A DNA stretch of 61,246 nucleotides from a virus (IMGVR_UViG_3300021403_000010:1-61246); one strand, 5' to 3'; positions 1 to 61,246 are shown, counted from the first letter of the stretch. The notes: generated from the letters alone by a model not told the origin. Made by a program: numbers and translations.

Positions 1-340
1 CCTGGAGGTATGCGCCCCGGAGGTACGCGCCCTGGAGGTATGCGTCCTGGAGGTATGCGCCCTGGAGGTATGCGCCCCGGAGGTCCGCGCCCTGGAGGCA
101 TGCGTCCTGGAGGCATGCGCTCCGGAGGTCCGCGCCCCGGAGGTTCGCGCCCCGGAGGTACGCGTCCCGGAGGTCCGCGCCCCGGAGGTACGCGCCCCGG
201 AAGTACGCGTCCTGGAGGTCCGCGCCCTGGAGGTTCGCGCCCGCCCTTACAGCCTCAGTTAAAGCACTCAAGACTTCCGTTGCCGTCGCGCTCGTGTAGA
301 GTACGGCTTTTGTGTGGCGATGTAGAATTTCAAAACTCAT
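1..340 (-). CDS. Pentapeptide-repeat protein, N-terminal part (continues at window end)
   Basis: The reverse strand opens with ATG at 340 behind GGAAGGACAAGAGAGCAA and encodes a 30-residue lead (MSFEILHRHTKAVLYTSATA...), then tandem A(N/D/Y)LxG pentapeptides such as GANLQGADLQDAYFRGAYLR down to base 1. The array resumes at the other end of the window (60881-61246). Pentapeptide proteins fold as a right-handed quadrilateral beta-helix; some mimic DNA, but nothing here identifies a target. The 15-bp repeats are nearly identical, so the true copy number may be collapsed or expanded by assembly. The start overlaps the stop of the preceding small frame as ATGA. Confidence 0.85.
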   Translation of the reverse strand, partial: MSFEILHRHTKAVLYTSATATEVLSALTEAVRAGANLQGADLQDAYFRGAYLRGADLRDAYLRGANLRGADLRSACLQDACLQGADLRGAYLQGAYLQDAYLQGAYLRGAYLQ

Positions 341-525
341 TTGCTCTCTTGTCCTTCCCTTTGTTGTTTGCTCGTCAGACGTTTTGGGTTGTGCTGCCAG
401 CAAACCCACCTGACATTACCGTCCGGCTCAGTCAGTCGGACGGTCGCGTGGTTCTGAGCATGACTTAACTCCCGTATGCAAGGTAATGGGCAGGTTTTCG
501 CCCGTCTGTTACGTTTCGGATGCAA
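337..525 (-). CDS. Possible small Cys/His-containing protein
   Basis: An open frame of up to 62 codons ends in TGA overlapping the ATG of the pentapeptide gene (ATGA), an arrangement common in this genome. It contains a CPLPC pair and a later CWQH, so zinc binding is conceivable. The longest form starts at TTG 525 without a clear ribosome site and overlaps the upstream gene by about 60 bases, so the true start is probably further in. No family is recognised. Confidence 0.35.
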   Translation of the reverse strand: MHPKRNRRAKTCPLPCIRELSHAQNHATVRLTEPDGNVRWVCWQHNPKRLTSKQQREGQESK

Positions 526-656
526 GCGTCTAACTCGGTGCGATTGGCCTTGATAAACTCTTGCTTGGTCTGACGACTGGACCGAAACCAGTTATACAGA
601 CCTTCGTCGTTATCGATCCACTGAGACCGATCCGTGTCGTTAAGTGTGTCGCGCAT
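465..656 (-). CDS. Small conserved-looking phage protein
   Basis: A 63-residue protein with ATG at 656 behind GAAGGGGATTACAACCA. It has an acidic-aromatic core (WIDNDEGLYNWFRSSRQTKQ) followed by EFIKANRTELDACI. This resembles short phage proteins of unknown role that carry a similar W..NDEGLYNW motif, by memory of the pattern rather than a search. It belongs to the leftward cluster of small genes at 0.3-1.4 kb. Confidence 0.65.
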   Translation of the reverse strand: MRDTLNDTDRSQWIDNDEGLYNWFRSSRQTKQEFIKANRTELDACIRNVTDGRKPAHYLAYGS

Positions 657-715
657 TGGTTGTAATCCCCTTCGCCGGCATGCCGATCATGTAACCGGCA
701 TACCTACGCTGTGGA

Positions 716-1054
716 CTAGCCAATCTGTTGATGCAGGCTTCCGTGCTTGTCATGCCAATCTTCAACCCGGTCGAAATGTGCGTTTACCGCTGCAATGAAC
801 CGGTCGGGATCTTCTTTCCACTTGCGAGTGTCGCGAATCCAGTTTTCGAACGCATCGCGCCAATCGCCGATTACCTCGGCGTGCGTCTTCCCGTCCGCTC
901 CGTCTTCGGCTGCGTCATAGCAACGTTCGGCCCGGTCGGATTTATTGATAAAGTCGCAGTCGCGGTCGGACGTGAGCGCTTCGACGCATTCGGAGCGGAT
1001 GAACCAATCGACAAACCGCTTGATTCGTTTCTCGGATGATTTAGAGATCGGCAT
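716..1054 (-). CDS. Small hypothetical protein
   Basis: A 112-residue, charged, Trp-rich protein starting at ATG 1054 behind an AAAGGAGA ribosome site. The C-terminal half (DWRDAFENWIRDTRKWKEDP, then a helical tail) reads as mostly alpha-helical. There is no signal peptide, membrane segment or catalytic motif. It lies between two other small leftward genes and is probably an early accessory protein; function unknown. Confidence 0.65.
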   Translation of the reverse strand: MPISKSSEKRIKRFVDWFIRSECVEALTSDRDCDFINKSDRAERCYDAAEDGADGKTHAEVIGDWRDAFENWIRDTRKWKEDPDRFIAAVNAHFDRVEDWHDKHGSLHQQIG

Positions 1055-1102
1055 GTTGTGTTTTCTCCTTTGTTTTCAAGTGCGTGAGATAGGACGCGCG
1101 TG

Positions 1103-1396
1103 CTACGCGGTAACCGGCCTCTTGGTGTGCTGACGGATGGCCTTATCGACGGAAGCCTTCGTAACGGTGTACTTCGTCTCGAATCGTCCGGTTCGGTTGC
1201 CGCGATCGTCGCAGAACTCGGAATCGTAGATTTGACTGAGTTTGCCATCGATACACCGCCAGACCTTGGGCCACTCATCCGCGATCTCTTGAGGAGTCAT
1301 ACCAGCCTTGAGGCAACGAAGCGCGGAATCGCGGTTCAGGCCCGCGTTTGAGTGGAGCGGTTGATAGTGAAGCTTGGTTAACTGTTGTGCGGTCAT
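1103..1396 (-). CDS. Small hypothetical protein, possible helix-turn-helix
   Basis: A protein of about 97 residues. ATG at 1396 is preferred over GTG 1408 because AAAGGAG lies 11 bases before the ATG but runs directly into the GTG. A central segment (LKAGMTPQEIADEWPKVWRC) looks like a short helix-turn-helix, followed by a basic tail. It is the first gene of the leftward cluster, behind the promoter at 1455-1483. Confidence 0.6.
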   Translation of the reverse strand: MTAQQLTKLHYQPLHSNAGLNRDSALRCLKAGMTPQEIADEWPKVWRCIDGKLSQIYDSEFCDDRGNRTGRFETKYTVTKASVDKAIRQHTKRPVTA

Positions 1397-1454
1397 TGGT
1401 TGATTCACTCCTTTACCAGCCTTACCGGCCGGCTGTGTCCCTTACCTGGTATGA

Positions 1455-1483
1455 ATGATAAACTTTCACTAGTTAAACTTCAA
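1455..1483 (-). promoter_or_regulatory. Leftward promoter with operator-like overlap
   Basis: On the reverse strand TTGAAG (1478-1483) and TATCAT (1455-1460) are separated by 17 bases. The spacer contains TTTAACTAGTGAAAGTT, related to the repeated AGTTTAACCTAGAAA operator-like sequence at 39.07, 49.47 and 56.77 kb. It would drive the leftward genes from 1396 down. Confidence 0.5.
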
Positions 1484-1562
1484 GACCTAGACCGCACTTT
1501 GAACCTACCAGTACCCAAGCCACTTTTCCGGCCCAAATTACAGCTACTACACTAGTCTTGAC

Positions 1563-1568
1563 TAAACT
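1563..1568 (+). promoter_or_regulatory. -10 element 6 nt before the zinc-ribbon ATG
   Basis: TAAACT is followed by AGAGAC and the ATG at 1575, with no Shine-Dalgarno. This is the recurrent TANNNT-N6-ATG layout of this genome and predicts a leaderless transcript. No good -35 is visible. Confidence 0.45.
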
Positions 1569-1574
1569 AGAGAC

Positions 1575-1754
1575 ATGCCAAGGCACGAAAGACCGGATTC
1601 TTGGAAGTGTAAGTGTGGAAAGTGGCGTTTACACACGACAGTGTCGTGTAAAGAGTGCGGGGAAACAAGACACAAGAAACGGACGATAGCCGGCTTGCGG
1701 TCGCTCAAAGCGTCGATGCAGGTCGCGCGCGCGTTGCGCAAACTACGTGACTAG
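1575..1754 (+). CDS. 59-residue zinc-ribbon protein
   Basis: ATG 1575 opens a 59-codon frame ending in TAG. It encodes a CKCGKW ... CKECGE pair of Cys motifs (residues 12-14 and 25-28), then a strongly basic tail rich in Arg, Lys and Ala. That is the look of a small nucleic-acid-binding zinc ribbon. The start follows TAAACT by 6 bases. It stands alone, divergent from the leftward cluster and just before the hairpin region. Confidence 0.65.
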   Translation: MPRHERPDSWKCKCGKWRLHTTVSCKECGETRHKKRTIAGLRSLKASMQVARALRKLRD

Positions 1755-1761
1755 ACGCTAC

Positions 1762-1791
1762 GGATCAAATACCCTAACGGGTATTTGATCC
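1762..1791. repeat. Perfect 13-bp inverted repeat
   Basis: GGATCAAATACCC and its exact complement flank a TAAC loop. It lies just past the zinc-ribbon gene, so it could end that transcript, although no T-run follows. A second palindrome (CTCCGC-TGC-GCGGAG, 1791-1805) abuts it. Confidence 0.7.
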
Positions 1792-1917
1792 TCCGCTGCG
1801 CGGAGTCTCAACCGCAACCATCCAACTTGGAAGGATTGCTCCCCAAATGCTCAATGCTTCGATTGCTAACACACGTTAGCGTCACACTCACACGTAACAC
1901 TATTACTAGCTCGCTAC

Positions 1918-1942
1918 GGTGAGACGGCTACGCCGTCTCACC
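1918..1942. repeat. Perfect 11-bp inverted repeat
   Basis: GGTGAGACGGC-TAC-GCCGTCTCACC forms a stem with a 3-base loop. No gene is adjacent on either strand. Confidence 0.65.
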
Positions 1943-2220
1943 TTCGCTCGCTGCGCGATCGAGTGGAGCGTTTAAGCCCCCAAAGCCATTGTTGAAGGGG
2001 TTAGGGGAGGCCGACGGGGGCGCGCGCCGGACGTATGTACATGAAAATAAAACAAAAATAGTTTAAAGGTTAAAACCTAGAACGAATCATCCAACTTAGA
2101 ACAGAACACACAATTGTCTGTATGTTGTTGGCTCCCCACACTTGACACAGTGTGGTACGCTCTAGACGAGCGAGCGCAGCTAGGCGAGGGCGCGGGCCGG
2201 ACGAGGCCACGGCCAGAGCG

Positions 2221-2251
2221 AGGACAAATGGCCCGGAGGGCCATTTGTCCT
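2221..2251. repeat. Perfect 14-bp inverted repeat
   Basis: AGGACAAATGGCCC and its exact complement surround a GGA loop. It is the longest perfect stem in the gene-free region and has no poly-T tail. Confidence 0.7.
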
Positions 2252-2557
2252 ATGCGACCCATACTGTTACAGGTATACGGGGGTTGAGGTTTGGAGCGGG
2301 AGCGGACCGGTTAGGACCGACCATTGATTTGACGCCGAAGGCGGCCAATCACGGGAGGGAGTCTACCGGTCCGCGCGGTGCCCGAAAACCGTCCTTTTTT
2401 CAGGCGTTTAGAGGCTGTTTTGTAACGACTTTTGTAACAACTTTTCGCCTGGTTTTCACCCCACACTGACCCTGGTTTTGGCCTTCCCCGCACCCCGGCC
2501 TCCACCCCCGGCTGGTTTGCCCCGCACCACCTCCACCCCGGCCTGTTGACCATGCGC

Positions 2558-2563
2558 TAAACT
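2558..2563 (+). promoter_or_regulatory. -10 element 6 nt before the spike gene ATG
   Basis: TAAACT then GTTCGC then ATG 2570, with no Shine-Dalgarno in front of the start. It matches the leaderless layout seen at many operon heads here. A TTGACC nearby (about 2555) is too close to serve as its -35. Confidence 0.45.
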
Positions 2564-2569
2564 GTTCGC

Positions 2570-4603
2570 ATGACCTCTCGACTGCTTGTCCTTGCCGCTG
2601 CCCTTGCCGCCGCTTGTTCGCCCGCACTGGCCAATGCCCGCGCCTCGTCCTGGTGCGAAGTGGGCGCGAAAGTGGTGGTAACCGGTGGCGTTAACGCCTC
2701 CAGCCCCAAAGTCCAAGCCTCCTACCCCACGTGCTCCGTGACCGTGTACCTCGCTGGCACCGTGACCAAAGCGACTCTTTACTCTGACAACCTCGCCTCC
2801 CCGACCTCGCTCGCCAACCCTTTCAACGCCTCTAACCTTGGCTACTGGTTCTTCTACGCCGCCAATGGCCGCTACGACGTACAAATCAGCGGTGGTGGCC
2901 TAGCCACACCGTTCACTTTTGGTGACATTACCCTGCTCGACGGCTACTCCGTGACTGACTACGGCGTGGTCTGCGACGGCAACCCATCGACCACGGCGGG
3001 TACCGACAACACGACCACGTTCCAGAACGCAATCAACAACCTGCAAGTAGGCCAAACCCTGGCAATCCCCGGCGGCTACTGTAACGTCAAAGGCCAACTC
3101 TCGTTCAACGGTCTGACCGGCATAACCGTCAAAGGCTCTGACTCCTTGAACAGCGTGATCCAGTACGTAGGCACGTCCAACACGACCAAGTCCGTCTTCA
3201 GCCTGCTTGGAGCTAAGTACGTCACAGTCAAGGACCTCCACATCTCTACCGAACAAGTGTCCGCGACCCCGCCCAAGACAATCGTGACCCTGGGTCGCAT
3301 TTCGAGCGCTGCCTACGGCAACCATTTGTTTAAACGAGTGTCAATCACTGGCTACGCGACCGCCGCCGCTGTTTACTCCATTGCCTCCGAAGAGTGCTCC
3401 TGGGAAGACGTGTACGTGAACCTCAACGGCGGCGGTGCCCGCTTTGCCGTCTACACCAGCCAAGCCGACGACTTGAGCGTCGGTACCTACACCAGTGCAT
3501 CCAACCTATCCCAGTGGTGGCGCGCGCTCCACTTGCTGAGCCTCAACGGAGCGGCCAACTCCGCCGGCTTCTACATTGACGCCAAGGGTGGCTCGGGTGA
3601 CATTTGGATCACCGACTCCTACCTCGGACTAACGTCCGGCGAAGGCACCGGGATCTCAGTCACCAACCACACCGCTTCAAACGGCCTCGGCCCGTTCGGC
3701 TTCCGGTCTATCCGCATGGAAGGCGCAAACTACGGCTTTTTCATGGACGGTGACAACACTACCGCCAACCTGCGCGGCTTGGTGATCGAAAACTGCACGG
3801 TGGACAACCCAGGCGTGTCGTTTATGGATACGACCACCAGTGGCAACCTTATTAGTGCACGCATCGTGAACAACCGGTCCTCGACCGAACCTGTAATGCA
3901 CTTCTTCGGCAACGTCACCGGGTCCTACCTGAACGACGCCACGATTTCGTACGTGTTTGAGTCCGGCTCTACCGTGCTCGATACCACGGTCATCAATAAC
4001 TCTTCCGTGGTCAGCCCAGTCTTCTCCGGCACTACCACCAATGTGATCTACTTGTCTCCCGGCAACGCGAGCTTTATGCCCTCGCTGATTCTGGCCCCGA
4101 ACACTGCCTCTACCGGCAATGTGCTCGAAGTCGGCGGCAACGCCCGAATCTACGACACAACCGGCACCAGCACCCTGACCGTACAAATCGGCGGTTCTCA
4201 GTCCGGTAAAGCTTTCCAGATCATGCGTAACGACGGGACGACGTTTGTTGACGTTTTTGACGGGGATAACAATGGTAACTTTCACATGCTGGGGACCGCG
4301 CCGAACTTTCTGCTTCAGCCCGGCAATGGCTCCACGGGAGCCAAAGTTACCGCCGACTCCAACTACGCCTACTATGAAGGCTTGGGCCTCCCTGTCAGAA
4401 TTCTCACTAATGTCGGCGGCTCCGGTGGTGTCTTTGAGTTCATGGACAACGGCCATATGTTGATTAACGTAGCTCCCGTTGGGGACGTGAGCGGGGTGTT
4501 TCTGAATGTCGGTGGGGACATAATTGTGACTGGTCTCGCTACTGGGAGCGTGCACAAAGCCTGCGTCAGCGCAGTCGGTAAACTGGTCAGCGGAGGGTGC
4601 TAG
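2570..4603 (+). CDS. Secreted-type tailspike, right-handed beta-helix (pectate-lyase-like fold)
   Basis: A 677-residue protein. Residues 1-22 (MTSRLLVLAAALAAACSPAL...) form a Sec-type signal peptide, unusual for a virion protein. Next comes a small beta-domain ending YWFFYAANGRYDVQISGGG, then a DGYSVTDYGVVCDG segment typical of the start of a pectate-lyase-like beta-helix. Long runs of Asn/Thr/Ser-rich rungs follow, with a distinct C-terminal fibre domain. The likely role is binding or degrading host surface polysaccharide. ATG 2570 is chosen because TAAACT lies 6 bases upstream. A host-derived surface protein is the alternative. Confidence 0.75.
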   Translation: MTSRLLVLAAALAAACSPALANARASSWCEVGAKVVVTGGVNASSPKVQASYPTCSVTVYLAGTVTKATLYSDNLASPTSLANPFNASNLGYWFFYAANGRYDVQISGGGLATPFTFGDITLLDGYSVTDYGVVCDGNPSTTAGTDNTTTFQNAINNLQVGQTLAIPGGYCNVKGQLSFNGLTGITVKGSDSLNSVIQYVGTSNTTKSVFSLLGAKYVTVKDLHISTEQVSATPPKTIVTLGRISSAAYGNHLFKRVSITGYATAAAVYSIASEECSWEDVYVNLNGGGARFAVYTSQADDLSVGTYTSASNLSQWWRALHLLSLNGAANSAGFYIDAKGGSGDIWITDSYLGLTSGEGTGISVTNHTASNGLGPFGFRSIRMEGANYGFFMDGDNTTANLRGLVIENCTVDNPGVSFMDTTTSGNLISARIVNNRSSTEPVMHFFGNVTGSYLNDATISYVFESGSTVLDTTVINNSSVVSPVFSGTTTNVIYLSPGNASFMPSLILAPNTASTGNVLEVGGNARIYDTTGTSTLTVQIGGSQSGKAFQIMRNDGTTFVDVFDGDNNGNFHMLGTAPNFLLQPGNGSTGAKVTADSNYAYYEGLGLPVRILTNVGGSGGVFEFMDNGHMLINVAPVGDVSGVFLNVGGDIIVTGLATGSVHKACVSAVGKLVSGGC

Positions 4604-4953
4604 TGAGAAAACCACTCTTAACCTTATTAGTGCTGGCGCTGCCCGCGCTCGCGGTGGACCCTAATCTCGCCGAGTACCGTCGCGTGGCCCGGCAAAACCG
4701 TGAGTACCAGAAGCTCAAGGCCAAGACTGACGAGTACTTGTATCGCTGGCAGCTTGAGTGTCAGGCAGTCGGGAAGCGCCTGGGCCGGGACCAGGAAGGC
4801 AAAATGTCCTGTGTGGCTCCGCCACCGGCCCCAGCAAGCACTCCCGCGTACGCTCCCGCGACCGACCCTGCAAAGCCGACTCCAACCGCTCCTAACGGCG
4901 ACCCGCGCCTGCACCCCAACGGTCTACACCCAGACCCGCCAAAACAACAGTAG
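4603..4953 (+). CDS. Small exported protein with Pro-rich tail
   Basis: GTG 4603 overlaps the stop of the spike gene (TAGTG) and follows GGAGGG by five bases. A GTG at 4597 is in frame but sits on the ribosome site. Residues 1-18 (VRKPLLTLLVLALPALA) form a signal peptide or membrane anchor. A helical charged segment with two Cys (LECQAVGKRLG...SCV) and a Pro/Ala/Thr-rich tail follow. The shape recalls spanin subunits, but there is no lipobox; function unknown. Confidence 0.65.
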   Translation: MRKPLLTLLVLALPALAVDPNLAEYRRVARQNREYQKLKAKTDEYLYRWQLECQAVGKRLGRDQEGKMSCVAPPPAPASTPAYAPATDPAKPTPTAPNGDPRLHPNGLHPDPPKQQ

Positions 4954-4958
4954 CCAGG

Positions 4959-5882
4959 TCAGGGCCAAATCGTAACAATTGCGTCGTTGAGTGTGCATGT
5001 GTCTGTGTTCGCTCCGTTTTGCATTTCGAAGTTAACAAACAATGTGGTTGTGTGAGTATTGAGGGAAGTCGTACCCTGGTTTTGGTTCATCGTGCTCGCC
5101 GTTCCGTTCCAAAACGCACCGTAGCTTTGAGAACTTACCGAGTTCCGGTTGGACAGTGTCGCAAATGCCTCGACAGCTCGGGTCGGAGTTAGAGCAGTCG
5201 TAATCACCATTCCGGTTCCAGTGTTTGTCGAGGCGCTGTTGGACCAGTGAATAAAAGCGGTGCAGGTAACCCCAGCCGATACCAGGAAATGCCCCTCGGC
5301 TTTAAGAGTGGAGTTGGCCGTGAGTGTGTCGATTGGAACGGTACACCCAAAGAGCAAGTCCACGGTAGTGTCAGCTCCGGTCGAGACAGCGGTCGTCTGT
5401 CTGCACAGTATGTACCCCGACGCGAGGTTGGTCACCGCGCCGATTGCCGTCGTGGCCGCCGTGCCTCCCTGGTTGACCGGCAGCGCGGAAGCCAAGTGCG
5501 TTGCTGTAACCTGGTTGCTGGTGTTGATGTCCGTCCCGGTCTTTGCAATCGAAGTGTCTACGTAGGAGCTTGTGAGCGTGGTGCAGGTAGGCACGCCCGC
5601 TGTCGATATTGCTGTTACGGCTTGGTTGGTGCAAGTCCCCCCAGTAATTGCGGAGCCACTCGTTGCGAGCGCTGTCCACACCAGCGTACCCGACGGACAA
5701 ACGTACGGCACACCGGTCGCGAGGTTGAAATACGCAATGGTTGGCACGAGGCAAGCTCCCCCGGCCCCACCAGGCGGCAACCCCGGCAACCACAACTCCA
5801 CCCCGCGAATTTCCTGAGCTGGCACAGCCGGAGCCAGCCACAGCAGTGCCGCGAACAACAACACAAGTCTTCGAAAGTTCAT
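4959..5882 (-). CDS. Secreted-type fibre protein on the reverse strand
   Basis: A 307-residue protein with ATG at 5882 behind TACGAT-N6, the leaderless layout. Residues 1-22 (MNFRRLVLLFAALLWLAPAV) form a clear signal peptide. A low-complexity Thr/Ala/Ser/Gly section contains LPVNQGGTAATT, a motif common in phage tail-fibre shafts. A beta-rich C-terminus with paired Cys follows. It is transcribed against its neighbours, so it may be an accessory or alternative receptor-binding protein. A frame extends upstream of 5882 but lacks start signals. Confidence 0.7.
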   Translation of the reverse strand: MNFRRLVLLFAALLWLAPAVPAQEIRGVELWLPGLPPGGAGGACLVPTIAYFNLATGVPYVCPSGTLVWTALATSGSAITGGTCTNQAVTAISTAGVPTCTTLTSSYVDTSIAKTGTDINTSNQVTATHLASALPVNQGGTAATTAIGAVTNLASGYILCRQTTAVSTGADTTVDLLFGCTVPIDTLTANSTLKAEGHFLVSAGVTCTAFIHWSNSASTNTGTGMVITTALTPTRAVEAFATLSNRNSVSSQSYGAFWNGTASTMNQNQGTTSLNTHTTTLFVNFEMQNGANTDTCTLNDAIVTIWP

Positions 5883-6015
5883 GCTGCTATCGTACCTTAC
5901 AAGACACATAGCAAACCGCCGCGAGTGCCAGCGCGGCCACAACCACCTGCACCAACAGCCTCAAGTAACCCTTGTGCATACCCGCAATTATAGGTTAAAC
6001 TTCCTGTGTACTGCA
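5883..6015. promoter_or_regulatory. Divergent promoter region between fibre and packaging genes
   Basis: On the reverse strand TACGAT (5889-5894) lies 6 bases before ATG 5882. On the forward strand TATAGGTTAAACTTCC (about 5990-6004) contains both a TAAACT hexamer and the operator-like GGTTAAACT, 13 bases before ATG 6016. A TTGTGC at about 5972 could be its -35. Confidence 0.4.
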
Positions 6016-6804
6016 ATGTCCGTCAAACGTCCCAAGCTCATGATCGAGCGCCAATCCGGCAAGCCCCACACCACCACCGAACGTGGCCTTGTCCCCACGT
6101 CAACCTACGCAAAGCTCGACTTTGAGTACAACGCTTACCTGGACTCGCTCGAACTTCGCCAGTCCACACCGCGCGGCGAAGCAGCCAGACACGCGCTCGC
6201 GCTCTCGGGCGACCACAGGTTCAACCGGGTGCTCGAAGACCTGGGCAAACCCTCGTCTGACAAGATGTGCCTGGCCGCAATCGCAAAGATCAACAACATC
6301 ACGCTCAAACAGTTCAAGCAGTTCTGGAGTGAAGCCCAGACCGCGCGCACGCTGGTGCAAGCTCAAGAGGATGGTTTCGAAGTCATGCGCCGGCAGGGCC
6401 AGCAAGCGGTCGGCCAGTGGACCAACTGCGAACGCTGTGACGGCCTGGGCGAAATCCCTGTCCCCGACGATCTTGTGACAATGGCTGCTAACCGCAAAGA
6501 CCTGGGCATTCGTGAGTCCAAGAACAAAAAGGGCGAAGTCCGGCACGTGCGTCGCTGCCCGATTTGTGAGGGTGCTGGTCGAACACAGAAAGCGCCCGAC
6601 CCGGCAGCCGTCAGTAAGGTGCTCGAAGCCGCACAGGTAGTGGGCAAGAAGTCCGGCGGCGGGGTCAGTGTGAACATGAACTTTAGCGGCATGGACGCTC
6701 CGAGCGTGTTCGACAAGCTGCACAAGGTGAACTTTGCGGTTGACTTGGACACAACACAAGCTATCGAAGCGCCGGACGAGCCAGCGGAGCCTGAAGGTGC
6801 GTAA
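6016..6804 (+). CDS. Probable terminase small subunit / packaging protein with zinc motif
   Basis: A 262-residue protein. Residues 1-130 are helical. The middle carries two treble-clef-like pairs (CERCDGLGEI and CPICEGAG), resembling the DnaJ-type zinc module seen in some phage small terminases. The C-terminus is variable and acidic. The start is placed at ATG 6016 because upstream sequence in frame does not look coding and crosses the promoter. Position before the large terminase supports a DNA-recognition role in packaging. Not proven; a general DNA-binding protein is possible. Confidence 0.6.
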   Translation: MSVKRPKLMIERQSGKPHTTTERGLVPTSTYAKLDFEYNAYLDSLELRQSTPRGEAARHALALSGDHRFNRVLEDLGKPSSDKMCLAAIAKINNITLKQFKQFWSEAQTARTLVQAQEDGFEVMRRQGQQAVGQWTNCERCDGLGEIPVPDDLVTMAANRKDLGIRESKNKKGEVRHVRRCPICEGAGRTQKAPDPAAVSKVLEAAQVVGKKSGGGVSVNMNFSGMDAPSVFDKLHKVNFAVDLDTTQAIEAPDEPAEPEGA

Positions 6805-7030
6805 ATGGCTCCAAGTTCTCCGACCCTTCCGTACAATCGCTCAAGAACTCACCAAACTGCGCCAACTCTACGAAGCCGACCTTGCGTCCCGCACTCCACC
6901 GGTCTACCTTGTGACCGAGTCGCCAAACGTTCGCAACACCGAAGTCAGCTACCAGGGAGTGACCGAGGACCGCCCGCTCTGGAAGCGCTTGTGGAGCCCC
7001 GGCGATCCTGACGAACAAGAGGAAGAGTAA
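6797..7030 (+). CDS. Small hypothetical protein
   Basis: GTG 6797 overlaps the end of the preceding gene and follows GCGGAG by eight bases, giving 77 residues. There is a basic helical start (VRKWLQVLRPFRTIAQELTK) and an acidic Pro-rich tail ending DPDEQEEE. No family is recognised. Tight spacing places it in the packaging operon. Confidence 0.6.
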   Translation: MRKWLQVLRPFRTIAQELTKLRQLYEADLASRTPPVYLVTESPNVRNTEVSYQGVTEDRPLWKRLWSPGDPDEQEEE

Positions 7031-7035
7031 CTGTA

Positions 7036-7332
7036 GTGTTAAACACCATAGTAGGAATGTTCTTGTTGCTTCAGCCCGCCGCGCCGGCGACCGGTCCTTC
7101 ATTGCTTAACACGTGTGTGAAGTTCACCGAAACCGGCCCCGTGCCAGTGGACTGCCCAGGACCAACACGAATCCCGGTCAGCACGGTAAGCAAACAAGTC
7201 CTGATGCTGATGTGCACTGAAATCCCGCAGCCGGTCCTCCCGCGTCAGCATCGTTCCTGGAAACGCCTGGGCCACCGTGCGCCTGAGCCCAAGCGCCAAG
7301 TCTGCTTGATTACGTCCGGGACCGAGAAGTAG
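7036..7332 (+). CDS. Small protein with hydrophobic N-terminus
   Basis: GTG 7036 behind GAGGAAGAG gives 98 residues. The start MLNTIVGMFLLLQPAAPA looks like a short signal peptide or anchor. The remainder has four Cys and is rich in Pro and Val. Its stop TAG forms part of the TAGTCT hexamer that precedes the next gene. Function unknown. Confidence 0.5.
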   Translation: MLNTIVGMFLLLQPAAPATGPSLLNTCVKFTETGPVPVDCPGPTRIPVSTVSKQVLMLMCTEIPQPVLPRQHRSWKRLGHRAPEPKRQVCLITSGTEK

Positions 7333-7341
7333 TCTTGTGGT

Positions 7342-7647
7342 GTGGACGACCTGGAAGAGCATCTGCCGAAAGTCGCAATGATGGACTGGTCAAACTGCCG
7401 CCACGAACACGGCTTCTGGGAGTGTGGAGGCAATCGGGGAAGGTGCAGAATGTGCCTGTGGCTGCTCGCGACGGGGGGAGTGCGCAAGAACACCTCTTTG
7501 CTGGACCGGGCTCGACGGATCTACCTTGGAATGAACCGTGGCTTGTCAGTGGGACAGATCGCTCGCGAGAATCAGTGGTCCAAAGCAACCGTCTTTAGAG
7601 ACATGAAAGCAATCCAGACTGCCCTGTGTACAGCGACATCATCGTAG
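7342..7647 (+). CDS. Zinc-binding helix-turn-helix protein, possible packaging regulator
   Basis: A 101-residue protein. An N-terminal Cys/His cluster (CRHEHGFWECGGNRGRCRMC, residues 19-38) is followed by a helix-turn-helix (LSVGQIARENQWSKATVFRD). GTG 7342 lies 6 bases after TAGTCT, the leaderless layout. The gene directly precedes and overlaps the large terminase gene, and a small DNA-binding HTH protein there could be the true small terminase subunit. That alternative competes with the gene at 6016. Confidence 0.6.
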   Translation: MDDLEEHLPKVAMMDWSNCRHEHGFWECGGNRGRCRMCLWLLATGGVRKNTSLLDRARRIYLGMNRGLSVGQIARENQWSKATVFRDMKAIQTALCTATSS

Positions 7648-8882
7648 ACAAACGCCTCTTCGCCGCCCGCAAGGCCGGTCTCAAGTACAAGCGCGAGGAC
7701 CGCTCCCGCTCCATTGAAATAGCCCACGAACTCGAAGCCCTGCGCTACGACCGCCGGGGCCACCTCATTCCAGACGGTAACACCTCCCGGCCTTTCGACC
7801 CCCGCGAACAAGCCTTCGTGGACTCGGAGCGCCTCTTGTGCAAAAACGACTTCAAGTACTGGTACGAACGCTACGCCAACGTGGAGCTGGACCCTGGCGT
7901 GTGCGACAACTCAGGCATTGGTCCCCCGGTCATGGCTGAGTCGCAGCACCGCTACGTGGACCTGTTCGGCCGCCGCGAGGAGCAGTGTCACGAAGAACTG
8001 GCCAAGCACAAGTTCACAGAAGGCATACTCGTGTATGTGCACAAGTGCCGCCAAGTCATGGCGACCGCGCTGGTGCGCGGTGTCACGCAACACCGCATGC
8101 TGTTCTGGCCCGGCACTCGCGCCTTCGCCGCCTCGCTCGATGCCGACCGTGTCGGCGAACTCTTCAAACGCGACCACCTGATTCTGGACAATCTTCCGTT
8201 TTGGATGAGTCCGAAAATCTACCCTGACGTGAAGGACTCCGAGATTGGGTTTGCACCGCCAATCAGTTCCCGCATTTCCTACCAGGCTGAGAACCAAACC
8301 GCTGGCATCGGCGTCGGGTCGCAGGTTGACGTGTCGCACCTGACCGAAGTCGCGCTCTGGCAGTACCCCGGTCGAATCCGCTACTCATTCGTCCCCGCAA
8401 TGCCCAAAGCCATCACAACCTTGCACGTCCAAGAGTCCACCGCCGACGGCAAGGGCAACTACTGGCACGAAGTCACCGAGGCCGCCCGGCACAAGCGCCG
8501 GGGCTACGAGTCATGGATTTACGCGTTTATACCTTGGTACTACAACAAGCTTAAGTACAGGGCGAACCCTTCTCCGAACTGGGTCCCTGAAGAACACACT
8601 CTCCGTCACGCCGTTCTAATTGAGCGCACGAGTCCTGAGTTCCTCGACGGTCGCACGTACCACCTGACGCGCGAACAATTGTTCTGGTGGGAGTCGGCCC
8701 GCGCCCTGCACGCGCAAAATGGCGAGCTGGCCACGTTTCTGACCAATTACCCGGCCACGCCCGAGCAGTCGTTCCAGTCTCCAAGCGCAGGCGCTTTGCC
8801 GGTCGAGCTCATCGAACGCATGGAGCAACGAACCAAGTTCCCCGACGCGGTGTTTGAGCCTGAGATACTAACAGCAGCCTAG
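7626..8882 (+). CDS. Terminase large subunit, ATPase part (gene split)
   Basis: A 418-residue protein beginning GTG 7626, overlapping the previous gene. It carries a KCRQVMAT segment at about residue 139, the position and pattern of the KxRQxGxT Walker A of phage terminases but without the usual Gly. A likely Walker B (VSHLTEVALW) follows at about 240. It ends in TAG after VFEPEILTAA with no nuclease domain. The nuclease half is the separate gene at 9371, beyond an HNH endonuclease gene. The halves may assemble non-covalently. Confidence 0.75.
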   Translation: MYSDIIVDKRLFAARKAGLKYKREDRSRSIEIAHELEALRYDRRGHLIPDGNTSRPFDPREQAFVDSERLLCKNDFKYWYERYANVELDPGVCDNSGIGPPVMAESQHRYVDLFGRREEQCHEELAKHKFTEGILVYVHKCRQVMATALVRGVTQHRMLFWPGTRAFAASLDADRVGELFKRDHLILDNLPFWMSPKIYPDVKDSEIGFAPPISSRISYQAENQTAGIGVGSQVDVSHLTEVALWQYPGRIRYSFVPAMPKAITTLHVQESTADGKGNYWHEVTEAARHKRRGYESWIYAFIPWYYNKLKYRANPSPNWVPEEHTLRHAVLIERTSPEFLDGRTYHLTREQLFWWESARALHAQNGELATFLTNYPATPEQSFQSPSAGALPVELIERMEQRTKFPDAVFEPEILTAA

Positions 8883-8900
8883 GTCCAAGGCGAGTACCAC

Positions 8901-9374
8901 ATGAACAGTTACAAAAACATTCGGGTTAATGGCAAGCCAGTGGGCGAGCACCGTCTTATCATGGAAAAACATCTGGGACGGAAATTAGATACGAAGGAAC
9001 ACGTTCATCACAAGAATCACAACAAAAGAGACAACCGGTTAGAGAATCTGGAGGTCTTGTCAGCATCGGAGCACCAGCGGCTTCACAGAACCAGGCATCC
9101 AGCAACAAAAAACTGTTTTATATGTGGTATAGAATTTGCCCCGCCAAAATCCAAGCGGGGGCGGGCTAAGACCTGCGGTTCTGCAAAGTGTATAAGAAAG
9201 ATCAAGGAACTTCATTCATACAACAAACGTCTTAGTGACTCCGATCTTGCCGAGATAAGACAGCGTCGATCACGAGGGGACACCGCTCCAGAAATAGCAC
9301 GGGATTTTGGTGTAGCAATTAGAACTGTCTATGCAGTTCAGTATCGAGAAGCCCAATATGGAAGGCGCGGATGA
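8901..9374 (+). CDS. HNH homing endonuclease inserted in the terminase gene
   Basis: A 157-residue protein with ATG 8901 behind AAGGCGAG. The HNH core is EHVHHKNHNKRDNRLENLEV (residues 33-52). A Cys4 zinc motif (CFICG...CGSAKC) and a C-terminal helix-turn-helix (DTAPEIARDFGVAIRTVYAV) would give DNA specificity. Codons are more AT-rich than in its neighbours, consistent with transfer. It starts 18 bases after the ATPase stop and overlaps the nuclease start as ATGA, leaving no room for a group I intron core. Confidence 0.85.
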   Translation: MNSYKNIRVNGKPVGEHRLIMEKHLGRKLDTKEHVHHKNHNKRDNRLENLEVLSASEHQRLHRTRHPATKNCFICGIEFAPPKSKRGRAKTCGSAKCIRKIKELHSYNKRLSDSDLAEIRQRRSRGDTAPEIARDFGVAIRTVYAVQYREAQYGRRG

Positions 9375-10270
9375 TTCTAGACAGTTATCATGTTGCAGGG
9401 TCAAATCTCTTGCGCACCATCGAGTCCGACGAGAGCGTGCTCCAAGACCCGCGCGGTTTCGTTCACGTCTGGCGCGAGCCCCGGCCCCACGCCAAGTATG
9501 TAATGTCGTGTGATCCGACAGTCGGAATTACAAATTGGACTCGGTCCAGCCGCACCGAAGGCGACCACAAGACCGACAACGCCGCCATTGAAATCTTCGA
9601 AGTAGACGCTTTCAAAGTCCTCCGTTACAACAAAGACGGAAGCCCCAAGCTGAGCGAGCAGACGAACCAGCAGGAGTTCTACTACCAGGACGTTCAGTGT
9701 GCCGAGTACTTCGCTCCAATCGACGCAGTCGAAGCGGCCCGCGTAGCCAACGTCCTTGGCCGTATCTACGCCGGCGACGAAGACGACCAGTGTGAGTTTA
9801 TTTTTGAGTCCTACCCAGGCCCCGGCATGTTAACCCTACAAGAACTCCTGCGCCTGGGCTACGGGAACCTGTGGCAGTGGGAGAAGATTGCGGACAACGT
9901 CGCTCAGCAAACCCAGCACATTGGCTGGTACTCGGGCCGCGAAACGCAGAAGATTCTTTGGTACCGCTCGCGCCGGCATCTCATGGAAGACCGAGCGCTG
10001 ATTTACTCGCCTTGGCTGCTGGCCGAGTACGCAAACGCTGTGCTGGACGTGGAGAAGATGCGGGCTCGGGCAGCTTACGGGATGCATGACGACCTGCTGC
10101 AAACAGCCAACATGTTATTTTGGGCAGCTCACAAGTGGACGTATGACCCCGAGCGTACCAACGAGCCAGTGACCGAACGTGCAATCCTCGACCACCAGCA
10201 GTACGCGCCAGTCCTTGGCGAGTACCGTAGCGTGCGTGACGCCTGGGCGGATGCGGTAGACTCCTGGTAG
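9371..10270 (+). CDS. Terminase large subunit, nuclease part (gene split)
   Basis: A 299-residue protein. It contains YVMSCDPTVGI at about residue 45, the first acidic motif of the RNase H-like terminase nuclease, and AAYGMHDDLLQTANMLFW near residue 240, the terminal HDD motif. ATG 9371 overlaps the HNH stop (ATGA) and uses GGAAGG inside the HNH gene as ribosome site, so its translation depends on the inserted element. Together with 7626-8882 it makes a normal terminase of about 700 residues. Confidence 0.8.
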   Translation: MILDSYHVAGSNLLRTIESDESVLQDPRGFVHVWREPRPHAKYVMSCDPTVGITNWTRSSRTEGDHKTDNAAIEIFEVDAFKVLRYNKDGSPKLSEQTNQQEFYYQDVQCAEYFAPIDAVEAARVANVLGRIYAGDEDDQCEFIFESYPGPGMLTLQELLRLGYGNLWQWEKIADNVAQQTQHIGWYSGRETQKILWYRSRRHLMEDRALIYSPWLLAEYANAVLDVEKMRARAAYGMHDDLLQTANMLFWAAHKWTYDPERTNEPVTERAILDHQQYAPVLGEYRSVRDAWADAVDSW

Positions 10271-10320
10271 ACGGCTTTGGCATGGAATGAGCCAATGTCC
10301 GATCTTTCAAGGAGACTAAA

Positions 10321-10572
10321 ATGGTACGTTGCAAATTCCGAGTAAGCAGTTACGAGACGTTTTTGGATCGGGGCGAGGAGCTTCGCCGGATCAAGCTTCA
10401 AGTGGTGGTGGACGGCAGCGACGAGAACAAGCAGTTCTTCCGCTGGACGCCGTCAGGCACGATTGAGATTGGTACACTTAATCACAAAGCGTGGGAGCAG
10501 TTCCCGCTGGGGGCTGAGATGTATGTGGACTTTACTCCGGTAGAAGTTCCCAAAACTGAGACGAAGACCTAG
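10321..10572 (+). CDS. Small hypothetical protein, late operon
   Basis: An 83-residue protein, ATG 10321 behind TCAAGGAGACTAAA. A compact beta-rich pattern (VRCKFRVSSYETF..., IKLQVVVDG, EMYVDFTPVEV) suggests a small single-domain fold. It ends just before the hairpin terminator at 10586-10616. Function unknown. Confidence 0.65.
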   Translation: MVRCKFRVSSYETFLDRGEELRRIKLQVVVDGSDENKQFFRWTPSGTIEIGTLNHKAWEQFPLGAEMYVDFTPVEVPKTETKT

Positions 10573-10585
10573 AAACCTGAGACGA

Positions 10586-10616
10586 AAGAGGCGGATTGCG
10601 AGATGATCCGCCTCTT
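10586..10616 (+). terminator. Hairpin terminator
   Basis: AAGAGGCGGAT and its exact complement form an 11-bp stem with a 9-base loop. The 3' arm ends in CTCTT without a long T-run. It separates the terminase operon from the promoter at 10621. Confidence 0.6.
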
Positions 10617-10620
10617 GAGG

Positions 10621-10626
10621 TAAACT
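10621..10626 (+). promoter_or_regulatory. -10 element 7 nt before ATG 10634
   Basis: TAAACT, then AGCCTAC, then ATG. No Shine-Dalgarno precedes the start. TTGCGA in the terminator loop lies about 19 bases upstream and is a weak -35. Confidence 0.45.
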
Positions 10627-10633
10627 AGCCTAC

Positions 10634-10861
10634 ATGCCAGCCGTTCAAGACCGCCCAATCCACACCAAGCCCAAACCCGCCACCGCCCGGCCCACCAACT
10701 GCGTGATCGACCTCGACCAGCCGGACGGCAGCGCAATCGCTTACGTTAGAATTGATCCAGTCGTGCTGACACGCTTGCAAAAGCGTGCGTACAAGCAGGA
10801 CCTGGCTCTGTACTGTTGGGAAAACATCTTTCGTAAGGCGCTTGAAACCGCCGTGTTCTAG
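10634..10861 (+). CDS. Small hypothetical protein
   Basis: A 75-residue protein beginning MPAVQDRPIHTKPKPATARP, with a folded C-terminal half (VVLTRLQKRAYKQDLALYCW). The start lies 7 bases after TAAACT. Its stop TAG is part of the TAGAAT hexamer used by the next gene. Function unknown. Confidence 0.6.
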   Translation: MPAVQDRPIHTKPKPATARPTNCVIDLDQPDGSAIAYVRIDPVVLTRLQKRAYKQDLALYCWENIFRKALETAVF

Positions 10862-10864
10862 AAT
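10859..10864 (+). promoter_or_regulatory. -10 element overlapping a stop codon
   Basis: TAGAAT spans the TAG stop of the upstream gene and lies 6 bases before GTG 10871, which has no Shine-Dalgarno. The TAGTCT at 7330-7335 has the same arrangement. Confidence 0.4.
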
Positions 10865-10870
10865 GTCTGG

Positions 10871-11275
10871 GTGTTCAAAGTCATTGCCGGGAGGCAGCGC
10901 ACTATCGTGTTAGTCCTTTGGGTTTGTACCTGCAAGCACATCAACCGTGGTCCGTCTCACGAAGTCTGCGGCAACTGCGGCACGCCGCGCCGCGAGCGCC
11001 ACGCCCTCCCGCACGCCTCCAGCCGAGCAGTCGTCTACCGCAACCCCCGCACGGGCGAGCTCCGCTTCCCTGCCCGTGCCGACCAGCCAGTCCCCGCAGT
11101 CTACGCTCGTCAAGGCTACGAACGTGAGGAAATCACCAACATGCTTCAGTTTGAGAAGTCGAGCGGGCGTGTACACGAAGCTTCGAGTTACGGTAACAAC
11201 GGTGGGGCTGAGCGTGACGTATGTGCCCCAGCGCTCGATGCCCCGCAGCCCAAGGGACTGGACCAGCCAGCATAG
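10871..11275 (+). CDS. Zinc-ribbon protein of the head operon
   Basis: A 134-residue protein with a zinc ribbon near the N-terminus (CTCKH...CGNCG, residues 19-36). A conserved-looking middle follows (VVYRNPRTGELRFPARAD, ending GYEREEITNM), then a low-complexity tail. GTG 10871 is set by TAGAAT 6 bases upstream. Position before the portal gene suggests a packaging or head-assembly accessory. Confidence 0.6.
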   Translation: MFKVIAGRQRTIVLVLWVCTCKHINRGPSHEVCGNCGTPRRERHALPHASSRAVVYRNPRTGELRFPARADQPVPAVYARQGYEREEITNMLQFEKSSGRVHEASSYGNNGGAERDVCAPALDAPQPKGLDQPA

Positions 11276-11296
11276 TAGTTTCCGCGCGTTCTAGCG

Positions 11297-11302
11297 TACA
11301 AT
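11297..11302 (+). promoter_or_regulatory. -10 element 7 nt before the portal ATG
   Basis: TACAAT then CGGGCTA then ATG 11310; no ribosome site is visible. The -35 position is not consensus-like. Confidence 0.45.
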
Positions 11303-11309
11303 CGGGCTA

Positions 11310-13268
11310 ATGCCCAACGACTTCTACGGACTCCCCGACGCCCGCGTCGAAGCTGACGAGGTCAAGCCTGGCACCCGCGACTACCAAACGTTAGAGTGGT
11401 GTGAGTCGCGCTTGCAGGAAGGCCGCAGGTTCGTCGAGGCCGCCGTGGGCTTTGACAAGATCGACAACGCTCTCAACTCCATCTTCTCGTACGAACGCGA
11501 GTCCGGGGCTTCGTACGTCCCGACCCCGAAACCCCTGTCCCGCACCCGTGCCAACCTCTGCGCCAAAACAGCCGAGGACTTAACCGCTGACCTGACCGAC
11601 ACCCGCATCTTCTGGAACTACGCGACCCGCAACCCGAAGTACGAGTCCCAGGCCAGAATCTGCAACAAGGAAGCGGAAGACTGGTACACCTCCCGCAACA
11701 TCGACCTGCGCCTCGCTGACCTTGTGCGCTACTACACAATCGCAGGCACCGGTTGGGGCCACCTCTACTACAACCGTCGCCTCGAAGACATGATGCTCGA
11801 AGCACTCGACCCGCGCAATGTCTTCCCGATCGAACCCATTTCCTACCACTCGATCCAAGACGCGCTCGGGGTAATTCTGCGTCAGCCGCGCACCCCGCAT
11901 TGGGTTCAGGCCGAATACGGCAAGGACGTAAAGCCAGACATTGGCAGTGCTGGCATGTTTGGCTGGTTCACCCGCACCTTCGGCGGCACGTCCAAGAACA
12001 AGCACTCCGGGCCGCTCAGCAAGTCGCGCGGCGACGACCAACCAATCCCCGCGACTCCCACCGTGTTCGTCAACACGATGTACTTGAACGACACACGCAC
12101 GAACGAGTCGAACAAAACCCAGTACATGGGTCCGTGGAAGGACGGTGAGCCCACCGCTCCCTGGTCGTACCAAGTCCCGCCCGGCGCGCCGCTCTACCCG
12201 TTCAAACGACTGATTGTCTGGGGTGGCAACTGCCTGCTCTACGACGACACGAGTCCGTACTGGCACGCACAGTTCCCACTGCTGAAGCTGACTCTCAACC
12301 CGTGGCCGATGTCCTGGCTCGGCAAGGCCCCGCTGTGGGACGTGATGCCCCTGAACGAAAGCTTGAACAGCTTGTTGCGTGTGATTGATGACCACGCGGC
12401 GAAGCTGGCCCAGCCTGGCGTCGTGGCTGACCGCAACGTCTCGCGCGCCGAACTCAACAAGTTCAACTCCCGCACCCCTGGCTACCAGATCCGTACCAAC
12501 ATGGCGGCCGGCAAGGGCATCCAAATCCAAGTCGAACCGCCTCTTCAGCAGTCCCTCTGGCAGCACGTCAACTGGATCGAGACAATGATTCAGAAGCTGT
12601 CCGGCACCGCCGACATGACCCAGGTCAGCCAACTCGGCCAGCTCCCCTCCGACGACACTCTCGACACTCTCATGAAAATGATGACGCCGGGGAACCGCCT
12701 CCGGTCCCGAATCCTTGAAGGATTCATGAAAGACTTCGCCGAGCAATACCTCTACTGCATTGCCGAGTTCGACACGATCTCCAAGCGAGTTGCTAAGTTT
12801 GGCCCACAAGCCGTCACTCCCGAGGACTTCGACTACGACCCCGGAACCTTCATTCCTGACGACGTGCCGGACGGCACCCCCGGCGACATCGGCGCGACCG
12901 AAGACGCGCTCGCCGCCGACAATCCGCGCCCGCAGTATATGCGTGCCCGGCAAATGTTCGACTCGTTCACGTTTACGTTCAAGCCCGGCAGCCTGCTCAA
13001 CAGTGCCGCCATGCAAGAACGCATGGAAGATCTGATGCTGAGCAAGATGGGTTACCTGTCGGTGTTCACTCTGATGGAGAATTTGGGCAAGATGAACTTC
13101 GCGCCGCCAAGTCTGCAAGTGCCCAACGATGAACTCAGTCGGCTCCAGCTCCAGGCCCAGCTTGGCATTGGCATGATTGCGAACGCTCAAGGCCGCAAAG
13201 CCACTGACGAAGCGCCTCCCAAGCTCTCAAACGATGGGGCCGGGGACGTGACTCTGAAGACCTCCTGA
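11310..13268 (+). CDS. Portal protein
   Basis: A 652-residue protein located between terminase and scaffold/capsid genes, as expected of the dodecameric DNA-entry portal. Visible features are an N-terminal helical wing (LEWCESRLQEGRRFVEAAVG), the segment YTIAGTGWGHLYYNRR, DPRNVFPIEP, a Trp/Pro-rich middle (PWPMSWLGKAPLWDVMP), and a helical stem around RVIDDHAAKLAQPG. The size suits podovirus-type portals. It is called from context and pattern rather than one diagnostic motif. Confidence 0.75.
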   Translation: MPNDFYGLPDARVEADEVKPGTRDYQTLEWCESRLQEGRRFVEAAVGFDKIDNALNSIFSYERESGASYVPTPKPLSRTRANLCAKTAEDLTADLTDTRIFWNYATRNPKYESQARICNKEAEDWYTSRNIDLRLADLVRYYTIAGTGWGHLYYNRRLEDMMLEALDPRNVFPIEPISYHSIQDALGVILRQPRTPHWVQAEYGKDVKPDIGSAGMFGWFTRTFGGTSKNKHSGPLSKSRGDDQPIPATPTVFVNTMYLNDTRTNESNKTQYMGPWKDGEPTAPWSYQVPPGAPLYPFKRLIVWGGNCLLYDDTSPYWHAQFPLLKLTLNPWPMSWLGKAPLWDVMPLNESLNSLLRVIDDHAAKLAQPGVVADRNVSRAELNKFNSRTPGYQIRTNMAAGKGIQIQVEPPLQQSLWQHVNWIETMIQKLSGTADMTQVSQLGQLPSDDTLDTLMKMMTPGNRLRSRILEGFMKDFAEQYLYCIAEFDTISKRVAKFGPQAVTPEDFDYDPGTFIPDDVPDGTPGDIGATEDALAADNPRPQYMRARQMFDSFTFTFKPGSLLNSAAMQERMEDLMLSKMGYLSVFTLMENLGKMNFAPPSLQVPNDELSRLQLQAQLGIGMIANAQGRKATDEAPPKLSNDGAGDVTLKTS

Positions 13269-13301
13269 GCGTGTGGTTTAAAGGTTAAACTTTTCAATAA
13301 C

Positions 13302-13331
13302 TTGACAGCCCTGTCCCTACTCGCGTATTCT
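13302..13331 (+). promoter_or_regulatory. Promoter of the head-protein operon
   Basis: TTGACA (13302-13307) and TATTCT (13326-13331) with an 18-base spacer; ATG 13340 follows 8 bases later. Just upstream, GGTTTAAAGGTTAAACT (about 13275-13291) matches the operator-like repeat found at the early promoters. Confidence 0.65.
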
Positions 13332-13339
13332 TCCAATCA

Positions 13340-13537
13340 ATGGCATGGGACGACAACGATACCGGTAGCACCAGTACTTCCCTGGCACCCAAGCTCTCCA
13401 AGCCCAAGCTGGCCAGCGCCGGTGCAGTAAGTTCGTTCGCACGCAAGAAAGCCGGGTCTCCCGGTAAGCTAGGTTCCAAAGCATCCAAGTTGGAACAGTC
13501 CCTGTCGAAGCTACGAGCCAAAGGAGCAACCACGTGA
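13340..13537 (+). CDS. Small basic Ser/Lys-rich protein
   Basis: A 65-residue protein, low in complexity, alternating Ser, Lys, Leu and Ala (LAPKLSKPKLASAGAVSSFA). It is probably disordered or nucleic-acid-associated. ATG lies 8 bases after TATTCT. It ends in a GTGA overlap with the next gene. Confidence 0.6.
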   Translation: MAWDDNDTGSTSTSLAPKLSKPKLASAGAVSSFARKKAGSPGKLGSKASKLEQSLSKLRAKGATT

Positions 13538-13722
13538 AACACGAAGGACACGGTGAGCACAAGGCCAAGCACGGCGGCATGGGTGCGAAACACGGTGGCA
13601 TGGGCTCCAAGGGCCAGCCGGGCTTCGGCAAGAAAGAAAAAGGCTTCGGCGCGAAAGTCGGCAAGCACCACAAGAAATTTGGCAAGGAAATGTCTCCCGC
13701 GCACGACGCGATGACTCACTGA
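13534..13722 (+). CDS. Small His/Gly/Lys-rich protein
   Basis: GTG 13534 overlaps the preceding stop and follows AAAGGAG. The 62-residue product has two KHGGMG repeats and a Lys/His-rich body (VGKHHKKFGKEM). It could bind metal or DNA; function unknown. It lies in the head operon ahead of the scaffold. Confidence 0.6.
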   Translation: MKHEGHGEHKAKHGGMGAKHGGMGSKGQPGFGKKEKGFGAKVGKHHKKFGKEMSPAHDAMTH

Positions 13723-13726
13723 CGCA

Positions 13727-14104
13727 ATGGACCCTGTTACACCATCCACCGCTTCCGCTTCCCAGCTTCCACCGCTGCCGGACTTCTCGGCGAACGGGGG
13801 CGGGTCTGGACCTTCCACGCCCCCGTCTTTCCTCGCTTCCATCATGAGCGGAATCGCTCCAGTCAAGAACGCAGTAGACAGCATCAACGCGGCATGCAAG
13901 CAGATTGTCCAGTCCGGTAGTGTGCCGGGAGCTGAGCAGGTATGCGGTCAGATCGTGGCTCTGGCCCAGTCTTTGTTGCCCATGGCGGCTCAACAAGCTC
14001 TTCAACCAACCGGTCCCGCGCCCGGCCCTACTCCGGGCGGGGGCTTGGGTGGTCCGGGTGGCCCCGGCGGCGGCCTCGCTCCAGTCGGAGGACCTAACCA
14101 GTGA
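13727..14104 (+). CDS. Head-operon protein with Gly/Pro-rich tail
   Basis: A 125-residue protein. The central helical region (MSGIAPVKNAVDSINAACKQ) is flanked by Ser/Pro-rich and Gly/Pro-rich disordered segments. It overlaps the next gene by 4 bases. Possibly a minor head or assembly factor. Confidence 0.6.
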   Translation: MDPVTPSTASASQLPPLPDFSANGGGSGPSTPPSFLASIMSGIAPVKNAVDSINAACKQIVQSGSVPGAEQVCGQIVALAQSLLPMAAQQALQPTGPAPGPTPGGGLGGPGGPGGGLAPVGGPNQ

Positions 14105-14916
14105 CGTACAAAGAAGTTTACCAGTACTTGACAGAAACAGCGGGTCTCAGTTCTGATGATGCCAAGCGGTTGATGTCGGACGATGCTGCTGCCAACAAAC
14201 AGACCGCTCTGGTCCGCAAGGCCGAGTACGACCAGCTCGAAAGCCGTGCCGCCGACCTTGAAATGTCCCTCAACGGCACCAAGGACAAGCCGGGTGCGAG
14301 CCAGTACCAGAAGTGGTACCAGGACAACTACGCTGCCGTGCAGAAACTCCAGGCTGACGTCGAAGCCTACAAGGCGCAGTACGGTGACTTGTCCGCGCCG
14401 AAGCCCGGCACACCCCAGGCTGCGGGCGGGGGCGGTCTGACCAAGGACGAAGTCGCGCGCCTGGTCAACGAACAAATCCAGACCAACTACGCCCCGCGCT
14501 GGACCCAGCTTCTCAAAGGCTCTGGCCAGCTCATCGAGCGCCACATGCGTGCCGGCTATAAACAAGACATCGACTGGGACAAAGTCAGCGAGTTGGCTGC
14601 AACCCGCAACGGCGACCTCGCCGGGGCCTACGACGAGTGGATCGCCCCCGAGGCCAAGAAGCTCAAGGAGCAGGCTGACGAGAAGGAAGTCGAGAAGCGT
14701 GTCCAGGCTCGCCTTGAAGCCGAGCGCAAGAAGTCCGCTTCGACGTTCTTCCCTGCCGGTGCTGACTCAGGTAGCGGCTCGGGCGAGGCCCAGGGGCTAC
14801 GTCGTCGGGAGCCTGTAACCGCCGACAAGAAGCCGGTCTACAACCGCGAAAGCGTGGTTGCAGCAGCCATGACTGGCAAGTACGAAGGTTTTGGAGATAG
14901 TAGCAAGGCCAATTAA
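14101..14916 (+). CDS. Probable scaffolding protein
   Basis: A 271-residue protein, GTG 14101 overlapping the previous stop. It is highly charged and mainly helical, with coiled-coil-like stretches (AEYDQLESRAADLEMSLNG; EQADEKEVEKRVQARLEAER) and Gly/Pro linkers. The position directly before the major capsid gene and the composition are those of phage scaffolds, which shape the procapsid and then exit. Confidence 0.7.
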   Translation: MTYKEVYQYLTETAGLSSDDAKRLMSDDAAANKQTALVRKAEYDQLESRAADLEMSLNGTKDKPGASQYQKWYQDNYAAVQKLQADVEAYKAQYGDLSAPKPGTPQAAGGGGLTKDEVARLVNEQIQTNYAPRWTQLLKGSGQLIERHMRAGYKQDIDWDKVSELAATRNGDLAGAYDEWIAPEAKKLKEQADEKEVEKRVQARLEAERKKSASTFFPAGADSGSGSGEAQGLRRREPVTADKKPVYNRESVVAAAMTGKYEGFGDSSKAN

Positions 14917-14948
14917 CTGGACTAAGTCCTTTGGAATGAGGTATTTAC

Positions 14949-16058
14949 GTGCCTGACACTCTCAGTCAAATCGAAGTAACGACTCGACGCTACATCGACG
15001 AGCAGCCCAAGCTCCGCGACCTGGTCTTCAACAAAGACCCGCTCATGTCCATGCTCGACGAGCAATGCCTGGACGAAGTCGAGGGCGGTTCCACCTGGAA
15101 CGACAACATCGAGTACGATGTGCAGGATGGCGGTTCGTACTCCAAGGGCCAGGACCTGCCCGCCGACCAGCGGCAAATCGAGCAGCAGCTCCGCTTTGAC
15201 CCCAAGTACCAGACCGTGATGATTCCGTTCTACAAGGAAGACATCAAGGTCTTGAACAACGGGCCGCTGGCGGTCGTCAAGCTGGTCGAGGAGCGGGTGG
15301 ATTCGGCGTATATGCAGCTCGGCGCGCAGACCGCGCTCCAGCTCTACCTCCAGGGTCAGACCGGCAACTACGTCAAGCTCATCAACGGCTTGATGGAGGC
15401 GCTGTCGGATGGCACCACCTCGGGCCTGGACGGCAACGCCTATGCGGTTTACGGCACGCTGACCCGCGCCAACTACGGTGGTCGTATGCTCGCTCCGGCT
15501 CCGACCAATTTCGGGGGCGGCTCAATCACTCTCCCTCTTCTTGAAAACATGTACCAGTCAGTCAACTTCGGCTCAGGCGAGTACGAGCCCAACGTCATCA
15601 TGACCACGGTCAAGGGCTTTGGGTACATCCGGTCCAACTACCAGACCCAGCAACGGTTCCAGAATGTCTCTGTCGCCAAGGGCGGCTTCCGGGGCCTGGA
15701 ATACGACGGTGCGGTAATCATGGCATCCCGGTATGTGCCAGGGTCGTACCTGTCGGCCTCGTCCGGCACCAACGACCGGGTGGCTGTCCGGTACTTCAGC
15801 TACACCACCGGAGGCGCGGTCACCGCCTACCCGACCCTGTCCGGCAACTCGACGGGTGAAAGCATCTGGATCATGAATGTGCGCAAGCCCATGATCAAGT
15901 ACCGGATTTCCAAGCAGGCTCCGTTCAACGGCAGCTTGGACGACGACGGGTTTATCCCGAGCGCCGGGAACACCAAGATTGTGGGCAAGGTGCTTTTGGC
16001 ACACAACCTGACAGTGTTGCCGGGGTACCACACATACGGGATGAACTTCCAAAGTTGA
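14949..16058 (+). CDS. Major capsid protein
   Basis: A 369-residue protein starting GTG 14949 behind GAGGTATTTAC. It follows the scaffold gene and has a mixed alpha/beta pattern with a long helix (VVKLVEERVDSAYMQLGAQT), as in HK97-fold capsid proteins. The C-terminus is beta-rich (LLAHNLTVLPGYHTYGMNF). Order and size make this the best capsid candidate; no diagnostic short motif exists for the fold. Confidence 0.75.
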   Translation: MPDTLSQIEVTTRRYIDEQPKLRDLVFNKDPLMSMLDEQCLDEVEGGSTWNDNIEYDVQDGGSYSKGQDLPADQRQIEQQLRFDPKYQTVMIPFYKEDIKVLNNGPLAVVKLVEERVDSAYMQLGAQTALQLYLQGQTGNYVKLINGLMEALSDGTTSGLDGNAYAVYGTLTRANYGGRMLAPAPTNFGGGSITLPLLENMYQSVNFGSGEYEPNVIMTTVKGFGYIRSNYQTQQRFQNVSVAKGGFRGLEYDGAVIMASRYVPGSYLSASSGTNDRVAVRYFSYTTGGAVTAYPTLSGNSTGESIWIMNVRKPMIKYRISKQAPFNGSLDDDGFIPSAGNTKIVGKVLLAHNLTVLPGYHTYGMNFQS

Positions 16059-16098
16059 TTAGAATCAGTAATTTCCCGACCCAGGAGAGACAAAGTTC

Positions 16099-16683
16099 AT
16101 GGCTCAAGTCTACCCAAGAATTTCCACACCGTACATGCCCAACGGCGTGCCCACGGCAACAAACGCGAAGTCACCCTACTACGCTCCGGGAGAACTCGGC
16201 TGTGCCTTCAATGACCAGAACACCGGCTCCGCGTATCTTCGCGTGCAACTCGACTCTGGCGCGACTGCCTCAACTCCTGTTGGTGCTGTTGCTGCCGGCC
16301 AGCTCGCATTCTGGAAGAACCAGGCAACTGCCACAGTCACGAACGACAAGCGCATGTGCGACGTTGGCCCATCCGGCGCAATCAATCGCGTAGCCGGAAT
16401 TTTCACTGTCGCTGTATCCACCGCGCCCGGCACCAATGATTCAACCGGTCAGCCCGTGCTCTATATGTGCGACTTGCTGATTCAAGGCCAGATCAATGTA
16501 GCGGCCAACTCCGCCCTGATCGGCGCGGTCGCAACTGCTGACACGACTGCGAACACCTCGCGTGTGGTCTACACCACAGGTGTCAATACCGCGCCTGTGT
16601 CCCAACCTGTTGGTGTTTTTGCCTCTTCGACAATCACCAGTTCCCAGGCCCCGGTAGACGTTCAGCTCGGGTTCATCCAGTAG
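16099..16683 (+). CDS. Probable capsid decoration / head protein
   Basis: A 194-residue Ala/Thr/Val-rich beta protein with ATG 16099 behind CCAGGAGAGACAAAG. It has no signal peptide. Segments such as GAVAAGQLAFWKN and VAGIFTVAVS suggest a beta-sandwich. Placed immediately after the capsid gene, it is most simply a decoration or head-completion protein. Confidence 0.55.
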   Translation: MAQVYPRISTPYMPNGVPTATNAKSPYYAPGELGCAFNDQNTGSAYLRVQLDSGATASTPVGAVAAGQLAFWKNQATATVTNDKRMCDVGPSGAINRVAGIFTVAVSTAPGTNDSTGQPVLYMCDLLIQGQINVAANSALIGAVATADTTANTSRVVYTTGVNTAPVSQPVGVFASSTITSSQAPVDVQLGFIQ

Positions 16684-16704
16684 TGCAGTAAGGGAGACAT
16701 TTGA

Positions 16705-17001
16705 ATGGCAGCCGTTACCGTCAACAACTCGCAGTATGGCAACCGGCACGTAATCGGCGACCTGATCGTTCGGTTCTTCAATATCACTGGGGCTTCCGGC
16801 TCGACGCTCGCCACAGGCCAGAACAACATCATGTTCATTGACATCCAGAAGGTGACCCAGGCCGGGAACCCGCTGGGGTCAACGTCATCGGCGTCACTGA
16901 TTACAGGTATCACTTACACCAACGGTGCGAATGTGACGCTGACAATCAGCTCGTCCGCGCCCATGGTGAACGAACTGATTGCTGTGTGGAGTAAGTCGTA
17001 A
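16705..17001 (+). CDS. Small virion protein
   Basis: A 98-residue beta-rich protein (VIGDLIVRFFNITGASGSTL...), ATG 16705 behind AAGGGAGACATTTGA. It follows the decoration candidate and shares its Thr/Val/Ser composition, so it is likely a second structural component. Confidence 0.6.
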   Translation: MAAVTVNNSQYGNRHVIGDLIVRFFNITGASGSTLATGQNNIMFIDIQKVTQAGNPLGSTSSASLITGITYTNGANVTLTISSSAPMVNELIAVWSKS

Positions 17002-17014
17002 AGGGGGTGATCCG

Positions 17015-17203
17015 TTGTCCGAGAAATGGATTCAAGGCGCGATTAAGAAGCCCGGAGCACTCCACCGCGAGCTGGGTATTTCCGAAGGGAAGAAAATCCC
17101 CGAGAAGACTCTGCGCCGCGCCGAGAAGGCCGGCGGCAAACTCGGTAAGCGCGCCCGCTTGGCTGAGACCCTCAAGAGTTTCCACCACGGAGGTAAGAAG
17201 TAA
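17015..17203 (+). CDS. Small basic protein, TTG start
   Basis: TTG 17015 is preceded by GGGGGTGATCC, close to the perfect anti-Shine-Dalgarno match, and gives 62 residues. Basic and Ala/Lys-rich, it includes GAIKKPGALHRELGI and KTLRRAEKAGGKLGKRARLA. Similar small basic proteins occur in many phage head operons; the role is unknown. Confidence 0.65.
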   Translation: MSEKWIQGAIKKPGALHRELGISEGKKIPEKTLRRAEKAGGKLGKRARLAETLKSFHHGGKK

Positions 17204-17205
17204 CC

Positions 17206-17454
17206 GTGGCGAAGTCCGGCGCAATCGCGGTCAAGAAGGCTGACAGCAGCGTCAACCGCGAGCACGAAGTCTCAGGCCACCCACATCGGATCGAGTTCGA
17301 AGTTGCTCACGGCGGTCTGATCTCCAAGACCCACAAGAAGCACAAGGGCGGCGAGTACCACGAGCCCGAGTCTGCGATCCACTCCAGCATGAAGGAAGCT
17401 CAGACACACCTCTTGCACCTTGGTCATGCTTTCGACTTGAACGAGGACTCGTAA
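17206..17454 (+). CDS. Small His-rich hypothetical protein
   Basis: An 82-residue protein, GTG 17206 behind ACGGAGGTAAGAAG. It carries a His/Lys-rich stretch (SKTHKKHKGGEYHEPES) and ends acidic. No family is recognised. It lies between head proteins and the adaptor gene. Confidence 0.55.
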   Translation: MAKSGAIAVKKADSSVNREHEVSGHPHRIEFEVAHGGLISKTHKKHKGGEYHEPESAIHSSMKEAQTHLLHLGHAFDLNEDS

Positions 17455-17463
17455 ACCCGTGAC

Positions 17464-18714
17464 ATGGATGACTTCTTCACATTGTCGAACCGCTTGCTCA
17501 GCCGGGCTCCACAAGTCGGAATTGCACTTTCGCAACAATTAGTGAATGACAGCTGGAGAACGCTCCAGAGCCGTGGCATGTGGAGCTTCCGTCGCCGCCA
17601 CGGTACCTTTGCCCCGCCGAACATGTACATTACTGGCACTGCATCCAGCAATGTCGCGACCGGCAACCCCAATCTGATAACAGGCTCCGGCACAACCTGG
17701 ACACCGGCCATGGTCGGTCAGCAGATCCGTCTCGGTGGCCTGCTCTATCCGTACTACACGATTGTCGGCTATCTGTCACCGACGAGTTTGTTGATTGACC
17801 AGCCGTGGGCTGGCCCGGACGTGACCGGTGTCACTTACCAGGTCCTTCAAATCTACTACCCCGCTCCAGCCGACTTCGGTTATTGGTACGTGGTCTGGTC
17901 GGTCAAAGATGCCTTCCAGCTTTGGACGAACGTTACTGAGGAAGAACTGTCGATCCTCGACCCACAACGCACCAACCAGCAACAGACGTACGCCGTTTCT
18001 TTCTACGATTTCTCGCCGAATTTCGGCGGAACAATCGGCCCAGTGCTAGGTGTGACAAGTGCGACGGACCCGGCACCGATCTCGACGACGACAACTGGGT
18101 ACTCTTACGTAGCGAATGCAACCTACATCATCCAAGTTGTAACTGGTGGGGTAAGTGGCACTGCTACTTTCCAGTGGATGCGGGCTGGTCAAAGCACTTT
18201 CACGGGGCCAGTGACGACTTCAGACCAAGCTCAGGATTTGATGGACGGTGTGCAGATTTACTGGCCGGACGTGGTCTCCTACGTCTCTAACGATCTGTTC
18301 GTGATTAACGCGACCTCACAAATGACCAGTGGTGTCCCGCGCTTCGAACTGTGGCCTTCGCCGACCAGCAACACGTACCTCTACCCGTACATCTACATCG
18401 CCAAGGAGTACGACCTGACTCCGCAGCAACCGCAGCTTCCGCCCTTTATTGCAAATCGTGGCGAGGTCCTTCTCGAAATGGCGCTTGCGAAGGCTGCGTC
18501 TTACCCAGGCCCGGACGCAGAGCACAAAAACCCCTACTTCAACCTCGCGCTCTACGGACAGCACATGGTCACCGCCGAGAAGATGCTGTGGGATTTAGAA
18601 CGCAATGATCAGGAAGTCGGGATCTACAACGTCGATTACAAGAGCTTGCCGTTCGCTCCGTTCGAGACTGGAGAATGGATGCAAAAACATGCGCCGTACC
18701 TCAGGGGCGGGTAA
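17464..18714 (+). CDS. Head-tail adaptor / tail-tubular-like virion protein
   Basis: A 416-residue protein. N-terminal helices (MDDFFTLSNRLLSRAPQVGI) lead into beta-rich inserted domains. It then returns to helices near EVLLEMALAKAASYP, with a Trp-containing end. The helix, beta-domain, helix layout and the gene position suit adaptor-type proteins linking portal and tail in podoviruses. The protein at 20664 has a related plan (helix-rich N-terminus, YSxxSLGQLQ). Confidence 0.5.
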   Translation: MDDFFTLSNRLLSRAPQVGIALSQQLVNDSWRTLQSRGMWSFRRRHGTFAPPNMYITGTASSNVATGNPNLITGSGTTWTPAMVGQQIRLGGLLYPYYTIVGYLSPTSLLIDQPWAGPDVTGVTYQVLQIYYPAPADFGYWYVVWSVKDAFQLWTNVTEEELSILDPQRTNQQQTYAVSFYDFSPNFGGTIGPVLGVTSATDPAPISTTTTGYSYVANATYIIQVVTGGVSGTATFQWMRAGQSTFTGPVTTSDQAQDLMDGVQIYWPDVVSYVSNDLFVINATSQMTSGVPRFELWPSPTSNTYLYPYIYIAKEYDLTPQQPQLPPFIANRGEVLLEMALAKAASYPGPDAEHKNPYFNLALYGQHMVTAEKMLWDLERNDQEVGIYNVDYKSLPFAPFETGEWMQKHAPYLRGG

Positions 18715-18725
18715 GGAAGAGTCAC

Positions 18726-19070
18726 GTGAAACTTTTTAGCACAGTCTCAAACCTGGACGTTGACGGATGGCTTCGTGGCCTGTTCTCAGCCGGCATCAGC
18801 GGTGGCGCTTCCGCCATCACAGGCGGCCTCGCGGTCACCACCATGGACCCGGAGCACTTCCAGGGAAGTAAGTTCTGGCTGCTAATTGGGATTTTGTTTG
18901 CGACCAACGCCGTGGTGAGCATGGCGAAGTTCTTGCAGGGGCAGCCGCTTCCGTCAGTGAAAGAGGTCACCACAACCACAGCAATTACCGCGCAAGGCTC
19001 CAAGCCTCCTGTGATCACCACGACTACTTCCGAAACACACGTGGAGCCAATCTCATCTTCTAAGCAGTGA
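18726..19070 (+). CDS. Membrane protein, holin-like
   Basis: GTG 18726 behind AAGGAAGAG gives 114 residues. There are two hydrophobic segments (LFSAGISGGASAITGGLAV and FWLLIGILFATNAVVSMAKF) and a hydrophilic Thr-rich tail. This resembles a recurring phage small membrane protein with a GLFSAxIxGGA motif, often called holin-like. It starts the lysis/membrane cassette. Confidence 0.65.
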   Translation: MKLFSTVSNLDVDGWLRGLFSAGISGGASAITGGLAVTTMDPEHFQGSKFWLLIGILFATNAVVSMAKFLQGQPLPSVKEVTTTTAITAQGSKPPVITTTTSETHVEPISSSKQ

Positions 19071-19486
19071 GACTGTGGATGCCGCCAATCGACCCGCACG
19101 TCATTTTCGAAGCGATCTCCGCGTGTGTCACTGTCGCGTGGTTAGTCGTCAGCCTGTTCATTAAAAACTCGCTCGCGGACATCAAACTGACCCAGGAGAA
19201 GGTCAAGGCAGAGCTGCTCGCGAGCCAGGTTAACGTAAAAGAGCAGTTGGAGATGAAGTACGTTGAGAGCAAGGAAGAGCTCCAACGAAAGCACGTGGAG
19301 ATTCTAGCGGCGCAAAACAGCATCAAGGAAGAGTTGTCCAGGAAGGATCACGAAAACTCACAGTCGATTGCGGTTCACACCGCCGAAGACAATTTGAGGT
19401 TTGCCACAATCGATAGGTCACAGTTGGATTTGAAAGATACGCTGGTGCGCATCGAAGCCAAGATCGACGCGAACGGACGGCACTGA
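19067..19486 (+). CDS. Single-pass membrane protein with coiled coil (spanin-like)
   Basis: GTG 19067 overlaps the previous stop (GTGA). In 139 residues there is an N-terminal transmembrane helix (FEAISACVTVAWLVVSLFI) followed by a long charged coiled coil (KVKAELLASQVNVKEQLEMK, EELQRKHVEILA...). The shape fits an inner-membrane spanin or another envelope-tethered protein. No partner lipoprotein is evident nearby. Confidence 0.55.
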   Translation: MRLWMPPIDPHVIFEAISACVTVAWLVVSLFIKNSLADIKLTQEKVKAELLASQVNVKEQLEMKYVESKEELQRKHVEILAAQNSIKEELSRKDHENSQSIAVHTAEDNLRFATIDRSQLDLKDTLVRIEAKIDANGRH

Positions 19487-19523
19487 CCACGTGCTATTGT
19501 GAACTGAGAAAGGGGACTTCCCC

Positions 19524-19733
19524 GTGATTCCTCAAATCGTTCAGATTATTATCTGGATCATTATTTTTTGTGTGGTTGCTTACGGCATGTTGTGGGTTTG
19601 CCAAAGGTTTGGGCTTCCACAACCTGTCCTTTGGCTGTGCGGCGCGCTTCTGTTGATCGTTCTACTTCTGTTTGTCGCGAGCCAGTTTGCGGGGGCTGGG
19701 ACCTCGCTGTTTACGCCACATGCGCTTCGATGA
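19524..19733 (+). CDS. Two-helix membrane protein, holin candidate
   Basis: A 69-residue protein, GTG 19524 behind GAAAGGGGACTTCCCC. Two transmembrane segments (IVQIIIWIIIFCVVAYGMLW and LWLCGALLLIVLLLFVASQF) are joined by a short loop with GLPQP. This is a familiar phage pattern for small holin-type proteins. Confidence 0.6.
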   Translation: MIPQIVQIIIWIIIFCVVAYGMLWVCQRFGLPQPVLWLCGALLLIVLLLFVASQFAGAGTSLFTPHALR

Positions 19734-19872
19734 TATGACACACTTGGAATGGCTCAAACTCAGGTTCGGCACTGGCCGGGCCGCCGACTCCTACCGTGAG
19801 ACGCTTCGCTGCGCAATCGCTCTTCAGCCGCTCACGGTCCAGCAGCGGCTGATTCTGACAAATTTCCGTTGA
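19720..19872 (+). CDS. Small hypothetical protein
   Basis: A frame of 50 codons beginning MRFDDMTHLEWLKLRFGTGR; ATG 19735 is an alternative start. It overlaps both neighbours by a few bases, consistent with a compact operon, and has a plausible helical composition. Function unknown. Confidence 0.45.
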   Translation: MRFDDMTHLEWLKLRFGTGRAADSYRETLRCAIALQPLTVQQRLILTNFR

Positions 19873-20426
19873 CTCGACGGAAGACCCGGCGCTGGGGTTT
19901 TCAGCGTTTGAGGGCCGCCCGCCCCCTCCGACGCGCGGCCCTTTGGACAGTACTAGCGCTTAGCCCTCTGGAGACTCACGAAACCATGCTACCCACACCC
20001 CCCGCTAATCCTTCAACTGTGTACAATCCGAATGTGCCACTTTCCCCAGCGGCAATTTACAAGCTCGCTATTCAGGCGGGCTTCCCGTCCGTGGTTGCGA
20101 CTACCATGACGGCAATCGCGCTGCGCGAGTCAGCGGGCGTCCCGAGCGCTTACAATGGCGACTCAGCCACGGGTGACGATTCCTGGGGATTACTACAAAT
20201 AAATCTTGCTGGTGCGTTGAAGGCTCCACGTATGAAACTGTTTGGTATTACTGACGAAAGCCAACTCCTGGATCCACTCACCAACATGCGTGCCGGGTAC
20301 AAACTTTGGGCTGGGAACAACAAGAACCTCTCCCTGGCCTGGTACATCGACCATCCCGGCGTTTACCAAACTCGTTACGAGTCCCACCTCCCGGCGGCTC
20401 AGACCGCTGCCCTGGCCTCCATGTAG
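19869..20426 (+). CDS. Lytic-transglycosylase-like muramidase
   Basis: Up to 185 residues from TTG 19869; ATG 19986 is an alternative, with a GGAGA 11 bases upstream. The catalytic region contains AIALRESAGVPSAYNGDSAT, with Glu as the expected acid, followed by DDSWGLLQINLAGAL, the ES...GLxQIN signature of SLT/lysozyme-like folds. Context with membrane proteins indicates the endolysin or a virion-associated lysin. The basic, partly hydrophobic N-terminal extension could be a targeting segment. Confidence 0.7.
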   Translation: MTRRKTRRWGFQRLRAARPLRRAALWTVLALSPLETHETMLPTPPANPSTVYNPNVPLSPAAIYKLAIQAGFPSVVATTMTAIALRESAGVPSAYNGDSATGDDSWGLLQINLAGALKAPRMKLFGITDESQLLDPLTNMRAGYKLWAGNNKNLSLAWYIDHPGVYQTRYESHLPAAQTAALASM

Positions 20427-20453
20427 TACACTGACTGCAAGGAGACACCTTAC

Positions 20454-20648
20454 ATGCGCGAGTCCGAGCCCAAATCCGAACGACCGTCCAAGAGCGGGAT
20501 CGCTGGCCCCGCTGGCTACAACGGCAAAGCCCCCAGCTCAATTGCTGCTCCCGTCAAGAAGTACCCTGGCTCCAGCAAACTCGCAAACTCAGGCGGCGGA
20601 GTCATCGAAGGCCCGGCGGACGACGCCTGCTACAACGGCAAGGAGTAG
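20454..20648 (+). CDS. Small Pro/Ser/Lys-rich protein
   Basis: A 64-residue protein, ATG 20454 behind GCAAGGAGACACC. It has an internal imperfect duplication (AGPAGYNGKAPS and EGPADDACYNGKE). Probably unstructured; function unknown. It precedes the tail-adaptor gene. Confidence 0.6.
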   Translation: MRESEPKSERPSKSGIAGPAGYNGKAPSSIAAPVKKYPGSSKLANSGGGVIEGPADDACYNGKE

Positions 20649-20663
20649 CCTGAGGACTGCCCC

Positions 20664-21998
20664 GTGCCTTACTCCCAAGTCTCGCTCGGGCAACTCCAAA
20701 ACCAACTCTCGACGCTGCTCGACGACCCCAGCTCCCTGTACTGGCAGCCCAACGAACTCCAGTACGCGATCTGGGAAGGGTTGTATTACTGGGGAGCACT
20801 GACCAACTACTGGCGCTCCCGTGGCGCATTCAGCCTTACCCCGAACGTTTCCTACTACGACATTTCCGCGCAACTCCCCCTGCTACGCACCCGGACTTGG
20901 ACTCTCAACGCAATGGTTAACGAGATCCAGTACCACTTGCTTGAAAGCGCGGGTGGGGTGAGTGGCGGCGGCATGACCGGCCAAGTCACAGTTCAAAACA
21001 TACTCCTGGCAATTCAGCGGGCGCGCGACCGGTTTGTGATCGACGTGCACTTTCCGTTCTCCACGCACAAGATCACGTCGCCGCCGTCGCCCCAAGGCAC
21101 GATTTCGTTCCCGCAGGCTTCAGTGTACGTTCACAGGGCTACGTGGCAGGACCAGTTCACGGGCCGGTGGAACAACCTCTGGCGGGAAGACGCCTGGAGC
21201 CTGGACAAAGCCAACTGGCAGTGGCCACTCACGCCGGACCTCCCAGCAACCTACTCAGAGTCTGAGCTTGCCCCTCTCACGCTTCAGCTTGTGCCCGCAC
21301 CGCTCAACAGCGGAACGCTCGAAATAATCTCTGTGGACTCGTTGCAGGTAGATATCACCAACCCGGCAGCTACGTTCAACATTCCTGATGAGTGGATTCA
21401 CGCTGTAAAGTACGCGGCGTTGTGGGACATCTACAGCAGCGAGAGCCAGGTTCGGGACGACTTCCGGGCCGAGTACGCCAAGCGACGGTACGAACAGTCG
21501 GTCACGATGGCTCAGACTGCACGTTCGGTGCAGCGACTCACGCTTGGCGGTGTGCCCTCGCCAATCGACTCGTTCCAGGCAATCGACGCGGCACTACCTT
21601 ACTGGCGCAACCAGACCGGCTCTCCCGTGTTGGCTGGTGTCCTCTACGACGCTTTTGTTGTAGCCCCCGGACTCCCGGACCAAGCTTACGGCGTCTCTGT
21701 GGACGTGATTCAATCCGCGCCCATCCCAATCAGTCCGATCAACTTTATACCCTTGGGTGAGGAAGACATTCCAGCACTCGTGAACTACTGCGCAAACTAC
21801 CTGTCACTCAAGTGCGGCGGCAACAACCTGAAAACGTCCTTTGCCCAGTACGACGCTTTTATGAAGCGTGCGGCGCTGCGTGGACGCATCAACGCCGCTA
21901 AGATTCGGTACCTTGAGCCGCTGTTCGGTCAGCCTCAGCGTGAAGAGGCTGCACGCCCGGACGTGATGGCCGAAGCTGCGGAGGGCGCGAATGCCTGA
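20664..21998 (+). CDS. Tail/adaptor virion protein
   Basis: A 444-residue protein beginning with YSQVSLGQLQNQLSTLLDDP, a helical opening typical of phage adaptor-like proteins. Beta-rich and Trp-rich middle parts (LYYWGALTNYWRSRGAF) follow, with a helical C-terminus. GTG 20664 lies behind GAGGA. It overlaps the nozzle-type gene by 8 bases. A structural role is inferred from context. Confidence 0.55.
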   Translation: MPYSQVSLGQLQNQLSTLLDDPSSLYWQPNELQYAIWEGLYYWGALTNYWRSRGAFSLTPNVSYYDISAQLPLLRTRTWTLNAMVNEIQYHLLESAGGVSGGGMTGQVTVQNILLAIQRARDRFVIDVHFPFSTHKITSPPSPQGTISFPQASVYVHRATWQDQFTGRWNNLWREDAWSLDKANWQWPLTPDLPATYSESELAPLTLQLVPAPLNSGTLEIISVDSLQVDITNPAATFNIPDEWIHAVKYAALWDIYSSESQVRDDFRAEYAKRRYEQSVTMAQTARSVQRLTLGGVPSPIDSFQAIDAALPYWRNQTGSPVLAGVLYDAFVVAPGLPDQAYGVSVDVIQSAPIPISPINFIPLGEEDIPALVNYCANYLSLKCGGNNLKTSFAQYDAFMKRAALRGRINAAKIRYLEPLFGQPQREEAARPDVMAEAAEGANA

Positions 21999-24900
21999 GA
22001 TACAAAGGGCTCCGTGGCGCATGAACTGCACCGGGATTGACCTTGTCTCTACTATCGACCGGATGCCCCCCGGCGCGTACCCGTATATTTTCAATTGCCG
22101 TGTGGTGCAGGAGGGTCGTCTCGAAGCCCGACCTGGTTACTCAATCTTCTCTTGGGTAGCTGACATCCCCAACTCAATCCGTCGTCTCAACGACGCACTT
22201 CTGTCCCCTGCCTACGCTTACTTTGTTGGTGCTGGCAACGCCAACCTCTACGCGGGCCAGCCCGGCTTCATGCCCAAGGTAGACACTGGTTACTCAAACA
22301 ACCCTTTGTCGTTCCTGACCTTCCGGCCTAACAACTCCCCGGATTCCTGGATGTACGTCTACGACATCCAACGTCAGAACAAGTTCAAGGCAGACGGCAC
22401 ACTCCGCAACATTGGTGTGGCCCCTGTGAGTCCCCCAACGGTTGAGTTCGGCGTCCCCGGCATAGCCGAAATCGACACAGCGTTCGCTGACTACGCCTCC
22501 TGGGTTGCGTCCGGCACTGGTGGCTCGATCACGCTCGGGGACCGCACACAAACCACTTCCACCTTCCCGACAGTCACGTCGATCTCCTATGATTCCGGCA
22601 ACACTGGTTGGGCATGCATCAACGTCGCAGTCGGAGACTCAGGCAACTTCGACTACGCAGTCCCGTTCATGCAGGTCATTCTCAACCCTGGCATGTCGCA
22701 GGAAGTCGTCACCGTCCGGGAAATCCACAACCCGATTGCTTCGACGACGATTCTTGCAATCAACTACGACTCTGGCACGAGTGGCCCTTGCACGATTGCG
22801 TTCTCAGCCAACCCGGTAAACATTGCCCGGAACTCCCTGATCTACGTTAATTCGTCTGAAGTGGTCCGGGTTCTGTCGGTGACTCAGGCCCCGGACGGAC
22901 TTACGTACTCGATCCGCGCTTCTACGTCAGGCACTCACGCGGCCGGCGAGTCGGTGTCTGGGCTGACCTGTTGGAGGGCCTACACCACGGTCAACCACGC
23001 GGCTACTGAAGTCATTCATATTCCATCCACCGCGCTCGGGGGACTCACGACGGCGGGGACTGGCGGCATGGGTCTCCAACTCTCGGTAGATGCCTCAAAT
23101 ACCGCGATTGGCTCCCGGCCAATCTCAGTCCTGGACAACTTTCACTTGTCGCTGTTCGTCACCAACCCAACCAATTTGGTTAACGTCCAGGTCATGATTG
23201 ACATCGACCCGGCAACGACAGGCTTGGGGAATGCTTTCACAGGCAACTACTGGACTTGGACAATCCTACCAAGCCAGCTTCAGGACTCGATGTCGCAGTG
23301 GAACGAACTCGTTCTGACAATCAACACAGGAGTGCAGAGTGGGGCCGACCCGACGCTCACGTTTGCAGGCGTTCAAGCCATTCAAATTCTGTTCGTAACC
23401 ACAGGCTCAGTCGGTCCCATTCAGACGAGTGGCTGGTACTTCTTTGGAACGTATGGGCCTGCCGTGTTGTCGAACTCGCCAGTTGGACTCTTGTACGAGG
23501 TAGTAGCTCGGGACTCACTCACTGGAGCGGAGTCGGTGCCCTCGCCCGCGCCACGCTATGACCTGTCTCCAATGCGTGAAGAGCTTGTGGTCACACCGGC
23601 TACGTCCATGCAGGTTGGCGTGGACAGTCTGGACATTTACCGGCAGGGCGGCGGCCTCACCGACTTTACGTACGTAGGTACGGTTCCAAACAACACTGCG
23701 ACACCGAACGTCTTCAACGATGTGCTTTCAGACGGTGTGGTGGCGGGCAGCCCCACAACCGACCTCACACAAATCCAGCCCTGGCCCACGCTCCAGCCCG
23801 CACGCACTGGGCTGGTCACGGTCTACGGAACCTCAGTGATTCTTGCTGGCGGTTCCAACTTCGACCTCCAACTGCTCAGCGGTACCATAATCACAATTAA
23901 TGGTGTGGCTTACCAGACGTATGGCCAGCCGCACTCCGCAAGCTTTCTTGAAATTGCTACCTCGGTCCAGGGCGGGCTGCTTGGTGGCGTTCCCTACCAG
24001 ATCGAAAACCCGGTTCTGTACGGGCAAACTCTGAACTATGTGTTCGGTCCCTTGGAAGGGCCTTTCGCTCCCGTCGCGTTCGGACTCGGGGACCCGGTCA
24101 ACCCCGGCACGCTCTACTACACCAATTCTTCCAACTTGGATAGTGCGTCTGACGCGAACACACTTGAGGTCTGTCCGCCGTCCGAACCACTGATTTCCGG
24201 CGAGGTCTGGAACGGCCTTGTGTTCGTAGGTTCTCGCGACAACGTGTTTGTCGTCCGGTACTCCTACCTAACGTCGCTTGGAGTCTCCGCCGGTCCTGTT
24301 GTCTACCAGTTCTCACGTATCCCAGCCTTCTCGGGCATGTGGTCCACCTGGGCCTGCTGCCGTGGCCCTGACGGCGTCTATTACCTGGGCCGCGACGGTA
24401 TCTACAAAGCCACCGAAGCCGGGGCGGTCAACATCAGTGACGCCAAGCTCTACCCGATCTTTCCACACGACGGATCGCCCGCCGTGGCGGTCAACTCAGG
24501 GACCAACATCATTCTGCCTGTGGATATGACCCGGCTCACGGACTTGCGCTTGTCGTGCTGCGACCAGGACCTGTACTTCGACTACATCGACGTGGACAAC
24601 AACCCTGTCACGCTGCGGTACGAAATCACCAAACAGCGCTGGTTCCTGCACCACTACACTGACAATGTCCGTTACCACTACCTGGTAGAAGCTTCCGCGA
24701 CCGACCCGAATCAGCAAGAGATTTTGCTGCTTGACCGGGCAAAGACTCAGATTTACCAGTCGGGTGGGGACTCTGACAACGGTGCTCCGTTTACGTCGAT
24801 CGTACTCACCCCGGCGCTCGACGGCGGTGACGAGCGTTCACAAAAGCTTTACATTGACCAGATGACCGACTGTGACGGGACCGGTGCGCTCAACATGGCT

Positions 24901-25446
24901 GTTGGGGTGAACGACGCGCAGTCGTTTATTGCTTTATTGCAAGTAGCGGTCGCTGGAGCCCGTATTCAGGTCCAGAACAACATCGCGAGTTTGCAGGCTA
25001 TTGCTGGCGGCGGCATGGCGCTCTACCGCAACATCGCAGTGAAGTACTCCTGGACAGGCGGACCAGACGGTCCTCGGCTTTACGCTTGTGAACCCTCCTG
25101 GTACCCGCAGCCGTACCTGTCCACGAGCGTCACAACCCAATTTATTAACTTGGCTGACCCTGGCTGGAAGTATCACCGCCGGCTCTACGCGGGGCTGATT
25201 TCCACAAGCCCGGTCACGCTGCTCATCATGACACAGGACGGGCGGCAGTTCAGCTACTCGATTCCATCCACGAACGGTCAGTTCCAGGTGCTCCAGCAGA
25301 TGCTCGATTACCGCATCAAAGACTTGGCTTTTGCGTACTCGCTCACGTCCGCGCAACCGTTCGCACTGTTCCCCGACGCCTTCACAATTGAGCTGAAGGA
25401 GTGGACGCAACCCGACTACATTGAGCTGGCTGTGTTCCGCACGTAA
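21991..25446 (+). CDS. Very large tail nozzle / tubular-B-like protein
   Basis: An 1151-residue protein, ATG 21991 behind GGAGGGCGCGA. It opens with an APWRMNCTGIDLVSTIDRMP segment and ARPGYSIFS, like podovirus nozzle proteins that begin by listing global variables. Beta-rich repeats, a fibronectin-like LYEVVARDSLTGAESVPSP region and late propeller-like repeats (VFVGSRDNVFVVRYSY; DGVYYLGRDGIYKA) follow. It probably forms the distal DNA-ejection tube. Assignment rests on pattern and position. Confidence 0.6.
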   Translation: MPEIQRAPWRMNCTGIDLVSTIDRMPPGAYPYIFNCRVVQEGRLEARPGYSIFSWVADIPNSIRRLNDALLSPAYAYFVGAGNANLYAGQPGFMPKVDTGYSNNPLSFLTFRPNNSPDSWMYVYDIQRQNKFKADGTLRNIGVAPVSPPTVEFGVPGIAEIDTAFADYASWVASGTGGSITLGDRTQTTSTFPTVTSISYDSGNTGWACINVAVGDSGNFDYAVPFMQVILNPGMSQEVVTVREIHNPIASTTILAINYDSGTSGPCTIAFSANPVNIARNSLIYVNSSEVVRVLSVTQAPDGLTYSIRASTSGTHAAGESVSGLTCWRAYTTVNHAATEVIHIPSTALGGLTTAGTGGMGLQLSVDASNTAIGSRPISVLDNFHLSLFVTNPTNLVNVQVMIDIDPATTGLGNAFTGNYWTWTILPSQLQDSMSQWNELVLTINTGVQSGADPTLTFAGVQAIQILFVTTGSVGPIQTSGWYFFGTYGPAVLSNSPVGLLYEVVARDSLTGAESVPSPAPRYDLSPMREELVVTPATSMQVGVDSLDIYRQGGGLTDFTYVGTVPNNTATPNVFNDVLSDGVVAGSPTTDLTQIQPWPTLQPARTGLVTVYGTSVILAGGSNFDLQLLSGTIITINGVAYQTYGQPHSASFLEIATSVQGGLLGGVPYQIENPVLYGQTLNYVFGPLEGPFAPVAFGLGDPVNPGTLYYTNSSNLDSASDANTLEVCPPSEPLISGEVWNGLVFVGSRDNVFVVRYSYLTSLGVSAGPVVYQFSRIPAFSGMWSTWACCRGPDGVYYLGRDGIYKATEAGAVNISDAKLYPIFPHDGSPAVAVNSGTNIILPVDMTRLTDLRLSCCDQDLYFDYIDVDNNPVTLRYEITKQRWFLHHYTDNVRYHYLVEASATDPNQQEILLLDRAKTQIYQSGGDSDNGAPFTSIVLTPALDGGDERSQKLYIDQMTDCDGTGALNMAVGVNDAQSFIALLQVAVAGARIQVQNNIASLQAIAGGGMALYRNIAVKYSWTGGPDGPRLYACEPSWYPQPYLSTSVTTQFINLADPGWKYHRRLYAGLISTSPVTLLIMTQDGRQFSYSIPSTNGQFQVLQQMLDYRIKDLAFAYSLTSAQPFALFPDAFTIELKEWTQPDYIELAVFRT

Positions 25447-25458
25447 GGGTGCTCGGGT

Positions 25459-25464
25459 TATAAT
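25459..25464 (+). promoter_or_regulatory. Consensus -10 7 nt before ATG 25472
   Basis: TATAAT, then TGCGGGC, then ATG. No Shine-Dalgarno is present, so this is another leaderless candidate. Confidence 0.5.
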
Positions 25465-25471
25465 TGCGGGC

Positions 25472-25837
25472 ATGCAACGTTTTCGACTCTTACTCCTTGT
25501 TTTGCTGCTTGTGTTTTCGGCTGCTCCGGCCCGGCAAAGTCTTGCGCACGCGGGCAACATCGGTCAGGGTTCGGCGACCTGCCCGTCAAGTGGAGCCAAA
25601 CAACTGTCCTCGACTGCTGCTGCCTACATGTGGATTTCGTTCCAGGCTCCACTTGCCAACACAGGCCGGGTGTACTTCGGCGGGTCTGCCGTGACCACCT
25701 CTACGGGCAATTTCATTCTGGCTGGTGGCAACTATGCCTTCCTGCCGGTCGCCAACACGTTCCCCTACCAGGCCACAAACATCTACTTTGCCTGCACGGT
25801 TAGCGGCGACTCAATCACGTACAACTACTTGCAGTAA
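25472..25837 (+). CDS. Small exported protein
   Basis: 121 residues from ATG 25472. Residues 1-25 (MQRFRLLLLVLLLVFSAAPA) form a strong Sec signal peptide. The mature part is beta-rich with two Cys (ATCPSS...FACTVSG), possibly disulfide-linked. It lies between the nozzle and fibre genes, so an envelope or virion-surface role is plausible but unknown. Confidence 0.65.
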   Translation: MQRFRLLLLVLLLVFSAAPARQSLAHAGNIGQGSATCPSSGAKQLSSTAAAYMWISFQAPLANTGRVYFGGSAVTTSTGNFILAGGNYAFLPVANTFPYQATNIYFACTVSGDSITYNYLQ

Positions 25838-27478
25838 GTGGCTTCCGTAAACCCATTCTCGCGGCTGCCCGTCACGCTGCCTGATGGCTCGGCGAACGCC
25901 GCCGCGATCAGCGACCTCTATGACAAGGTCGAGTCGAACCAGACTACCCCACCCAACCTAACAACAATCAACTCGGAGATTGCTACACTTCAGCAGCAGG
26001 TCACAGCACTTCAGGCAGCAATCACTAACCTCTACAACCCCAACGTAACCGACCTGACCGGCGCTCCACAGTTTGCGTTTCTGCCCGCTCTGCCAACTAT
26101 TCCGTCCAACAACCCAACTCAGGGAGCGCCCTACGCGCAGGACGGCCTGGCGATCCTGTTCACGCCCAACGCGAACAAGCCTGGGTCATTGTACCGCTAC
26201 GCCGCCAAGCCTTACTACCAGTGGTCCGGGCCTGAACTTGGTGGTATCCAGGTAGACACACACGCCAACCGAGTCGCGAACTACGCGGCTGCGTCCTACA
26301 AGCTCACGTTGTTCTTCGAGAGCGACCGGCAAATCCTCTACGAGTCGAACGGCACCAACTGGATCTACGCCGGGGGTGTGATGCAGGCAGCGGTAGCCAG
26401 CAAGCCTGCCGACCTCGGCACTCACGACGCCGGGTTTTTGTTCCTGGCTACGGACACCCCGGTCACGCTCTGGCGCTGGACCGGCTCGGCCTGGGTACGT
26501 GAACTCCTACCCGTGCTCGAAGACACACACGCCAACCGTCTCAGCAACTATGCTCCCGCAAACTACCCAATTGGCACGTTGTTCTACGAAACCGACCGGA
26601 CAGTCACCTACATAAACAAGCTAATCACAGCCACACCCACCTGGGTGTACCTGACCGGGGTCATGATTGCCGCGTTCTCCAGCTTGCCCACGCTCGGGAC
26701 CGCCGACGCCGGATTTTTGTTTGTTGCTAGTGACACGCTTGGGATTCTGTACTGGACTGGGAGCGCTTGGGCGCACCTCCCCGGCATTCTTGTTCTGAAC
26801 TTTGCAACAAGTGCCGGCTCAGTCAGCATTACAGCAGCCAACTTCACCTACGAGAGCAACAACTCAGGTGTCGAGACCTTCACGCTACCTGACGTAACCA
26901 CGGTTCCGGGCCAAGTCTTCGCGGTCAAGAACTCGGCACTTTCCACCAGTGTTCTGACCCTGAACGCGGCGGCTGCCCAAACCATCGACGGCAGTTCGGC
27001 TTTCTCGTTCGCTCCCGGCGAGGGTTGTATTCTTCAGGCTCCACTTACAGGCACCAACTGGGACGTGCTGGCAATTACGCGGAATGCCGTACTGACACCG
27101 ATTGTTCAGTCTGCTGTCGAGTCCTCGCAATTAGTTCTTACAACGTCCTACCAGGACATTCCAGGGTTGACCTTGACCCTGTCCAGGGCCGGGACCTGGG
27201 TTATTACCGGTTGTGAGTCTTTTGGTTTGCTCGCGACCAATGGCGGTGCGTTCATGCAATTAGTGGCGGCTGGAACACCTCAAAGTCCGTTTGCTCCGCC
27301 GGTTTCGGCAAACGGCAGCGGGAGTGCGCTCTACGCAACCTCTCAAACATGGGTTTACGCAGCGGCAGTCAACGATATAGTTAAGCTCCAGGCCAAATCG
27401 GGGTCAGGCGGTGGGTTTACCTACACAACAGGGTCCGCTGAAACCGGAACACTCACGGCTGTCTGGCTCCATGCCTGA
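25838..27478 (+). CDS. Tail fibre
   Basis: A 546-residue protein, GTG 25838 directly after the previous stop. The N-terminus includes a coiled coil (INSEIATLQQQVTALQAAIT). Two homologous modules follow, each starting DTHANR(V/L)xNYA and containing LFFESDR/LFYETDR and a DAGFLF motif. A beta-sandwich C-terminus begins near VESSQLVLTTSYQD. The modular duplication and the jelly-roll-like end fit a receptor-binding fibre. Confidence 0.7.
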   Translation: MASVNPFSRLPVTLPDGSANAAAISDLYDKVESNQTTPPNLTTINSEIATLQQQVTALQAAITNLYNPNVTDLTGAPQFAFLPALPTIPSNNPTQGAPYAQDGLAILFTPNANKPGSLYRYAAKPYYQWSGPELGGIQVDTHANRVANYAAASYKLTLFFESDRQILYESNGTNWIYAGGVMQAAVASKPADLGTHDAGFLFLATDTPVTLWRWTGSAWVRELLPVLEDTHANRLSNYAPANYPIGTLFYETDRTVTYINKLITATPTWVYLTGVMIAAFSSLPTLGTADAGFLFVASDTLGILYWTGSAWAHLPGILVLNFATSAGSVSITAANFTYESNNSGVETFTLPDVTTVPGQVFAVKNSALSTSVLTLNAAAAQTIDGSSAFSFAPGEGCILQAPLTGTNWDVLAITRNAVLTPIVQSAVESSQLVLTTSYQDIPGLTLTLSRAGTWVITGCESFGLLATNGGAFMQLVAAGTPQSPFAPPVSANGSGSALYATSQTWVYAAAVNDIVKLQAKSGSGGGFTYTTGSAETGTLTAVWLHA

Positions 27479-27495
27479 GACATTGTACAACGCTG

Positions 27496-27501
27496 TACAA
27501 T
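27496..27501 (+). promoter_or_regulatory. -10 element 7 nt before ATG 27509
   Basis: TACAAT, then TGTATTC, then ATG. A second TACAA lies 10 bases upstream (TGTACAACGCTGTACAATTG), giving a short direct repeat. Confidence 0.45.
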
Positions 27502-27508
27502 TGTATTC

Positions 27509-28000
27509 ATGCCGCTCGACCTGCTGCCGCCTCCGACGCGGCCTTTGCCGGACACTCAAGAGACTGCCGCTGAACTGCCAAGCCTCGCTGCCACCCCAGT
27601 CACCGAAGTTCGGGTACTGACCCCTGAGGAAGTGGACAAGTACTGTGCTCAAGCCTACGAAGCTGCTGGCGCGGTCAAGCCACATCCCGGCATTTCGACC
27701 ACTCTTGGCGTGGTCCGTGATGGTGTGCCAACCGGGTCGTTTCTGGTTTTGCAGTTCTGCCTGCACGCCCAGCCTCTGAACCTGCTTCAGGGCGACGAGG
27801 GTATGTTCCTGGCGCTCGCCACCAAGGCCGAGCAGTTGGTCCTCGAAAAGTTCGGCGGCGCGGTCGTGTACGTGTTTGCCACTCCCGGCAAGATTTCACG
27901 CATGGCCCAGGCAATCGGCATGTCTCCCGAGCCCTGGACCGTGCTTAGCATGGTGGTTGCGCCCGAGTCCACAGACTCACCCAAGGAGCCAGTGCAATGA
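27509..28000 (+). CDS. Hypothetical virion-operon protein
   Basis: A 163-residue protein. After a Pro-rich start it has an alpha/beta pattern (TTLGVVRDGVPTGSFLVLQF; AVVYVFATPGKISRMAQAIG), loosely like GNAT-fold proteins found among podovirus internal genes. No acetyl-CoA motif can be asserted. It overlaps the next gene by 4 bases (ATGA). Confidence 0.55.
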   Translation: MPLDLLPPPTRPLPDTQETAAELPSLAATPVTEVRVLTPEEVDKYCAQAYEAAGAVKPHPGISTTLGVVRDGVPTGSFLVLQFCLHAQPLNLLQGDEGMFLALATKAEQLVLEKFGGAVVYVFATPGKISRMAQAIGMSPEPWTVLSMVVAPESTDSPKEPVQ

Positions 28001-28644
28001 GTTTTGGAGCTACGAATGGTACAAAGGCTGCGGAGAACAACCTCTCGGGAATCAGCAACACCGCGCTAAACACACAGGTCCCGGCGCTTGACGCCGCAGG
28101 CACGCAGCAACTTGCTGCCGGCAACCAGACTGTTCAGCAGGGTCTCAAGACCATGCAGCCGGGAATTAACTACTTCCAGAACATTCTGAGCGGGTCGCCT
28201 GCTGAGACCGCCAACCTGCTTGCACCGAACATTCAGCAAATCAAGCAGGCTAACCAGCAGAACATCCAGGCTGCCAGCACGTTAATGCCTCGTGGTGGTG
28301 GCAGGTTTGGGACGTTGTTCAGCGCCGAGACTGCTCCAAATCAAGCAATTCAGAACTTGTTTAGTGGGGCGCGTTCAGCGGCAGCGAGCCCGTTGATTTC
28401 GGCGGGTGGGACACAGGCCGGGATTGGTCTCGGTCAAGGCAACCTGGGGGCAAACCTGTTCCAGGGGGCTAACAGTGCCTTGGGAGTCGGCACGGGTGCG
28501 AACACATCCCAAATTCAGGCTCAGCAACAGCAGCAGCAACTCACAAACAGTTTGTGGAGCGGACTAGGGTCGGGTCTGTTCAATCTAGCCACAACGCCTT
28601 TCGGCGGAGGCGCGGCAGCAAACGGCTTGCTCGGCTTGATCTAG
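27997..28644 (+). CDS. Ala/Gln/Gly-rich internal virion or tail protein
   Basis: A 215-residue protein with ATG overlapping the preceding stop. Its helical low-complexity composition includes IQQIKQANQQNIQAASTLMP and a polyglutamine-like QAQQQQQQLT, ending in small hydrophobic Gly-rich helices. Similar composition is seen in podovirus ejection proteins; the function is inferred from context. Confidence 0.55.
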   Translation: MSFGATNGTKAAENNLSGISNTALNTQVPALDAAGTQQLAAGNQTVQQGLKTMQPGINYFQNILSGSPAETANLLAPNIQQIKQANQQNIQAASTLMPRGGGRFGTLFSAETAPNQAIQNLFSGARSAAASPLISAGGTQAGIGLGQGNLGANLFQGANSALGVGTGANTSQIQAQQQQQQLTNSLWSGLGSGLFNLATTPFGGGAAANGLLGLI

Positions 28645-28678
28645 AAGGAGTCTTGTCGCGAGAAAGTGAGGAAGAGTA

Positions 28679-28975
28679 ATGCCACGTGTTTCACAGTTGA
28701 AGAATGTTCCCGAGTGGCTGAAAAACGCTACCGTGAGCAATGAGAACATAACTTTTAGTGTGGGTGGTCATATTCATTTTTGGGATGGAGACTTCTTGGA
28801 TGGTGATTTCCGAGGTCAGTTCCGAGGTGGTAATTTCCGAGGAGGGAACTTTCTGGAAGGAGATTTCCGGGACGGTAATTTCTTAGGGGGAAACTTCCTG
28901 GGCGGGAACATACTAGGGGGTAACTTCTTGGGTGGGAACTTTCCCAAAGACAAAGTCCCGCCTAAGATTGATTGA
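28679..28975 (+). CDS. Second pentapeptide-repeat protein
   Basis: A 98-residue protein, ATG 28679 behind GAGGAAGAG. From about residue 33 it is made of pentapeptides of the G(D/N)Fxx type (DGDFLDGDFRGQFRGGNFRG and on), about eleven copies. Unlike the other pentapeptide protein it uses Phe at the central position and Gly at the corner. It lies within the virion operon, so a structural or host-enzyme-blocking role is possible. Confidence 0.75.
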   Translation: MPRVSQLKNVPEWLKNATVSNENITFSVGGHIHFWDGDFLDGDFRGQFRGGNFRGGNFLEGDFRDGNFLGGNFLGGNILGGNFLGGNFPKDKVPPKID

Positions 28976-28997
28976 GAACCAATAAGGAGCTTTGGTC

Positions 28998-31034
28998 ATG
29001 GGTGGTTTTTTAGCAAACCTCGGGAGCGGTCTGGCGGGCGCGGGCGCGGCGGCAGCTCCGTACCGGGAGCAGGTGCTCAACCGCTGGGAGCGGCACAAAG
29101 AAGCTGTAACCAACCAGCTCTCACAGCTAATCGCTACCGAGTCTGACCCCGAAAAGCGCTCTAACTACATTCAGCATTTGTTTGACGTGAACAACCTCAA
29201 GGTCGGTCAGGACCCCAGTAAAATCCTGAAAGACTTAAACGAGACGTTCATGCCGCACCCGGTTGTGACGCAGGGGCTGGGAGACAAGCAGGGCAAACCC
29301 CAGCCGGTGCAGCCGGGACCGGCGACCGGTGGCGCGGCACCTGGAACACTTGGCACAGCAGCTGGGCCGCAGACTGTTGCACCGGCAAGTCCGATGGCTG
29401 GGCTGATTGCCGGTCCCCAGGCCGCACCCGCACCACCTAATGCTGCTCAGGCTCCATCGAGCCCCGTGTCACCGGCCAGCCAAGCGGGTGAGCTGACGCC
29501 GATGCCTGGAACGATTGGTTTGGGCATGGGTCCGGGCAACGCAATCGCGCCGCTGGCCACACCGTCTCCCGGCCCGGCGGCTGCCCCACCGCTACCCCCG
29601 GTCTCGGCAGCCGGTGGTGGCGGGGGTGCCCCAGCCATTCAAGACTCGCAAGCCATCGTCAACCGCTACATGTCCGACCCGCGCTGGGCTGCTCCGACCA
29701 ACCGGCCAATTCTGCAAGCGGCCATGCAGCGCGAGCTTGAGCACAACGAAGCTCTGCGCCAGACTTACGAGCAACGAGAGTTCGAGCTAGGCACCAAACG
29801 TAAGGCACTCGCTGGCCTCAAGGGGTCAGAAGGCTGGGCTGCCCTGGCCCCGCAAATGAAGGCTCAGTACGAACTCTGGGCGGCGACGCCGGGGTCACAA
29901 ATCCCCGGCATGAGCCCGGCTTTGTTCAGTCCACAAGTCAGTCGGGCGGACGCCGGGGTCATGAGCCCAGAAGCCAAGCGAGCGCATGGCATTCCAGAAG
30001 ATGCCACGGGACCTTATTGGACGTACGTAGACAAGCTGACACAACAGCCCTTGCGGGCAGCAGAACCTGCTGGTGTCGGGTCCCGGCCAGTTGACATAGG
30101 TGGCAGTTTTGTCAACGTATCTACTCGTCCGGGGGCGCTTCCAACTGGGGCCGTGCCGCTGACAAACCTGAACGAACGCTCGACTGGCGTGGACAGCCAG
30201 GGACACACCACGTTCCAGACTGGCGACCAGTTGCGGACTGGGGGTGTGGGCGCTGGCGTGAACCCGAGTTTTGTGCCGGTTACCACACACACGACGACTC
30301 AGGTGCCAGGACAGTTGCCGACCGTCAGCTCGCACACTTCGCAGCGCGGCGGCGCGGCTGCTCCGGGTGGGGCTCGGATTGCTCCAGTCGGTGCCGGGGG
30401 AGGCGCTTCGACGGTCACTCCGGCAGTCAAGCAGTGGGCTGACGATATCACCAACGGTCGGAGTGCTATTTCGGACGTTCCAGCCCGCGAAAAGGATGCT
30501 GTCCAGTCTGAGCTACGCAGCCGGGGTCTTTCACAGCCTGAGCGTCTCTCAGCCAAGGGCCAGTCCGACCTCGCGTCAATTGACCCGGTCCTGAAACAAA
30601 TCCAGGACCTCAAGAAAGGTATCGAAGACGAGAAGCTCCAGAACAACAACACAGCGGCTTACTTCACAAAAGAGTACCAGCAATACAAACGTCTCGGCCT
30701 GAACACGCCGCATAGCGACTTGTTCACCAATCTAAGCTTCGAGGGCTTGCGCTCTACCGCAGCCGCGCTCAAGGGTCTGAACTCACGTGCGCTGCCGATT
30801 CTCAACAAAGCCGGGGAGCACGCTCCAATTCTCGATCGCATGGGTGGTCTCCTCCCCGACAGCCCCAAAGCCATCTACCAAAAACTCACCACAATGGAAG
30901 GGATTCTTCGGGATGGTCGGCAGATGATTCTGAACGACGAGCGTAAGAGCGGTGTGGTCAAACCTGTCGAGGGCGACCTCTCGCACTTGTCCGACGCTGA
31001 ACTCCTGCAACTGGTCACCGGAGGCAAGAAGTAA
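28998..31034 (+). CDS. Large internal virion protein
   Basis: A 678-residue protein; ATG 28998 follows AAGGAG by 8 bases (TTG 28992 is too close to the site). Gly/Ala-rich hydrophobic N-terminus, long Pro/Ala-rich linkers (residues 100-215), a helical charged middle and a helical C-terminus ending LSDAELLQLVTGGKK. Size, position and composition suggest an ejected internal protein; no lytic motif was found. Confidence 0.55.
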   Translation: MGGFLANLGSGLAGAGAAAAPYREQVLNRWERHKEAVTNQLSQLIATESDPEKRSNYIQHLFDVNNLKVGQDPSKILKDLNETFMPHPVVTQGLGDKQGKPQPVQPGPATGGAAPGTLGTAAGPQTVAPASPMAGLIAGPQAAPAPPNAAQAPSSPVSPASQAGELTPMPGTIGLGMGPGNAIAPLATPSPGPAAAPPLPPVSAAGGGGGAPAIQDSQAIVNRYMSDPRWAAPTNRPILQAAMQRELEHNEALRQTYEQREFELGTKRKALAGLKGSEGWAALAPQMKAQYELWAATPGSQIPGMSPALFSPQVSRADAGVMSPEAKRAHGIPEDATGPYWTYVDKLTQQPLRAAEPAGVGSRPVDIGGSFVNVSTRPGALPTGAVPLTNLNERSTGVDSQGHTTFQTGDQLRTGGVGAGVNPSFVPVTTHTTTQVPGQLPTVSSHTSQRGGAAAPGGARIAPVGAGGGASTVTPAVKQWADDITNGRSAISDVPAREKDAVQSELRSRGLSQPERLSAKGQSDLASIDPVLKQIQDLKKGIEDEKLQNNNTAAYFTKEYQQYKRLGLNTPHSDLFTNLSFEGLRSTAAALKGLNSRALPILNKAGEHAPILDRMGGLLPDSPKAIYQKLTTMEGILRDGRQMILNDERKSGVVKPVEGDLSHLSDAELLQLVTGGKK

Positions 31035-32138
31035 GTGGCGGACAGTAGCGCAGCGCTGGCTGAATTGCAACGGCGCATGGAATCGTACTCGCCCGAGCAG
31101 AAGGCCGCGTTGCAGGAGTTGCTGCGGCGCAGGCAGGGCAGCGTGAGTGCGCCCCCGGCGTACCCCAAGGCTCCAATCCCGGCTGCGCTCTCCGGTCCTC
31201 CTCTGTCTATTGGACAGCGAGCGCTGTCTAACTTGCCTGGGTCCGCTCTGAACCTCGCGCGCACGATGTCTACGCTGAGCGGTGCTCCGGGTGGTCTCGA
31301 AACCGGCTCTCCGGGTGGGGGGTTCCCGGACATGGGCTGGGACGCCGGCCTGCTAGACCCGTTGCGGTCACTGGGCAATGTCGCTCTACACCCCGAGGAA
31401 TCGTTCGCCGAAGACCCCGCTGGCACAATCAGCGGTCCGGCGCTGATGGCTCTCGGCGCAGTACGCGGTGGTGGTCCAGTCGGAGACGCCATGCACGGGG
31501 CAGTCTCTGGTCTACCCGACGCCTTCACCAACCTCACAAAGCACGTTAAGCTGAACGAGCCCTTGAGCGTTTTACCGGCTGGTTACGACTTCCTACACTC
31601 GCTCGGAAAGTCTGCTGCTGGCGGGTTACGGGGTGATGTAGCTCCTCTCGAAGACCTACCCCAGCCGTTCACGCCCAACCCTAACATCGCTCGGAAGATT
31701 GCTTTCACGCCGGGTCCGGGTGGGGGAGGAATGCCGAGCGCCCAGTCGGGGAGGGTGCCTGCCGTGCGCCCGAGTCAGCGCATTCCAGACCTGCCAGAAT
31801 GGCCCGCGGCCGGCGTGGAGGAAACCCAGGCACCGGCTGGACCGATCCCGCCTGTGACAGCCACGCCTGCGCAGTCAATGGCCCCGCTGGGCTCCTCCGT
31901 CGTCCCAGCAAACGCTCAAACCTTCAAGCATCCAGCCGTACACACGGACCTGATTCGTCAAATGCACGCAGTCCGTGGCGAGCTAGGCTTTGACGCCAAG
32001 GCTTTGTCCAAGGCAGCTACCGACGTGTATGGCAAGAGTCTGTCGCAGCTCAGCTACGACCAGGCGCTCGCGCTGCACGAGTACATGCTTAAGAACAAGG
32101 GGTTGCCGACGAAGCCGGGGGACTTGCTACCGGAGTGA
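31035..32138 (+). CDS. Virion-operon protein, Pro/Gly-rich
   Basis: A 367-residue protein, GTG 31035 behind GGAGGCAAGAAGTAA, starting one base after the previous stop. A helical opening (ALAELQRRMESYSPEQKAAL) precedes a Pro/Gly-rich hydrophobic middle. The C-terminal helical domain ends LHEYMLKNKGLPTKPGDLLP. Last rightward gene of the late block; function unknown. Confidence 0.55.
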   Translation: MADSSAALAELQRRMESYSPEQKAALQELLRRRQGSVSAPPAYPKAPIPAALSGPPLSIGQRALSNLPGSALNLARTMSTLSGAPGGLETGSPGGGFPDMGWDAGLLDPLRSLGNVALHPEESFAEDPAGTISGPALMALGAVRGGGPVGDAMHGAVSGLPDAFTNLTKHVKLNEPLSVLPAGYDFLHSLGKSAAGGLRGDVAPLEDLPQPFTPNPNIARKIAFTPGPGGGGMPSAQSGRVPAVRPSQRIPDLPEWPAAGVEETQAPAGPIPPVTATPAQSMAPLGSSVVPANAQTFKHPAVHTDLIRQMHAVRGELGFDAKALSKAATDVYGKSLSQLSYDQALALHEYMLKNKGLPTKPGDLLPE

Positions 32139-32378
32139 GAGCGAGTAGCAGTCCACAATTCCGTTCCAGGTTGTGAGACCGTTCGCGATATCGTACGTGC
32201 GGCACAGTTGTCCCGTTTTAGTATCCAAGGCCAGCAACCCGAAAGGCACGCCAATTGTGCCTTCATTGTTGAGCACGTGGACAAAGCGCTGACAGTAGGG
32301 TTGGTTGGAGACTGCTTGTGTCGGGGAGACCGCTCGCACTGAAACACCGATTAGAAGAAAGAAGAGTAGAGTTTTCAT
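32127..32378 (-). CDS. Small exported protein
   Basis: ATG 32378 gives 83 residues. Residues 1-19 (MKTLLFFLLIGVSVRAVS) form a signal peptide. The mature part has three Cys and a compact pattern (HVLNNEGTIGVPFGLLALDT). Its end overlaps the end of the convergent virion gene by 12 bases. Upstream codons in frame to 32402 lack start signals. Function unknown. Confidence 0.6.
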   Translation of the reverse strand: MKTLLFFLLIGVSVRAVSPTQAVSNQPYCQRFVHVLNNEGTIGVPFGLLALDTKTGQLCRTYDIANGLTTWNGIVDCYSLSLR

Positions 32379-32613
32379 GTGTTCGAGTGTGCCTAAACAC
32401 ATGCTCCGGTCTATTCTCCAAAGCGGCTAGTCACCACGCACGTGAGCTGACAACACGCGACACGCAAGCAGGTTCCGGGCAAGAGTAGATTGGACCGATA
32501 CTCCGAAACAGCAGCCAAGTCGCAGTGTTCAAGAAGAGTGCGGCTGCCCGCTTCCAGCGGTGCCTTACACACCAGGACTCCAGTCGGTAAAGTAAATATC
32601 GCATCTTTGGTGG
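32379..32613. other. Short gene-free interval before the tRNA
   Basis: No convincing coding frame, terminator or promoter was seen between the small exported gene and the tRNA gene. Open frames on both strands here lack start signals and run through the tRNA. Confidence 0.4.
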
Positions 32614-32703
32614 TGGTGGGTGCCACGAGATTCGAACTCGCAAGACCATCTAGGGCCATTGGTTTTACAGACCAACGCAGCTAACCGTATCTGCCTGACA
32701 CCC
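32614..32703 (-). tRNA. tRNA-Tyr (GUA)
   Basis: The reverse strand folds as a class II tRNA. The acceptor is GGGTGTC/GGCACCC, the D stem GCAG/CTGC, the anticodon arm TTGGT-CTGTAAA-ACCAA with GTA in the loop, a long variable arm as in bacterial tRNA-Tyr, and the T arm GCGAG-TTCGAAT-CTCGT. The discriminator is A and CCA is encoded. It is the only tRNA seen in the window. Confidence 0.93.
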
Positions 32704-32711
32704 AAGTCTAA

Positions 32712-33425
32712 CTACTCGAACAATTCGTAATACTCTTTCGACCCGATCTCCGCTCCGTACTCCCGCTTGAACCTTTCACGGTTCGTGTCTGCGTTGCGCC
32801 GAATCCTCGCAGCCTCACCAGGACTGGCGCTCTTCACAGTGGCTGCTCCGTGGTGCAGAAACGGCACGTCAATGCACACCGACTTGACTCCCTTGCGGTG
32901 ACACCTCACGTGAAACTCCGCGTCCTCACCGTAGCCCCCTAGGTATGCTTCGTTAAACCAGCCCACCTTCTCCATCACCTGTTTCCGAATCAGGAAGGCG
33001 CTGTAGTCCGGGTGCTCGCGCGCCTTGGGCCTCAACTCTTCAATCGTACGGTCACCGGCAGCGCCAAGCCTTGCTGGGTCATCCACGCTCACGCAAGTCA
33101 CAAACGGGCCGCCGTGCGCGAGCAGCAGCCTGTAAGTGTCCGGGCGGACTTCCACGTCGTTATTGAGCACCAGCGCGTGCTCAAAGCCAACTATCCAGGC
33201 AAGCTTTAGAGCGCGGTTCCAACAGGCTGCTAGACTGATCTGGCTGCTGAACGTGACGGTCGCGACTTGCTTGGTCTTGAGCCAGTCGGCGGTGCCGTCG
33301 AGTGAGTGGTTGTTCACCACTAGCACGTCAACCGGCATGTCTTGTGAGAGTGCTGTGCGGACTGCGTGTTTGGTCAGGTGGGCGTTGTTGAAAGCGATTA
33401 TGATTACTAGACCTTTTTCGTTCAT
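32712..33425 (-). CDS. Glycosyltransferase family 2
   Basis: A 237-residue protein; ATG 33425 overlaps the preceding stop (ATGA). GT-A features include LVIIIAFNNAHLTKHAVRTA at the N-terminus, VLVVNNHSLDGTADW, the metal-binding region ALVLNNDVEVRPDTY (DxD-like NDVE), and YGEDAEFHVRCHRKG, the usual catalytic (G)EDxEF segment. It would transfer a sugar from a nucleotide donor. Last gene of the leftward glycan operon. Confidence 0.85.
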   Translation of the reverse strand: MNEKGLVIIIAFNNAHLTKHAVRTALSQDMPVDVLVVNNHSLDGTADWLKTKQVATVTFSSQISLAACWNRALKLAWIVGFEHALVLNNDVEVRPDTYRLLLAHGGPFVTCVSVDDPARLGAAGDRTIEELRPKAREHPDYSAFLIRKQVMEKVGWFNEAYLGGYGEDAEFHVRCHRKGVKSVCIDVPFLHHGAATVKSASPGEAARIRRNADTNRERFKREYGAEIGSKEYYELFE

Positions 33426-33928
33426 GGCTTGATTGCCTCCACTGCCAGCACCCAACGCGCTCGCGCGAAGTCGGCCCCCTCAACTTCCCTCCAGTCGAAC
33501 ATTCGTACTCTGAAGCCGTGCCCCTGGAGCTCGTTGAACAAGGAGCGTCTGGTGAACCCGAACTTGTGCCGGTCAGCCTCGTCCTGCATGTAGGCCCCGT
33601 ACACGTTAATCAGGTAGGTGGCATCATCTAGTCGTCCCTCGAACCACATCTGAGCAAGCTCACGCATGTCCGGTACAAACACGAACAGTGAGCCGAGTGG
33701 CTTGAGTGTTCGGTAGCACTGAGCGAGCAGTCTGGCTGCCTCACCACAACCGTAATGTTCAAGAACATGGTGAAGCGTGATCTTGTCTACTGAATCAGAT
33801 TCCAGTTGGTACAAGTAGTTTGCACCCTCGGCCACCACGTCTGGCGACCACTTCGGGTTCAAGTCAACATTAACCCAGTTCTTAAATGGTCTTTGACCAG
33901 AACCGAGATTGATATTGATGCAGGTCAC
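33422..33928 (-). CDS. SAM-dependent methyltransferase
   Basis: GTG 33928 overlaps the preceding stop (GTGA); 168 residues. Motif I is ININLGSGQRPFKNWVNVDL, followed by VDKITLHHVLEHY, which fits the class I methyltransferase motif with HVLEH, and by YRTLKPLGSLFVFVPD. This type often acts on sugars or lipids in polysaccharide loci, matching its neighbours. Confidence 0.8.
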   Translation of the reverse strand: MTCININLGSGQRPFKNWVNVDLNPKWSPDVVAEGANYLYQLESDSVDKITLHHVLEHYGCGEAARLLAQCYRTLKPLGSLFVFVPDMRELAQMWFEGRLDDATYLINVYGAYMQDEADRHKFGFTRRSLFNELQGHGFRVRMFDWREVEGADFARARWVLAVEAIKP

Positions 33929-34818
33929 TTTTCCCACCGCCTCATTTCCGCGTCCACCCACTCAACCACATGCCGCATGTTCGCCGCGTCCGAGTTCACC
34001 CAGTCAGGCTCCCCAGGGTCGATCAAGTGCATTGCTGTTCCGTTAAACCGAATATTCCACGGCTGAATGTCACGGTGCGGTGGGTTTGGCACCGGCATGT
34101 CTCGCAGGAGTTTTAGCACTGTGTCACGAGTTGGGTAGACGCCGCCGAGTTCGCAGAAGTTCTGGAGCGTGAGGCCATGCACGAATGGCTGAGTGTTCCA
34201 GACCGGGCCGCGCTTGTGTAGCAGAGCGATGTCTTTGTGGTCGTGCCCGGTTGTGACCACGCATCGAACTTCGTGGGGTTTTGCTTTTGCGGACTTGGCA
34301 TTGAGCATGACTGAATACTGACTACCAGGTTCTTGTTTCGAAATCTCGTAAAGTGGGCGTTTCAGATGACCCTCGAATTGAGCGGTGTCACCTAGGCAGC
34401 GGGAAGTTTTGCTACACCAGTAGTAAATTTCCTGAGCGTATTCCACGTTGCAGGTTTTTAGATCATCAGGGCCGGGTATCTGAACAAACAGTGAGCCGTA
34501 ATCGAACAAAGCTCCAAGCGCTCGCACCCAGTTGTCCTTGAGCCAATGTAAGATATTCAGTGCAAGTGCCACATCGAAGTCCTCAGACCGGCTCAGTCCT
34601 TCCAGGTCCTCACACGTCAGTTCTTTCCGCAAATGCATCGTGCGCGGCGCGTACACGTTGCGCGCGTCTTTCTCGGCCAGGACAACAATCGCGTTCTCGT
34701 ACGCGGTAGCAATTTCAAGACCGACGCAGGCGTGAATGCCCGCTCCGAAGTCGAACACAGTGAACGGTCGCTTGAACCGGTCAAGCGCGGGACGGAGCAG
34801 GTCTAGCCGCTCAGACAC
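33925..34818 (-). CDS. Methyltransferase-like / kinase-like fusion protein
   Basis: GTG 34818 behind GAGAGGAGC; 297 residues. The N-terminal half has a Rossmann pattern (FTVFDFGAGIHACVGLEIAT; DFDVALALNILHWLKDNW). The C-terminal half carries PPHRDIQPWNIRFNG followed by MHLIDPGEPDW, which resembles the HxDxxxxN catalytic loop and the DxD of aminoglycoside/choline-type kinases, although the second motif is DPGE. A two-step glycan-modifying enzyme is possible. The kinase domain would be short, so activity is uncertain. Confidence 0.55.
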   Translation of the reverse strand: MSERLDLLRPALDRFKRPFTVFDFGAGIHACVGLEIATAYENAIVVLAEKDARNVYAPRTMHLRKELTCEDLEGLSRSEDFDVALALNILHWLKDNWVRALGALFDYGSLFVQIPGPDDLKTCNVEYAQEIYYWCSKTSRCLGDTAQFEGHLKRPLYEISKQEPGSQYSVMLNAKSAKAKPHEVRCVVTTGHDHKDIALLHKRGPVWNTQPFVHGLTLQNFCELGGVYPTRDTVLKLLRDMPVPNPPHRDIQPWNIRFNGTAMHLIDPGEPDWVNSDAANMRHVVEWVDAEMRRWEK

Positions 34819-35416
34819 TGGGAGTGCTCCTCTCAAAACATACTACTTTGTGGAACCAAGGGGCTACGTGGTGATCACTCTGGGCCGCTTCCAATACTCC
34901 ATTTCGAAGTAATCGGGTTCGCCATACAGTAAGCACATAGCCCCGAAATGCGAACTTATCAGACCAGTAATCAAGCGGTTGCTCGTTGACGTGTTGCAGG
35001 CCACCCTGGCCTGGAGTCGCCGCTGTCATCACCACCATGTCCGAGCAGTTGCACAACGTCTCTACCAGTGTGTCCGCGTACTCAGGCTCCAGGTGCTCAG
35101 CAACTTCGATGCACAGGGCCAGGTCGTAGCGTATCGCTGGCCGGAGCGGTATCCGCAGGTCGTGCCGCACCAGCCCCATCGATACGCTTTTCTCCAGGGC
35201 CTCATGCGCCCCATCTACACCAACACAGTTAATGCCCAAGAAGTGTGCCTTCAGCACAAAGTGTCCGGTCCCACAACCAACATCAATCATCCACTTTGGG
35301 TCGAACAAACGCTTGAGCAGCGGGACAAACCACTCCGCGTGTTTCAGACCTTCCGCTTGGTTGGCGGCGAAGAACTCGGCTGTGTAGAACTCGTCAAGGT
35401 TGTAAGGGTTTGACAC
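34811..35416 (-). CDS. SAM-dependent methyltransferase
   Basis: A 201-residue protein with class I motif I (WMIDVGCGTGHFVLKAHFLG), the acidic post-I residue in NCVGVDGAHEAL, and YDLALCIEVAEHL as motif II. GTG 35416 overlaps the upstream gene end. In a glycosyltransferase operon it most likely methylates a glycan, but the substrate is not shown. Confidence 0.85.
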   Translation of the reverse strand: MSNPYNLDEFYTAEFFAANQAEGLKHAEWFVPLLKRLFDPKWMIDVGCGTGHFVLKAHFLGINCVGVDGAHEALEKSVSMGLVRHDLRIPLRPAIRYDLALCIEVAEHLEPEYADTLVETLCNCSDMVVMTAATPGQGGLQHVNEQPLDYWSDKFAFRGYVLTVWRTRLLRNGVLEAAQSDHHVAPWFHKVVCFERSTPSV

Positions 35417-36083
35417 GGCCTACCTCCAGAGCTTTTCTGTAAGTCTCTTCCCGGCCTGGTGCACGACCATTGAAGTGAAACACGGACGGGTACGTGCCTG
35501 TAAGAGTGTTTCGGAAAGTGTTCCAGTCAATGTCGCCGTCGCGGAAGCCGTACATGGTTTGGAACAACTCACATTTGTTGTCTACCGCGCGTGGCGGGAG
35601 CAGAATCGACCACTCGTACTGGTCGTCATCACGAGTCTGACCTTCAACAAGTAAGTCCAGGTCTTCAAGAACCCACTTCCGCCAGCCGCCCCAGCAGCCT
35701 CCATTGGGGTACTTGTAGGGGCCTCTCGTGTAGCGGAACTTCGGAGCCAGAGATGGCTCGGGGTAGCAGTTTTTCTCCCCTGCGATTATAGTCGCACCAC
35801 CCAACAGAATCCGAGTCCCAAACCATGCGCTTAGTTTGCTGGCTGGGTCCAACACGAACGTGTCCGACGAGTCCAGAAACAATACTCGTTCCTCCGTCCG
35901 CCCGCGCAAGTACTCAGCCGCACCTTTGATCCTGCCCATGAACCCAGGCCAGGGCTCACCGTGCCCGTACGAGCCCAGCTTAATGCCCACTCGTTCGCAC
36001 GATTCTCTGAGCAGTGCGGAGTTGGGGTCGTTGCCCCCACCCGTATATTCGCAAGTAAAAACCAACAACGATTCGCTACTCAT
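35394..36083 (-). CDS. Glycosyltransferase of the PLOD/procollagen type
   Basis: A 229-residue protein. LLVFTCEYTGGGNDPNSALL opens the fold; RVLFLDSSDTFVLDP is the metal/nucleotide-binding region, where the SSD resembles DxD; NGGCWGGWRKWVLEDLD and DDDQYEW follow, as in the glucosyltransferase domain of lysyl hydroxylase-type enzymes. Operon position supports a glycan role. It overlaps both neighbours. Confidence 0.7.
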   Translation of the reverse strand: MSSESLLVFTCEYTGGGNDPNSALLRESCERVGIKLGSYGHGEPWPGFMGRIKGAAEYLRGRTEERVLFLDSSDTFVLDPASKLSAWFGTRILLGGATIIAGEKNCYPEPSLAPKFRYTRGPYKYPNGGCWGGWRKWVLEDLDLLVEGQTRDDDQYEWSILLPPRAVDNKCELFQTMYGFRDGDIDWNTFRNTLTGTYPSVFHFNGRAPGREETYRKALEVGRVKPLQP

Positions 36084-36789
36084 ACAACACTCCCAGCCAA
36101 CGCTCCGTTCTCAGCTCCGCCCCCGGCTGCGGCTTTCCCTCTGTGTTGGTGAGCCCGCAGTCGGCCACGCAGAACGGCTTGACCACGCCGATTCTCCCGT
36201 CGTGGTTACGAATTGCTTGGCAGAAGCTCACGTCTTCGCCCTGGCACACGCCTGGCGCGCTCGACACAAACGAGTTCCCGAACTCCCACCAAGTAGACCA
36301 AGGCATGAACCAGTGAGTGCCGGGGAGTGCCTCGTACTCCTCCAAATATGTCTCTGGCGTCTGTGTGCCACCGACTACAGCAATCGCGTGGTGGTAGGGG
36401 TGCTGTTGTCCGCCCCACAGCTTAAAGCCCAGGCCGCGCGTCAGCTCGGCTGCCGTGACCATTGTGGAGAGCCAGTCGTTGCCAAAGTACACGTCACTGT
36501 CTACGGTGCAGAGCCAGCCGTCGCTGCCGAAGCGCGCGCAGGACCACTCGATACCCAGGCGTTTGAGCGACGAGAGCTTGTGGTTGGAGTTCAGTACCGA
36601 GAGTGCGGTTATATTTGGCCACCCAGCGGCTGCTTCGACGAGTCGGCCAACTTTAAAGTTGAGGTCTCCTGACGCGTCATGAACAATTGTCAGATTGAAC
36701 TGGTCGGGGGATGTGTGATCGAGCAAACTTCGAAAAGCTTGCTCGGTTAGGCGGTAACGCCCGCGCACGGTCAAAACGATGTTGGTCAT
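36076..36789 (-). CDS. Glycosyltransferase family 2
   Basis: A 237-residue GT-A protein: NIVLTVRGRYRLTEQAFRSL, NLTIVHDASGDLNFKVG, GWLCTVDSDVYFGNDW (the DSDV metal motif) and CQGEDVSFCQAIRNHDGRIG (catalytic ED). ATG 36789 overlaps the preceding stop. Probable transferase in a chain with the other operon enzymes. Confidence 0.85.
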   Translation of the reverse strand: MTNIVLTVRGRYRLTEQAFRSLLDHTSPDQFNLTIVHDASGDLNFKVGRLVEAAAGWPNITALSVLNSNHKLSSLKRLGIEWSCARFGSDGWLCTVDSDVYFGNDWLSTMVTAAELTRGLGFKLWGGQQHPYHHAIAVVGGTQTPETYLEEYEALPGTHWFMPWSTWWEFGNSFVSSAPGVCQGEDVSFCQAIRNHDGRIGVVKPFCVADCGLTNTEGKPQPGAELRTERWLGVLYE

Positions 36790-37496
36790 TCAGGTACCCT
36801 CAGAGGCAGCACGTCTCGATACTCGTGGTACAGAAAGGCGTGCGGACGGCGGTGATCCTCTTCAACCGAGTTGCCCTGTAACCACTTGGCCTTTGCATAC
36901 GACTCTGTCACGCTCGTGCCTCCACCTGCGTGGTGACACGGCACCCCGACCATCCAAGTCTCCTTGCCCTGGCGCGCGGCTTCACACGCGAGCCATGTGT
37001 CGAGGCAGTGAAAGGTCAAGTGTTCGGTGGGCCAGCCTCCTACGTCCAGCAACCAGTCCCTGCGTACGGCCAGCAGGAAAGCGTCCAGTACGGCGACTCG
37101 TTTGATACCGGCTTCGTGCGAGCCGTGGACTTGCCAGTCGGACTGGTTACTTGCGTAGCCGTAGCGAGCGAGTTGTTGGAGTTCATAGGGCTTGCGGTAG
37201 ATGTCGGGGTGGCCCAGGGCGGTCGCGCCACCGAGGCCGGCCACGACGCAGTTGGGGTTGGTGAAGATGGCTTCGAGCCGAGTCATCCAAGTTGGATCGT
37301 GGATGGTGAGGTCTGAGTGTAGGTATACCAGAATGTCACACGTTTCTTCTTGTAGGATTCTCTGGTAGACAGCACAGGGTGAGACTTCATTGTTTGGATT
37401 ATTCCGAATTCGAACCGGGTACGGAACAACACTCGGACCTGTATAATTGTCCGCAGCGACAATGAATGCCTGAATGTCCAGTTTGGTCTCTGTCAC
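36786..37496 (-). CDS. Glycosyltransferase (family 2-like)
   Basis: GTG 37496 overlaps the stop of the GT4 gene (GTGA); 236 residues. Features include IQAFIVAADNYTGPSVVPY, CDILVYLHSDLTIHDPTWMT (HSDL as DxD-like site), VAGLGGATALG and FHCLDTWLACEAARQGKETW. The divergent nucleotide-binding motif lowers certainty about the donor. Confidence 0.75.
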   Translation of the reverse strand: MTETKLDIQAFIVAADNYTGPSVVPYPVRIRNNPNNEVSPCAVYQRILQEETCDILVYLHSDLTIHDPTWMTRLEAIFTNPNCVVAGLGGATALGHPDIYRKPYELQQLARYGYASNQSDWQVHGSHEAGIKRVAVLDAFLLAVRRDWLLDVGGWPTEHLTFHCLDTWLACEAARQGKETWMVGVPCHHAGGGTSVTESYAKAKWLQGNSVEEDHRRPHAFLYHEYRDVLPLRVPE

Positions 37497-38671
37497 TTCA
37501 ACCCCTCCAGCAACCACTTCGTCCACGGGTGCTTCAACTTTTCCCATCCCAAATACGAAACTCTGTCTGCTAACTGCTCACTCCTGTACTCCCAGTCCCC
37601 GCGCTTACGCTCCACCTGCTCCTTGACCTTTGCCGCAAACCCATACCCGCTCAGCACAGCCCGCAACACATTGTGCTGCGTGTCTACGCGCATTGCGACT
37701 GGCAGCACCCGGCAGTCTTCCTCGACCAGCTCCGCGCCCGCCGCGTAGTCCGTGACCACGCAGGCTGTCCCGCACGCCTGCGACTCCGCTGTCACGTACG
37801 AAAACCCTTCGCCAGCGGTTGGGTTCACGGTGCAGTCACAGGCCGAGTACCTGACCGCGAGCTGTTCGTCCGTCAACTCGGTTGTGACTTCGAGGCAGTC
37901 CTGCACTCCGTAGTCCGCCGCGAGCGCGTACACGTTCCAGTACCGCACCAGCACGTCGGTGTGCAGCCAGAACTTGAACTTACTGCCGTACTCTTGCCGG
38001 AGAGCGGCTGCACACTCGAAGGCTGCGGGCATGTCTTTCCTGGCCTGGTTGGTCATGTTCGCCCCGACGTAGACACCGTTCTCGTCCCCACCCAGCAACG
38101 CCTTCGCGTTGGCGTATGGGTGGAACTTGTCCAACCAGAGCCCATGCGGCAACCAGTCCGCGTCCGTGCGGCCACTCGCTCGCATGACTTGGCATCCGAA
38201 CTCACTGGCGACGCAGGCACGGTCGAACCCGTGCAGGCAGGCTTGGCTGGCCACACTGAGCGTTTGTCCGTTGGGGCCAGTGCTGTCCACGGGGCTGTAA
38301 ACCCACTTCTGGAAGTTCCGGTTGGGACCGGCGAAGGCTTCGAGGCCGGTGCCTTGCGGGTGCGTGAACCACAGTAGTCGGCTGAGGTCCCAGTTGCTCA
38401 GTATCACGCCGGGTTCGCCGCCCGAGAAATCGTTCCAGACGCGTTCAAGGTAGCCCTCGCCCCACTGCGCGGACTCTGGAAAGTCTACCTGGTGCCAGGG
38501 GAACTTGCGCTGGTTGAAACCGCCTCGACCCAGGTAACCAACACGAAATTGTGGGAGCGTAGCCGCGAGCGAAGCAATGTCGCGACCGGCGCGGGAGAGC
38601 CCGGAGAGCAGGGACGGTGAGTCTGACAGGATCAGGAGCGGATTGGCGAGGGGCTTGTACGTGAGCTTCAT
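37493..38671 (-). CDS. Glycosyltransferase family 4 (GT-B)
   Basis: A 392-residue protein. Residues 1-170 include SGLSRAGRDIASL, the N-domain glycine-rich loop. The C-domain shows VYVGANMTNQARKDMPAAFE, a donor-binding region with ELTDEQLAVRYSACDCTVNP, and TAGEGFSYVTAESQACGTAC, the E-x7-E-type motif of GT4. It carries the largest enzyme of the glycan operon and comes just after two small genes. Confidence 0.85.
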   Translation of the reverse strand: MKLTYKPLANPLLILSDSPSLLSGLSRAGRDIASLAATLPQFRVGYLGRGGFNQRKFPWHQVDFPESAQWGEGYLERVWNDFSGGEPGVILSNWDLSRLLWFTHPQGTGLEAFAGPNRNFQKWVYSPVDSTGPNGQTLSVASQACLHGFDRACVASEFGCQVMRASGRTDADWLPHGLWLDKFHPYANAKALLGGDENGVYVGANMTNQARKDMPAAFECAAALRQEYGSKFKFWLHTDVLVRYWNVYALAADYGVQDCLEVTTELTDEQLAVRYSACDCTVNPTAGEGFSYVTAESQACGTACVVTDYAAGAELVEEDCRVLPVAMRVDTQHNVLRAVLSGYGFAAKVKEQVERKRGDWEYRSEQLADRVSYLGWEKLKHPWTKWLLEGLK

Positions 38672-38853
38672 TGTTTGATCGGGCTGACTAACTGCTGCAA
38701 GTACACTCGACCGGTGAACAACACAACCAGCCGCTCAGCCCAAGACAGCCTCCACATGCTGGTAGCAACCGCCGCCATAGAAATCAGCATCACGCCCAAC
38801 TTGAGCGGCGCTTCTTCAACAGGTGTGACAACAGGTGGGTCGCCCAAGCTCAC
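38668..38853 (-). CDS. Small membrane protein
   Basis: A 61-residue protein, GTG 38853 overlapping the preceding stop; its own stop overlaps the GT4 ATG. It has one hydrophobic segment (LKLGVMLISMAAVATSMWRL) and a second shorter one. It may anchor the glycosyltransferases, but that is only suggested by linkage. Confidence 0.6.
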   Translation of the reverse strand: MSLGDPPVVTPVEEAPLKLGVMLISMAAVATSMWRLSWAERLVVLFTGRVYLQQLVSPIKQ

Positions 38854-39023
38854 TTGGCCTTCCGTTTCCGCCCGAGCTTGGATTCGTGTTTTCGCTCCAT
38901 CGACTGGCCGAGTGCTGTCTCTTTGGAGCCGCGCATTGCGCCAATCTTGTTCATGATCTTGTACGGGACGCTGCTGTTGGCCCCATACTCACTTTTCAAC
39001 TTGGTTTCTAGGAACTTGGGCAC
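38850..39023 (-). CDS. Small basic protein leading the glycan operon
   Basis: GTG 39023 lies 6 bases after GGGAGG, preferred over TTG 39044. The 57-residue product is basic (MERKHESKLGRKRKAK at the end). Transcription probably begins at the promoter at 39062-39091. Function unknown. Confidence 0.6.
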   Translation of the reverse strand: MPKFLETKLKSEYGANSSVPYKIMNKIGAMRGSKETALGQSMERKHESKLGRKRKAK

Positions 39024-39061
39024 TGGTGTCCTCCCAAACCCCAAACTAACTACGAAGGAAA

Positions 39062-39091
39062 GTTTAACCTAGAAACATGACTGGAGTCAAG
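39062..39091 (-). promoter_or_regulatory. Leftward promoter with operator-like sequence
   Basis: Reverse strand TTGACT (39086-39091), 18-base spacer, TAAACT (39062-39067). The sequence GTTTCTAGGTTAAACT covers the end of the spacer and the -10. It is shared with the promoters at 49454-49483 and 56757-56786. It would drive the glycan operon. Confidence 0.65.
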
Positions 39092-39103
39092 CGAAGAGTT
39101 GTT

Positions 39104-39316
39104 CTACGCGACTTTTTGTTTGAGCGGACACCCGAGCGCTCTGAGTCTGCGTTCGACCCGCTGGTCCTTTGAGCCATAGTCCTGCAACCCGTAGGCAATG
39201 CGCTGCACAAATGCGACCGACACACCCAGTTCACGGCTCAAGCGACTGAACACGCCGTGGTTGGCGAGTACCCAGGCGCGGACCCGGAGGCGGTGTGGGT
39301 CGTTTGAGTCGTTCAT
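39104..39316 (-). CDS. Small helix-turn-helix regulator candidate
   Basis: A 70-residue protein. VFSRLSRELGVSVAFVQRIA is a helix-turn-helix with a typical AxELGVS turn; basic residues follow. ATG 39316 lies 6 bases after TAAACT within a good promoter that also carries GGTTAAACT. A repressor binding the repeated operator and its own promoter is a reasonable inference. Confidence 0.65.
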   Translation of the reverse strand: MNDSNDPHRLRVRAWVLANHGVFSRLSRELGVSVAFVQRIAYGLQDYGSKDQRVERRLRALGCPLKQKVA

Positions 39317-39322
39317 GTGTCA

Positions 39323-39351
39323 AGTTTAACCGGTAAACGGGGAGGGGTCAA
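39323..39351 (-). promoter_or_regulatory. Promoter of the HTH gene, leaderless
   Basis: TTGACC (39346-39351) and TAAACT (39323-39328) with a 17-base spacer; ATG 39316 is 6 bases downstream. ACCGGTTAAACTTGAC resembles the operator-like motif. Confidence 0.6.
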
Positions 39352-39374
39352 TCCCCCAGCCCCAGCCCTGGGGC

Positions 39375-39749
39375 TCACCACCCGCGTTGGCCCAACTCGT
39401 GCAGCTCGCACGACACGGACGGCTTGCCTTGCTTCATGCTCGCTTCAATCTGCATTGGCGACACACCGTTGTCAATCAACGCTTCCCTGTCCAGCGTTTT
39501 CCGTCCACTTCTCTCCACCACCATTACACAAAAGCTCCCGGACCGCACTCCGAAGTGGCCGGCTTCGTTGCAAATGCCGTTGTCGTACACAAGCTCTTTG
39601 ACACGAGTCTTGATTTCGTCCAGCCGTGCGACCGCAAGTTTGAGCGAGTGAGCCTCCTCCAGCAACGCCTTGAGTTCGGCGGCGCAGTGCGGGGGTGTTT
39701 CGGTCACGGGGACTAGGTTGTACAGGTCTTCGTCTTTACGCATTGCCAT
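39375..39749 (-). CDS. Hypothetical replication-region protein
   Basis: A 124-residue protein, ATG 39749 behind GGAGACATATTTGAA. A helical first half (ELKALLEEAHSLKLAVARLD) is followed by a beta-rich second half with GVRSGSFCVMVVERSGRKTL. The C-terminal VSPMQIEASMKQGKPS resembles small phage proteins found near DNA polymerase genes. Function unknown. Confidence 0.6.
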   Translation of the reverse strand: MAMRKDEDLYNLVPVTETPPHCAAELKALLEEAHSLKLAVARLDEIKTRVKELVYDNGICNEAGHFGVRSGSFCVMVVERSGRKTLDREALIDNGVSPMQIEASMKQGKPSVSCELHELGQRGW

Positions 39750-39750
39750 T

Positions 39751-40296
39751 TCAAATATGTCTCCAACTTTTTCTGTCTCGTATGCGAGTTATGGTGTGAG
39801 GGCTGACTGAAAACCTACGTGCCACTTCGCTCATGGAAATGCCGGTTTTCACCAGTTCTCTAATTTTTAGGACTTGGCGATTCTTCAACTTACTTTGACC
39901 GCTGGATTCTCCACGAGCCATACATTCTGGACAGCGCAAGGAAGGGATGAACTTACGACCCCACGCCATGGCGTGTTAAGCATTCTCCGCGCGAGTCACC
40001 CATTCCAGATTGATTGCTCGGTTATCCACCTTATCAAGGTTTTTGTGATTGGCTTCTTCACCGGCTTTAGGCGGCCGAAGGAAAGCCGTCGCCACTATTC
40101 GATGCACAAGAACGTCACGGCGAATCCTGTTATAACAAAGTGTGACTTTCATATAACCGTTTCTGGTCGTGAACACCGGGCGCAAAATGTGATTCTTGTA
40201 GCTCCGGTTGTGGTGGCTTTTGATCCGCCCCAAATTGGAGACCTCATAGTCTGGCCAATCTTGTATAGGTAGCCAGCGTTCTAGTTCTTGTTCCAT
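39751..40296 (-). pseudogene. NUMOD4-HNH homing endonuclease broken by one stop codon
   Basis: From ATG 40296 the frame encodes a NUMOD4 start (WLPIQDWPDYEVSNLGRIKS) and an HNH core (VLVHRIVATAFLRPP ... NHKNLDKVDNRAINLEWVTR). It then stops at TAA 39978-39976 after RAENA. The same frame continues without another stop to 39751, encoding a Cys pair (CPECM) and the usual C-terminal helix-turn-helix (ISMSEVARRFSVSPHTITRI). Family members normally read ENAQHA here, so a single CAA to TAA change explains the break. It overlaps the polymerase end by 16 bases. Confidence 0.8.
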
Positions 40297-42737
40297 CTGG
40301 TAAGAATACTCCCGTCTGACTTTATTGGAACCTTGCAGAGAAGACTGCCTGTTTGGCGGTCCAATAGAACATTATCCATAACAGTCTCCATGCAGGCCGA
40401 GACTGTCAAAGCATCATCCTCGGGAGCTTCCACCAGTAATTCATCATAAATTGACATCAAACAAAATGACTGTACTCCGTACTCGCGCAAGCTCGCTAAT
40501 CTCTCGTCCAATTCTCCCATTGCCAACTTCATGAGATCCGCCGAATAGCCCTGTATACCGTGATTACAACCCTGGCGCACTCCGGCGTCTTGTATCCAAG
40601 GGTGGCAGCTTCGCGCTTCTGGGATGCGCCGGACTCTGCCCGTCGCTGTCCATACAATCCCGTATCTGCGAGCTTTCTCTTCCTCGCTCGACAAATACTT
40701 CTTCACACCGGGGTACAACCCAAACCACTTCTCAATGAAGTCGTTGCACCAGCGCTCAGTCATGTAGTCTGGCATTGGTTGGCCAGCAGTCGCGAACGTC
40801 GAGGCCATCAGGTCCAACAGTCCAGCTCCGGTGATGAGGTAGCAGTTACTAACCAGCCGGCCCGATACGGTGAAACGGCGACGTGGTCCTGCATTTAGAA
40901 TATCGAAGACCCAGGCGTACTTTTTGCCTTCCTTTTCCAATGTTTCCGTGGGGTTCTTTGGAGTATTTCCTGCCACGGAACCCCAAGAGCAGCCAAATTG
41001 CGTGTGCGTATTAGGCTGAGCTTGAAGTCTGGATAGTCGCGTCTCAGCAGGTCGTACAAGTCCGCGTGCGTAACCAAACGCCCGCGATACTCCACGAACC
41101 GATTTGAGCGCCTGTTGCGTAAGTTCTGACTCCGGGTCTCCAGCCGTAGATTGCCCTTCTCGTAATGGCCGTCGTTGTTCTTCCTGCCAATGTCCACTTT
41201 TTTGTAGGAAGGATGTGGGAGTCTCTTTAAAACGTAGTCGAGAAACTCTTTCGCGGAGCCAAACTTGCACTCGATGCCACGTCCTCCATAGTTTCGGTAC
41301 GACTCGTTGTTTGGGTTGTTGCATCGCTGAAGGATGGCCTGCCATCTCTTCAAAAGCATTGTGGAGCGTGGATCTGGATAGGTTTTCTTGCAAGTACAGT
41401 TCGTTGTTCTTCTCAGCAACAAATTGCTCAACGTCACTTCTCGCGTACGTCCACATTCCACGCATGTCGCGAAGATGCACTTTTCTCGACGTGGGCCTCG
41501 CCGGTGGATTCCGTCCAAGTTCAGTCTCAAGGAACCTAATGGCAATGCCGCCAACCTCGGTATGAGCAAGTTGTCGTCTGGCTGAACGCGCCCCTTCGAG
41601 CGTCGAAACGGTACCATCCTTGAGCCAGACTTTGTGGTCCGGGGTTGCTGTGAGTCCGTCATACTCGATGACCTCCTTGAAGCCCTGGCAGATCACACCT
41701 TGATGAAAAACAAATTCTTGTCCATCCCATACACGATCATGATATCCTACTCGTTCTATGGGAATCAATCCACGGTCAGTAAGGACTTTTTGACCACCGG
41801 CTATGCAGACCGCGAAATTTGTATTTTTCGATGGCGCTCTATGTAATAATTTATCTACCTTTTCTGGATCGGAGATTTCAAACGTACCCATTGCAGTACG
41901 TACGTGAATATCTCCGTCTGCTTGGTAGACTTCAATCATTGTTGAGTCACCGGACCTGTCAGCCATTAATCGCAATTCTATTTGTGCCCAATCGCGCTGG
42001 CAGATTACGTGTCCAACACTCGGAATAAAACCAGCGCGAATTTCGCGGCCCAGTGCGGACCTACCGGGTATGTTGCCGAGGTTCGGATTCTTCGACGCGG
42101 TGCGACCCGTGGCTGTGCGAGTCGTCAATAGTTGTGTGTGCACCCGCCACTCGTCTTCCCAGTGCTTGCGCCCGCACCTGGGGCAGTCCGGTCCCTTGGG
42201 GTGCAGCACGGCCCTTCGTGGCATCGCTCGCGCATACGTTCCGTCAAGCTTTGAACACTCACGGTACTCAAGAATCAGAGGCACGACCGGGTGCGCGCGC
42301 TTGAGTTGCTCCAGGGTTTTCTTGCCGGTCGAGAGCCGGTCCCCGCCCTTGGTCTTTTTGACTTTGACGCCAGCGGTCAGGTCCAGGCGCAGGGTGTCGT
42401 AGAGTAGTTCAGCCACGCGCTTGCTCGATTCGACGTTGAACAGGCCGGAGTCGTCCACGACTGCGTCTGAGTCTGAGTCGTCGTCCTCGTTGTCGGTTGC
42501 GGCCAGCACCTCGACAAACCGGTCCAGTGCCTTGGGTGGGATTTCGTTGGCGATTTCTTTGCGCAGAGCTTGCTGTCTTGCTTGCAGCCGCGACGACAGT
42601 TCGGCGAAGTGCGGGGGATCAATCTTAAAGCCAAACCTTTGCATATCGCCGATCATGCGTAGTGGCAGCCGGTCGAGCTTTGCAACGTTGACAGGATCGG
42701 GGTGACCGGGAAGTTCGACGCCTGCGTACAGAGCCAT
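40281..42737 (-). CDS. Family A DNA polymerase (polymerase domain) containing an intein
   Basis: 818 codons; the mature extein product is about 497 residues after removal of residues 311-631. Motif A is CQRDWAQIELRLMADRSGDS. Motif B is RAPSKNTNFAV|CYLITGAG with the intein at the bar. Motif C reads CLMSIYDELLVEAPEDD, with Tyr where His is usual. There is no exonuclease domain; that function lies in the separate gene at 42930. ATG 42737 overlaps the preceding stop (TAATG). It replicates the phage genome. Confidence 0.9.
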   Translation of the reverse strand: MALYAGVELPGHPDPVNVAKLDRLPLRMIGDMQRFGFKIDPPHFAELSSRLQARQQALRKEIANEIPPKALDRFVEVLAATDNEDDDSDSDAVVDDSGLFNVESSKRVAELLYDTLRLDLTAGVKVKKTKGGDRLSTGKKTLEQLKRAHPVVPLILEYRECSKLDGTYARAMPRRAVLHPKGPDCPRCGRKHWEDEWRVHTQLLTTRTATGRTASKNPNLGNIPGRSALGREIRAGFIPSVGHVICQRDWAQIELRLMADRSGDSTMIEVYQADGDIHVRTAMGTFEISDPEKVDKLLHRAPSKNTNFAVCIAGGQKVLTDRGLIPIERVGYHDRVWDGQEFVFHQGVICQGFKEVIEYDGLTATPDHKVWLKDGTVSTLEGARSARRQLAHTEVGGIAIRFLETELGRNPPARPTSRKVHLRDMRGMWTYARSDVEQFVAEKNNELYLQENLSRSTLHNAFEEMAGHPSAMQQPKQRVVPKLWRTWHRVQVWLRERVSRLRFKETPTSFLQKSGHWQEEQRRPLREGQSTAGDPESELTQQALKSVRGVSRAFGYARGLVRPAETRLSRLQAQPNTHTQFGCSWGSVAGNTPKNPTETLEKEGKKYAWVFDILNAGPRRRFTVSGRLVSNCYLITGAGLLDLMASTFATAGQPMPDYMTERWCNDFIEKWFGLYPGVKKYLSSEEEKARRYGIVWTATGRVRRIPEARSCHPWIQDAGVRQGCNHGIQGYSADLMKLAMGELDERLASLREYGVQSFCLMSIYDELLVEAPEDDALTVSACMETVMDNVLLDRQTGSLLCKVPIKSDGSILTRWNKN
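40845..41807 (-). other. Intein in the polymerase O-helix motif
   Basis: 321 codons. Block A begins with Cys1 (CIAGGQKVLTDRGLIPIERV). Block B is GLTATPDHKVW with the T-P-D-H pattern. Block F is YAWVFDILNAGPRRRFTVSG. Block G is LVSN followed by Cys+1 of the extein; the usual penultimate His is Ser. The middle section in this frame is open but has no recognisable endonuclease. The endonuclease is encoded out of frame (40895-41662). The insertion interrupts the catalytic motif B, a typical intein site. Confidence 0.85.
40895..41662 (-). CDS. HNH endonuclease nested out of frame inside the intein
   Basis: 255 residues, ATG 41662 behind AAGGAGGTCATCGAGT, the strongest ribosome site in the region. 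It has a Cys pair pattern (CVECGRTREVTLSNLL ... CTC, residues 67-91), then LQRCNNPNNESYRNYGGRGI (about 111-130) and KVDIGRKNNDGHYEKGNLRL leading to RSQNLRNRR. This is the arrangement of a known phage HNH family. The frame is +1 relative to the intein. It ends within intein block F. The likely target is the intein-less polymerase gene. Confidence 0.85.
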   Translation of the reverse strand: MTDSQQPRTTKSGSRMVPFRRSKGRVQPDDNLLIPRLAALPLGSLRLNLDGIHRRGPRREKCIFATCVECGRTREVTLSNLLLRRTTNCTCKKTYPDPRSTMLLKRWQAILQRCNNPNNESYRNYGGRGIECKFGSAKEFLDYVLKRLPHPSYKKVDIGRKNNDGHYEKGNLRLETRSQNLRNRRSNRFVEYRGRLVTHADLYDLLRRDYPDFKLSLIRTRNLAALGVPWQEILQRTPRKHWKRKAKSTPGSSIF

Positions 42738-42937
42738 TAGTCGGTACGCTCCGCGTAAATTCGTTCGAGAATCTCTTGCTGCTTCTGGGTGAGCGTGCCC
42801 CGGCGCTCCAGTTGATCCTCAAGTGAGGTGCAAAAGTCCCGCTCCCAGTCCGTCAGCTTCGAGTACTTAACCCACAGACAGGCTTTGAGCCACTCTTCGA
42901 GCACTTCGCGCGGTTGACTGCTCCAGGGTTTAGGCAA
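42737..42937 (-). CDS. Small protein between the exonuclease and polymerase genes
   Basis: TTG 42937 behind GAGGAGTGGGCCG overlaps the end of the exonuclease gene; 66 residues. Helical and charged (EEWLKACLWVKYSKLTDWER; LTQKQQEILERIYAERTD). It may bridge the split polymerase parts or be a relict linker; function unknown. Confidence 0.6.
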   Translation of the reverse strand: MPKPWSSQPREVLEEWLKACLWVKYSKLTDWERDFCTSLEDQLERRGTLTQKQQEILERIYAERTD

Positions 42938-44321
42938 CGGCCCACTCCTCGGCTACAATGCGGGTTCGTTCCTTGTCCAGCCAGTTCGCCAGACGCAGAG
43001 TCCAGTCTGCGTCCCCAACCGCGTACTGAACCTGCCGGTCAAGTGGCGCATGTACGATCGAACGCCTTGGCATCCGCCCCACGCAGCCCTCAAGCGCGGG
43101 CAGCCAGTCCTGGCCCAGCAGCCGGCGCTTTTCAACACCTTTGTCAAACCACGGCTGCTTCCATGGGTCGTAGTCCGTGTCAAGCTTGCCCAGAACCCTG
43201 TGCAGCACGGACTCAGCCTCGTGCGGCCTGTCCACGGACACGTCCTTGCGGTGCTTCTTGCCACAAGTCGGGCAGTCCGGGCCTACAGGGTGCGCTGTAG
43301 TCTCCCGCATTTCAGTCGCTACAGCGAGCGCTTCGGCGAGCCAGGACTCAAGCACGTTCTTCGAGTGTGGTGTGACCACTTCGTCATAGGAAGTCATGCG
43401 GTAGCCGAACACGCGGTAGACAGCGGCTTTGAGTCCTTGGGGTAGGTTACCCAAGTGGTACAACTCCTGCATGGTGTCCCGGAAGCGTTCAACGTGTATG
43501 CCCAACTGCCTGAGAGTCTCCAGGTCGTGAACCACATTGTGCATTACGACCAGAGGGTTGCGGCTGTGAACGTACTCCCGGAAGTCTGAGAGCGCGTGGC
43601 TGTCCGCCACCAGCAGCATCCTTCCGGAATTTGCCTTGCTCGACCATTGAATTGAGTAAGGTCTGCCCTCGTCGCTTTCTGTGTCGAGCGCCAGGAACTG
43701 GTCAAGGCTGCTCCGTTCCACGCCGCCGCTGACAAGCTGGTAGTCCAGGGGAGCCCACGGCACGTCACCACTATCGGGAACGCGCCACTTCCCACGCATC
43801 CACTTCCCCAGGTTCTCCCAGTCGGCCAACTGCGGGATCATGAATCGACCCTTGTGGAGTCCTGCCGCCGGGTGGTACATCGGCACGAGCATCCCTTGCC
43901 AGTCCCCGTGACTCGCTGGTCTTGGAAACCCATGCTCCAGCTCCAGGTTGATCGTGTCGTCGAACTGAGCGCACGCTGTAGCTCCGCACGCAACTACAAT
44001 TCGTGGGTTGACGCGCTCAAGCTCGGCCCACAGGTGGTTGTTCGCGCAGACTCGGGCGAGTTCGTCGCTGGGCTTGCGGTCCACACCGTTCGCTTCACAG
44101 CGGCACTGGAGCACGTTTGTGACGAACACTCCCTCCCGCGTCAGACCAGCGAGTGGCAAGTACGTCAGATTTAGTTCTTGTCCGCTCGGGCCACTGAAGG
44201 GTATGCCGTTACGGTTCTCCCAGTAGCCGGGACCTTCGCCGACAACCGCGACTTGGGCGTCCTCTGGGCCGTCCGGCAGCACTTGCCGGTGAGTGTTCGG
44301 ACAAAGCGCGCACCGTGACAC
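42930..44321 (-). CDS. Uracil-DNA glycosylase-like plus 3'-5' exonuclease protein
   Basis: 463 residues. Residues 1-165 match family 4/5-type uracil-DNA glycosylases: VVGEGPGYWENRNGIPFSGP as motif 1 and VPMYHPAAGL as motif 2, with Cys at the start (CALCPNTH). Residues 205-463 hold DnaQ-like exonuclease motifs: LALDTES (Exo I), VVMHNVVHDLETL (Exo II) and YAVGDADWTLRL (Exo III). In some large phages UDG, exonuclease and polymerase are one chain; here they are split into two genes. Confidence 0.8.
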   Translation of the reverse strand: MSRCALCPNTHRQVLPDGPEDAQVAVVGEGPGYWENRNGIPFSGPSGQELNLTYLPLAGLTREGVFVTNVLQCRCEANGVDRKPSDELARVCANNHLWAELERVNPRIVVACGATACAQFDDTINLELEHGFPRPASHGDWQGMLVPMYHPAAGLHKGRFMIPQLADWENLGKWMRGKWRVPDSGDVPWAPLDYQLVSGGVERSSLDQFLALDTESDEGRPYSIQWSSKANSGRMLLVADSHALSDFREYVHSRNPLVVMHNVVHDLETLRQLGIHVERFRDTMQELYHLGNLPQGLKAAVYRVFGYRMTSYDEVVTPHSKNVLESWLAEALAVATEMRETTAHPVGPDCPTCGKKHRKDVSVDRPHEAESVLHRVLGKLDTDYDPWKQPWFDKGVEKRRLLGQDWLPALEGCVGRMPRRSIVHAPLDRQVQYAVGDADWTLRLANWLDKERTRIVAEEWAVA

Positions 44322-44537
44322 TCAGGCTCCTGCTTTAAGCATGACTGGCGCGGGCGCTGGCACAGTCTCGTCATGCACGCACGTCTCAACAATCGAGTAA
44401 ATCCGCGCGCGCGTGCCCGCTGGCTGTTTGACAAGTATCTCCTTGACAACACGTTCGCAGGTGCTCTCTGTGGGGAAAAACATTTGCATGGGCTTCTCCG
44501 CGCCGGGGACTTCAACAAAGATTCTGAACTTGGTCAC
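44322..44537 (-). CDS. Small hypothetical protein
   Basis: A 71-residue protein, GTG 44537 overlapping the preceding stop. It has an alpha/beta pattern (FRIFVEVPGAEKPMQMFFPT; CERVVKEILV; ARIYSIVETCVHD). Its stop is immediately followed by the UDG-exonuclease start. Function unknown. Confidence 0.6.
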   Translation of the reverse strand: MTKFRIFVEVPGAEKPMQMFFPTESTCERVVKEILVKQPAGTRARIYSIVETCVHDETVPAPAPVMLKAGA

Positions 44538-44776
44538 ACTAAACCCCCTACCTGCTTCCTGAACGCAGCCACCCAGAGACTCTCACTTTCGGTAAAGTCA
44601 GCAGTCTCCAGCCTTGCCAAGGGATGGTTCCAAGTATGATTCACGTCATCCCACCAGTAGCCGCAATAGTTGGATTCCTTGTCCGGGCCTTCGCATGTTG
44701 CTTTCAGGGACATGATCCCCACGTACACAACGCCACCACAGTTCGGACAAGGTGGAGGTGTTTTTCCCCAGGTCAT
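44534..44776 (-). CDS. Zinc-ribbon protein
   Basis: An 80-residue protein, ATG 44776 behind GAGGAGTAGGAACTACC. It has a Cys4 arrangement (CPNCGG ... CEGPDKESNYCGYW), followed by WNHPLARLETADFTESESLW. It resembles small phage restriction-alleviation-type zinc proteins, but the match is only in the Cys pattern. Confidence 0.6.
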   Translation of the reverse strand: MTWGKTPPPCPNCGGVVYVGIMSLKATCEGPDKESNYCGYWWDDVNHTWNHPLARLETADFTESESLWVAAFRKQVGGLV

Positions 44777-44794
44777 GGTAGTTCCTACTCCTCT

Positions 44795-45049
44795 CTACGG
44801 ACAGCCTGCCAGCTCGTTGTTCCAGTCATCTTCAATCGCGTCCCTGAGCACTTGGTTGTACGCGAGCCTCCAGCCCAGCTCCCAGGGAGTCTTCGCGCCT
44901 GTCTTGTTCTTACACGCGGTCAGGTGCGTGTCTACTGTCTTCGGGCTAATTCCAAGCCGAGCGCCGACTTGTTTGGCGGTCAGGCCGTTCAGACACAGCA
45001 GCCTTAGAATGCGCGTTTGCTGGGGCGAGAACGTGACTACGTCAGACAC
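44795..45049 (-). CDS. LuxR/GerE-type helix-turn-helix protein
   Basis: GTG 45049 overlaps the nuclease gene end; 84 residues. FSPQQTRILRLLCLNGLTAK then QVGARLGISPKTVDTHLTAC is the canonical GerE domain with no sensor domain. Probable transcription regulator of the replication operon; the target is unknown. Confidence 0.75.
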   Translation of the reverse strand: MSDVVTFSPQQTRILRLLCLNGLTAKQVGARLGISPKTVDTHLTACKNKTGAKTPWELGWRLAYNQVLRDAIEDDWNNELAGCP

Positions 45050-45791
45050 TGTCTTCCCCGCGCACTGCTCCAACAATCGTCTCAGCGGTCTTCTTGCCAA
45101 TTCTCAGTCCAGGCACTGTAAGCCACCGCTCCACGCTCGCTGTAGCCATATCATGCCCGGAGCTGAAGTACTTAGCCAACTCCAGCGCCCGCCCGTCCAC
45201 GCCAGGCAACGCACACAGCCACCGCTCCAGCAGCGTAGCCGTATGCCTGAACGCGCGAGCGCGACGACCTGTGCCTGCCTGAGGCTCCGGTGCGTACACC
45301 TGCCGGTCGGACTTGTGCTCACTCCAGGGCTTCTGCCACCACTGGTACTTTGCCGCCACAGTTGCACAAGTGTCTTCGGTACCGAAGCACCGCCAAAGCC
45401 GCATCCCGTACAACTCTTCCAAACTTGTCATAAAGCTCACAGCCTCGGCCCACTTGAACGACCCGCGCGCTGAGGCCCACTGGTTCCGGCCTTTGAGTGT
45501 TTCAAGCACTCCACCGGCCCCGCGCCGCCAAGCCCCTTCAACCAGCAAGTACTGAATGTCGTAAGTGTTCCCCATGTCGATCGCTTGTTTGCCACCAAGC
45601 CTGCGGTCGCGCATGCTGGTCAGAAAGTCGCCAATCTCCTTGCGCTCCACGCCTACAAGCACTGCTCCGTCCGGGCCGTTTCCGACCCACTGAAAGTCCG
45701 CGTCGAGCCGGGCCAGGTCTGCGTCCACGCCCAGGTTGCGGAGGGGTTCGAGAAACTCACGGCTGCCGATACGTTCGTCCACCAGAACCAT
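45042..45791 (-). CDS. ERCC4/XPF-type nuclease with helix-hairpin-helix repeats
   Basis: 249 residues from ATG 45791, which shares bases with the previous stop (TAATG). MVLVDERIGSREFLEPLRNL opens the ERCC4 fold; GVERKEIGDFLTSMRDRRLG carries the ERK catalytic motif with downstream basic residues. The C-terminus has two HhH-like segments (ALPGVDGRALELAKYF and TVPGLRIGKKTAETIVGA). Structure-specific nuclease for branched DNA during replication or recombination. Confidence 0.8.
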   Translation of the reverse strand: MVLVDERIGSREFLEPLRNLGVDADLARLDADFQWVGNGPDGAVLVGVERKEIGDFLTSMRDRRLGGKQAIDMGNTYDIQYLLVEGAWRRGAGGVLETLKGRNQWASARGSFKWAEAVSFMTSLEELYGMRLWRCFGTEDTCATVAAKYQWWQKPWSEHKSDRQVYAPEPQAGTGRRARAFRHTATLLERWLCALPGVDGRALELAKYFSSGHDMATASVERWLTVPGLRIGKKTAETIVGAVRGEDSV

Positions 45792-46078
45792 TAGGATTTC
45801 TGCTGGACACCCAAGCCTGCTGCCTCTAGCGTCCTGAAAGTATCTCGAACAAGTCGGAGAGCCTCGTTCTGCGTCTCGCATAGTGCGCCCCTTTGGGCTG
45901 GTGTCTTTCCATCTCCATGTGGCATCCAGGCCCAGGCCTCCCGTAGAGCTGCTACTACAATGTCAACTGGCATGATAGAAACCGCGAAGACTCGACCGCC
46001 GAAAAAGTTCTCCTCCACAAACCACTGAGCTTTACCTTGTTGTTCTTTGTTAGTAACTTCGGTTGCCAACCAAATCAT
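45791..46078 (-). CDS. Small hypothetical protein
   Basis: 95 residues; ATG 46078 behind AAGGAGGGTTGAAATTT. It includes FFGGRVFAVSIMPVDIVVAA and the helical EALRLVRDTFRTLEAAGLGV. No family is recognised. It lies just upstream of and overlapping the ERCC4 nuclease. Confidence 0.6.
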   Translation of the reverse strand: MIWLATEVTNKEQQGKAQWFVEENFFGGRVFAVSIMPVDIVVAALREAWAWMPHGDGKTPAQRGALCETQNEALRLVRDTFRTLEAAGLGVQQKS

Positions 46079-46083
46079 AAATT

Positions 46084-46284
46084 TCAACCCTCCTTGAGCC
46101 ACTCCCGGACCTGCTGCCTGACAACCTCCAGCTCAACCGCCATTCCGAACCCCCGCCACACACGGTGCTCAGACACTCTAAGCCACTCTTCTAGCGCTCT
46201 ACAGTTGCCTCGCTCCCAGAGCCCCTTGACGTAAGCCATTTCGTCGGCTGTAGTCCACGTCGGAGACTCTTTGAAGCTGGACAT
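46084..46284 (-). CDS. Small Trp-rich hypothetical protein
   Basis: 66 residues from ATG 46284 behind GAGAAGGACTCCCCGC; a longer in-frame form lacks signals. TWTTADEMAYVKGLWERGNC and a helical end. Function unknown. Confidence 0.6.
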   Translation of the reverse strand: MSSFKESPTWTTADEMAYVKGLWERGNCRALEEWLRVSEHRVWRGFGMAVELEVVRQQVREWLKEG

Positions 46285-46303
46285 GCGGGGAGTCCTTCTC
46301 GGT

Positions 46304-46537
46304 CTAGGTCTCTTCCGTTGTGGGGGCAAAGGGTTCAGGTTCGCCAGTGCTGACATTGTCCGTCACCTCCTCGTCATCCAGAAACACCAAACGTTCGACT
46401 TCCACGTCGCTTAGCTCACCTTGCGCTCGAAGTTCCAGCAGTGCGTTTGCGTACGCCGCCTGCGCGTCGGGGGCTCGGAACACTCCACCAACGGTCACGG
46501 TGGCTCGTAGCTGTACGTCGTAGTTTCGGTCAGGCAC
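46304..46537 (-). CDS. Small hypothetical protein
   Basis: 77 residues, GTG 46537 behind AGAGGAGTGACAA. Beta-rich start (YDVQLRATVTVGGVFRAPDA) and acidic tail. It resembles small phage proteins with a VxATVxVGG core; no function assigned. Confidence 0.6.
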   Translation of the reverse strand: MPDRNYDVQLRATVTVGGVFRAPDAQAAYANALLELRAQGELSDVEVERLVFLDDEEVTDNVSTGEPEPFAPTTEET

Positions 46538-46540
46538 TTG

Positions 46541-47347
46541 TCACTCCTCTGGTCTCAGCACACTCATCAAATCCGCAAACGTCACCGACTCCCCGCTCAA
46601 CAAGTCTTCCTGACCTTCCAGCGCCTTGTTGTCCTGCGACTCGATCAAGTCCAGTCTGAACCTGTCCACGTACGTCTGGTCGCTCGCAAGCTTGCCGTCG
46701 AACTGCCTCAAACGCACGAGCGACGTGACTGTGTACCCAAGGTGCGGCGGCCCGTCAAACGTAAGCTTGCCCGTAGACTTGTCGTCTTTCCACTGGTCTT
46801 TAGCGTGCAGTGTAACAATCACTGTCTTGTGCGCAATCCCGTCCAGCAAGTCCGTCCAGTCCTGCTTTGGCGGCCCCCACACCCGGCTTTTGCCCACATC
46901 TTGCTTTTTGCCAAAGTGTGAGTACGCAATCCAGTCCCAGAGCCCGCTCGCTGAGTCGATCACAATCGGATCGATCACAGGGTTGGCCGCGAGGTCTACC
47001 GCTGCCTTGAACACCTTCTCGACCGCAACCGTGTAGGTCTTCTTCTTGACCTCGTCAGCCTCGTTGGTCGCCAGCTTCAACGCCTCAGCCTGTGTAATAA
47101 AATCGTCGCGGTTGATTACTGGCAAGTCGTAGCCCAGGGCCGCGCAGGTGTCACGTACGGTTTTGCGAGTCTTGCGGTCCATTACAAGCCAGCCAGGGAC
47201 CTTGCCGCGTTCGGCGGACCAGGCGCACGCCGTGGCGCACAGCCGGGTCTTGCCCGAGCCCTGCGGCCCGAACACACCAATACAGGCACAGTCACGGCCC
47301 GTCCATTCACGTGAAAACCCTTCCGGCAACTTGAGTCCTCCGCTCAC
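46541..47347 (-). CDS. RecA-like ATPase (Sak4-type recombinase candidate)
   Basis: 268 residues. Walker A is GVFGPQGSGKTRLCATACAW near residue 25; Walker B-like is DPIVIDSASGLWDWIAY; a later HKTVIVTLHAKDQWKDD fits the sensor segment. Single-domain RecA-like ATPases of this size in phage recombination operons are commonly Sak4-type single-strand annealing proteins. GTG 47347 overlaps the preceding stop. Confidence 0.7.
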   Translation of the reverse strand: MSGGLKLPEGFSREWTGRDCACIGVFGPQGSGKTRLCATACAWSAERGKVPGWLVMDRKTRKTVRDTCAALGYDLPVINRDDFITQAEALKLATNEADEVKKKTYTVAVEKVFKAAVDLAANPVIDPIVIDSASGLWDWIAYSHFGKKQDVGKSRVWGPPKQDWTDLLDGIAHKTVIVTLHAKDQWKDDKSTGKLTFDGPPHLGYTVTSLVRLRQFDGKLASDQTYVDRFRLDLIESQDNKALEGQEDLLSGESVTFADLMSVLRPEE

Positions 47348-47787
47348 TTTTTAAGCGTCTCCCTTACTTCCATCAAAATTCTCCCCAGGTAGTTGGACCC
47401 GCCACCAAAGCCGTCCTCTGTCTTACCCCAGAACTTGTCACCCCAATGATTACCTTCGATTAACTCGGCTTCTCCAGTCGCGAGCAGTTGGATACGTAGC
47501 GACAAGTGTTCTTTGAATTTCTGGAACACGAACTCCCGCATGACCTGGATCTTGACTGACTCCCAGTCTTTGCGTAACTTCACGCGTCTTCCAAAACGCT
47601 TGGCGTCTCCAGGACGCATTCCAGAGAACCTCCTGGCCTCTTCAGGGTCTGCGCACTTAGCAGCCTGGTACTCAACTTCCACGCATGTGCCGTCTGGCTC
47701 AATGTAAAAGTTGGACAAGAACCTGTTCTTCCCCCGGAACAGTAGAATGGCAGGAGGCGGCTCAACATACTGAGGTTCTGGTCTCAC
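47344..47787 (-). CDS. NADAR family protein (YbiA-like)
   Basis: About 147 residues from GTG 47787, overlapping the nuclease stop (GTGA). It carries the NADAR signature in order: FRGKNRFLSNFYIEPDGTCV, VEYQAAKCADPEEARRF, PGDAKRFGRRVKLRKDWESV, and EGNHWGDKFWG leading to GSNYLGRILMEVR. Family members include N-glycosidases that cleave ADP-ribosyl adducts or pathway intermediates. In a phage it may undo ADP-ribosylation-based host defence; that is inference. Confidence 0.85.
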   Translation of the reverse strand: MRPEPQYVEPPPAILLFRGKNRFLSNFYIEPDGTCVEVEYQAAKCADPEEARRFSGMRPGDAKRFGRRVKLRKDWESVKIQVMREFVFQKFKEHLSLRIQLLATGEAELIEGNHWGDKFWGKTEDGFGGGSNYLGRILMEVRETLKK

Positions 47788-48428
47788 CACTCCACCTCTT
47801 GAACAACCCTTGGCACAATTTCCCCTTCCGGCGTCACGTTGGACTTTGCTCTTAGCACGTGCGACCACCACATTTCGATTTCTGCCCTGCTGTACTCAAC
47901 CAACGCTGTAATTCCGTATGGTTGGTAGGGCCGCGAGTAGTCCCCCAGCAAAAAGCAAATATCAAACAGAACCTGGTTCATCCCGCTCATCGCGCAGTAG
48001 CTCATGCCCTGGCGGTTGTACATCCACAGATCTTGGACAGGCTGGAGCTTCTTGGTTGTTAGCTTGCACTCCCAGAGAGCACCCAGCTCAGGCAGCAGGC
48101 CGTCCGGCGTCCCGTACACTTGGTCCCGCTCAAACTCGCACGGCTGCCACACCAACTCGTCTTCCGGGTACATCGACGCCCGGAGCTCCTCCCATGCAAC
48201 TCCGAGCGCCGCCAGCAGCGGGTACGACTCGCTGCTAAACCGTTCAAACACACTCTCCCCGGACGAGTCTTCCAAGTTGGAAAGTTTGCCGGCCGCGATG
48301 CCCAGGCTTTTGTTGATTGCCTGTACGTGCACGCCGGGGGTCCGGGGCCTGACTGGGCACGACCGGGGTGTTCGTGAGTCCATTACAGCAGGAGTTAGCT
48401 TGATTCGTTGCTCGTAAAGGACTTTCAC
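47784..48428 (-). CDS. PD-(D/E)XK nuclease
   Basis: 214 residues from GTG 48428. VYGTPDGLLPELGALWECKL contains the D...ExK catalytic arrangement (TPDG then ECK). Downstream aromatic residues (DLWMYNRQGMSYCAMSGM) fit the RecB/lambda-exonuclease-like fold. Next to the RecA-like ATPase, it likely supplies the exonuclease of a phage recombination pair. Confidence 0.75.
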   Translation of the reverse strand: MKVLYEQRIKLTPAVMDSRTPRSCPVRPRTPGVHVQAINKSLGIAAGKLSNLEDSSGESVFERFSSESYPLLAALGVAWEELRASMYPEDELVWQPCEFERDQVYGTPDGLLPELGALWECKLTTKKLQPVQDLWMYNRQGMSYCAMSGMNQVLFDICFLLGDYSRPYQPYGITALVEYSRAEIEMWWSHVLRAKSNVTPEGEIVPRVVQEVEW

Positions 48429-48528
48429 TAGACGCTCCGGTTGGATCGCGCTGGCTGCCCAGGAAGCTTAGCTGACAGGAGGAATGCACTCAACCCGCCC
48501 CGCGACCCAGGCAGCCAAACTCGCTCAA

Positions 48529-49422
48529 CTACGGGAACAGGACCGACCCGTCGTCATTCAGGGATGCCCCGAGTTCGTCCGTCAGGTAAGCCTTCACCCA
48601 TGCCTCGTCCTTGACAAACCTCTGCGCCGCCGCGAGCTGTCCAGGCGGCATCTTCGCCGACGAGTACTCGCTCGTGAAGAACCCTGTCAGAGCCTGCATT
48701 GTCTTGATTGCCTTGCCGGACTTCGAAGCGGCAACGCGGGCTAGTCCGTCCTTGGCCAGTTGCTCGGCGCTGGCACCGGTCTGCGCGGGCGCGTCGGCCT
48801 TCTTGGTGGACTTGGGACCTGAGTTCCCAGCAGCTAGGTAGTTCGGGTTGAGCCACTTTGTAGCCACCTTGTATGTGATCGGCCTCTCGACTCCGTCCTT
48901 GCCAGTCATCGGCTTTGTGTTGAGCCGCGTTCCAAACCGCTCGTTGCAGTCCTTGGACGGCAAGGTTTCCAAGAAGAACTTCAGCCCTACGTAGTTGGGC
49001 GCGTAGCACTGGTCGAGCGTGTCCTTTGGAAACCCAAGCTTGACCAAGCTCGTGTTGAACACGGTCGCTCCGCACGAACCATTGATTTCCGCGCCTTCTT
49101 CGCAGTAGATCGAGTTGCCTTCGGCGTCCGCTTCGGTGCCTTTAGGCTCCGGGTCCGGGTCGAGTGGCCCGCTGACAAGCGCCGGCTGGAACGCTTCGAG
49201 ACTCTTCTCTCCAAAGCTCAGGTTGATGTCTACCTCGTCCGCTCCGCGCACGCGGTCGCCGTCTTTGTCGAGCAGCGCTGAGTGCAGGACTAACGTCAAC
49301 GACGTGGCCTTGTAGTCGCTCTTGAGGTTGGTGAACTTAGCGCTGAGCACTTCGTATGCGCCGGACTCGGGTCCTGTTCCTCCTTGCCTCGCTTTTGCCG
49401 GGTCTAGTGATGGTTTTGGCAC
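48529..49422 (-). CDS. Hypothetical replication/recombination protein
   Basis: 297 residues, GTG 49422. The first 180 residues are beta-rich with conserved-looking cores (TSLTLVLHSALLDKDGDRVR; PNYVGLKFFLETLPSKD). A Lys/Ala-rich linker and a helical C-terminal domain (AAQRFVKDEAWVKAYLTDEL) follow. It is the first gene behind the promoter at 49454-49483. A single-strand-binding role is possible but unproved. Confidence 0.6.
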   Translation of the reverse strand: MPKPSLDPAKARQGGTGPESGAYEVLSAKFTNLKSDYKATSLTLVLHSALLDKDGDRVRGADEVDINLSFGEKSLEAFQPALVSGPLDPDPEPKGTEADAEGNSIYCEEGAEINGSCGATVFNTSLVKLGFPKDTLDQCYAPNYVGLKFFLETLPSKDCNERFGTRLNTKPMTGKDGVERPITYKVATKWLNPNYLAAGNSGPKSTKKADAPAQTGASAEQLAKDGLARVAASKSGKAIKTMQALTGFFTSEYSSAKMPPGQLAAAQRFVKDEAWVKAYLTDELGASLNDDGSVLFP

Positions 49423-49453
49423 TTTTGGTGGTGATCTCCTTCAAAGAAGTTTA

Positions 49454-49483
49454 AGTGTACAGTTTAACCTAGAAACTTGTCAA
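49454..49483 (-). promoter_or_regulatory. Early promoter with operator-like sequence
   Basis: Reverse strand TTGACA (49478-49483), 18-base spacer, TACACT (49454-49459). The spacer contains GTTTCTAGGTTAAACT (49461-49476). It drives the replication/recombination operon. Confidence 0.75.
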
Positions 49484-49514
49484 GCGGAAAGTGGGGCAGT
49501 GGACAAACTTTCTT

Positions 49515-49877
49515 TTACTGCTCCACCGCCGCGCGGAGCCGCGCAACCTGCCGCTGCAATCCGTGGGCGAATCCATCCTCTGGTATTCCACACCCACGCA
49601 CGCAAACGCCTTGAGCGTCGTAGTCATGTCCTTCGTGGACGGTGCAACTCGCTGCCGGTCCGTTGCTGATGAGGTCGCGGAGCCGCGCGTTCTCAGATTC
49701 GAGTTCGGCGATGCGCGACGGCTCCTGCCTGACCAACTTTAGCAAGGCATCCAACTTCACTCGAATCGCCAGAGCCCACGACAACGAGCTGCTAGTCCTT
49801 CCGTGACGGTTATGCCACAGGGCGCTACCTTCAAGGTCCGTCAATGCTTCGATCGCTGCCTGTTCGAATGGGCTCAT
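49515..49877 (-). CDS. Small-gene-chain protein with Cys-rich middle
   Basis: 120 residues; ATG 49877 overlaps the stop of the interrupted upstream gene (ATGA). A helical section (PSRIAELESENARLRDLISN), then CTVHEGHDYDAQGVCVRGCG, a possible zinc site, and a helical end. Last member of the 53.5-49.5 kb chain. The IS insertion upstream may reduce its expression. Confidence 0.65.
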   Translation of the reverse strand: MSPFEQAAIEALTDLEGSALWHNRHGRTSSSLSWALAIRVKLDALLKLVRQEPSRIAELESENARLRDLISNGPAASCTVHEGHDYDAQGVCVRGCGIPEDGFAHGLQRQVARLRAAVEQ

Positions 49878-50028
49878 CGGGTCAGCTCCTCAATCCTGCG
49901 GATGGTCTGATCGCGCTGGCGCTCCAGTTCGGCGATTCTCCACAGCAGCGCTGCTTCATATTGCTCGCGTGTGGGGGCGGTGCAGGCCGGTGCATTATCC
50001 TTCCCGGTCCAATGATACTGGTCGTGAC
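49874..50028 (-). pseudogene. 3' part of a gene interrupted by the IS
   Basis: The frame reads SHDQYHWTGKDNAPACTAPT and on to ELTR, with TGA overlapping the next ATG. Removing the IS plus one 8-bp target repeat joins it in frame to the 51919-52108 part and yields an intact 114-residue protein. Confidence 0.8.
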
Positions 50029-50059
50029 TTGAGTATGGGAATTATATACATGAGTACAG

Positions 50060-50088
50060 TTGACAACGGCTCTGTACTCAGCTACAAT
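50060..50088 (+). promoter_or_regulatory. Transposase promoter, leaderless
   Basis: TTGACA (50060-50065), 17-base spacer, TACAAT (50083-50088), then TGAAAC and ATG 50095. Near-consensus, and it begins inside the left inverted repeat. Confidence 0.75.
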
Positions 50089-50094
50089 TGAAAC

Positions 50095-51030
50095 ATGAGT
50101 AAGAGCACCATCAGCACTTTCAAACTCTTCGAGATGTTCCCGGATCAGGAGTCGGCGCGGCTGTACCTCGAAGGCCGATTGTGGCCGAACGGGCCGGTCT
50201 GCCCCGATTGCAAATCGGCGGCGATCAGCACCCGGACCCGGATCGGCTTCTACCACTGCAACGCCTGCAACTTCGATTTCACGATCCGTACCGGCACGGT
50301 GTTCGAGCGGTCCAAGGTTCCGCTCCACAAATGGGTCTACGCCATGTATCTGCTCGTCACGGCGCGCAAGGGGATCAGTTCGATGCAACTGGCGAAGGAA
50401 ATCGGCGTCACGCAGAAGACGGCGTGGTTCATCCTCGGACGGCTCCGTGAGGCGTGCAGCACGCCCGATTCCATCGACAAGTTGAAAGGCATCGTCGAGA
50501 TCGACGAATGCTTCGTTGGCGGTCTGGAAGGCAACAAGCATGAGCACAAGAAACTCCACGCCGGACGCGGCTCGGTCGGCAAGCAAACCGTTCTCGGAAT
50601 GCGGGAGCGCGGCGGGCGCACCATCGCCAAGGTCACGCCGATCCGCTCGCTTCAGTCGGTGAACGATCAGATCTTTGCGAACGTCGAGACTGGCACGCAG
50701 ATCTACACCGACGAACACGTTCTCTTTCAAGACCTGGACGGGCTGTTCTACTCGCACGATTCGGTCAATCACAGCGCTGGCGAGTACAGGAAGGGCGCGG
50801 CGCACACCAATAGCATCGAGAGCGTTTGGGCGGTCCTGAAACGCGGGCTGCATGGTGTTTACCATCATGCGTCCCCGAAGCATCTCACCCGGTACGTCAA
50901 TGAGTTCACGTGGCGGCTGAACGAAGGCAACGTCGCTCGCCACACGTTTGAACGGCTGGATTCGTTCATTGACGCCATTGTCGGCAAGCGCCTCACATAT
51001 GCTCGGCTCATTGCCAAGGTGTCGGCGTGA
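50095..51030 (+). CDS. IS1595-family transposase
   Basis: 311 residues. The N-terminal zinc ribbon has CPDCKSAAIS ... YHCNACNFDFT (CxxC at about 36-39 and 56-59). The catalytic domain follows: VEIDECFVGGLEGNKHEHKK (first D), IYTDEHVLFQDL (second D, TDE), and HTNSIESVWAVLKRGLHGVY (final acidic E in the family's NSIEsxW motif). It catalyses DNA cut-and-paste at the 25-bp repeats. Confidence 0.93.
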   Translation: MSKSTISTFKLFEMFPDQESARLYLEGRLWPNGPVCPDCKSAAISTRTRIGFYHCNACNFDFTIRTGTVFERSKVPLHKWVYAMYLLVTARKGISSMQLAKEIGVTQKTAWFILGRLREACSTPDSIDKLKGIVEIDECFVGGLEGNKHEHKKLHAGRGSVGKQTVLGMRERGGRTIAKVTPIRSLQSVNDQIFANVETGTQIYTDEHVLFQDLDGLFYSHDSVNHSAGEYRKGAAHTNSIESVWAVLKRGLHGVYHHASPKHLTRYVNEFTWRLNEGNVARHTFERLDSFIDAIVGKRLTYARLIAKVSA

Positions 51031-51770
51031 GTATCCCCCTTATCGCTTCCTTCGGCGGGGGTGTAAACTCCGCCGCTATGTTGGTGGGGATGCAGGAGCG
51101 GAATGTCTATCCACAAGCCATTCTGTTTGCGGATACTGGCGGCGAGAAACCGGAGACATACACGTTTCTGAATCAGATGGTCGGATGGCTTGCGCAGTGG
51201 GGCTTTCCGCCGATCACAATCGTTTCCAATGACGGTATCCATCGCACGCTGGAACGCGATTGCCTTACGCGAAATACGATGCCTTCTCTTGTTTTCGGAT
51301 GGCGCTCCTGCTCGGACAAATATAAGCGACGCCCTATCAACAAATTCATTCGTTCTTGGGGCGAAGTCACAATGGCTGTGGGTATCGATGCGGGAGAGAC
51401 GCGAAGAGTGGGCAAGAATTTTGATACTGAGAGCATAAAGTACTGGCACCCGTTGATTGATTGGGGCTGGGATCGTGACGCATGTATTGCCGCCCTGAAT
51501 CGCGCTCAATTGCCGATTCCGGTAAAGAGTGCTTGCTTCTTTTGTCCAGCCTCTAAGAAGACCGAGGTTATCCAGTTGAGTGTTGAACACCCCGATCTCT
51601 TCGCGCGTGCTGTAGCGATGGAACGCGCAGCAGTTGGGCTTACCGCCATTAAGGGGCTTGGACGACACTGGTCCTGGGAAGAACTTGTAAAGAATTCCGA
51701 GACCCAACGTGGGCTGTTCCCTGAAGTGGTGCAGACTCCGTGTATATGCTTCGACGGTGAGGAGGATTGA
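51027..51770 (+). CDS. PAPS-reductase/N-type ATP pyrophosphatase family passenger
   Basis: 247 residues, GTG 51027 overlapping the transposase stop (GTGA). SFGGGVNSAAMLVGMQ is the N-type PP-loop; ILFADTGGEKPETYTFLN and the CFFCPASKKTEVIQ Cys cluster match phage and mobile-element PAPS-reductase-like proteins. These adenylate substrates for sulfur or nucleotide modification. The role inside an IS is unknown; it might modify DNA or tRNA. Confidence 0.8.
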   Translation: MSIPLIASFGGGVNSAAMLVGMQERNVYPQAILFADTGGEKPETYTFLNQMVGWLAQWGFPPITIVSNDGIHRTLERDCLTRNTMPSLVFGWRSCSDKYKRRPINKFIRSWGEVTMAVGIDAGETRRVGKNFDTESIKYWHPLIDWGWDRDACIAALNRAQLPIPVKSACFFCPASKKTEVIQLSVEHPDLFARAVAMERAAVGLTAIKGLGRHWSWEELVKNSETQRGLFPEVVQTPCICFDGEED

Positions 51771-51895
51771 TGAGCACACCCAAGCAGTTAGACACGATAA
51801 CTGACGTAGTGCTTGCATACAAACCGCCCGCCAAGGCGAAGGCCGCGAAAAAGCGCGCGAAGCGAAAGGCGCAACGCGATGCAAAGAAAGGCTAA
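51770..51895 (+). CDS. 41-residue basic passenger protein
   Basis: ATG 51770 overlaps the preceding stop (TGATG) and follows GGAGGATTG. The product is MSTPKQLDTITDVVLAYKPP then a Lys/Ala/Arg-rich tail. The stop TAA runs into the right inverted repeat. A DNA- or RNA-binding accessory is likely from composition alone. Confidence 0.6.
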   Translation: MSTPKQLDTITDVVLAYKPPAKAKAAKKRAKRKAQRDAKKG

Positions 51896-51918
51896 CTGTA
51901 CTCATGTATATAATTCCC

Positions 51919-52108
51919 TTGAGTATGGCAACCCCTCAGCGCACGACTTGCACGCCGCGCGTTTGGCCTTTTCGTAACTCCCCGCTACTGGAGCCGAGAG
52001 CCGCTTCACTTCGGCGATGAGCGCAGAGACATCCAAGCAAAGCTGTGGATCATCCCACCTGTATGTTCGGGTGCTCAGCCGCTCGATGGCTTCAGCGATG
52101 TTGATCAT
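51919..52108 (-). pseudogene. 5' part of a gene interrupted by the IS
   Basis: ATG 52108 (MINIAEAIERLSTRTYRWDD) overlaps the preceding stop. Near the cut it encodes CKSCAEGLPYS. In the present DNA the frame runs a few codons into the IS (to 51902). Joined with 49874-50028 it gives a 114-residue protein with a CxxC...H...C pattern. Confidence 0.8.
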
Positions 52109-52293
52109 ATTTCAACCCGATTACCCCTTCGGCGGACAACCTCTTTCCGACATTCAAGGCACGGGTAATCATCCGGCTTCCACCGATCCGATGACAACAC
52201 GTACTTTACGGACACCCGTTTGCCGCACAGCGCGGTTACTGTTTTTCTACCGGTGCGCGTGGGATCGGCGGCATGGATTAGCGCCTTACTCAT
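52105..52293 (-). CDS. Small zinc-binding-like protein
   Basis: 62 residues; ATG 52293 overlaps the preceding stop (ATGA) and lies behind GCGAGGAGACCGCG. It contains TALCGKRVSVKYV and DYPCLECRKEV, so C...CxxC could bind zinc. It resembles small phage proteins that begin with an H/T-rich stretch and TxLC. Function unknown. Confidence 0.65.
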   Translation of the reverse strand: MSKALIHAADPTRTGRKTVTALCGKRVSVKYVLSSDRWKPDDYPCLECRKEVVRRRGNRVEI

Positions 52294-52430
52294 CGCGGTC
52301 TCCTCGCTCGGCAGGACTTCCGGTGGCGTATCGCCACGATCTTGCGAGCCTCGCGCCCGCAATCCCGGCAACGCACCCAGTTGCTACCAGCTTCCCCATC
52401 GGGACGTTTTGGATTTCGTGGGTCGCTCAT
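52290..52430 (-). CDS. 46-residue zinc-finger protein
   Basis: ATG 52430 overlaps the preceding stop. CRDCGREARKIVAIRHRKSC gives a CxxC...H...C pattern; the ends are basic. ATGA overlaps on both sides make it part of the translationally coupled chain. Confidence 0.65.
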   Translation of the reverse strand: MSDPRNPKRPDGEAGSNWVRCRDCGREARKIVAIRHRKSCRARRPR

Positions 52431-52609
52431 CGTGGCCTCCTCACTCCCCGGCGTGCGTCACGCTGTGCGGCGCGGTAGCCAGCGTGGAATGCTCGCTCAA
52501 CATCGGCCAACTTCGGTCCTAAACCGCGCTCCAAGTAAATCTCGTCGGTGTGTATAAACGCCAACTTGCCCACGCTCTTTATCGGGCGCTTGGGCTTGGG
52601 TTGTTTCAT
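52427..52609 (-). CDS. Small basic protein
   Basis: 60 residues starting MKQPKPKRPIKSVGKLAFIH, with a central GLGPKLADVERAFHAGYRAA helix and an Arg-rich end. ATG 52609 overlaps the preceding stop. Function unknown. Confidence 0.6.
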   Translation of the reverse strand: MKQPKPKRPIKSVGKLAFIHTDEIYLERGLGPKLADVERAFHAGYRAAQRDARRGVRRPR

Positions 52610-52827
52610 TTAAGTTTGATTCCATATACCGCGTTGATTACGTCAATGATGCTATCGCTCCAAGATCCGTCGCCGAGCGTCCACCCATAGTACAGTTCCA
52701 CGATTTTACGCGGCGGCATTGCCAATATATCCGCATCCCTCGATATGTCGTTATCATTGTCCTCTACGCCAAGTCGCCCTCGGCAGGCTCGAAGAATGTA
52801 CTTGGGTATTGTTTTCCGCTTTTTCAT
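52606..52827 (-). CDS. Small hypothetical protein
   Basis: 73 residues, ATG 52827 overlapping the preceding stop. Basic start, then LRACRGRLGVEDNDNDISRD and PPRKIVELYYGWTLGDGSWS. It looks like a compact phage early protein. Function unknown. Confidence 0.6.
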   Translation of the reverse strand: MKKRKTIPKYILRACRGRLGVEDNDNDISRDADILAMPPRKIVELYYGWTLGDGSWSDSIIDVINAVYGIKLK

Positions 52828-53048
52828 TTGTCATGCTCCATCGCCCAATCTATGGCTTCACGGGCGGTTTCAAAGGTCGGCCACGACTTATCGACCTTTA
52901 ATGGAACCAGTTCGAGGTGCCCGACCCACCGCCACGATTTGTTTCGCCACGAAACCCAGCCCTTCTGTTTCTCCCACCAGTCGAGACGTTGTTTGTCCGT
53001 GCGTGGACTGGCGGATGCCGATATGGACTGCTTCATTCGCTCTGTCAC
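52824..53048 (-). CDS. Small Trp-rich protein
   Basis: 74 residues with many Trp (LDWWEKQKGWVSWRNKSWRW), ending FETAREAIDWAMEHDK. It overlaps both neighbours by 4 bases. Function unknown. Confidence 0.6.
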   Translation of the reverse strand: MTERMKQSISASASPRTDKQRLDWWEKQKGWVSWRNKSWRWVGHLELVPLKVDKSWPTFETAREAIDWAMEHDK

Positions 53049-53314
53049 AGCACACCTGCCTTCTTGAGCGCGGCGCGGGCCTTGACGCGCACATCGTCTG
53101 ATTCGTTATTGTACGGGTAGATCATAGGCGCACGATCCAGCAGGCGGACAGCATCTTGCAGCGCCTCCACCAGATCAGGAGCCGCCGATATCAACTGCGC
53201 ATTCGCCGCCCCGATTGGCGTGTTGGCGCTACGAACCTCAGCTATCGTGCATCCATCCGTTCTGACGAACCACATACACTCCACGGACCAAGGTCCTTTT
53301 GTGTATTCGCTCAT
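53045..53314 (-). CDS. Phage accessory protein (EYTKGPW-type)
   Basis: 89 residues starting MSEYTKGPWSVECMWFVRTD, then IGAANAQLISAAPDLVEALQ. This TxGPW ... NAxLIaAAPdLLeAL pattern is very common in phage and prophage small genes of unknown function. ATG 53314 overlaps the preceding stop. Confidence 0.75.
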   Translation of the reverse strand: MSEYTKGPWSVECMWFVRTDGCTIAEVRSANTPIGAANAQLISAAPDLVEALQDAVRLLDRAPMIYPYNNESDDVRVKARAALKKAGVL

Positions 53315-53514
53315 TTCGTTGCCTGCTCTCCCTTGAGGATGGCGGCGCTGGCGTCCGCCCGTAATTGCGCAAACTCCTCGCTAGGCATCAATACCAGATA
53401 GCCGCTGGCTCGGCGTAGCACCTCCGTCAACTCCCTGACAGTTTCTTTCAAGTATTCACGCTCGGCTATGCACTCAGCCAGTGCGGACCATGGGATTCTA
53501 AGAGGTCTACTCAT
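53311..53514 (-). CDS. Small helical protein leading the gene chain
   Basis: 67 residues with a helical ALAECIAEREYLKETVRELT. ATG 53514 starts the overlapping chain; TTGACC at about 53545 and a TAACCG near the start may be a weak promoter. Function unknown. Confidence 0.6.
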   Translation of the reverse strand: MSRPLRIPWSALAECIAEREYLKETVRELTEVLRRASGYLVLMPSEEFAQLRADASAAILKGEQATK

Positions 53515-53540
53515 CGGTTACCTGCCTGATCCACGTAAGG

Positions 53541-55091
53541 TCAATCTACCGCGCGCGATAATAGTTTTGGAAGCTCGGTTTCCCGTCTTACGCGGAACCA
53601 GCGCGGAACGTACTCCGACGCCCGGCGCTGGAACCACTCAATCTGGTCGTCAACTACTAGCGTGACTCCCCTGTCCTGCTCACTCCGGGTAATTCTACCG
53701 CTGCCCTGCACCAGCTCCTGCGCCGCAAGGTACATTGGGTAACTGGGGTCTTTGTCCGTACGAACCTGCATTAACTTGCTCCGTGTGTCGGGGAATGCAA
53801 TTTTAGCAATGACCTGCCACTCTCCCCGGCGACCTTTAAAGTCCCAGCCAGTCGAAAAGCTGGGGCTAACCAAAACTCCACTGTCCGGGCCGTTCACGAA
53901 TTTGTCGTAAGCCCTCCTGGCGGTCAGTGACTCCGGGTCGGCTCGTCCGTTCAATACAACTCGCGCAGGGTCTAACGTACTCGCAATTTGCTTGGCCCGG
54001 TCGTACGACACTGTGTGCACCAACCCGCGCCGGGACGAGCCCCAGTCCGACACTTCACGAATGCGTCTGAGCCAACGTTGTTCGTCTTCAGTGGACATCG
54101 AGTGCTTGACGCGGGCGGTCGGCACCCACAGCACGGGTCCATTGGCTGGGGGGAACTGCCGGGGCCACTCGCGGAAGTCACAGTCGGCGCGTTTGATGCC
54201 CAAAAGTTCGAGCGTTTTGGGGCGCAAGGTGGCGCTCAGTAGCACGACGCGGGGCGTGAAGCGAAACAGCTTCTCCCGGAACTGTCCGGGCCAGACACAC
54301 TCGAACCGCCAGGCCCGGCCTTCGTCCGACCCTTCGTCCGCTGTCACAACCCAGTTTGCGTCCAAGCCATTCAACTTGCCTGCATTCTCGTGCAGGCGCT
54401 CGGCTGCTTTGAGGTCCCGGCCCAGACGTTCGCGCGTGGACCCGCGCGCGTCACTCAGCTTGGCCTTAAGCACGGTAATTCGCGAGTTCGAGCGTTCGCG
54501 CAGCAGCCTGGCCAGCGCCTTCCACTCCTCGTGCGACTCTCCGGGCACGGGCGCGAGCTTGGCTCCGACTTCCCGGCACTCGCGCTCCGTAATGCGGTAG
54601 TCGAGTGCGCGGGAGAGCCATTCGCTGGCTTGGGTGCACTCGTCGCACACTAGTGTGTCAGCTTCTTCAATCTTTGGTGCGGACATCCACCAGGCGTAGT
54701 TGGTCACGCCAACACTGGCTGCATTGAAGGCTCGGAGGTCCGACGTGTACGGACAGCCAGCGCGGTCCCGGCAGCCCCAACGCACTCCGTCCTCGCACGA
54801 CCCCCCTTCCCAGCAAGCGTAGTTGGCTCGACCACGCATGCCAACCAGCCCCGCCGAACCCAGCTCGCTCAAGTACTGCCGCTCCAGGCCCAGGTTGGCT
54901 GTCAGAATGACCGTCCGACCACCCAGCAGTTTCGCGAGCGCGAACGCTACAGCAGTCTTACCAACGCCTGGAGGAGCTCCAATACCAACGAAGCGCTTCT
55001 CTGACGTGAGTACGTGGTGTATTGCTTCTTCCTGCGCGGGGCGGAAGGTTTGGAACTTTTCGGGAAAGCCGAGTTCGGGAGGGCTAAACAC
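53541..55091 (-). CDS. DinG/XPD-like superfamily 2 helicase
   Basis: 516 residues. Walker A is GIGAPPGVGKTAVAFALAKL near residue 40. A Cys-rich loop (ACWEGGSCEDGVRWGCRDRA) could hold an iron-sulfur cluster as in XPD/DinG. The DEAH-box position reads LVCDECTQASEW. C-terminal motifs include LVSPSFSTGWDFKGRRGEWQ and VQGSGRITRSEQDRGVTLVV. Likely 5'-3' DNA helicase in replication or repair. Confidence 0.85.
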   Translation of the reverse strand: MFSPPELGFPEKFQTFRPAQEEAIHHVLTSEKRFVGIGAPPGVGKTAVAFALAKLLGGRTVILTANLGLERQYLSELGSAGLVGMRGRANYACWEGGSCEDGVRWGCRDRAGCPYTSDLRAFNAASVGVTNYAWWMSAPKIEEADTLVCDECTQASEWLSRALDYRITERECREVGAKLAPVPGESHEEWKALARLLRERSNSRITVLKAKLSDARGSTRERLGRDLKAAERLHENAGKLNGLDANWVVTADEGSDEGRAWRFECVWPGQFREKLFRFTPRVVLLSATLRPKTLELLGIKRADCDFREWPRQFPPANGPVLWVPTARVKHSMSTEDEQRWLRRIREVSDWGSSRRGLVHTVSYDRAKQIASTLDPARVVLNGRADPESLTARRAYDKFVNGPDSGVLVSPSFSTGWDFKGRRGEWQVIAKIAFPDTRSKLMQVRTDKDPSYPMYLAAQELVQGSGRITRSEQDRGVTLVVDDQIEWFQRRASEYVPRWFRVRRETELPKLLSRAVD

Positions 55092-55302
55092 TTTTCTTTA
55101 CCAGAGCTGGCGCTTTGGGACGGCTTCTCCCGCGAATTGCCATGTGAGCGTCAGCAATCACGTTTTCGTAGGCATACTCCAGAGCTTCTTGTGGGGGCAG
55201 GCCATACTCCCTCTGGGAGTTCTTGTGAAGACTCTCGACAGACATGTACTTGGTGATTTGCTTCAAAGCATCGTAGTAGCGGAGTTCGTTTTCGATACCC
55301 AT
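55084..55302 (-). CDS. Small helical protein
   Basis: 72 residues, ATG 55302, overlapping the helicase start by 8 bases. ENELRYYDALKQITKYMSVE and QEALEYAYENVIADAHMAIR suggest an all-helical fold. Function unknown. Confidence 0.65.
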   Translation of the reverse strand: MGIENELRYYDALKQITKYMSVESLHKNSQREYGLPPQEALEYAYENVIADAHMAIRGRSRPKAPALVKKSV

Positions 55303-55308
55303 TTGTGC

Positions 55309-55589
55309 TTACATCTTTCGTTGCGGCAGCGGCCCGTGCGCGACCACAATCCTGCTCTGGTCCTCTTCTTCTTCTTCCGTCACCAGAAAGTCCACGTCCT
55401 CGCGCCCGGCCCAGGCCTTCGCTTGCACTTTCAGCCATTTGTGTCCACGTCCTCACCCCACTGCGCAAACGTGCCCTGCGCCGCGCCGAGCACCATGCCG
55501 TCCTCACAGTTGGACAGGAGGGAAATCGGCGGTGTTACGTTGCCGTCGTCTTGCTTGGCGGACGCTTTACGTATCTCGAATTTAACTTC
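55309..55589 (-). pseudogene. Frameshifted small gene between ParB-like and helicase genes
   Basis: Two frames carry coding-like sequence. The first reads VKFEIRKASAKQDDGNVTPP through GTFAQWGEDVD and stops at TGA 55433-55431. The second, one base back, reads KWLKVQAKAWAGREDVDFLV through RIVVAHGPLPQRKM and stops at 55309. One extra A in the AAA run near 55438 would fuse them into about 95 residues. No start codon is obvious for the first part; ATG 55496 is internal. Confidence 0.5.
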
Positions 55590-56749
55590 TTAGCCGCCTT
55601 TCTCTTCGGCTTCGCGGCCTTCTTGGTCTTCGCTGGCTTTGACGCCTTCTTGGGCGCGGGCTTGACCGGGGAGAAGACGGCGCGTCCCGCGTTCACCACA
55701 CGGAGTGCTTCCTTGTCGGACTTCTGTCCCGTGCACCATTCTTTTGCCAACCAAACGAGCACCTGACCTTTGGTACCGGCCTTCGCCCCCAGCTTGGCCA
55801 GTCCAGTCACAATCTCGTCTCTGGTCCTGGCCGTCACCGCACCCTTTACGCCAACCTCCCGTGCGGCCTCACGTACATGCTTGGCTTGGACCTTGGGCTT
55901 TGGTTTTGGCTTGTCCGCCTTCGGGGCAGGCTTCGAAGAGCCCCCTTGTGCAGCAGTTTTACCCGCGCGACTATTTCCCGCCTGCCCGTCTGGTTCGTCT
56001 GACGTCTTGGGAGTAATGATTGTCAAACCTGCGTCCTCAGCCAGGATATCTTCTGGATCATCCAACTCCGTGTCCTCAACCTCTTCCGCAGCCAACTCAC
56101 TTGCACGCTCGGCCACTTGCTCGCGCTTGTCCTCTGGAATGCTCGGGCTCATGAGCCTGAGCGCCACGTCGAGCGTTTGGACTTCCCCAGACTGAATGCG
56201 CCTCACAAGCGAGTTCGGGGCCATCAGCAACTTCTCGTACTCGCTGACCCGGCTCGGCAGCAGCCCCAGGTACCCGGCGACCTTCGTCTGCGCCCCGTGC
56301 CCGCTCCACCCGTTCCTCTCCCGCACCTCCCTGCAAATGCTCGCCATGTCCAGCAACGAGTTCTGTGTTCTGTGCAAGTTACTGACAATCGCTTGTCTGA
56401 ACAGGTCCACGTCGGGGTCCGCGAGCACACACCAGACTTCGAGGCTGGCGGCCCAGCCGGGGGCGTGCCCGTCCGCGAAGTCGTCCGGGTGCTCGCGAAT
56501 CAGCTTGACAGCGTCCACTCTCGCCCCACCGTCCACGTACTCGTACGAGTAAGTGTCGTCTCCGTTGTCCACCTCGGCGACCAGCACGGGCACCAGTTGC
56601 TTGCCTGCATCCGCAATGCTCGTAGCCATCGTCTTGACTCTGGCCTTTCGCTGGTCCGGGGTCTCGGTGGGCCTCGCTTTTTCGTTGGCTTCGTTGGCCG
56701 TAAGCGAGTCCGGGGCAAGGTACAACTGGTGGTTTTTCTGAGTGAGCAC
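55535..56749 (-). CDS. ParB-like DNA-binding protein
   Basis: 404 residues from GTG 56749. Residues 20-125 match a ParB/Srx-type nuclease-CTPase fold (KQLVPVLVAEVDNG ... EYVDGGARVDAVKLI ... FRQAIVSNLHRTQNSLLDMA). Then comes a helix-turn-helix (AQTKVAGYLGLLPSRVSEYE) and a long Lys/Ala/Pro-rich tail. No ParA is seen, so it is an orphan, perhaps a regulator or replication factor. The final 17 codons overlap a different coding-like frame. Confidence 0.8.
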   Translation of the reverse strand: MLTQKNHQLYLAPDSLTANEANEKARPTETPDQRKARVKTMATSIADAGKQLVPVLVAEVDNGDDTYSYEYVDGGARVDAVKLIREHPDDFADGHAPGWAASLEVWCVLADPDVDLFRQAIVSNLHRTQNSLLDMASICREVRERNGWSGHGAQTKVAGYLGLLPSRVSEYEKLLMAPNSLVRRIQSGEVQTLDVALRLMSPSIPEDKREQVAERASELAAEEVEDTELDDPEDILAEDAGLTIITPKTSDEPDGQAGNSRAGKTAAQGGSSKPAPKADKPKPKPKVQAKHVREAAREVGVKGAVTARTRDEIVTGLAKLGAKAGTKGQVLVWLAKEWCTGQKSDKEALRVVNAGRAVFSPVKPAPKKASKPAKTKKAAKPKRKAAKKLNSRYVKRPPSKTTAT

Positions 56750-56756
56750 GACATTG

Positions 56757-56786
56757 ATCTTACACTTTCTAGGTTAAACTTGTCAA
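56757..56786 (-). promoter_or_regulatory. Early promoter with operator, leaderless GTG
   Basis: Reverse strand TTGACA (56781-56786), 18-base spacer, TAAGAT (56757-56762), then 7 bases to GTG 56749. The spacer holds AGTTTAACCTAGAAA, the operator-like sequence in the opposite orientation to the other promoters. Confidence 0.7.
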
Positions 56787-56836
56787 GCACAAAACGCCCC
56801 AGTTTGCCACTTGTGTTTTCAAGCGTTGAGTTGTGA

Positions 56837-56842
56837 TAGATT
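56837..56842 (+). promoter_or_regulatory. -10 element 6 nt before ATG 56849
   Basis: TAGATT, then TGTCGA, then ATG; no Shine-Dalgarno. It is divergent from the ParB-like gene promoter. Confidence 0.45.
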
Positions 56843-56848
56843 TGTCGA

Positions 56849-57073
56849 ATGTCCAGAGCCACACCTCGATACCTAAGAAACTACACACCACACCAAGTTG
56901 CCAAGATGCTCCAAGTCCGGCCTGACACTGTTTACCGTTGGTGCCGCGAAGGGAAAATCGTTGCCACGAAGTTTTCGGGTAAGATTTGGCGTATCCATGA
57001 ACCCGAGGTTCTCCGACTTATCATGAGCGGTCACGCCCAATCCAAGGAGGCGCGGGGTGGCTACGCTGCATGA
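56849..57073 (+). CDS. Excisionase-like helix-turn-helix protein
   Basis: 74 residues. YTPHQVAKMLQVRPDTVYRW CREGKI then FSGKIWRIHEPEVLRLI is the winged HTH_17 pattern of excisionases and MerR-like factors. It overlaps the VapE-type gene by 17 bases. It may control excision, or serve as replication-initiation cofactor with the VapE helicase. Confidence 0.8.
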   Translation: MSRATPRYLRNYTPHQVAKMLQVRPDTVYRWCREGKIVATKFSGKIWRIHEPEVLRLIMSGHAQSKEARGGYAA

Positions 57074-58271
57074 GTTCCCGGAACCACGCTGGACAGAACG
57101 ACTCCAAGGCGTCAACGGTGACCCAACCAAACCTTTAGCCATCTACGGAAACTGCGCTCTCGCGTTTGAAGAGTCTCCAGACTGGATCGGAGCTTTAACT
57201 TACAACGAACTGAGCCGCTCAACAGTCATCCAACGAAATTGTCCCAGCGGCTGCGCTGGCGAGCGCTGGGGCACAACCCAAGTAGGACTTGCCACTAAAT
57301 GGTTCCACTCCCTTAGAATTTTTGCCCCAACGTCCGTCGTTGGCCAGGCCGCCGAAGACACCTCCAAACAGTTCCGGTTTCACCCCGTGCGTCAATACCT
57401 CAGTTCTCTTACCTGGGATGGCGTGGTGCGGAACGAACGTTGGCTCAAAACCTACCTCAAAGTGCCCCTGACAGACTTTACCTCGGCAGTTGGCGATAAA
57501 TGGCTCATGAGCGCCGTGGCACGTGCCTTCAAGCCGGGATGCAAGGCTGATTACTGCTTAATTCTGGAAGGCTCGCAGGGTATCCGCAAGTCCACTGCCC
57601 TCCGCACTCTCGCTTCCGACGAATTCTTCTCTGACATGATTGGCCACGATTTGAGCAATAAGGACTCGGCGATTCTGTGTGCCGGGGCCTGGATCATCGA
57701 ACATTCCGAATTGGAAAGTTTGAGCAACAGCGGCCTGGGAGCACTCAAAGCTTTCTTCAGTCGCGTGGAGGACCACTACCGACCGCCGTATGGACGATAC
57801 TCCGAACGCTTTCCCCGCCAATGTGTCTTCGCCGGCACCACCAATGAAGACGAGTACTTGGTAGACCCAACCGGCAATCGACGCTTCTGGCCTGTGCGCT
57901 GCACCGACCAAGCGGACATAGACGGTCTTGCCCGCGACCGCGACCAGCTTTGGGCCGAAGCCGTCTACCGCTACCGCACGGTAGGCATGTGGTGGCTCGA
58001 AGACTGGGAGGAACAGGCCGCAAAGAAGGAACAGGAATCCCGCATCGGTCAGCATCCCTGGACTGAACCAATCGCGGAATGGATCAAAGCCAAAAAACTC
58101 ACCAACGTGTCCAGCCGGGAAGTCATCGAACAGTGCCCCGCACTCCCTAAAAACATCCAACTCAATCTTTCAAACGAACGAATCATCTCCCACTGTCTCA
58201 GGAGCCCCTTGATCGGGTTTGAACTCTACCGCAGGGACGGCTACCGACGGTATCGCAAATCAGCCAAGTGA
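57057..58271 (+). CDS. VapE-type superfamily 3-like helicase / replication protein
   Basis: 404 residues, GTG 57057 behind AAGGAGGCGCGGG. The VapE domain has LILEGSQGIRKSTALRTLAS (Walker A GxxGxxKST), AWIIEHSELESLSNSGLGAL as Walker B region, and FAGTTNEDEYLVDPTGNRRF. The first 100 residues lack a recognisable primase motif. Such proteins start replication in phages and satellites. The stop lies in the first copy of the AAGTGACAT repeat. Confidence 0.85.
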   Translation: MATLHEFPEPRWTERLQGVNGDPTKPLAIYGNCALAFEESPDWIGALTYNELSRSTVIQRNCPSGCAGERWGTTQVGLATKWFHSLRIFAPTSVVGQAAEDTSKQFRFHPVRQYLSSLTWDGVVRNERWLKTYLKVPLTDFTSAVGDKWLMSAVARAFKPGCKADYCLILEGSQGIRKSTALRTLASDEFFSDMIGHDLSNKDSAILCAGAWIIEHSELESLSNSGLGALKAFFSRVEDHYRPPYGRYSERFPRQCVFAGTTNEDEYLVDPTGNRRFWPVRCTDQADIDGLARDRDQLWAEAVYRYRTVGMWWLEDWEEQAAKKEQESRIGQHPWTEPIAEWIKAKKLTNVSSREVIEQCPALPKNIQLNLSNERIISHCLRSPLIGFELYRRDGYRRYRKSAK

Positions 58272-58357
58272 CATAAGGTGGATATGTAAAAACCAAACCT
58301 CCACCTTCTAACTCCTTTCTTTTCTAGTCTAAGTGATATAAGTGACATAAGTGACAT
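58266..58357. repeat. AAGTGACAT direct repeats, candidate iterons
   Basis: AAGTGACAT occurs at 58266-58274, 58340-58348 and 58349-58357, with AAGTGATAT at 58331-58339. The last three are head-to-tail in an AT-rich stretch. An inverted AAGTGAC lies near 58454-58462. Placed right after the VapE-type gene, they could form a replication origin. Confidence 0.55.
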
Positions 58358-58684
58358 AGGTATAAAAGATTATTAGAACAGAGAGTAGATGGCCCCTTGC
58401 ATATACGCGCGCGCGCAGGAAAGGTATACGGAAGGCCAAAAAATCGTCCTTTTTGTCACTTGTGATTTGTTATGTTTAAGTTGCAAGGAAAAGATCGTCA
58501 CTTTTTTGTTTTTGGGTTGTCCAGAGGCCGCGACGGTCCCCGCCTGACACCAACCTGTCAAGGTTTTTAGGTTATACTTTTCCCTGTGGAGCTTCGCATA
58601 CGCTTCCGGTCTCTCAGGCTCAGGCCCGTGCGCTTGGCTCCGCAACACCGGCAATTACTTCTAGGCCCAGGAGAACCTGCAACA
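58272..58684. other. AT-rich non-coding region with repeats and promoter
   Basis: About 410 bases. It contains the tandem AAGTGACAT repeats, an alternating GC run (ACGCGCGCGCGCAG near 58404-58418), T-rich tracts, and TTAGGTTATACT with TATACT at 58573-58578. A GTG at 58586 lies 7 bases after that hexamer. It is gene-free unless that GTG starts the next gene. Confidence 0.5.
58573..58578 (+). promoter_or_regulatory. -10 element upstream of the 58.7 kb gene
   Basis: TATACT within TTAGGTTATACTTTT, a variant of the operator-like motif. It lies 7 bases before GTG 58586 and 106 before ATG 58685. Confidence 0.4.
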
Positions 58685-59320
58685 ATGCCCGAAACAGAAA
58701 CCCGCACCACAGATACTCGAACCACGGCTGCCCCGCCTCCGCCCTTCCCAGTCATGGCGGCAACCTCCGACTTCTACCAAGACCAGAGCGAAAAGAACGC
58801 ACTCAACGCCAAGCGAACGTTTGACGAGTTCCAAGACATCGGGCTCGCCGCCGCCCGGCGCTCGCAGTCGCACTTCGACGAACTGAGCCGCATTGGCGTT
58901 GACTCGCTCAACGAGTCGGTCATGCTCTCGAAGAAAGTCCACGCCGAGTACATGGCCGGCTCGCAGGGTACTCGCGTCAAGCTGGCTCAGATCGACGCCA
59001 TGCGCGCCCGCCATTCCGACATGTGGGCCTACGAGCAAGCGTATGACCTAGGCAACCCTGTCACGACCGGCGTGGGCGACGATGTCCGCGCGGGTGCTGT
59101 ACCTGCCAACCGCATCACCGACACCACGGGCGCTGTCGCCGGCGGAGCAATCAGCGCGGCCGCTGCCATGTCCGCTCTGAACAACGTGAGTATTCAGCTC
59201 GGCGAACTCACAGCGCTGGTCCAGGAGCAGAATGCGACCAACACCACGTTGCTCCAAACCCTCTCGGACTCCAATGCGAGTATTGCTTCGTCTCTCGCTA
59301 AACTGGCTGCCAAAGCTTAA
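58685..59320 (+). CDS. Helical virion-type hypothetical protein
   Basis: 211 residues from ATG 58685 behind CCAGGAGAACCTGCAACA; the frame also opens at GTG 58586, giving 33 extra Arg-rich residues. There is a disordered Thr/Pro-rich start, long helical stretches (AKRTFDEFQDIGLAAARRSQ), a Gly/Ala-rich hydrophobic section and a coiled-coil end with Asn/Thr repeats (LVQEQNATNTTLLQTLSDSN). Possibly a structural protein outside the main late block. Confidence 0.6.
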   Translation: MPETETRTTDTRTTAAPPPPFPVMAATSDFYQDQSEKNALNAKRTFDEFQDIGLAAARRSQSHFDELSRIGVDSLNESVMLSKKVHAEYMAGSQGTRVKLAQIDAMRARHSDMWAYEQAYDLGNPVTTGVGDDVRAGAVPANRITDTTGAVAGGAISAAAAMSALNNVSIQLGELTALVQEQNATNTTLLQTLSDSNASIASSLAKLAAKA

Positions 59321-59330
59321 GGGGCTACCC

Positions 59331-59693
59331 ATGGCAAACTCTTTCCTGTCGTTCTTCCAACATCTCAACACCGACGTGAAGAAGGGAATCACGGTCGCAC
59401 AGCCGTTTGTGCAGTACGCGGGGCTGATTCCCGGCTTTGGCACAGCCTTCACCACAATCTTCAACACCGTGGCCACGCTTGAAGGTCTGATCCCAACCAG
59501 TGGCCAGGGTACTGTCAAAAAGGCAACCGCCATGGCCGCCGTGAACGCCCAGGTTCCGGGGCTGAACCAGACCCACCTGTCCGCAAGCATTGACCAGCTT
59601 GTTGCTGCTTTGAACGCCATTGCAGCGCTTGAACCCGCGCCGGGGGCTCAGACTACCCCCTCAGCCGCTCCGTCGCTTCCTGCGTCGTCCTGA
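59331..59693 (+). CDS. Small helical protein with hydrophobic middle
   Basis: 120 residues, ATG 59331 behind AAGGGGCTACCC. FLSFFQHLNTDVKKGITVAQ leads to GLIPGFGTAFTTIFNTVATL, then a Pro/Ser-rich tail. It resembles phage proteins of about this size found near lysis or structural genes. Followed by the hairpin at 59701. Confidence 0.6.
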   Translation: MANSFLSFFQHLNTDVKKGITVAQPFVQYAGLIPGFGTAFTTIFNTVATLEGLIPTSGQGTVKKATAMAAVNAQVPGLNQTHLSASIDQLVAALNAIAALEPAPGAQTTPSAAPSLPASS

Positions 59694-59700
59694 CACTCCC

Positions 59701-59729
59701 GGAGGCCCGGCCCTTACCGCCGGGCCTCC
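59701..59729. terminator. Hairpin between convergent genes
   Basis: GGAGGCCCGGC-CCTTACC-GCCGGGCCTCC, a perfect 11-bp GC-rich stem. It lies between the ends of the 59331 (+) and 59714 (-) genes and overlaps the last codons of the latter, so it may terminate both. Confidence 0.7.
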
Positions 59730-59920
59730 ACTACCTCCCAAGTCGTCGTTTTCTTGACAATGCGAAAGATCTGTCCTTTGGCGGATTTCATGGATTGAAA
59801 CACTGCAAGCCTTTCGCGGGCGTCTTCGAGTGTTTTCGCACCTCCCGTGGCAGCGCTTGACCAGCCGCTTAGCTCGCTCAGGAAGTACTGAATCTCATAC
59901 CAAGTCTCGGTTTCAGGCAT
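59714..59920 (-). CDS. Small hypothetical protein
   Basis: 68 residues from ATG 59920 (MPETETWYEIQYFLSELSGW). Central KTLEDARERLAVFQSMKSAK and a beta-strand end (QIFRIVKKTTTWEVVEARR). This looks like a small phage or host protein that begins YEIQ; function unknown. Confidence 0.65.
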   Translation of the reverse strand: MPETETWYEIQYFLSELSGWSSAATGGAKTLEDARERLAVFQSMKSAKGQIFRIVKKTTTWEVVEARR

Positions 59921-59925
59921 CAAAT

Positions 59926-60887
59926 TTACTCACTTTCTTGTTCCTGGTTGGGGTCTGGCACAGGTATGTAGTCGCCCGCCGCCAGCCCCGGCCTTAACTC
60001 CAACGCACTCCCCAAATACCGCTCAGTCACTGCAATGCTTGCGTGACCCAACTGGTTGCTGATGTGTTCGAGGCTTGCACCCCGGCCCGGCACAGCCGCG
60101 CGTACGTCCGTCGCAGGTCGTGCGGGGCAATTGGTTCCATGCCGCACTTGATGCACAGTGCGTGTAGTAGCTGGTGTACCCGGCCCGGCTTTACGTGGAA
60201 CATGCTGCCGACTGCGCCCTCGGGCCTGTACTCGTGCAAGTACTGGGCGACCCACCCCGGCACGGCCACCGTACGGACCCGCTGAGCTTTCGAGCGTATG
60301 TCCGTCAGGCACCACCGGCTATCGCGCTGGCGTAGCTGTTCCCACTCAAGCCCGCATACTTCGGCGCGTCTGAGCCCGCAGCCAACCATTACAGCTACGA
60401 GCGCTTGGTCGCGCGCTGGGTGTAGTGTGGTGCCGGCCGCGCGGAGCAGCCGCTCAAGCCCTTCCGTGTCGAGCCAATTGCCGACCGTGCCGCCGCGCTG
60501 GCGCTCGACTCTGAGCCGCTCGACGCCGACGTACTCGAACTCGCTCAGCAGCCCGCGAGCCCAGCACTCCCGCGCGAACGCTTTCACAGCGGCGATCGAC
60601 ACCGCTAACGTCTGCGTTTTCGCCCCTTGTTCGCGTTTTGCTGCGACAAACGCCATTACGTTGTCCCTGGTGGGGGGACCCAGACTACCTCCGACCCCAT
60701 CTCGGCTCGTTCTACCCCCATCCGGGCCTCGGGACCGGGCAAATGTCAGGAAGCTGGCAACCTCACGGCTGTAGTTGCGACGTGTTGAGGCACTGGCAAA
60801 GCTGGCTATTGTAGCTGCGGCCACGGTGTCTGGCGTGTAAACAGGCCGGGGTGTAGGCGGGGGTGGGAGAAGCGCGGGGACTAGCAC
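59926..60887 (-). pseudogene. Tyrosine recombinase (integrase) with a frameshift near the active site
   Basis: GTG 60887 overlaps the pentapeptide stop. The N-terminal SAM-like domain is STRRNYSREVASFLTFARSR. The catalytic domain shows GCGLRRAEVCGLEWEQLRQR (first Arg) and APHDLRRTYARLCRAG (HxxR). The frame then turns into VQASNTSAT and stops at 60027. One base back it continues GASLEHISNQLGHASIAVTE with RYLG, the LGH and Tyr box, to 59926. One extra G in a GGGG run at about 60093 restores the enzyme. Confidence 0.8.
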
Positions 60888-61246
60888 GGCATCGTCGGCT
60901 CTGCCGCTGGTTCGACCAACAACCCGTACCGCTCCATAAACCTCCTACACGCTGCAATGTGTTCCCTGTACTCTTCCACCTCTTCCGCCGTGTAATCTTC
61001 CTTCCTTCCCACCGCCCGGTAGTGATCTTCCCACCACTCAAGTGTTTCCTGCATGCAGCCAATTTGCACTTGACCGTACTTGTGCACGATTACCCAGTCC
61101 CTTGACCCGCCGATTTGTAGCACCTTGGGCGTGATGCCCTTCGCGCCCTGGAGGTCCGCGCCCCGGAGGTACGCGCCCTGGAGGTACGCGCCCTGGAGGT
61201 ATGCGCCCCGGAGGTACGCGCCCTGGAGGTACGCGCCCTGGAGGTA
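60881..61246 (-). CDS. Pentapeptide-repeat protein, C-terminal part (continues at window start)
   Basis: The 3' portion of the gene that starts at base 340. Pentapeptides (YLQGAYLQGAYLRG...) run to about 61150, then GADLQGAKGITPKVLQIGGS and a globular tail with DWVIVHKYGQVQIGCMQETL and EEYREHIAACRRFMERYG. This tail is shared by many phage pentapeptide proteins. Overlapping the last 10 bases of the window with the first 10 gives one continuous frame. Confidence 0.85.
   Translation of the reverse strand, partial: YLQGAYLQGAYLRGAYLQGAYLQGAYLRGADLQGAKGITPKVLQIGGSRDWVIVHKYGQVQIGCMQETLEWWEDHYRAVGRKEDYTAEEVEEYREHIAACRRFMERYGLLVEPAAEPTMPC

Follow-up and report, generated by a model that had tools for sequence, protein, structure and literature searches.

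In canonical mobile inteins such as PI-SceI (VMA1), a LAGLIDADG or HNH endonuclease domain lies inside the Hint domain, in the same polypeptide and the same reading frame. The 'fractured genes' that Dassa reportedly described in 2009 are said to be split inteins that splice in trans, with an endonuclease gene standing free between their halves. Endonucleases also occur in group I introns with HNH reading frames, including I-HmuI and, in the DNA polymerase of a T7-like cyanophage, I-PfoP3I (PMC3428280). Finally, phage DNA methylases can contain an out-of-frame HNH gene, known as the ShiLan domain or Pacc40 insertion (Arsenault, Gosselin and Gogarten 2025, PMC11855218); the authors report no splicing domain or other sign of an intein, and a gene that starts at GTG and has no Shine-Dalgarno sequence that could be detected (PMC11855218). 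Another out-of-frame HNH insert is mentioned in a 2025 announcement (PMC12613952). A full-text literature search returned only such non-splicing cases of the ShiLan type as examples of out-of-frame HNH genes, and inteins with overprinted nuclease genes are not described in the searchable full-text literature, the coverage of which is partial, so that absence from it is no proof.

The locus considered here lies in a 61,246-nucleotide stretch of viral DNA (IMGVR_UViG_3300021403_000010:1-61246), referred to below as the window. Like canonical mobile inteins, it interrupts the host protein at a conserved site and has a split Hint domain around a sequence that codes for an endonuclease, but this endonuclease would be a separate product of another frame. 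Splicing and homing would reside on separate polypeptides, as in the fractured-gene split inteins; there, however, the host gene is broken in two, whereas in the window it is one open frame that would splice in cis. As with group I HNH introns, an HNH endonuclease is encoded separately inside a putatively self-removing insert in a phage gene, although introns leave as RNA and have no need for an open host frame, and no Rfam match was obtained here. The locus shares with ShiLan an HNH gene overprinted in an insert, a host frame that is left open and a sporadic occurrence in phages, and differs from it in the complete Hint intein around the gene and in a strong Shine-Dalgarno sequence followed by ATG. 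It is probably a mobile motif B intein whose homing endonuclease is encoded in full by an overprinted +1 gene with a start of its own.

The host gene encodes a family A DNA polymerase without an exonuclease domain and occupies 40281..42737 on the minus strand, with 818 codons including the intein and no stop within the frame. Pfam DNA_pol_A (6e-75, split over two stretches) and PHROG 17 (6e-75) both match the product. Alignment to intein-free PolA places the end of the N-extein (41808..42737, minus strand) in motif B, at ...KNTNFAV, and the beginning of the C-extein (40281..40844, minus strand; PHROG 5995, 5e-22) at CYLITGAG. Removal of codons 311-631 from the precursor joins KNTNFAV to CYLITGAG, and the joined exteins align with intein-free phage PolA proteins through motif B, unbroken across the junction, at 34-36% identity (E-values of 4e-62 and 1e-60). 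The insertion site thus corresponds to motif B, which reads KAVNFGIVYGI in intein-free homologues; the site is conserved in the host protein and the junction is clean.

The insert itself comprises 321 residues in the polymerase frame (40845..41807, minus strand) and runs from Cys1 to a terminal Ser-Asn, followed by Cys+1. It is supported by blocks A, B, F and G and an AlphaFold2 model. These blocks had been read in the polymerase frame by the first-pass annotation, and they are seen both in an alignment of 22 inteins (alignment A6) and at the extein junction. Cys1 is encoded at 41807, block B is T55-P-D-H58, block F is VFDILNAGPRRRFTV and block G is LVSN|C. C1, T55, D57, H58, D302, N305 and N321 are invariant in alignment A6, in which the block F and G motifs are also conserved, and the extein alignment places a Cys+1 at the C-terminal junction. 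The penultimate residue is Ser instead of the usual His, and SN|C likewise occurs in several relatives.

In the AlphaFold2 model, the two ends of the intein (residues 1-80 and 288-321) have pLDDT values of about 90-98, and residues 177-281 fall below 50. The N-terminal Hint half (residues 1-80; 41568..41807, minus strand; pLDDT 96-98) is matched by Foldseek to the Npu DnaE intein with a probability of 1.00, and the C-terminal half (residues 288-321; 40845..40946, minus strand; pLDDT about 90-96) contains blocks F and G of alignment A6. The region between them (40947..41567, minus strand) is a linker, mostly disordered by prediction, that is overprinted by the nested gene and is missing from the mini-inteins of relatives (122-150 aa), to which the window intein is 43-49% identical. 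Solved inteins rank first in a Foldseek search with the intein model (Npu DnaE 4kl5 and Ssp DnaB M86; probability 1.00, best E-value 1.5e-3). General intein sequence profiles match the family weakly at best (Hint_2, TIGR01445), and an intein profile run against PDB sequences matches 7qil with an E-value of 0.03. With both halves confidently modelled and matched to solved inteins, the counter-reading in which the flanks have no Hint fold, also named by the first-pass annotation, fails. By its catalytic blocks, predicted fold and insertion site, the insert appears to be a class 1 Hint intein, and it would be expected to splice. In phage methylases, inserts of the ShiLan type conceal an HNH gene and leave the host frame open (PMC11855218), and the window's insert could in principle be such a non-splicing element, retained as a loop of the polymerase. 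This is very unlikely, as the ends of the insert, unlike those of ShiLan, make up a whole Hint domain in which every catalytic block is present and conserved among relatives, and 321 residues kept within motif B of the active site should destroy polymerase function.

The nested gene (40895..41662, minus strand) is an intact frame of 255 codons that begins 1075 nt past the polymerase start and is therefore in the +1 frame. Its stop lies inside block F, where gatattcTAA falls within D-I-L-N. A Shine-Dalgarno sequence, AAGGAGGT (41671..41678, minus strand), overlies the intein codons for Lys-Glu-Val, and the start region reads aaggaggt-catcgagt-ATG, with a spacer of 8 nt. The first-pass annotation had described a 255-codon HNH-family frame with this start signal, ending in block F under a stop-free polymerase frame; all of this is confirmed by the sequence, and the family by PHROG 374.

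In most members of one clade of relatives (A4), the nested ATG occurs at one place, intein codon 49. Shine-Dalgarno-like matches in the Lys-Glu-Val codons of this clade average 6.0 nt, against a synonymous expectation of 4.9 (p=1.3e-5). The +2 loci described below have a weak Shine-Dalgarno sequence or none in many cases, by the scoring rule used. Some mini-inteins without a nested gene, such as that of locus L268, keep both the Shine-Dalgarno sequence and the ATG, so that these signals alone are no proof of use, and the motif may partly predate or outlive the nested gene. Separate expression of the nested gene is nevertheless well supported, if indirectly, by the start signals, the codon-choice enrichment and purifying selection in relatives. 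The HNH frame is also open for 10 codons upstream of the ATG (a 265-codon frame from stop to stop), which would allow ribosomes to leave the intein frame for that of the HNH gene by programmed frameshifting and so produce a fused splicing and nuclease protein. Such a fusion is highly unlikely: the Shine-Dalgarno sequence is well spaced, the start is at a fixed place, Shine-Dalgarno-like codon choice has been selected, and a return to the polymerase frame would take a second shift.

The HNH-family label of the nested protein is based on matches to PHROG 374 (9e-26) and PHROG 3377 (6e-22), with a further match to PHROG 2081. The protein is also represented in a 24-member alignment (A7) and by an AlphaFold2 model in which residues 40-235 mostly have pLDDT values of 70-96. 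Zinc-ribbon-like Cys pairs and an HNH region are present. Pfam and NCBIfam searches with the window's protein gave no match, although its relatives match HNH_3 weakly, and Foldseek of the model against the PDB gave no solved HNH structure and no meaningful match. Among profile searches of PDB sequences, the A3 profile matches I-HmuI weakly (E-value 0.097), the A7 profile finds nothing relevant, and the A2 profile finds coiled coils and other unrelated chains. The A2-type (+2) nested proteins have a C-terminal, coiled-coil-like heptad stretch, with weak matches to GCN4, Max and FosB. In the weak I-HmuI alignment, an Asp-Arg motif of the family lies opposite Asp-His of I-HmuI. The Asp is present in nearly all relatives in alignment A7, and is replaced by Gly in the window's copy (Gly-Arg) and in L324. 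Nuclease activity is uncertain given the family's Arg in place of His, most of all for the window's copy with its Gly-Arg, and the window's own nested nuclease may be inactive.

The openness of the polymerase frame is far beyond chance. Over the 255 nested codons the window has 0 polymerase-frame stops against 11.9 expected from synonymous codon shuffling, in which the nested protein and the gene's own codon usage were held fixed, and 0 of 2000 shuffles were free of stops. In the +1 register, a polymerase-frame stop is possible only where a nested codon ending in T precedes AA, AG or GA. At such positions in the window 0/24 codons end in T, compared with 39/90 elsewhere (Fisher p=1.4e-5). The same holds for the 99 non-redundant loci with this layout, which together have 0 host-frame stops against 675 expected, whereas 102 free-standing homologues of clade A3 have a mean of 13.7 stops in the +1-equivalent frame or 7.6 in the +2. 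T-ending codons before AA, AG or GA number 0/1227 in +1 loci and 559/1251 in +2 loci. Conversely, 0/94 Met residues in +2 loci stand directly before I, T, K, N or M, compared with 42/207 in A3, 64/149 in A4 and 112/340 in free homologues. Stop avoidance is therefore register-specific and matches the prediction from the genetic code, which sets a different cost for each register: all +1 clashes can be removed by silent T-to-C changes, and the +2 register forbids Met before certain residues. A frame left open by chance was rejected on the basis of the synonymous shuffles, the free-standing homologues and these codon tests.

Constraint was measured in relatives, through the substitutions between 19 moderately close pairs; the window itself shares about 43% identity with its nearest relative across the part that matches. 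Differences in the nested region at nested-frame positions 1/2/3 number 201/161/490 in A4, 128/112/320 in A3 and 137/81/237 in A2. The third position thus takes 490/852, 320/560 and 237/455 of the differences, respectively, and corresponds to polymerase position 1 or 2. Upstream of the nested region, differences concentrate at polymerase position 3. This pattern indicates that selection preserves the nested frame for its protein and the polymerase frame there mainly as a stop-free linker.

The layout of an intein with an out-of-frame HNH gene recurs at three polymerase sites in 99 non-redundant phage loci, RefSeq phages included. This set derives from a scan of IMG/VR with nested-protein queries, pooled with annotated phages, which yielded 135 Hint-associated nested regions, or 99 after removal of near copies. 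The nested overlaps are mostly 190-260 codons long, and the register is constant within each lineage of the non-redundant set: 33/33 loci are +2 in A2, 34/34 are +1 in A3 and 32/32 are +1 in A4. At the window's site, the +1 register occurs in the Streptococcus phages Javan113/255 and in Gardnerella AB1, and the +2 register in Sodalis SO-1, Salmonella S528 and other Jerseyvirus phages, Pseudomonas MR14, EBPR siphovirus 2 and Vibrio 97.13. A second site, between GGK|C and HNC|EN, holds +1 genes in APSE-1, Caulobacter GB2A and Shewanella SFCi1. The element is also present in Caulobacter phage RW, which grows on C. vibrioides CB15. Loci L204-L206 have two nested-gene inteins per polymerase reading frame, one +2 and one +1, and L218 has two in one reading frame, at the second site and at a third in motif A (DASQIE|C).

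A second sampling, with a query limited to the splicing domain (its N-terminal part) and thus without selection for the position of the nuclease, recovered 80 loci; some of these also belong to the sets above, and near copies are among them. Among them are 67 with a nested +1 gene, 7 scored as mini-inteins and 6 that were unscored automatically; by eye, four of the latter (L268, L276, L278 and L329) are mini-inteins and two (L328 and L332) are truncated. A nuclease in frame with the intein is found in 0/80 of these splicing-domain-selected loci. These results bear on the possibility that the window contains an ordinary intein endonuclease, displaced only in appearance by a pair of sequencing or assembly indels or by a recent frameshift. 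An in-frame endonuclease is the normal, textbook state of an intein, and the first-pass annotation had named such an indel as what would overturn its reading. This explanation is refuted by recurrence and thus highly improbable: the register is lineage-specific in 99 non-redundant loci, including RefSeq genomes, the Jerseyvirus-type element is present in 165 phage records (in 163 over at least 80% of the element length), and the polymerase frame is kept open through codon choice.

Two candidates for in-frame HNH inteins were rejected, L219 being an APSE-like, partly deleted copy and L111 a broken contig. Six further loci (L011, L012, L057, L069, L077 and L094) have no Hint match and seem to be chance reading frames over ordinary HNH genes, and they are left uncounted. 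In L031 (IMGVR_UViG_638275545_000001), which is Jerseyvirus-like, splicing-domain and HNH sequence share one frame, apparently after a deletion, as the result either of an error or of a genuine fusion. Matches at the sequence level also occur in bacterial genome contigs, including Gardnerella, Tissierella, Soehngenia and Corynebacterium.

Two members of the class are annotated in GenBank, as P46 within P45 of APSE-1 (NC_000935) and gp39 within gp38 of Sodalis phage SO-1 (NC_013600). They represent two polymerase sites and the registers +1 and +2, and are recorded as single reading frames. P46 (L003, NC_000935.1) is annotated from an internal ATG; the frame is open upstream from a GTG, which would lengthen the protein by about 76 residues and take in a conserved N-terminal stretch. 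The SO-1 pair (L015, NC_013600.1) is labelled as a type I intron, but by its sequence resembles an intein that contains a nested HNH gene in +2. The first-pass annotation was correct that the two-frame arrangement is real; it knew of no described example, and the arrangement proves to be no single case but widespread, with a few members already annotated in GenBank. Inteins with out-of-frame nucleases are apparently undescribed as a class in the searchable literature, although single members are annotated and a non-splicing analogue is published. The GenBank note on SO-1 ('contains type I self-splicing intron') and the frequency of out-of-frame HNH genes in phage introns raise the question of whether the window also has a group I intron, with a polymerase frame that is open by chance. 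This is exceedingly improbable, since a search of the window and ten relatives gave no Rfam group I match at the gathering threshold, the frame is open far beyond chance and a Hint fold is present.

In a quick tree built from 94 HNH proteins, both nested and free, the +1 clade of the second site falls among free-standing genes, and the clades of the first site lie elsewhere; its starred branches force at least two changes between the free and nested states, and 40 of its forks are weak. Taken together, the loci likely represent a distinct and widespread class of 'two-frame' mobile inteins, in which one or the other alternative frame of the intein loop carries an overprinted homing gene. The class would have arisen at least twice and spread to three sites in the family A polymerases of phages, some genes having two, with homing split from splicing, such that the nuclease has its own expression and its decay or deletion is harmless to splicing. 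In several pairs, the nested DNA is more similar than the upstream polymerase sequence (0.98/0.87, 0.97/0.87 and 0.82/0.70), which is suggestive of homing or lateral movement.

Decay of the nested gene can be seen in several relatives. L024 (OQ418408.1) is a natural knock-out, with a single stop in the nested HNH frame under an open polymerase frame. Javan422, L276 and possibly Ruminococcus phages are deletion products, and mini-inteins keep shadow fragments or the Shine-Dalgarno sequence and ATG. The deletion products and the L024 stop fit a loss of the nuclease after fixation of the intein. It may be asked whether the window has taken the same course, with an intein that splices and a nested HNH frame that is a decaying or inactive relic, its open frames inherited from an active ancestor. 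The change of Asp-Arg to Gly-Arg, seen in the window, and the same loss of the Asp in L324 are in keeping with this, as is the decay in Javan422, other mini-inteins and L024. However, a disused frame is expected to lose its reading frame and start, and in the window the 255-codon frame, the Shine-Dalgarno sequence and the start are intact and none of the 24 risky codons ends in T. A relic is thus unlikely, though less so than the other alternatives.

The favoured reading, an active intein with an overprinted homing gene, implies the following sequence of events. Translation of the polymerase frame would yield a precursor, in which the split Hint halves fold, excise the 321-residue intein and join the exteins; the excised intein would carry the disordered linker as a 'shadow' of the nested gene. 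Ribosomes starting at the internal Shine-Dalgarno sequence and ATG would produce a free, 255-residue protein of HNH type, which would cut intein-free polymerase alleles during co-infection so that the intein is copied in. Selection would keep the nested frame as a protein and ask of the polymerase frame there mainly that it have no stop. The open frames, stop avoidance, nested-frame constraint in relatives, Hint anatomy and recurrence are observed, and from them we infer splicing, translation of the nested gene, cleavage and homing.

In such an arrangement the same DNA serves splicing and homing in two different reading frames. The host gene is thereby left intact, the nuclease is started separately, and a mini-intein remains once the nuclease is lost; textbook mobile inteins, in contrast, fuse splicing and homing in one polypeptide. 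The loci also constitute a countable natural system of overprinting, with about a hundred distinct long overlaps in which both the host frame and the nested protein are known, free-standing homologues serve as controls and predictions from the genetic code hold (0/1227 and 0/94). Nuclease genes that are not annotated may lie hidden in database inteins whose linkers are long and 'empty', possibly including those in more than 160 mostly Salmonella phage records, and some out-of-frame HNH genes labelled as introns appear to sit in inteins. Inteins are thereby linked to the recently reported non-splicing inserts of the ShiLan type.

Two neighbouring genes of the window's polymerase may also be mentioned. 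The 3'-5' exonuclease of the polymerase is on a separate upstream gene (window 42930-44321, minus strand), as part of a fusion in which a uracil-DNA glycosylase-like domain comes first (Pfam UDG, 6e-23; DNA_pol_A_exo1, 5e-11). Downstream, a second small HNH gene of 106 aa with NUMOD4 and HNH_3 domains (window 39976-40296, minus strand) has a start that overlaps the last polymerase codons by 16 nt, and is possibly a second homing gene parked beside the polymerase.
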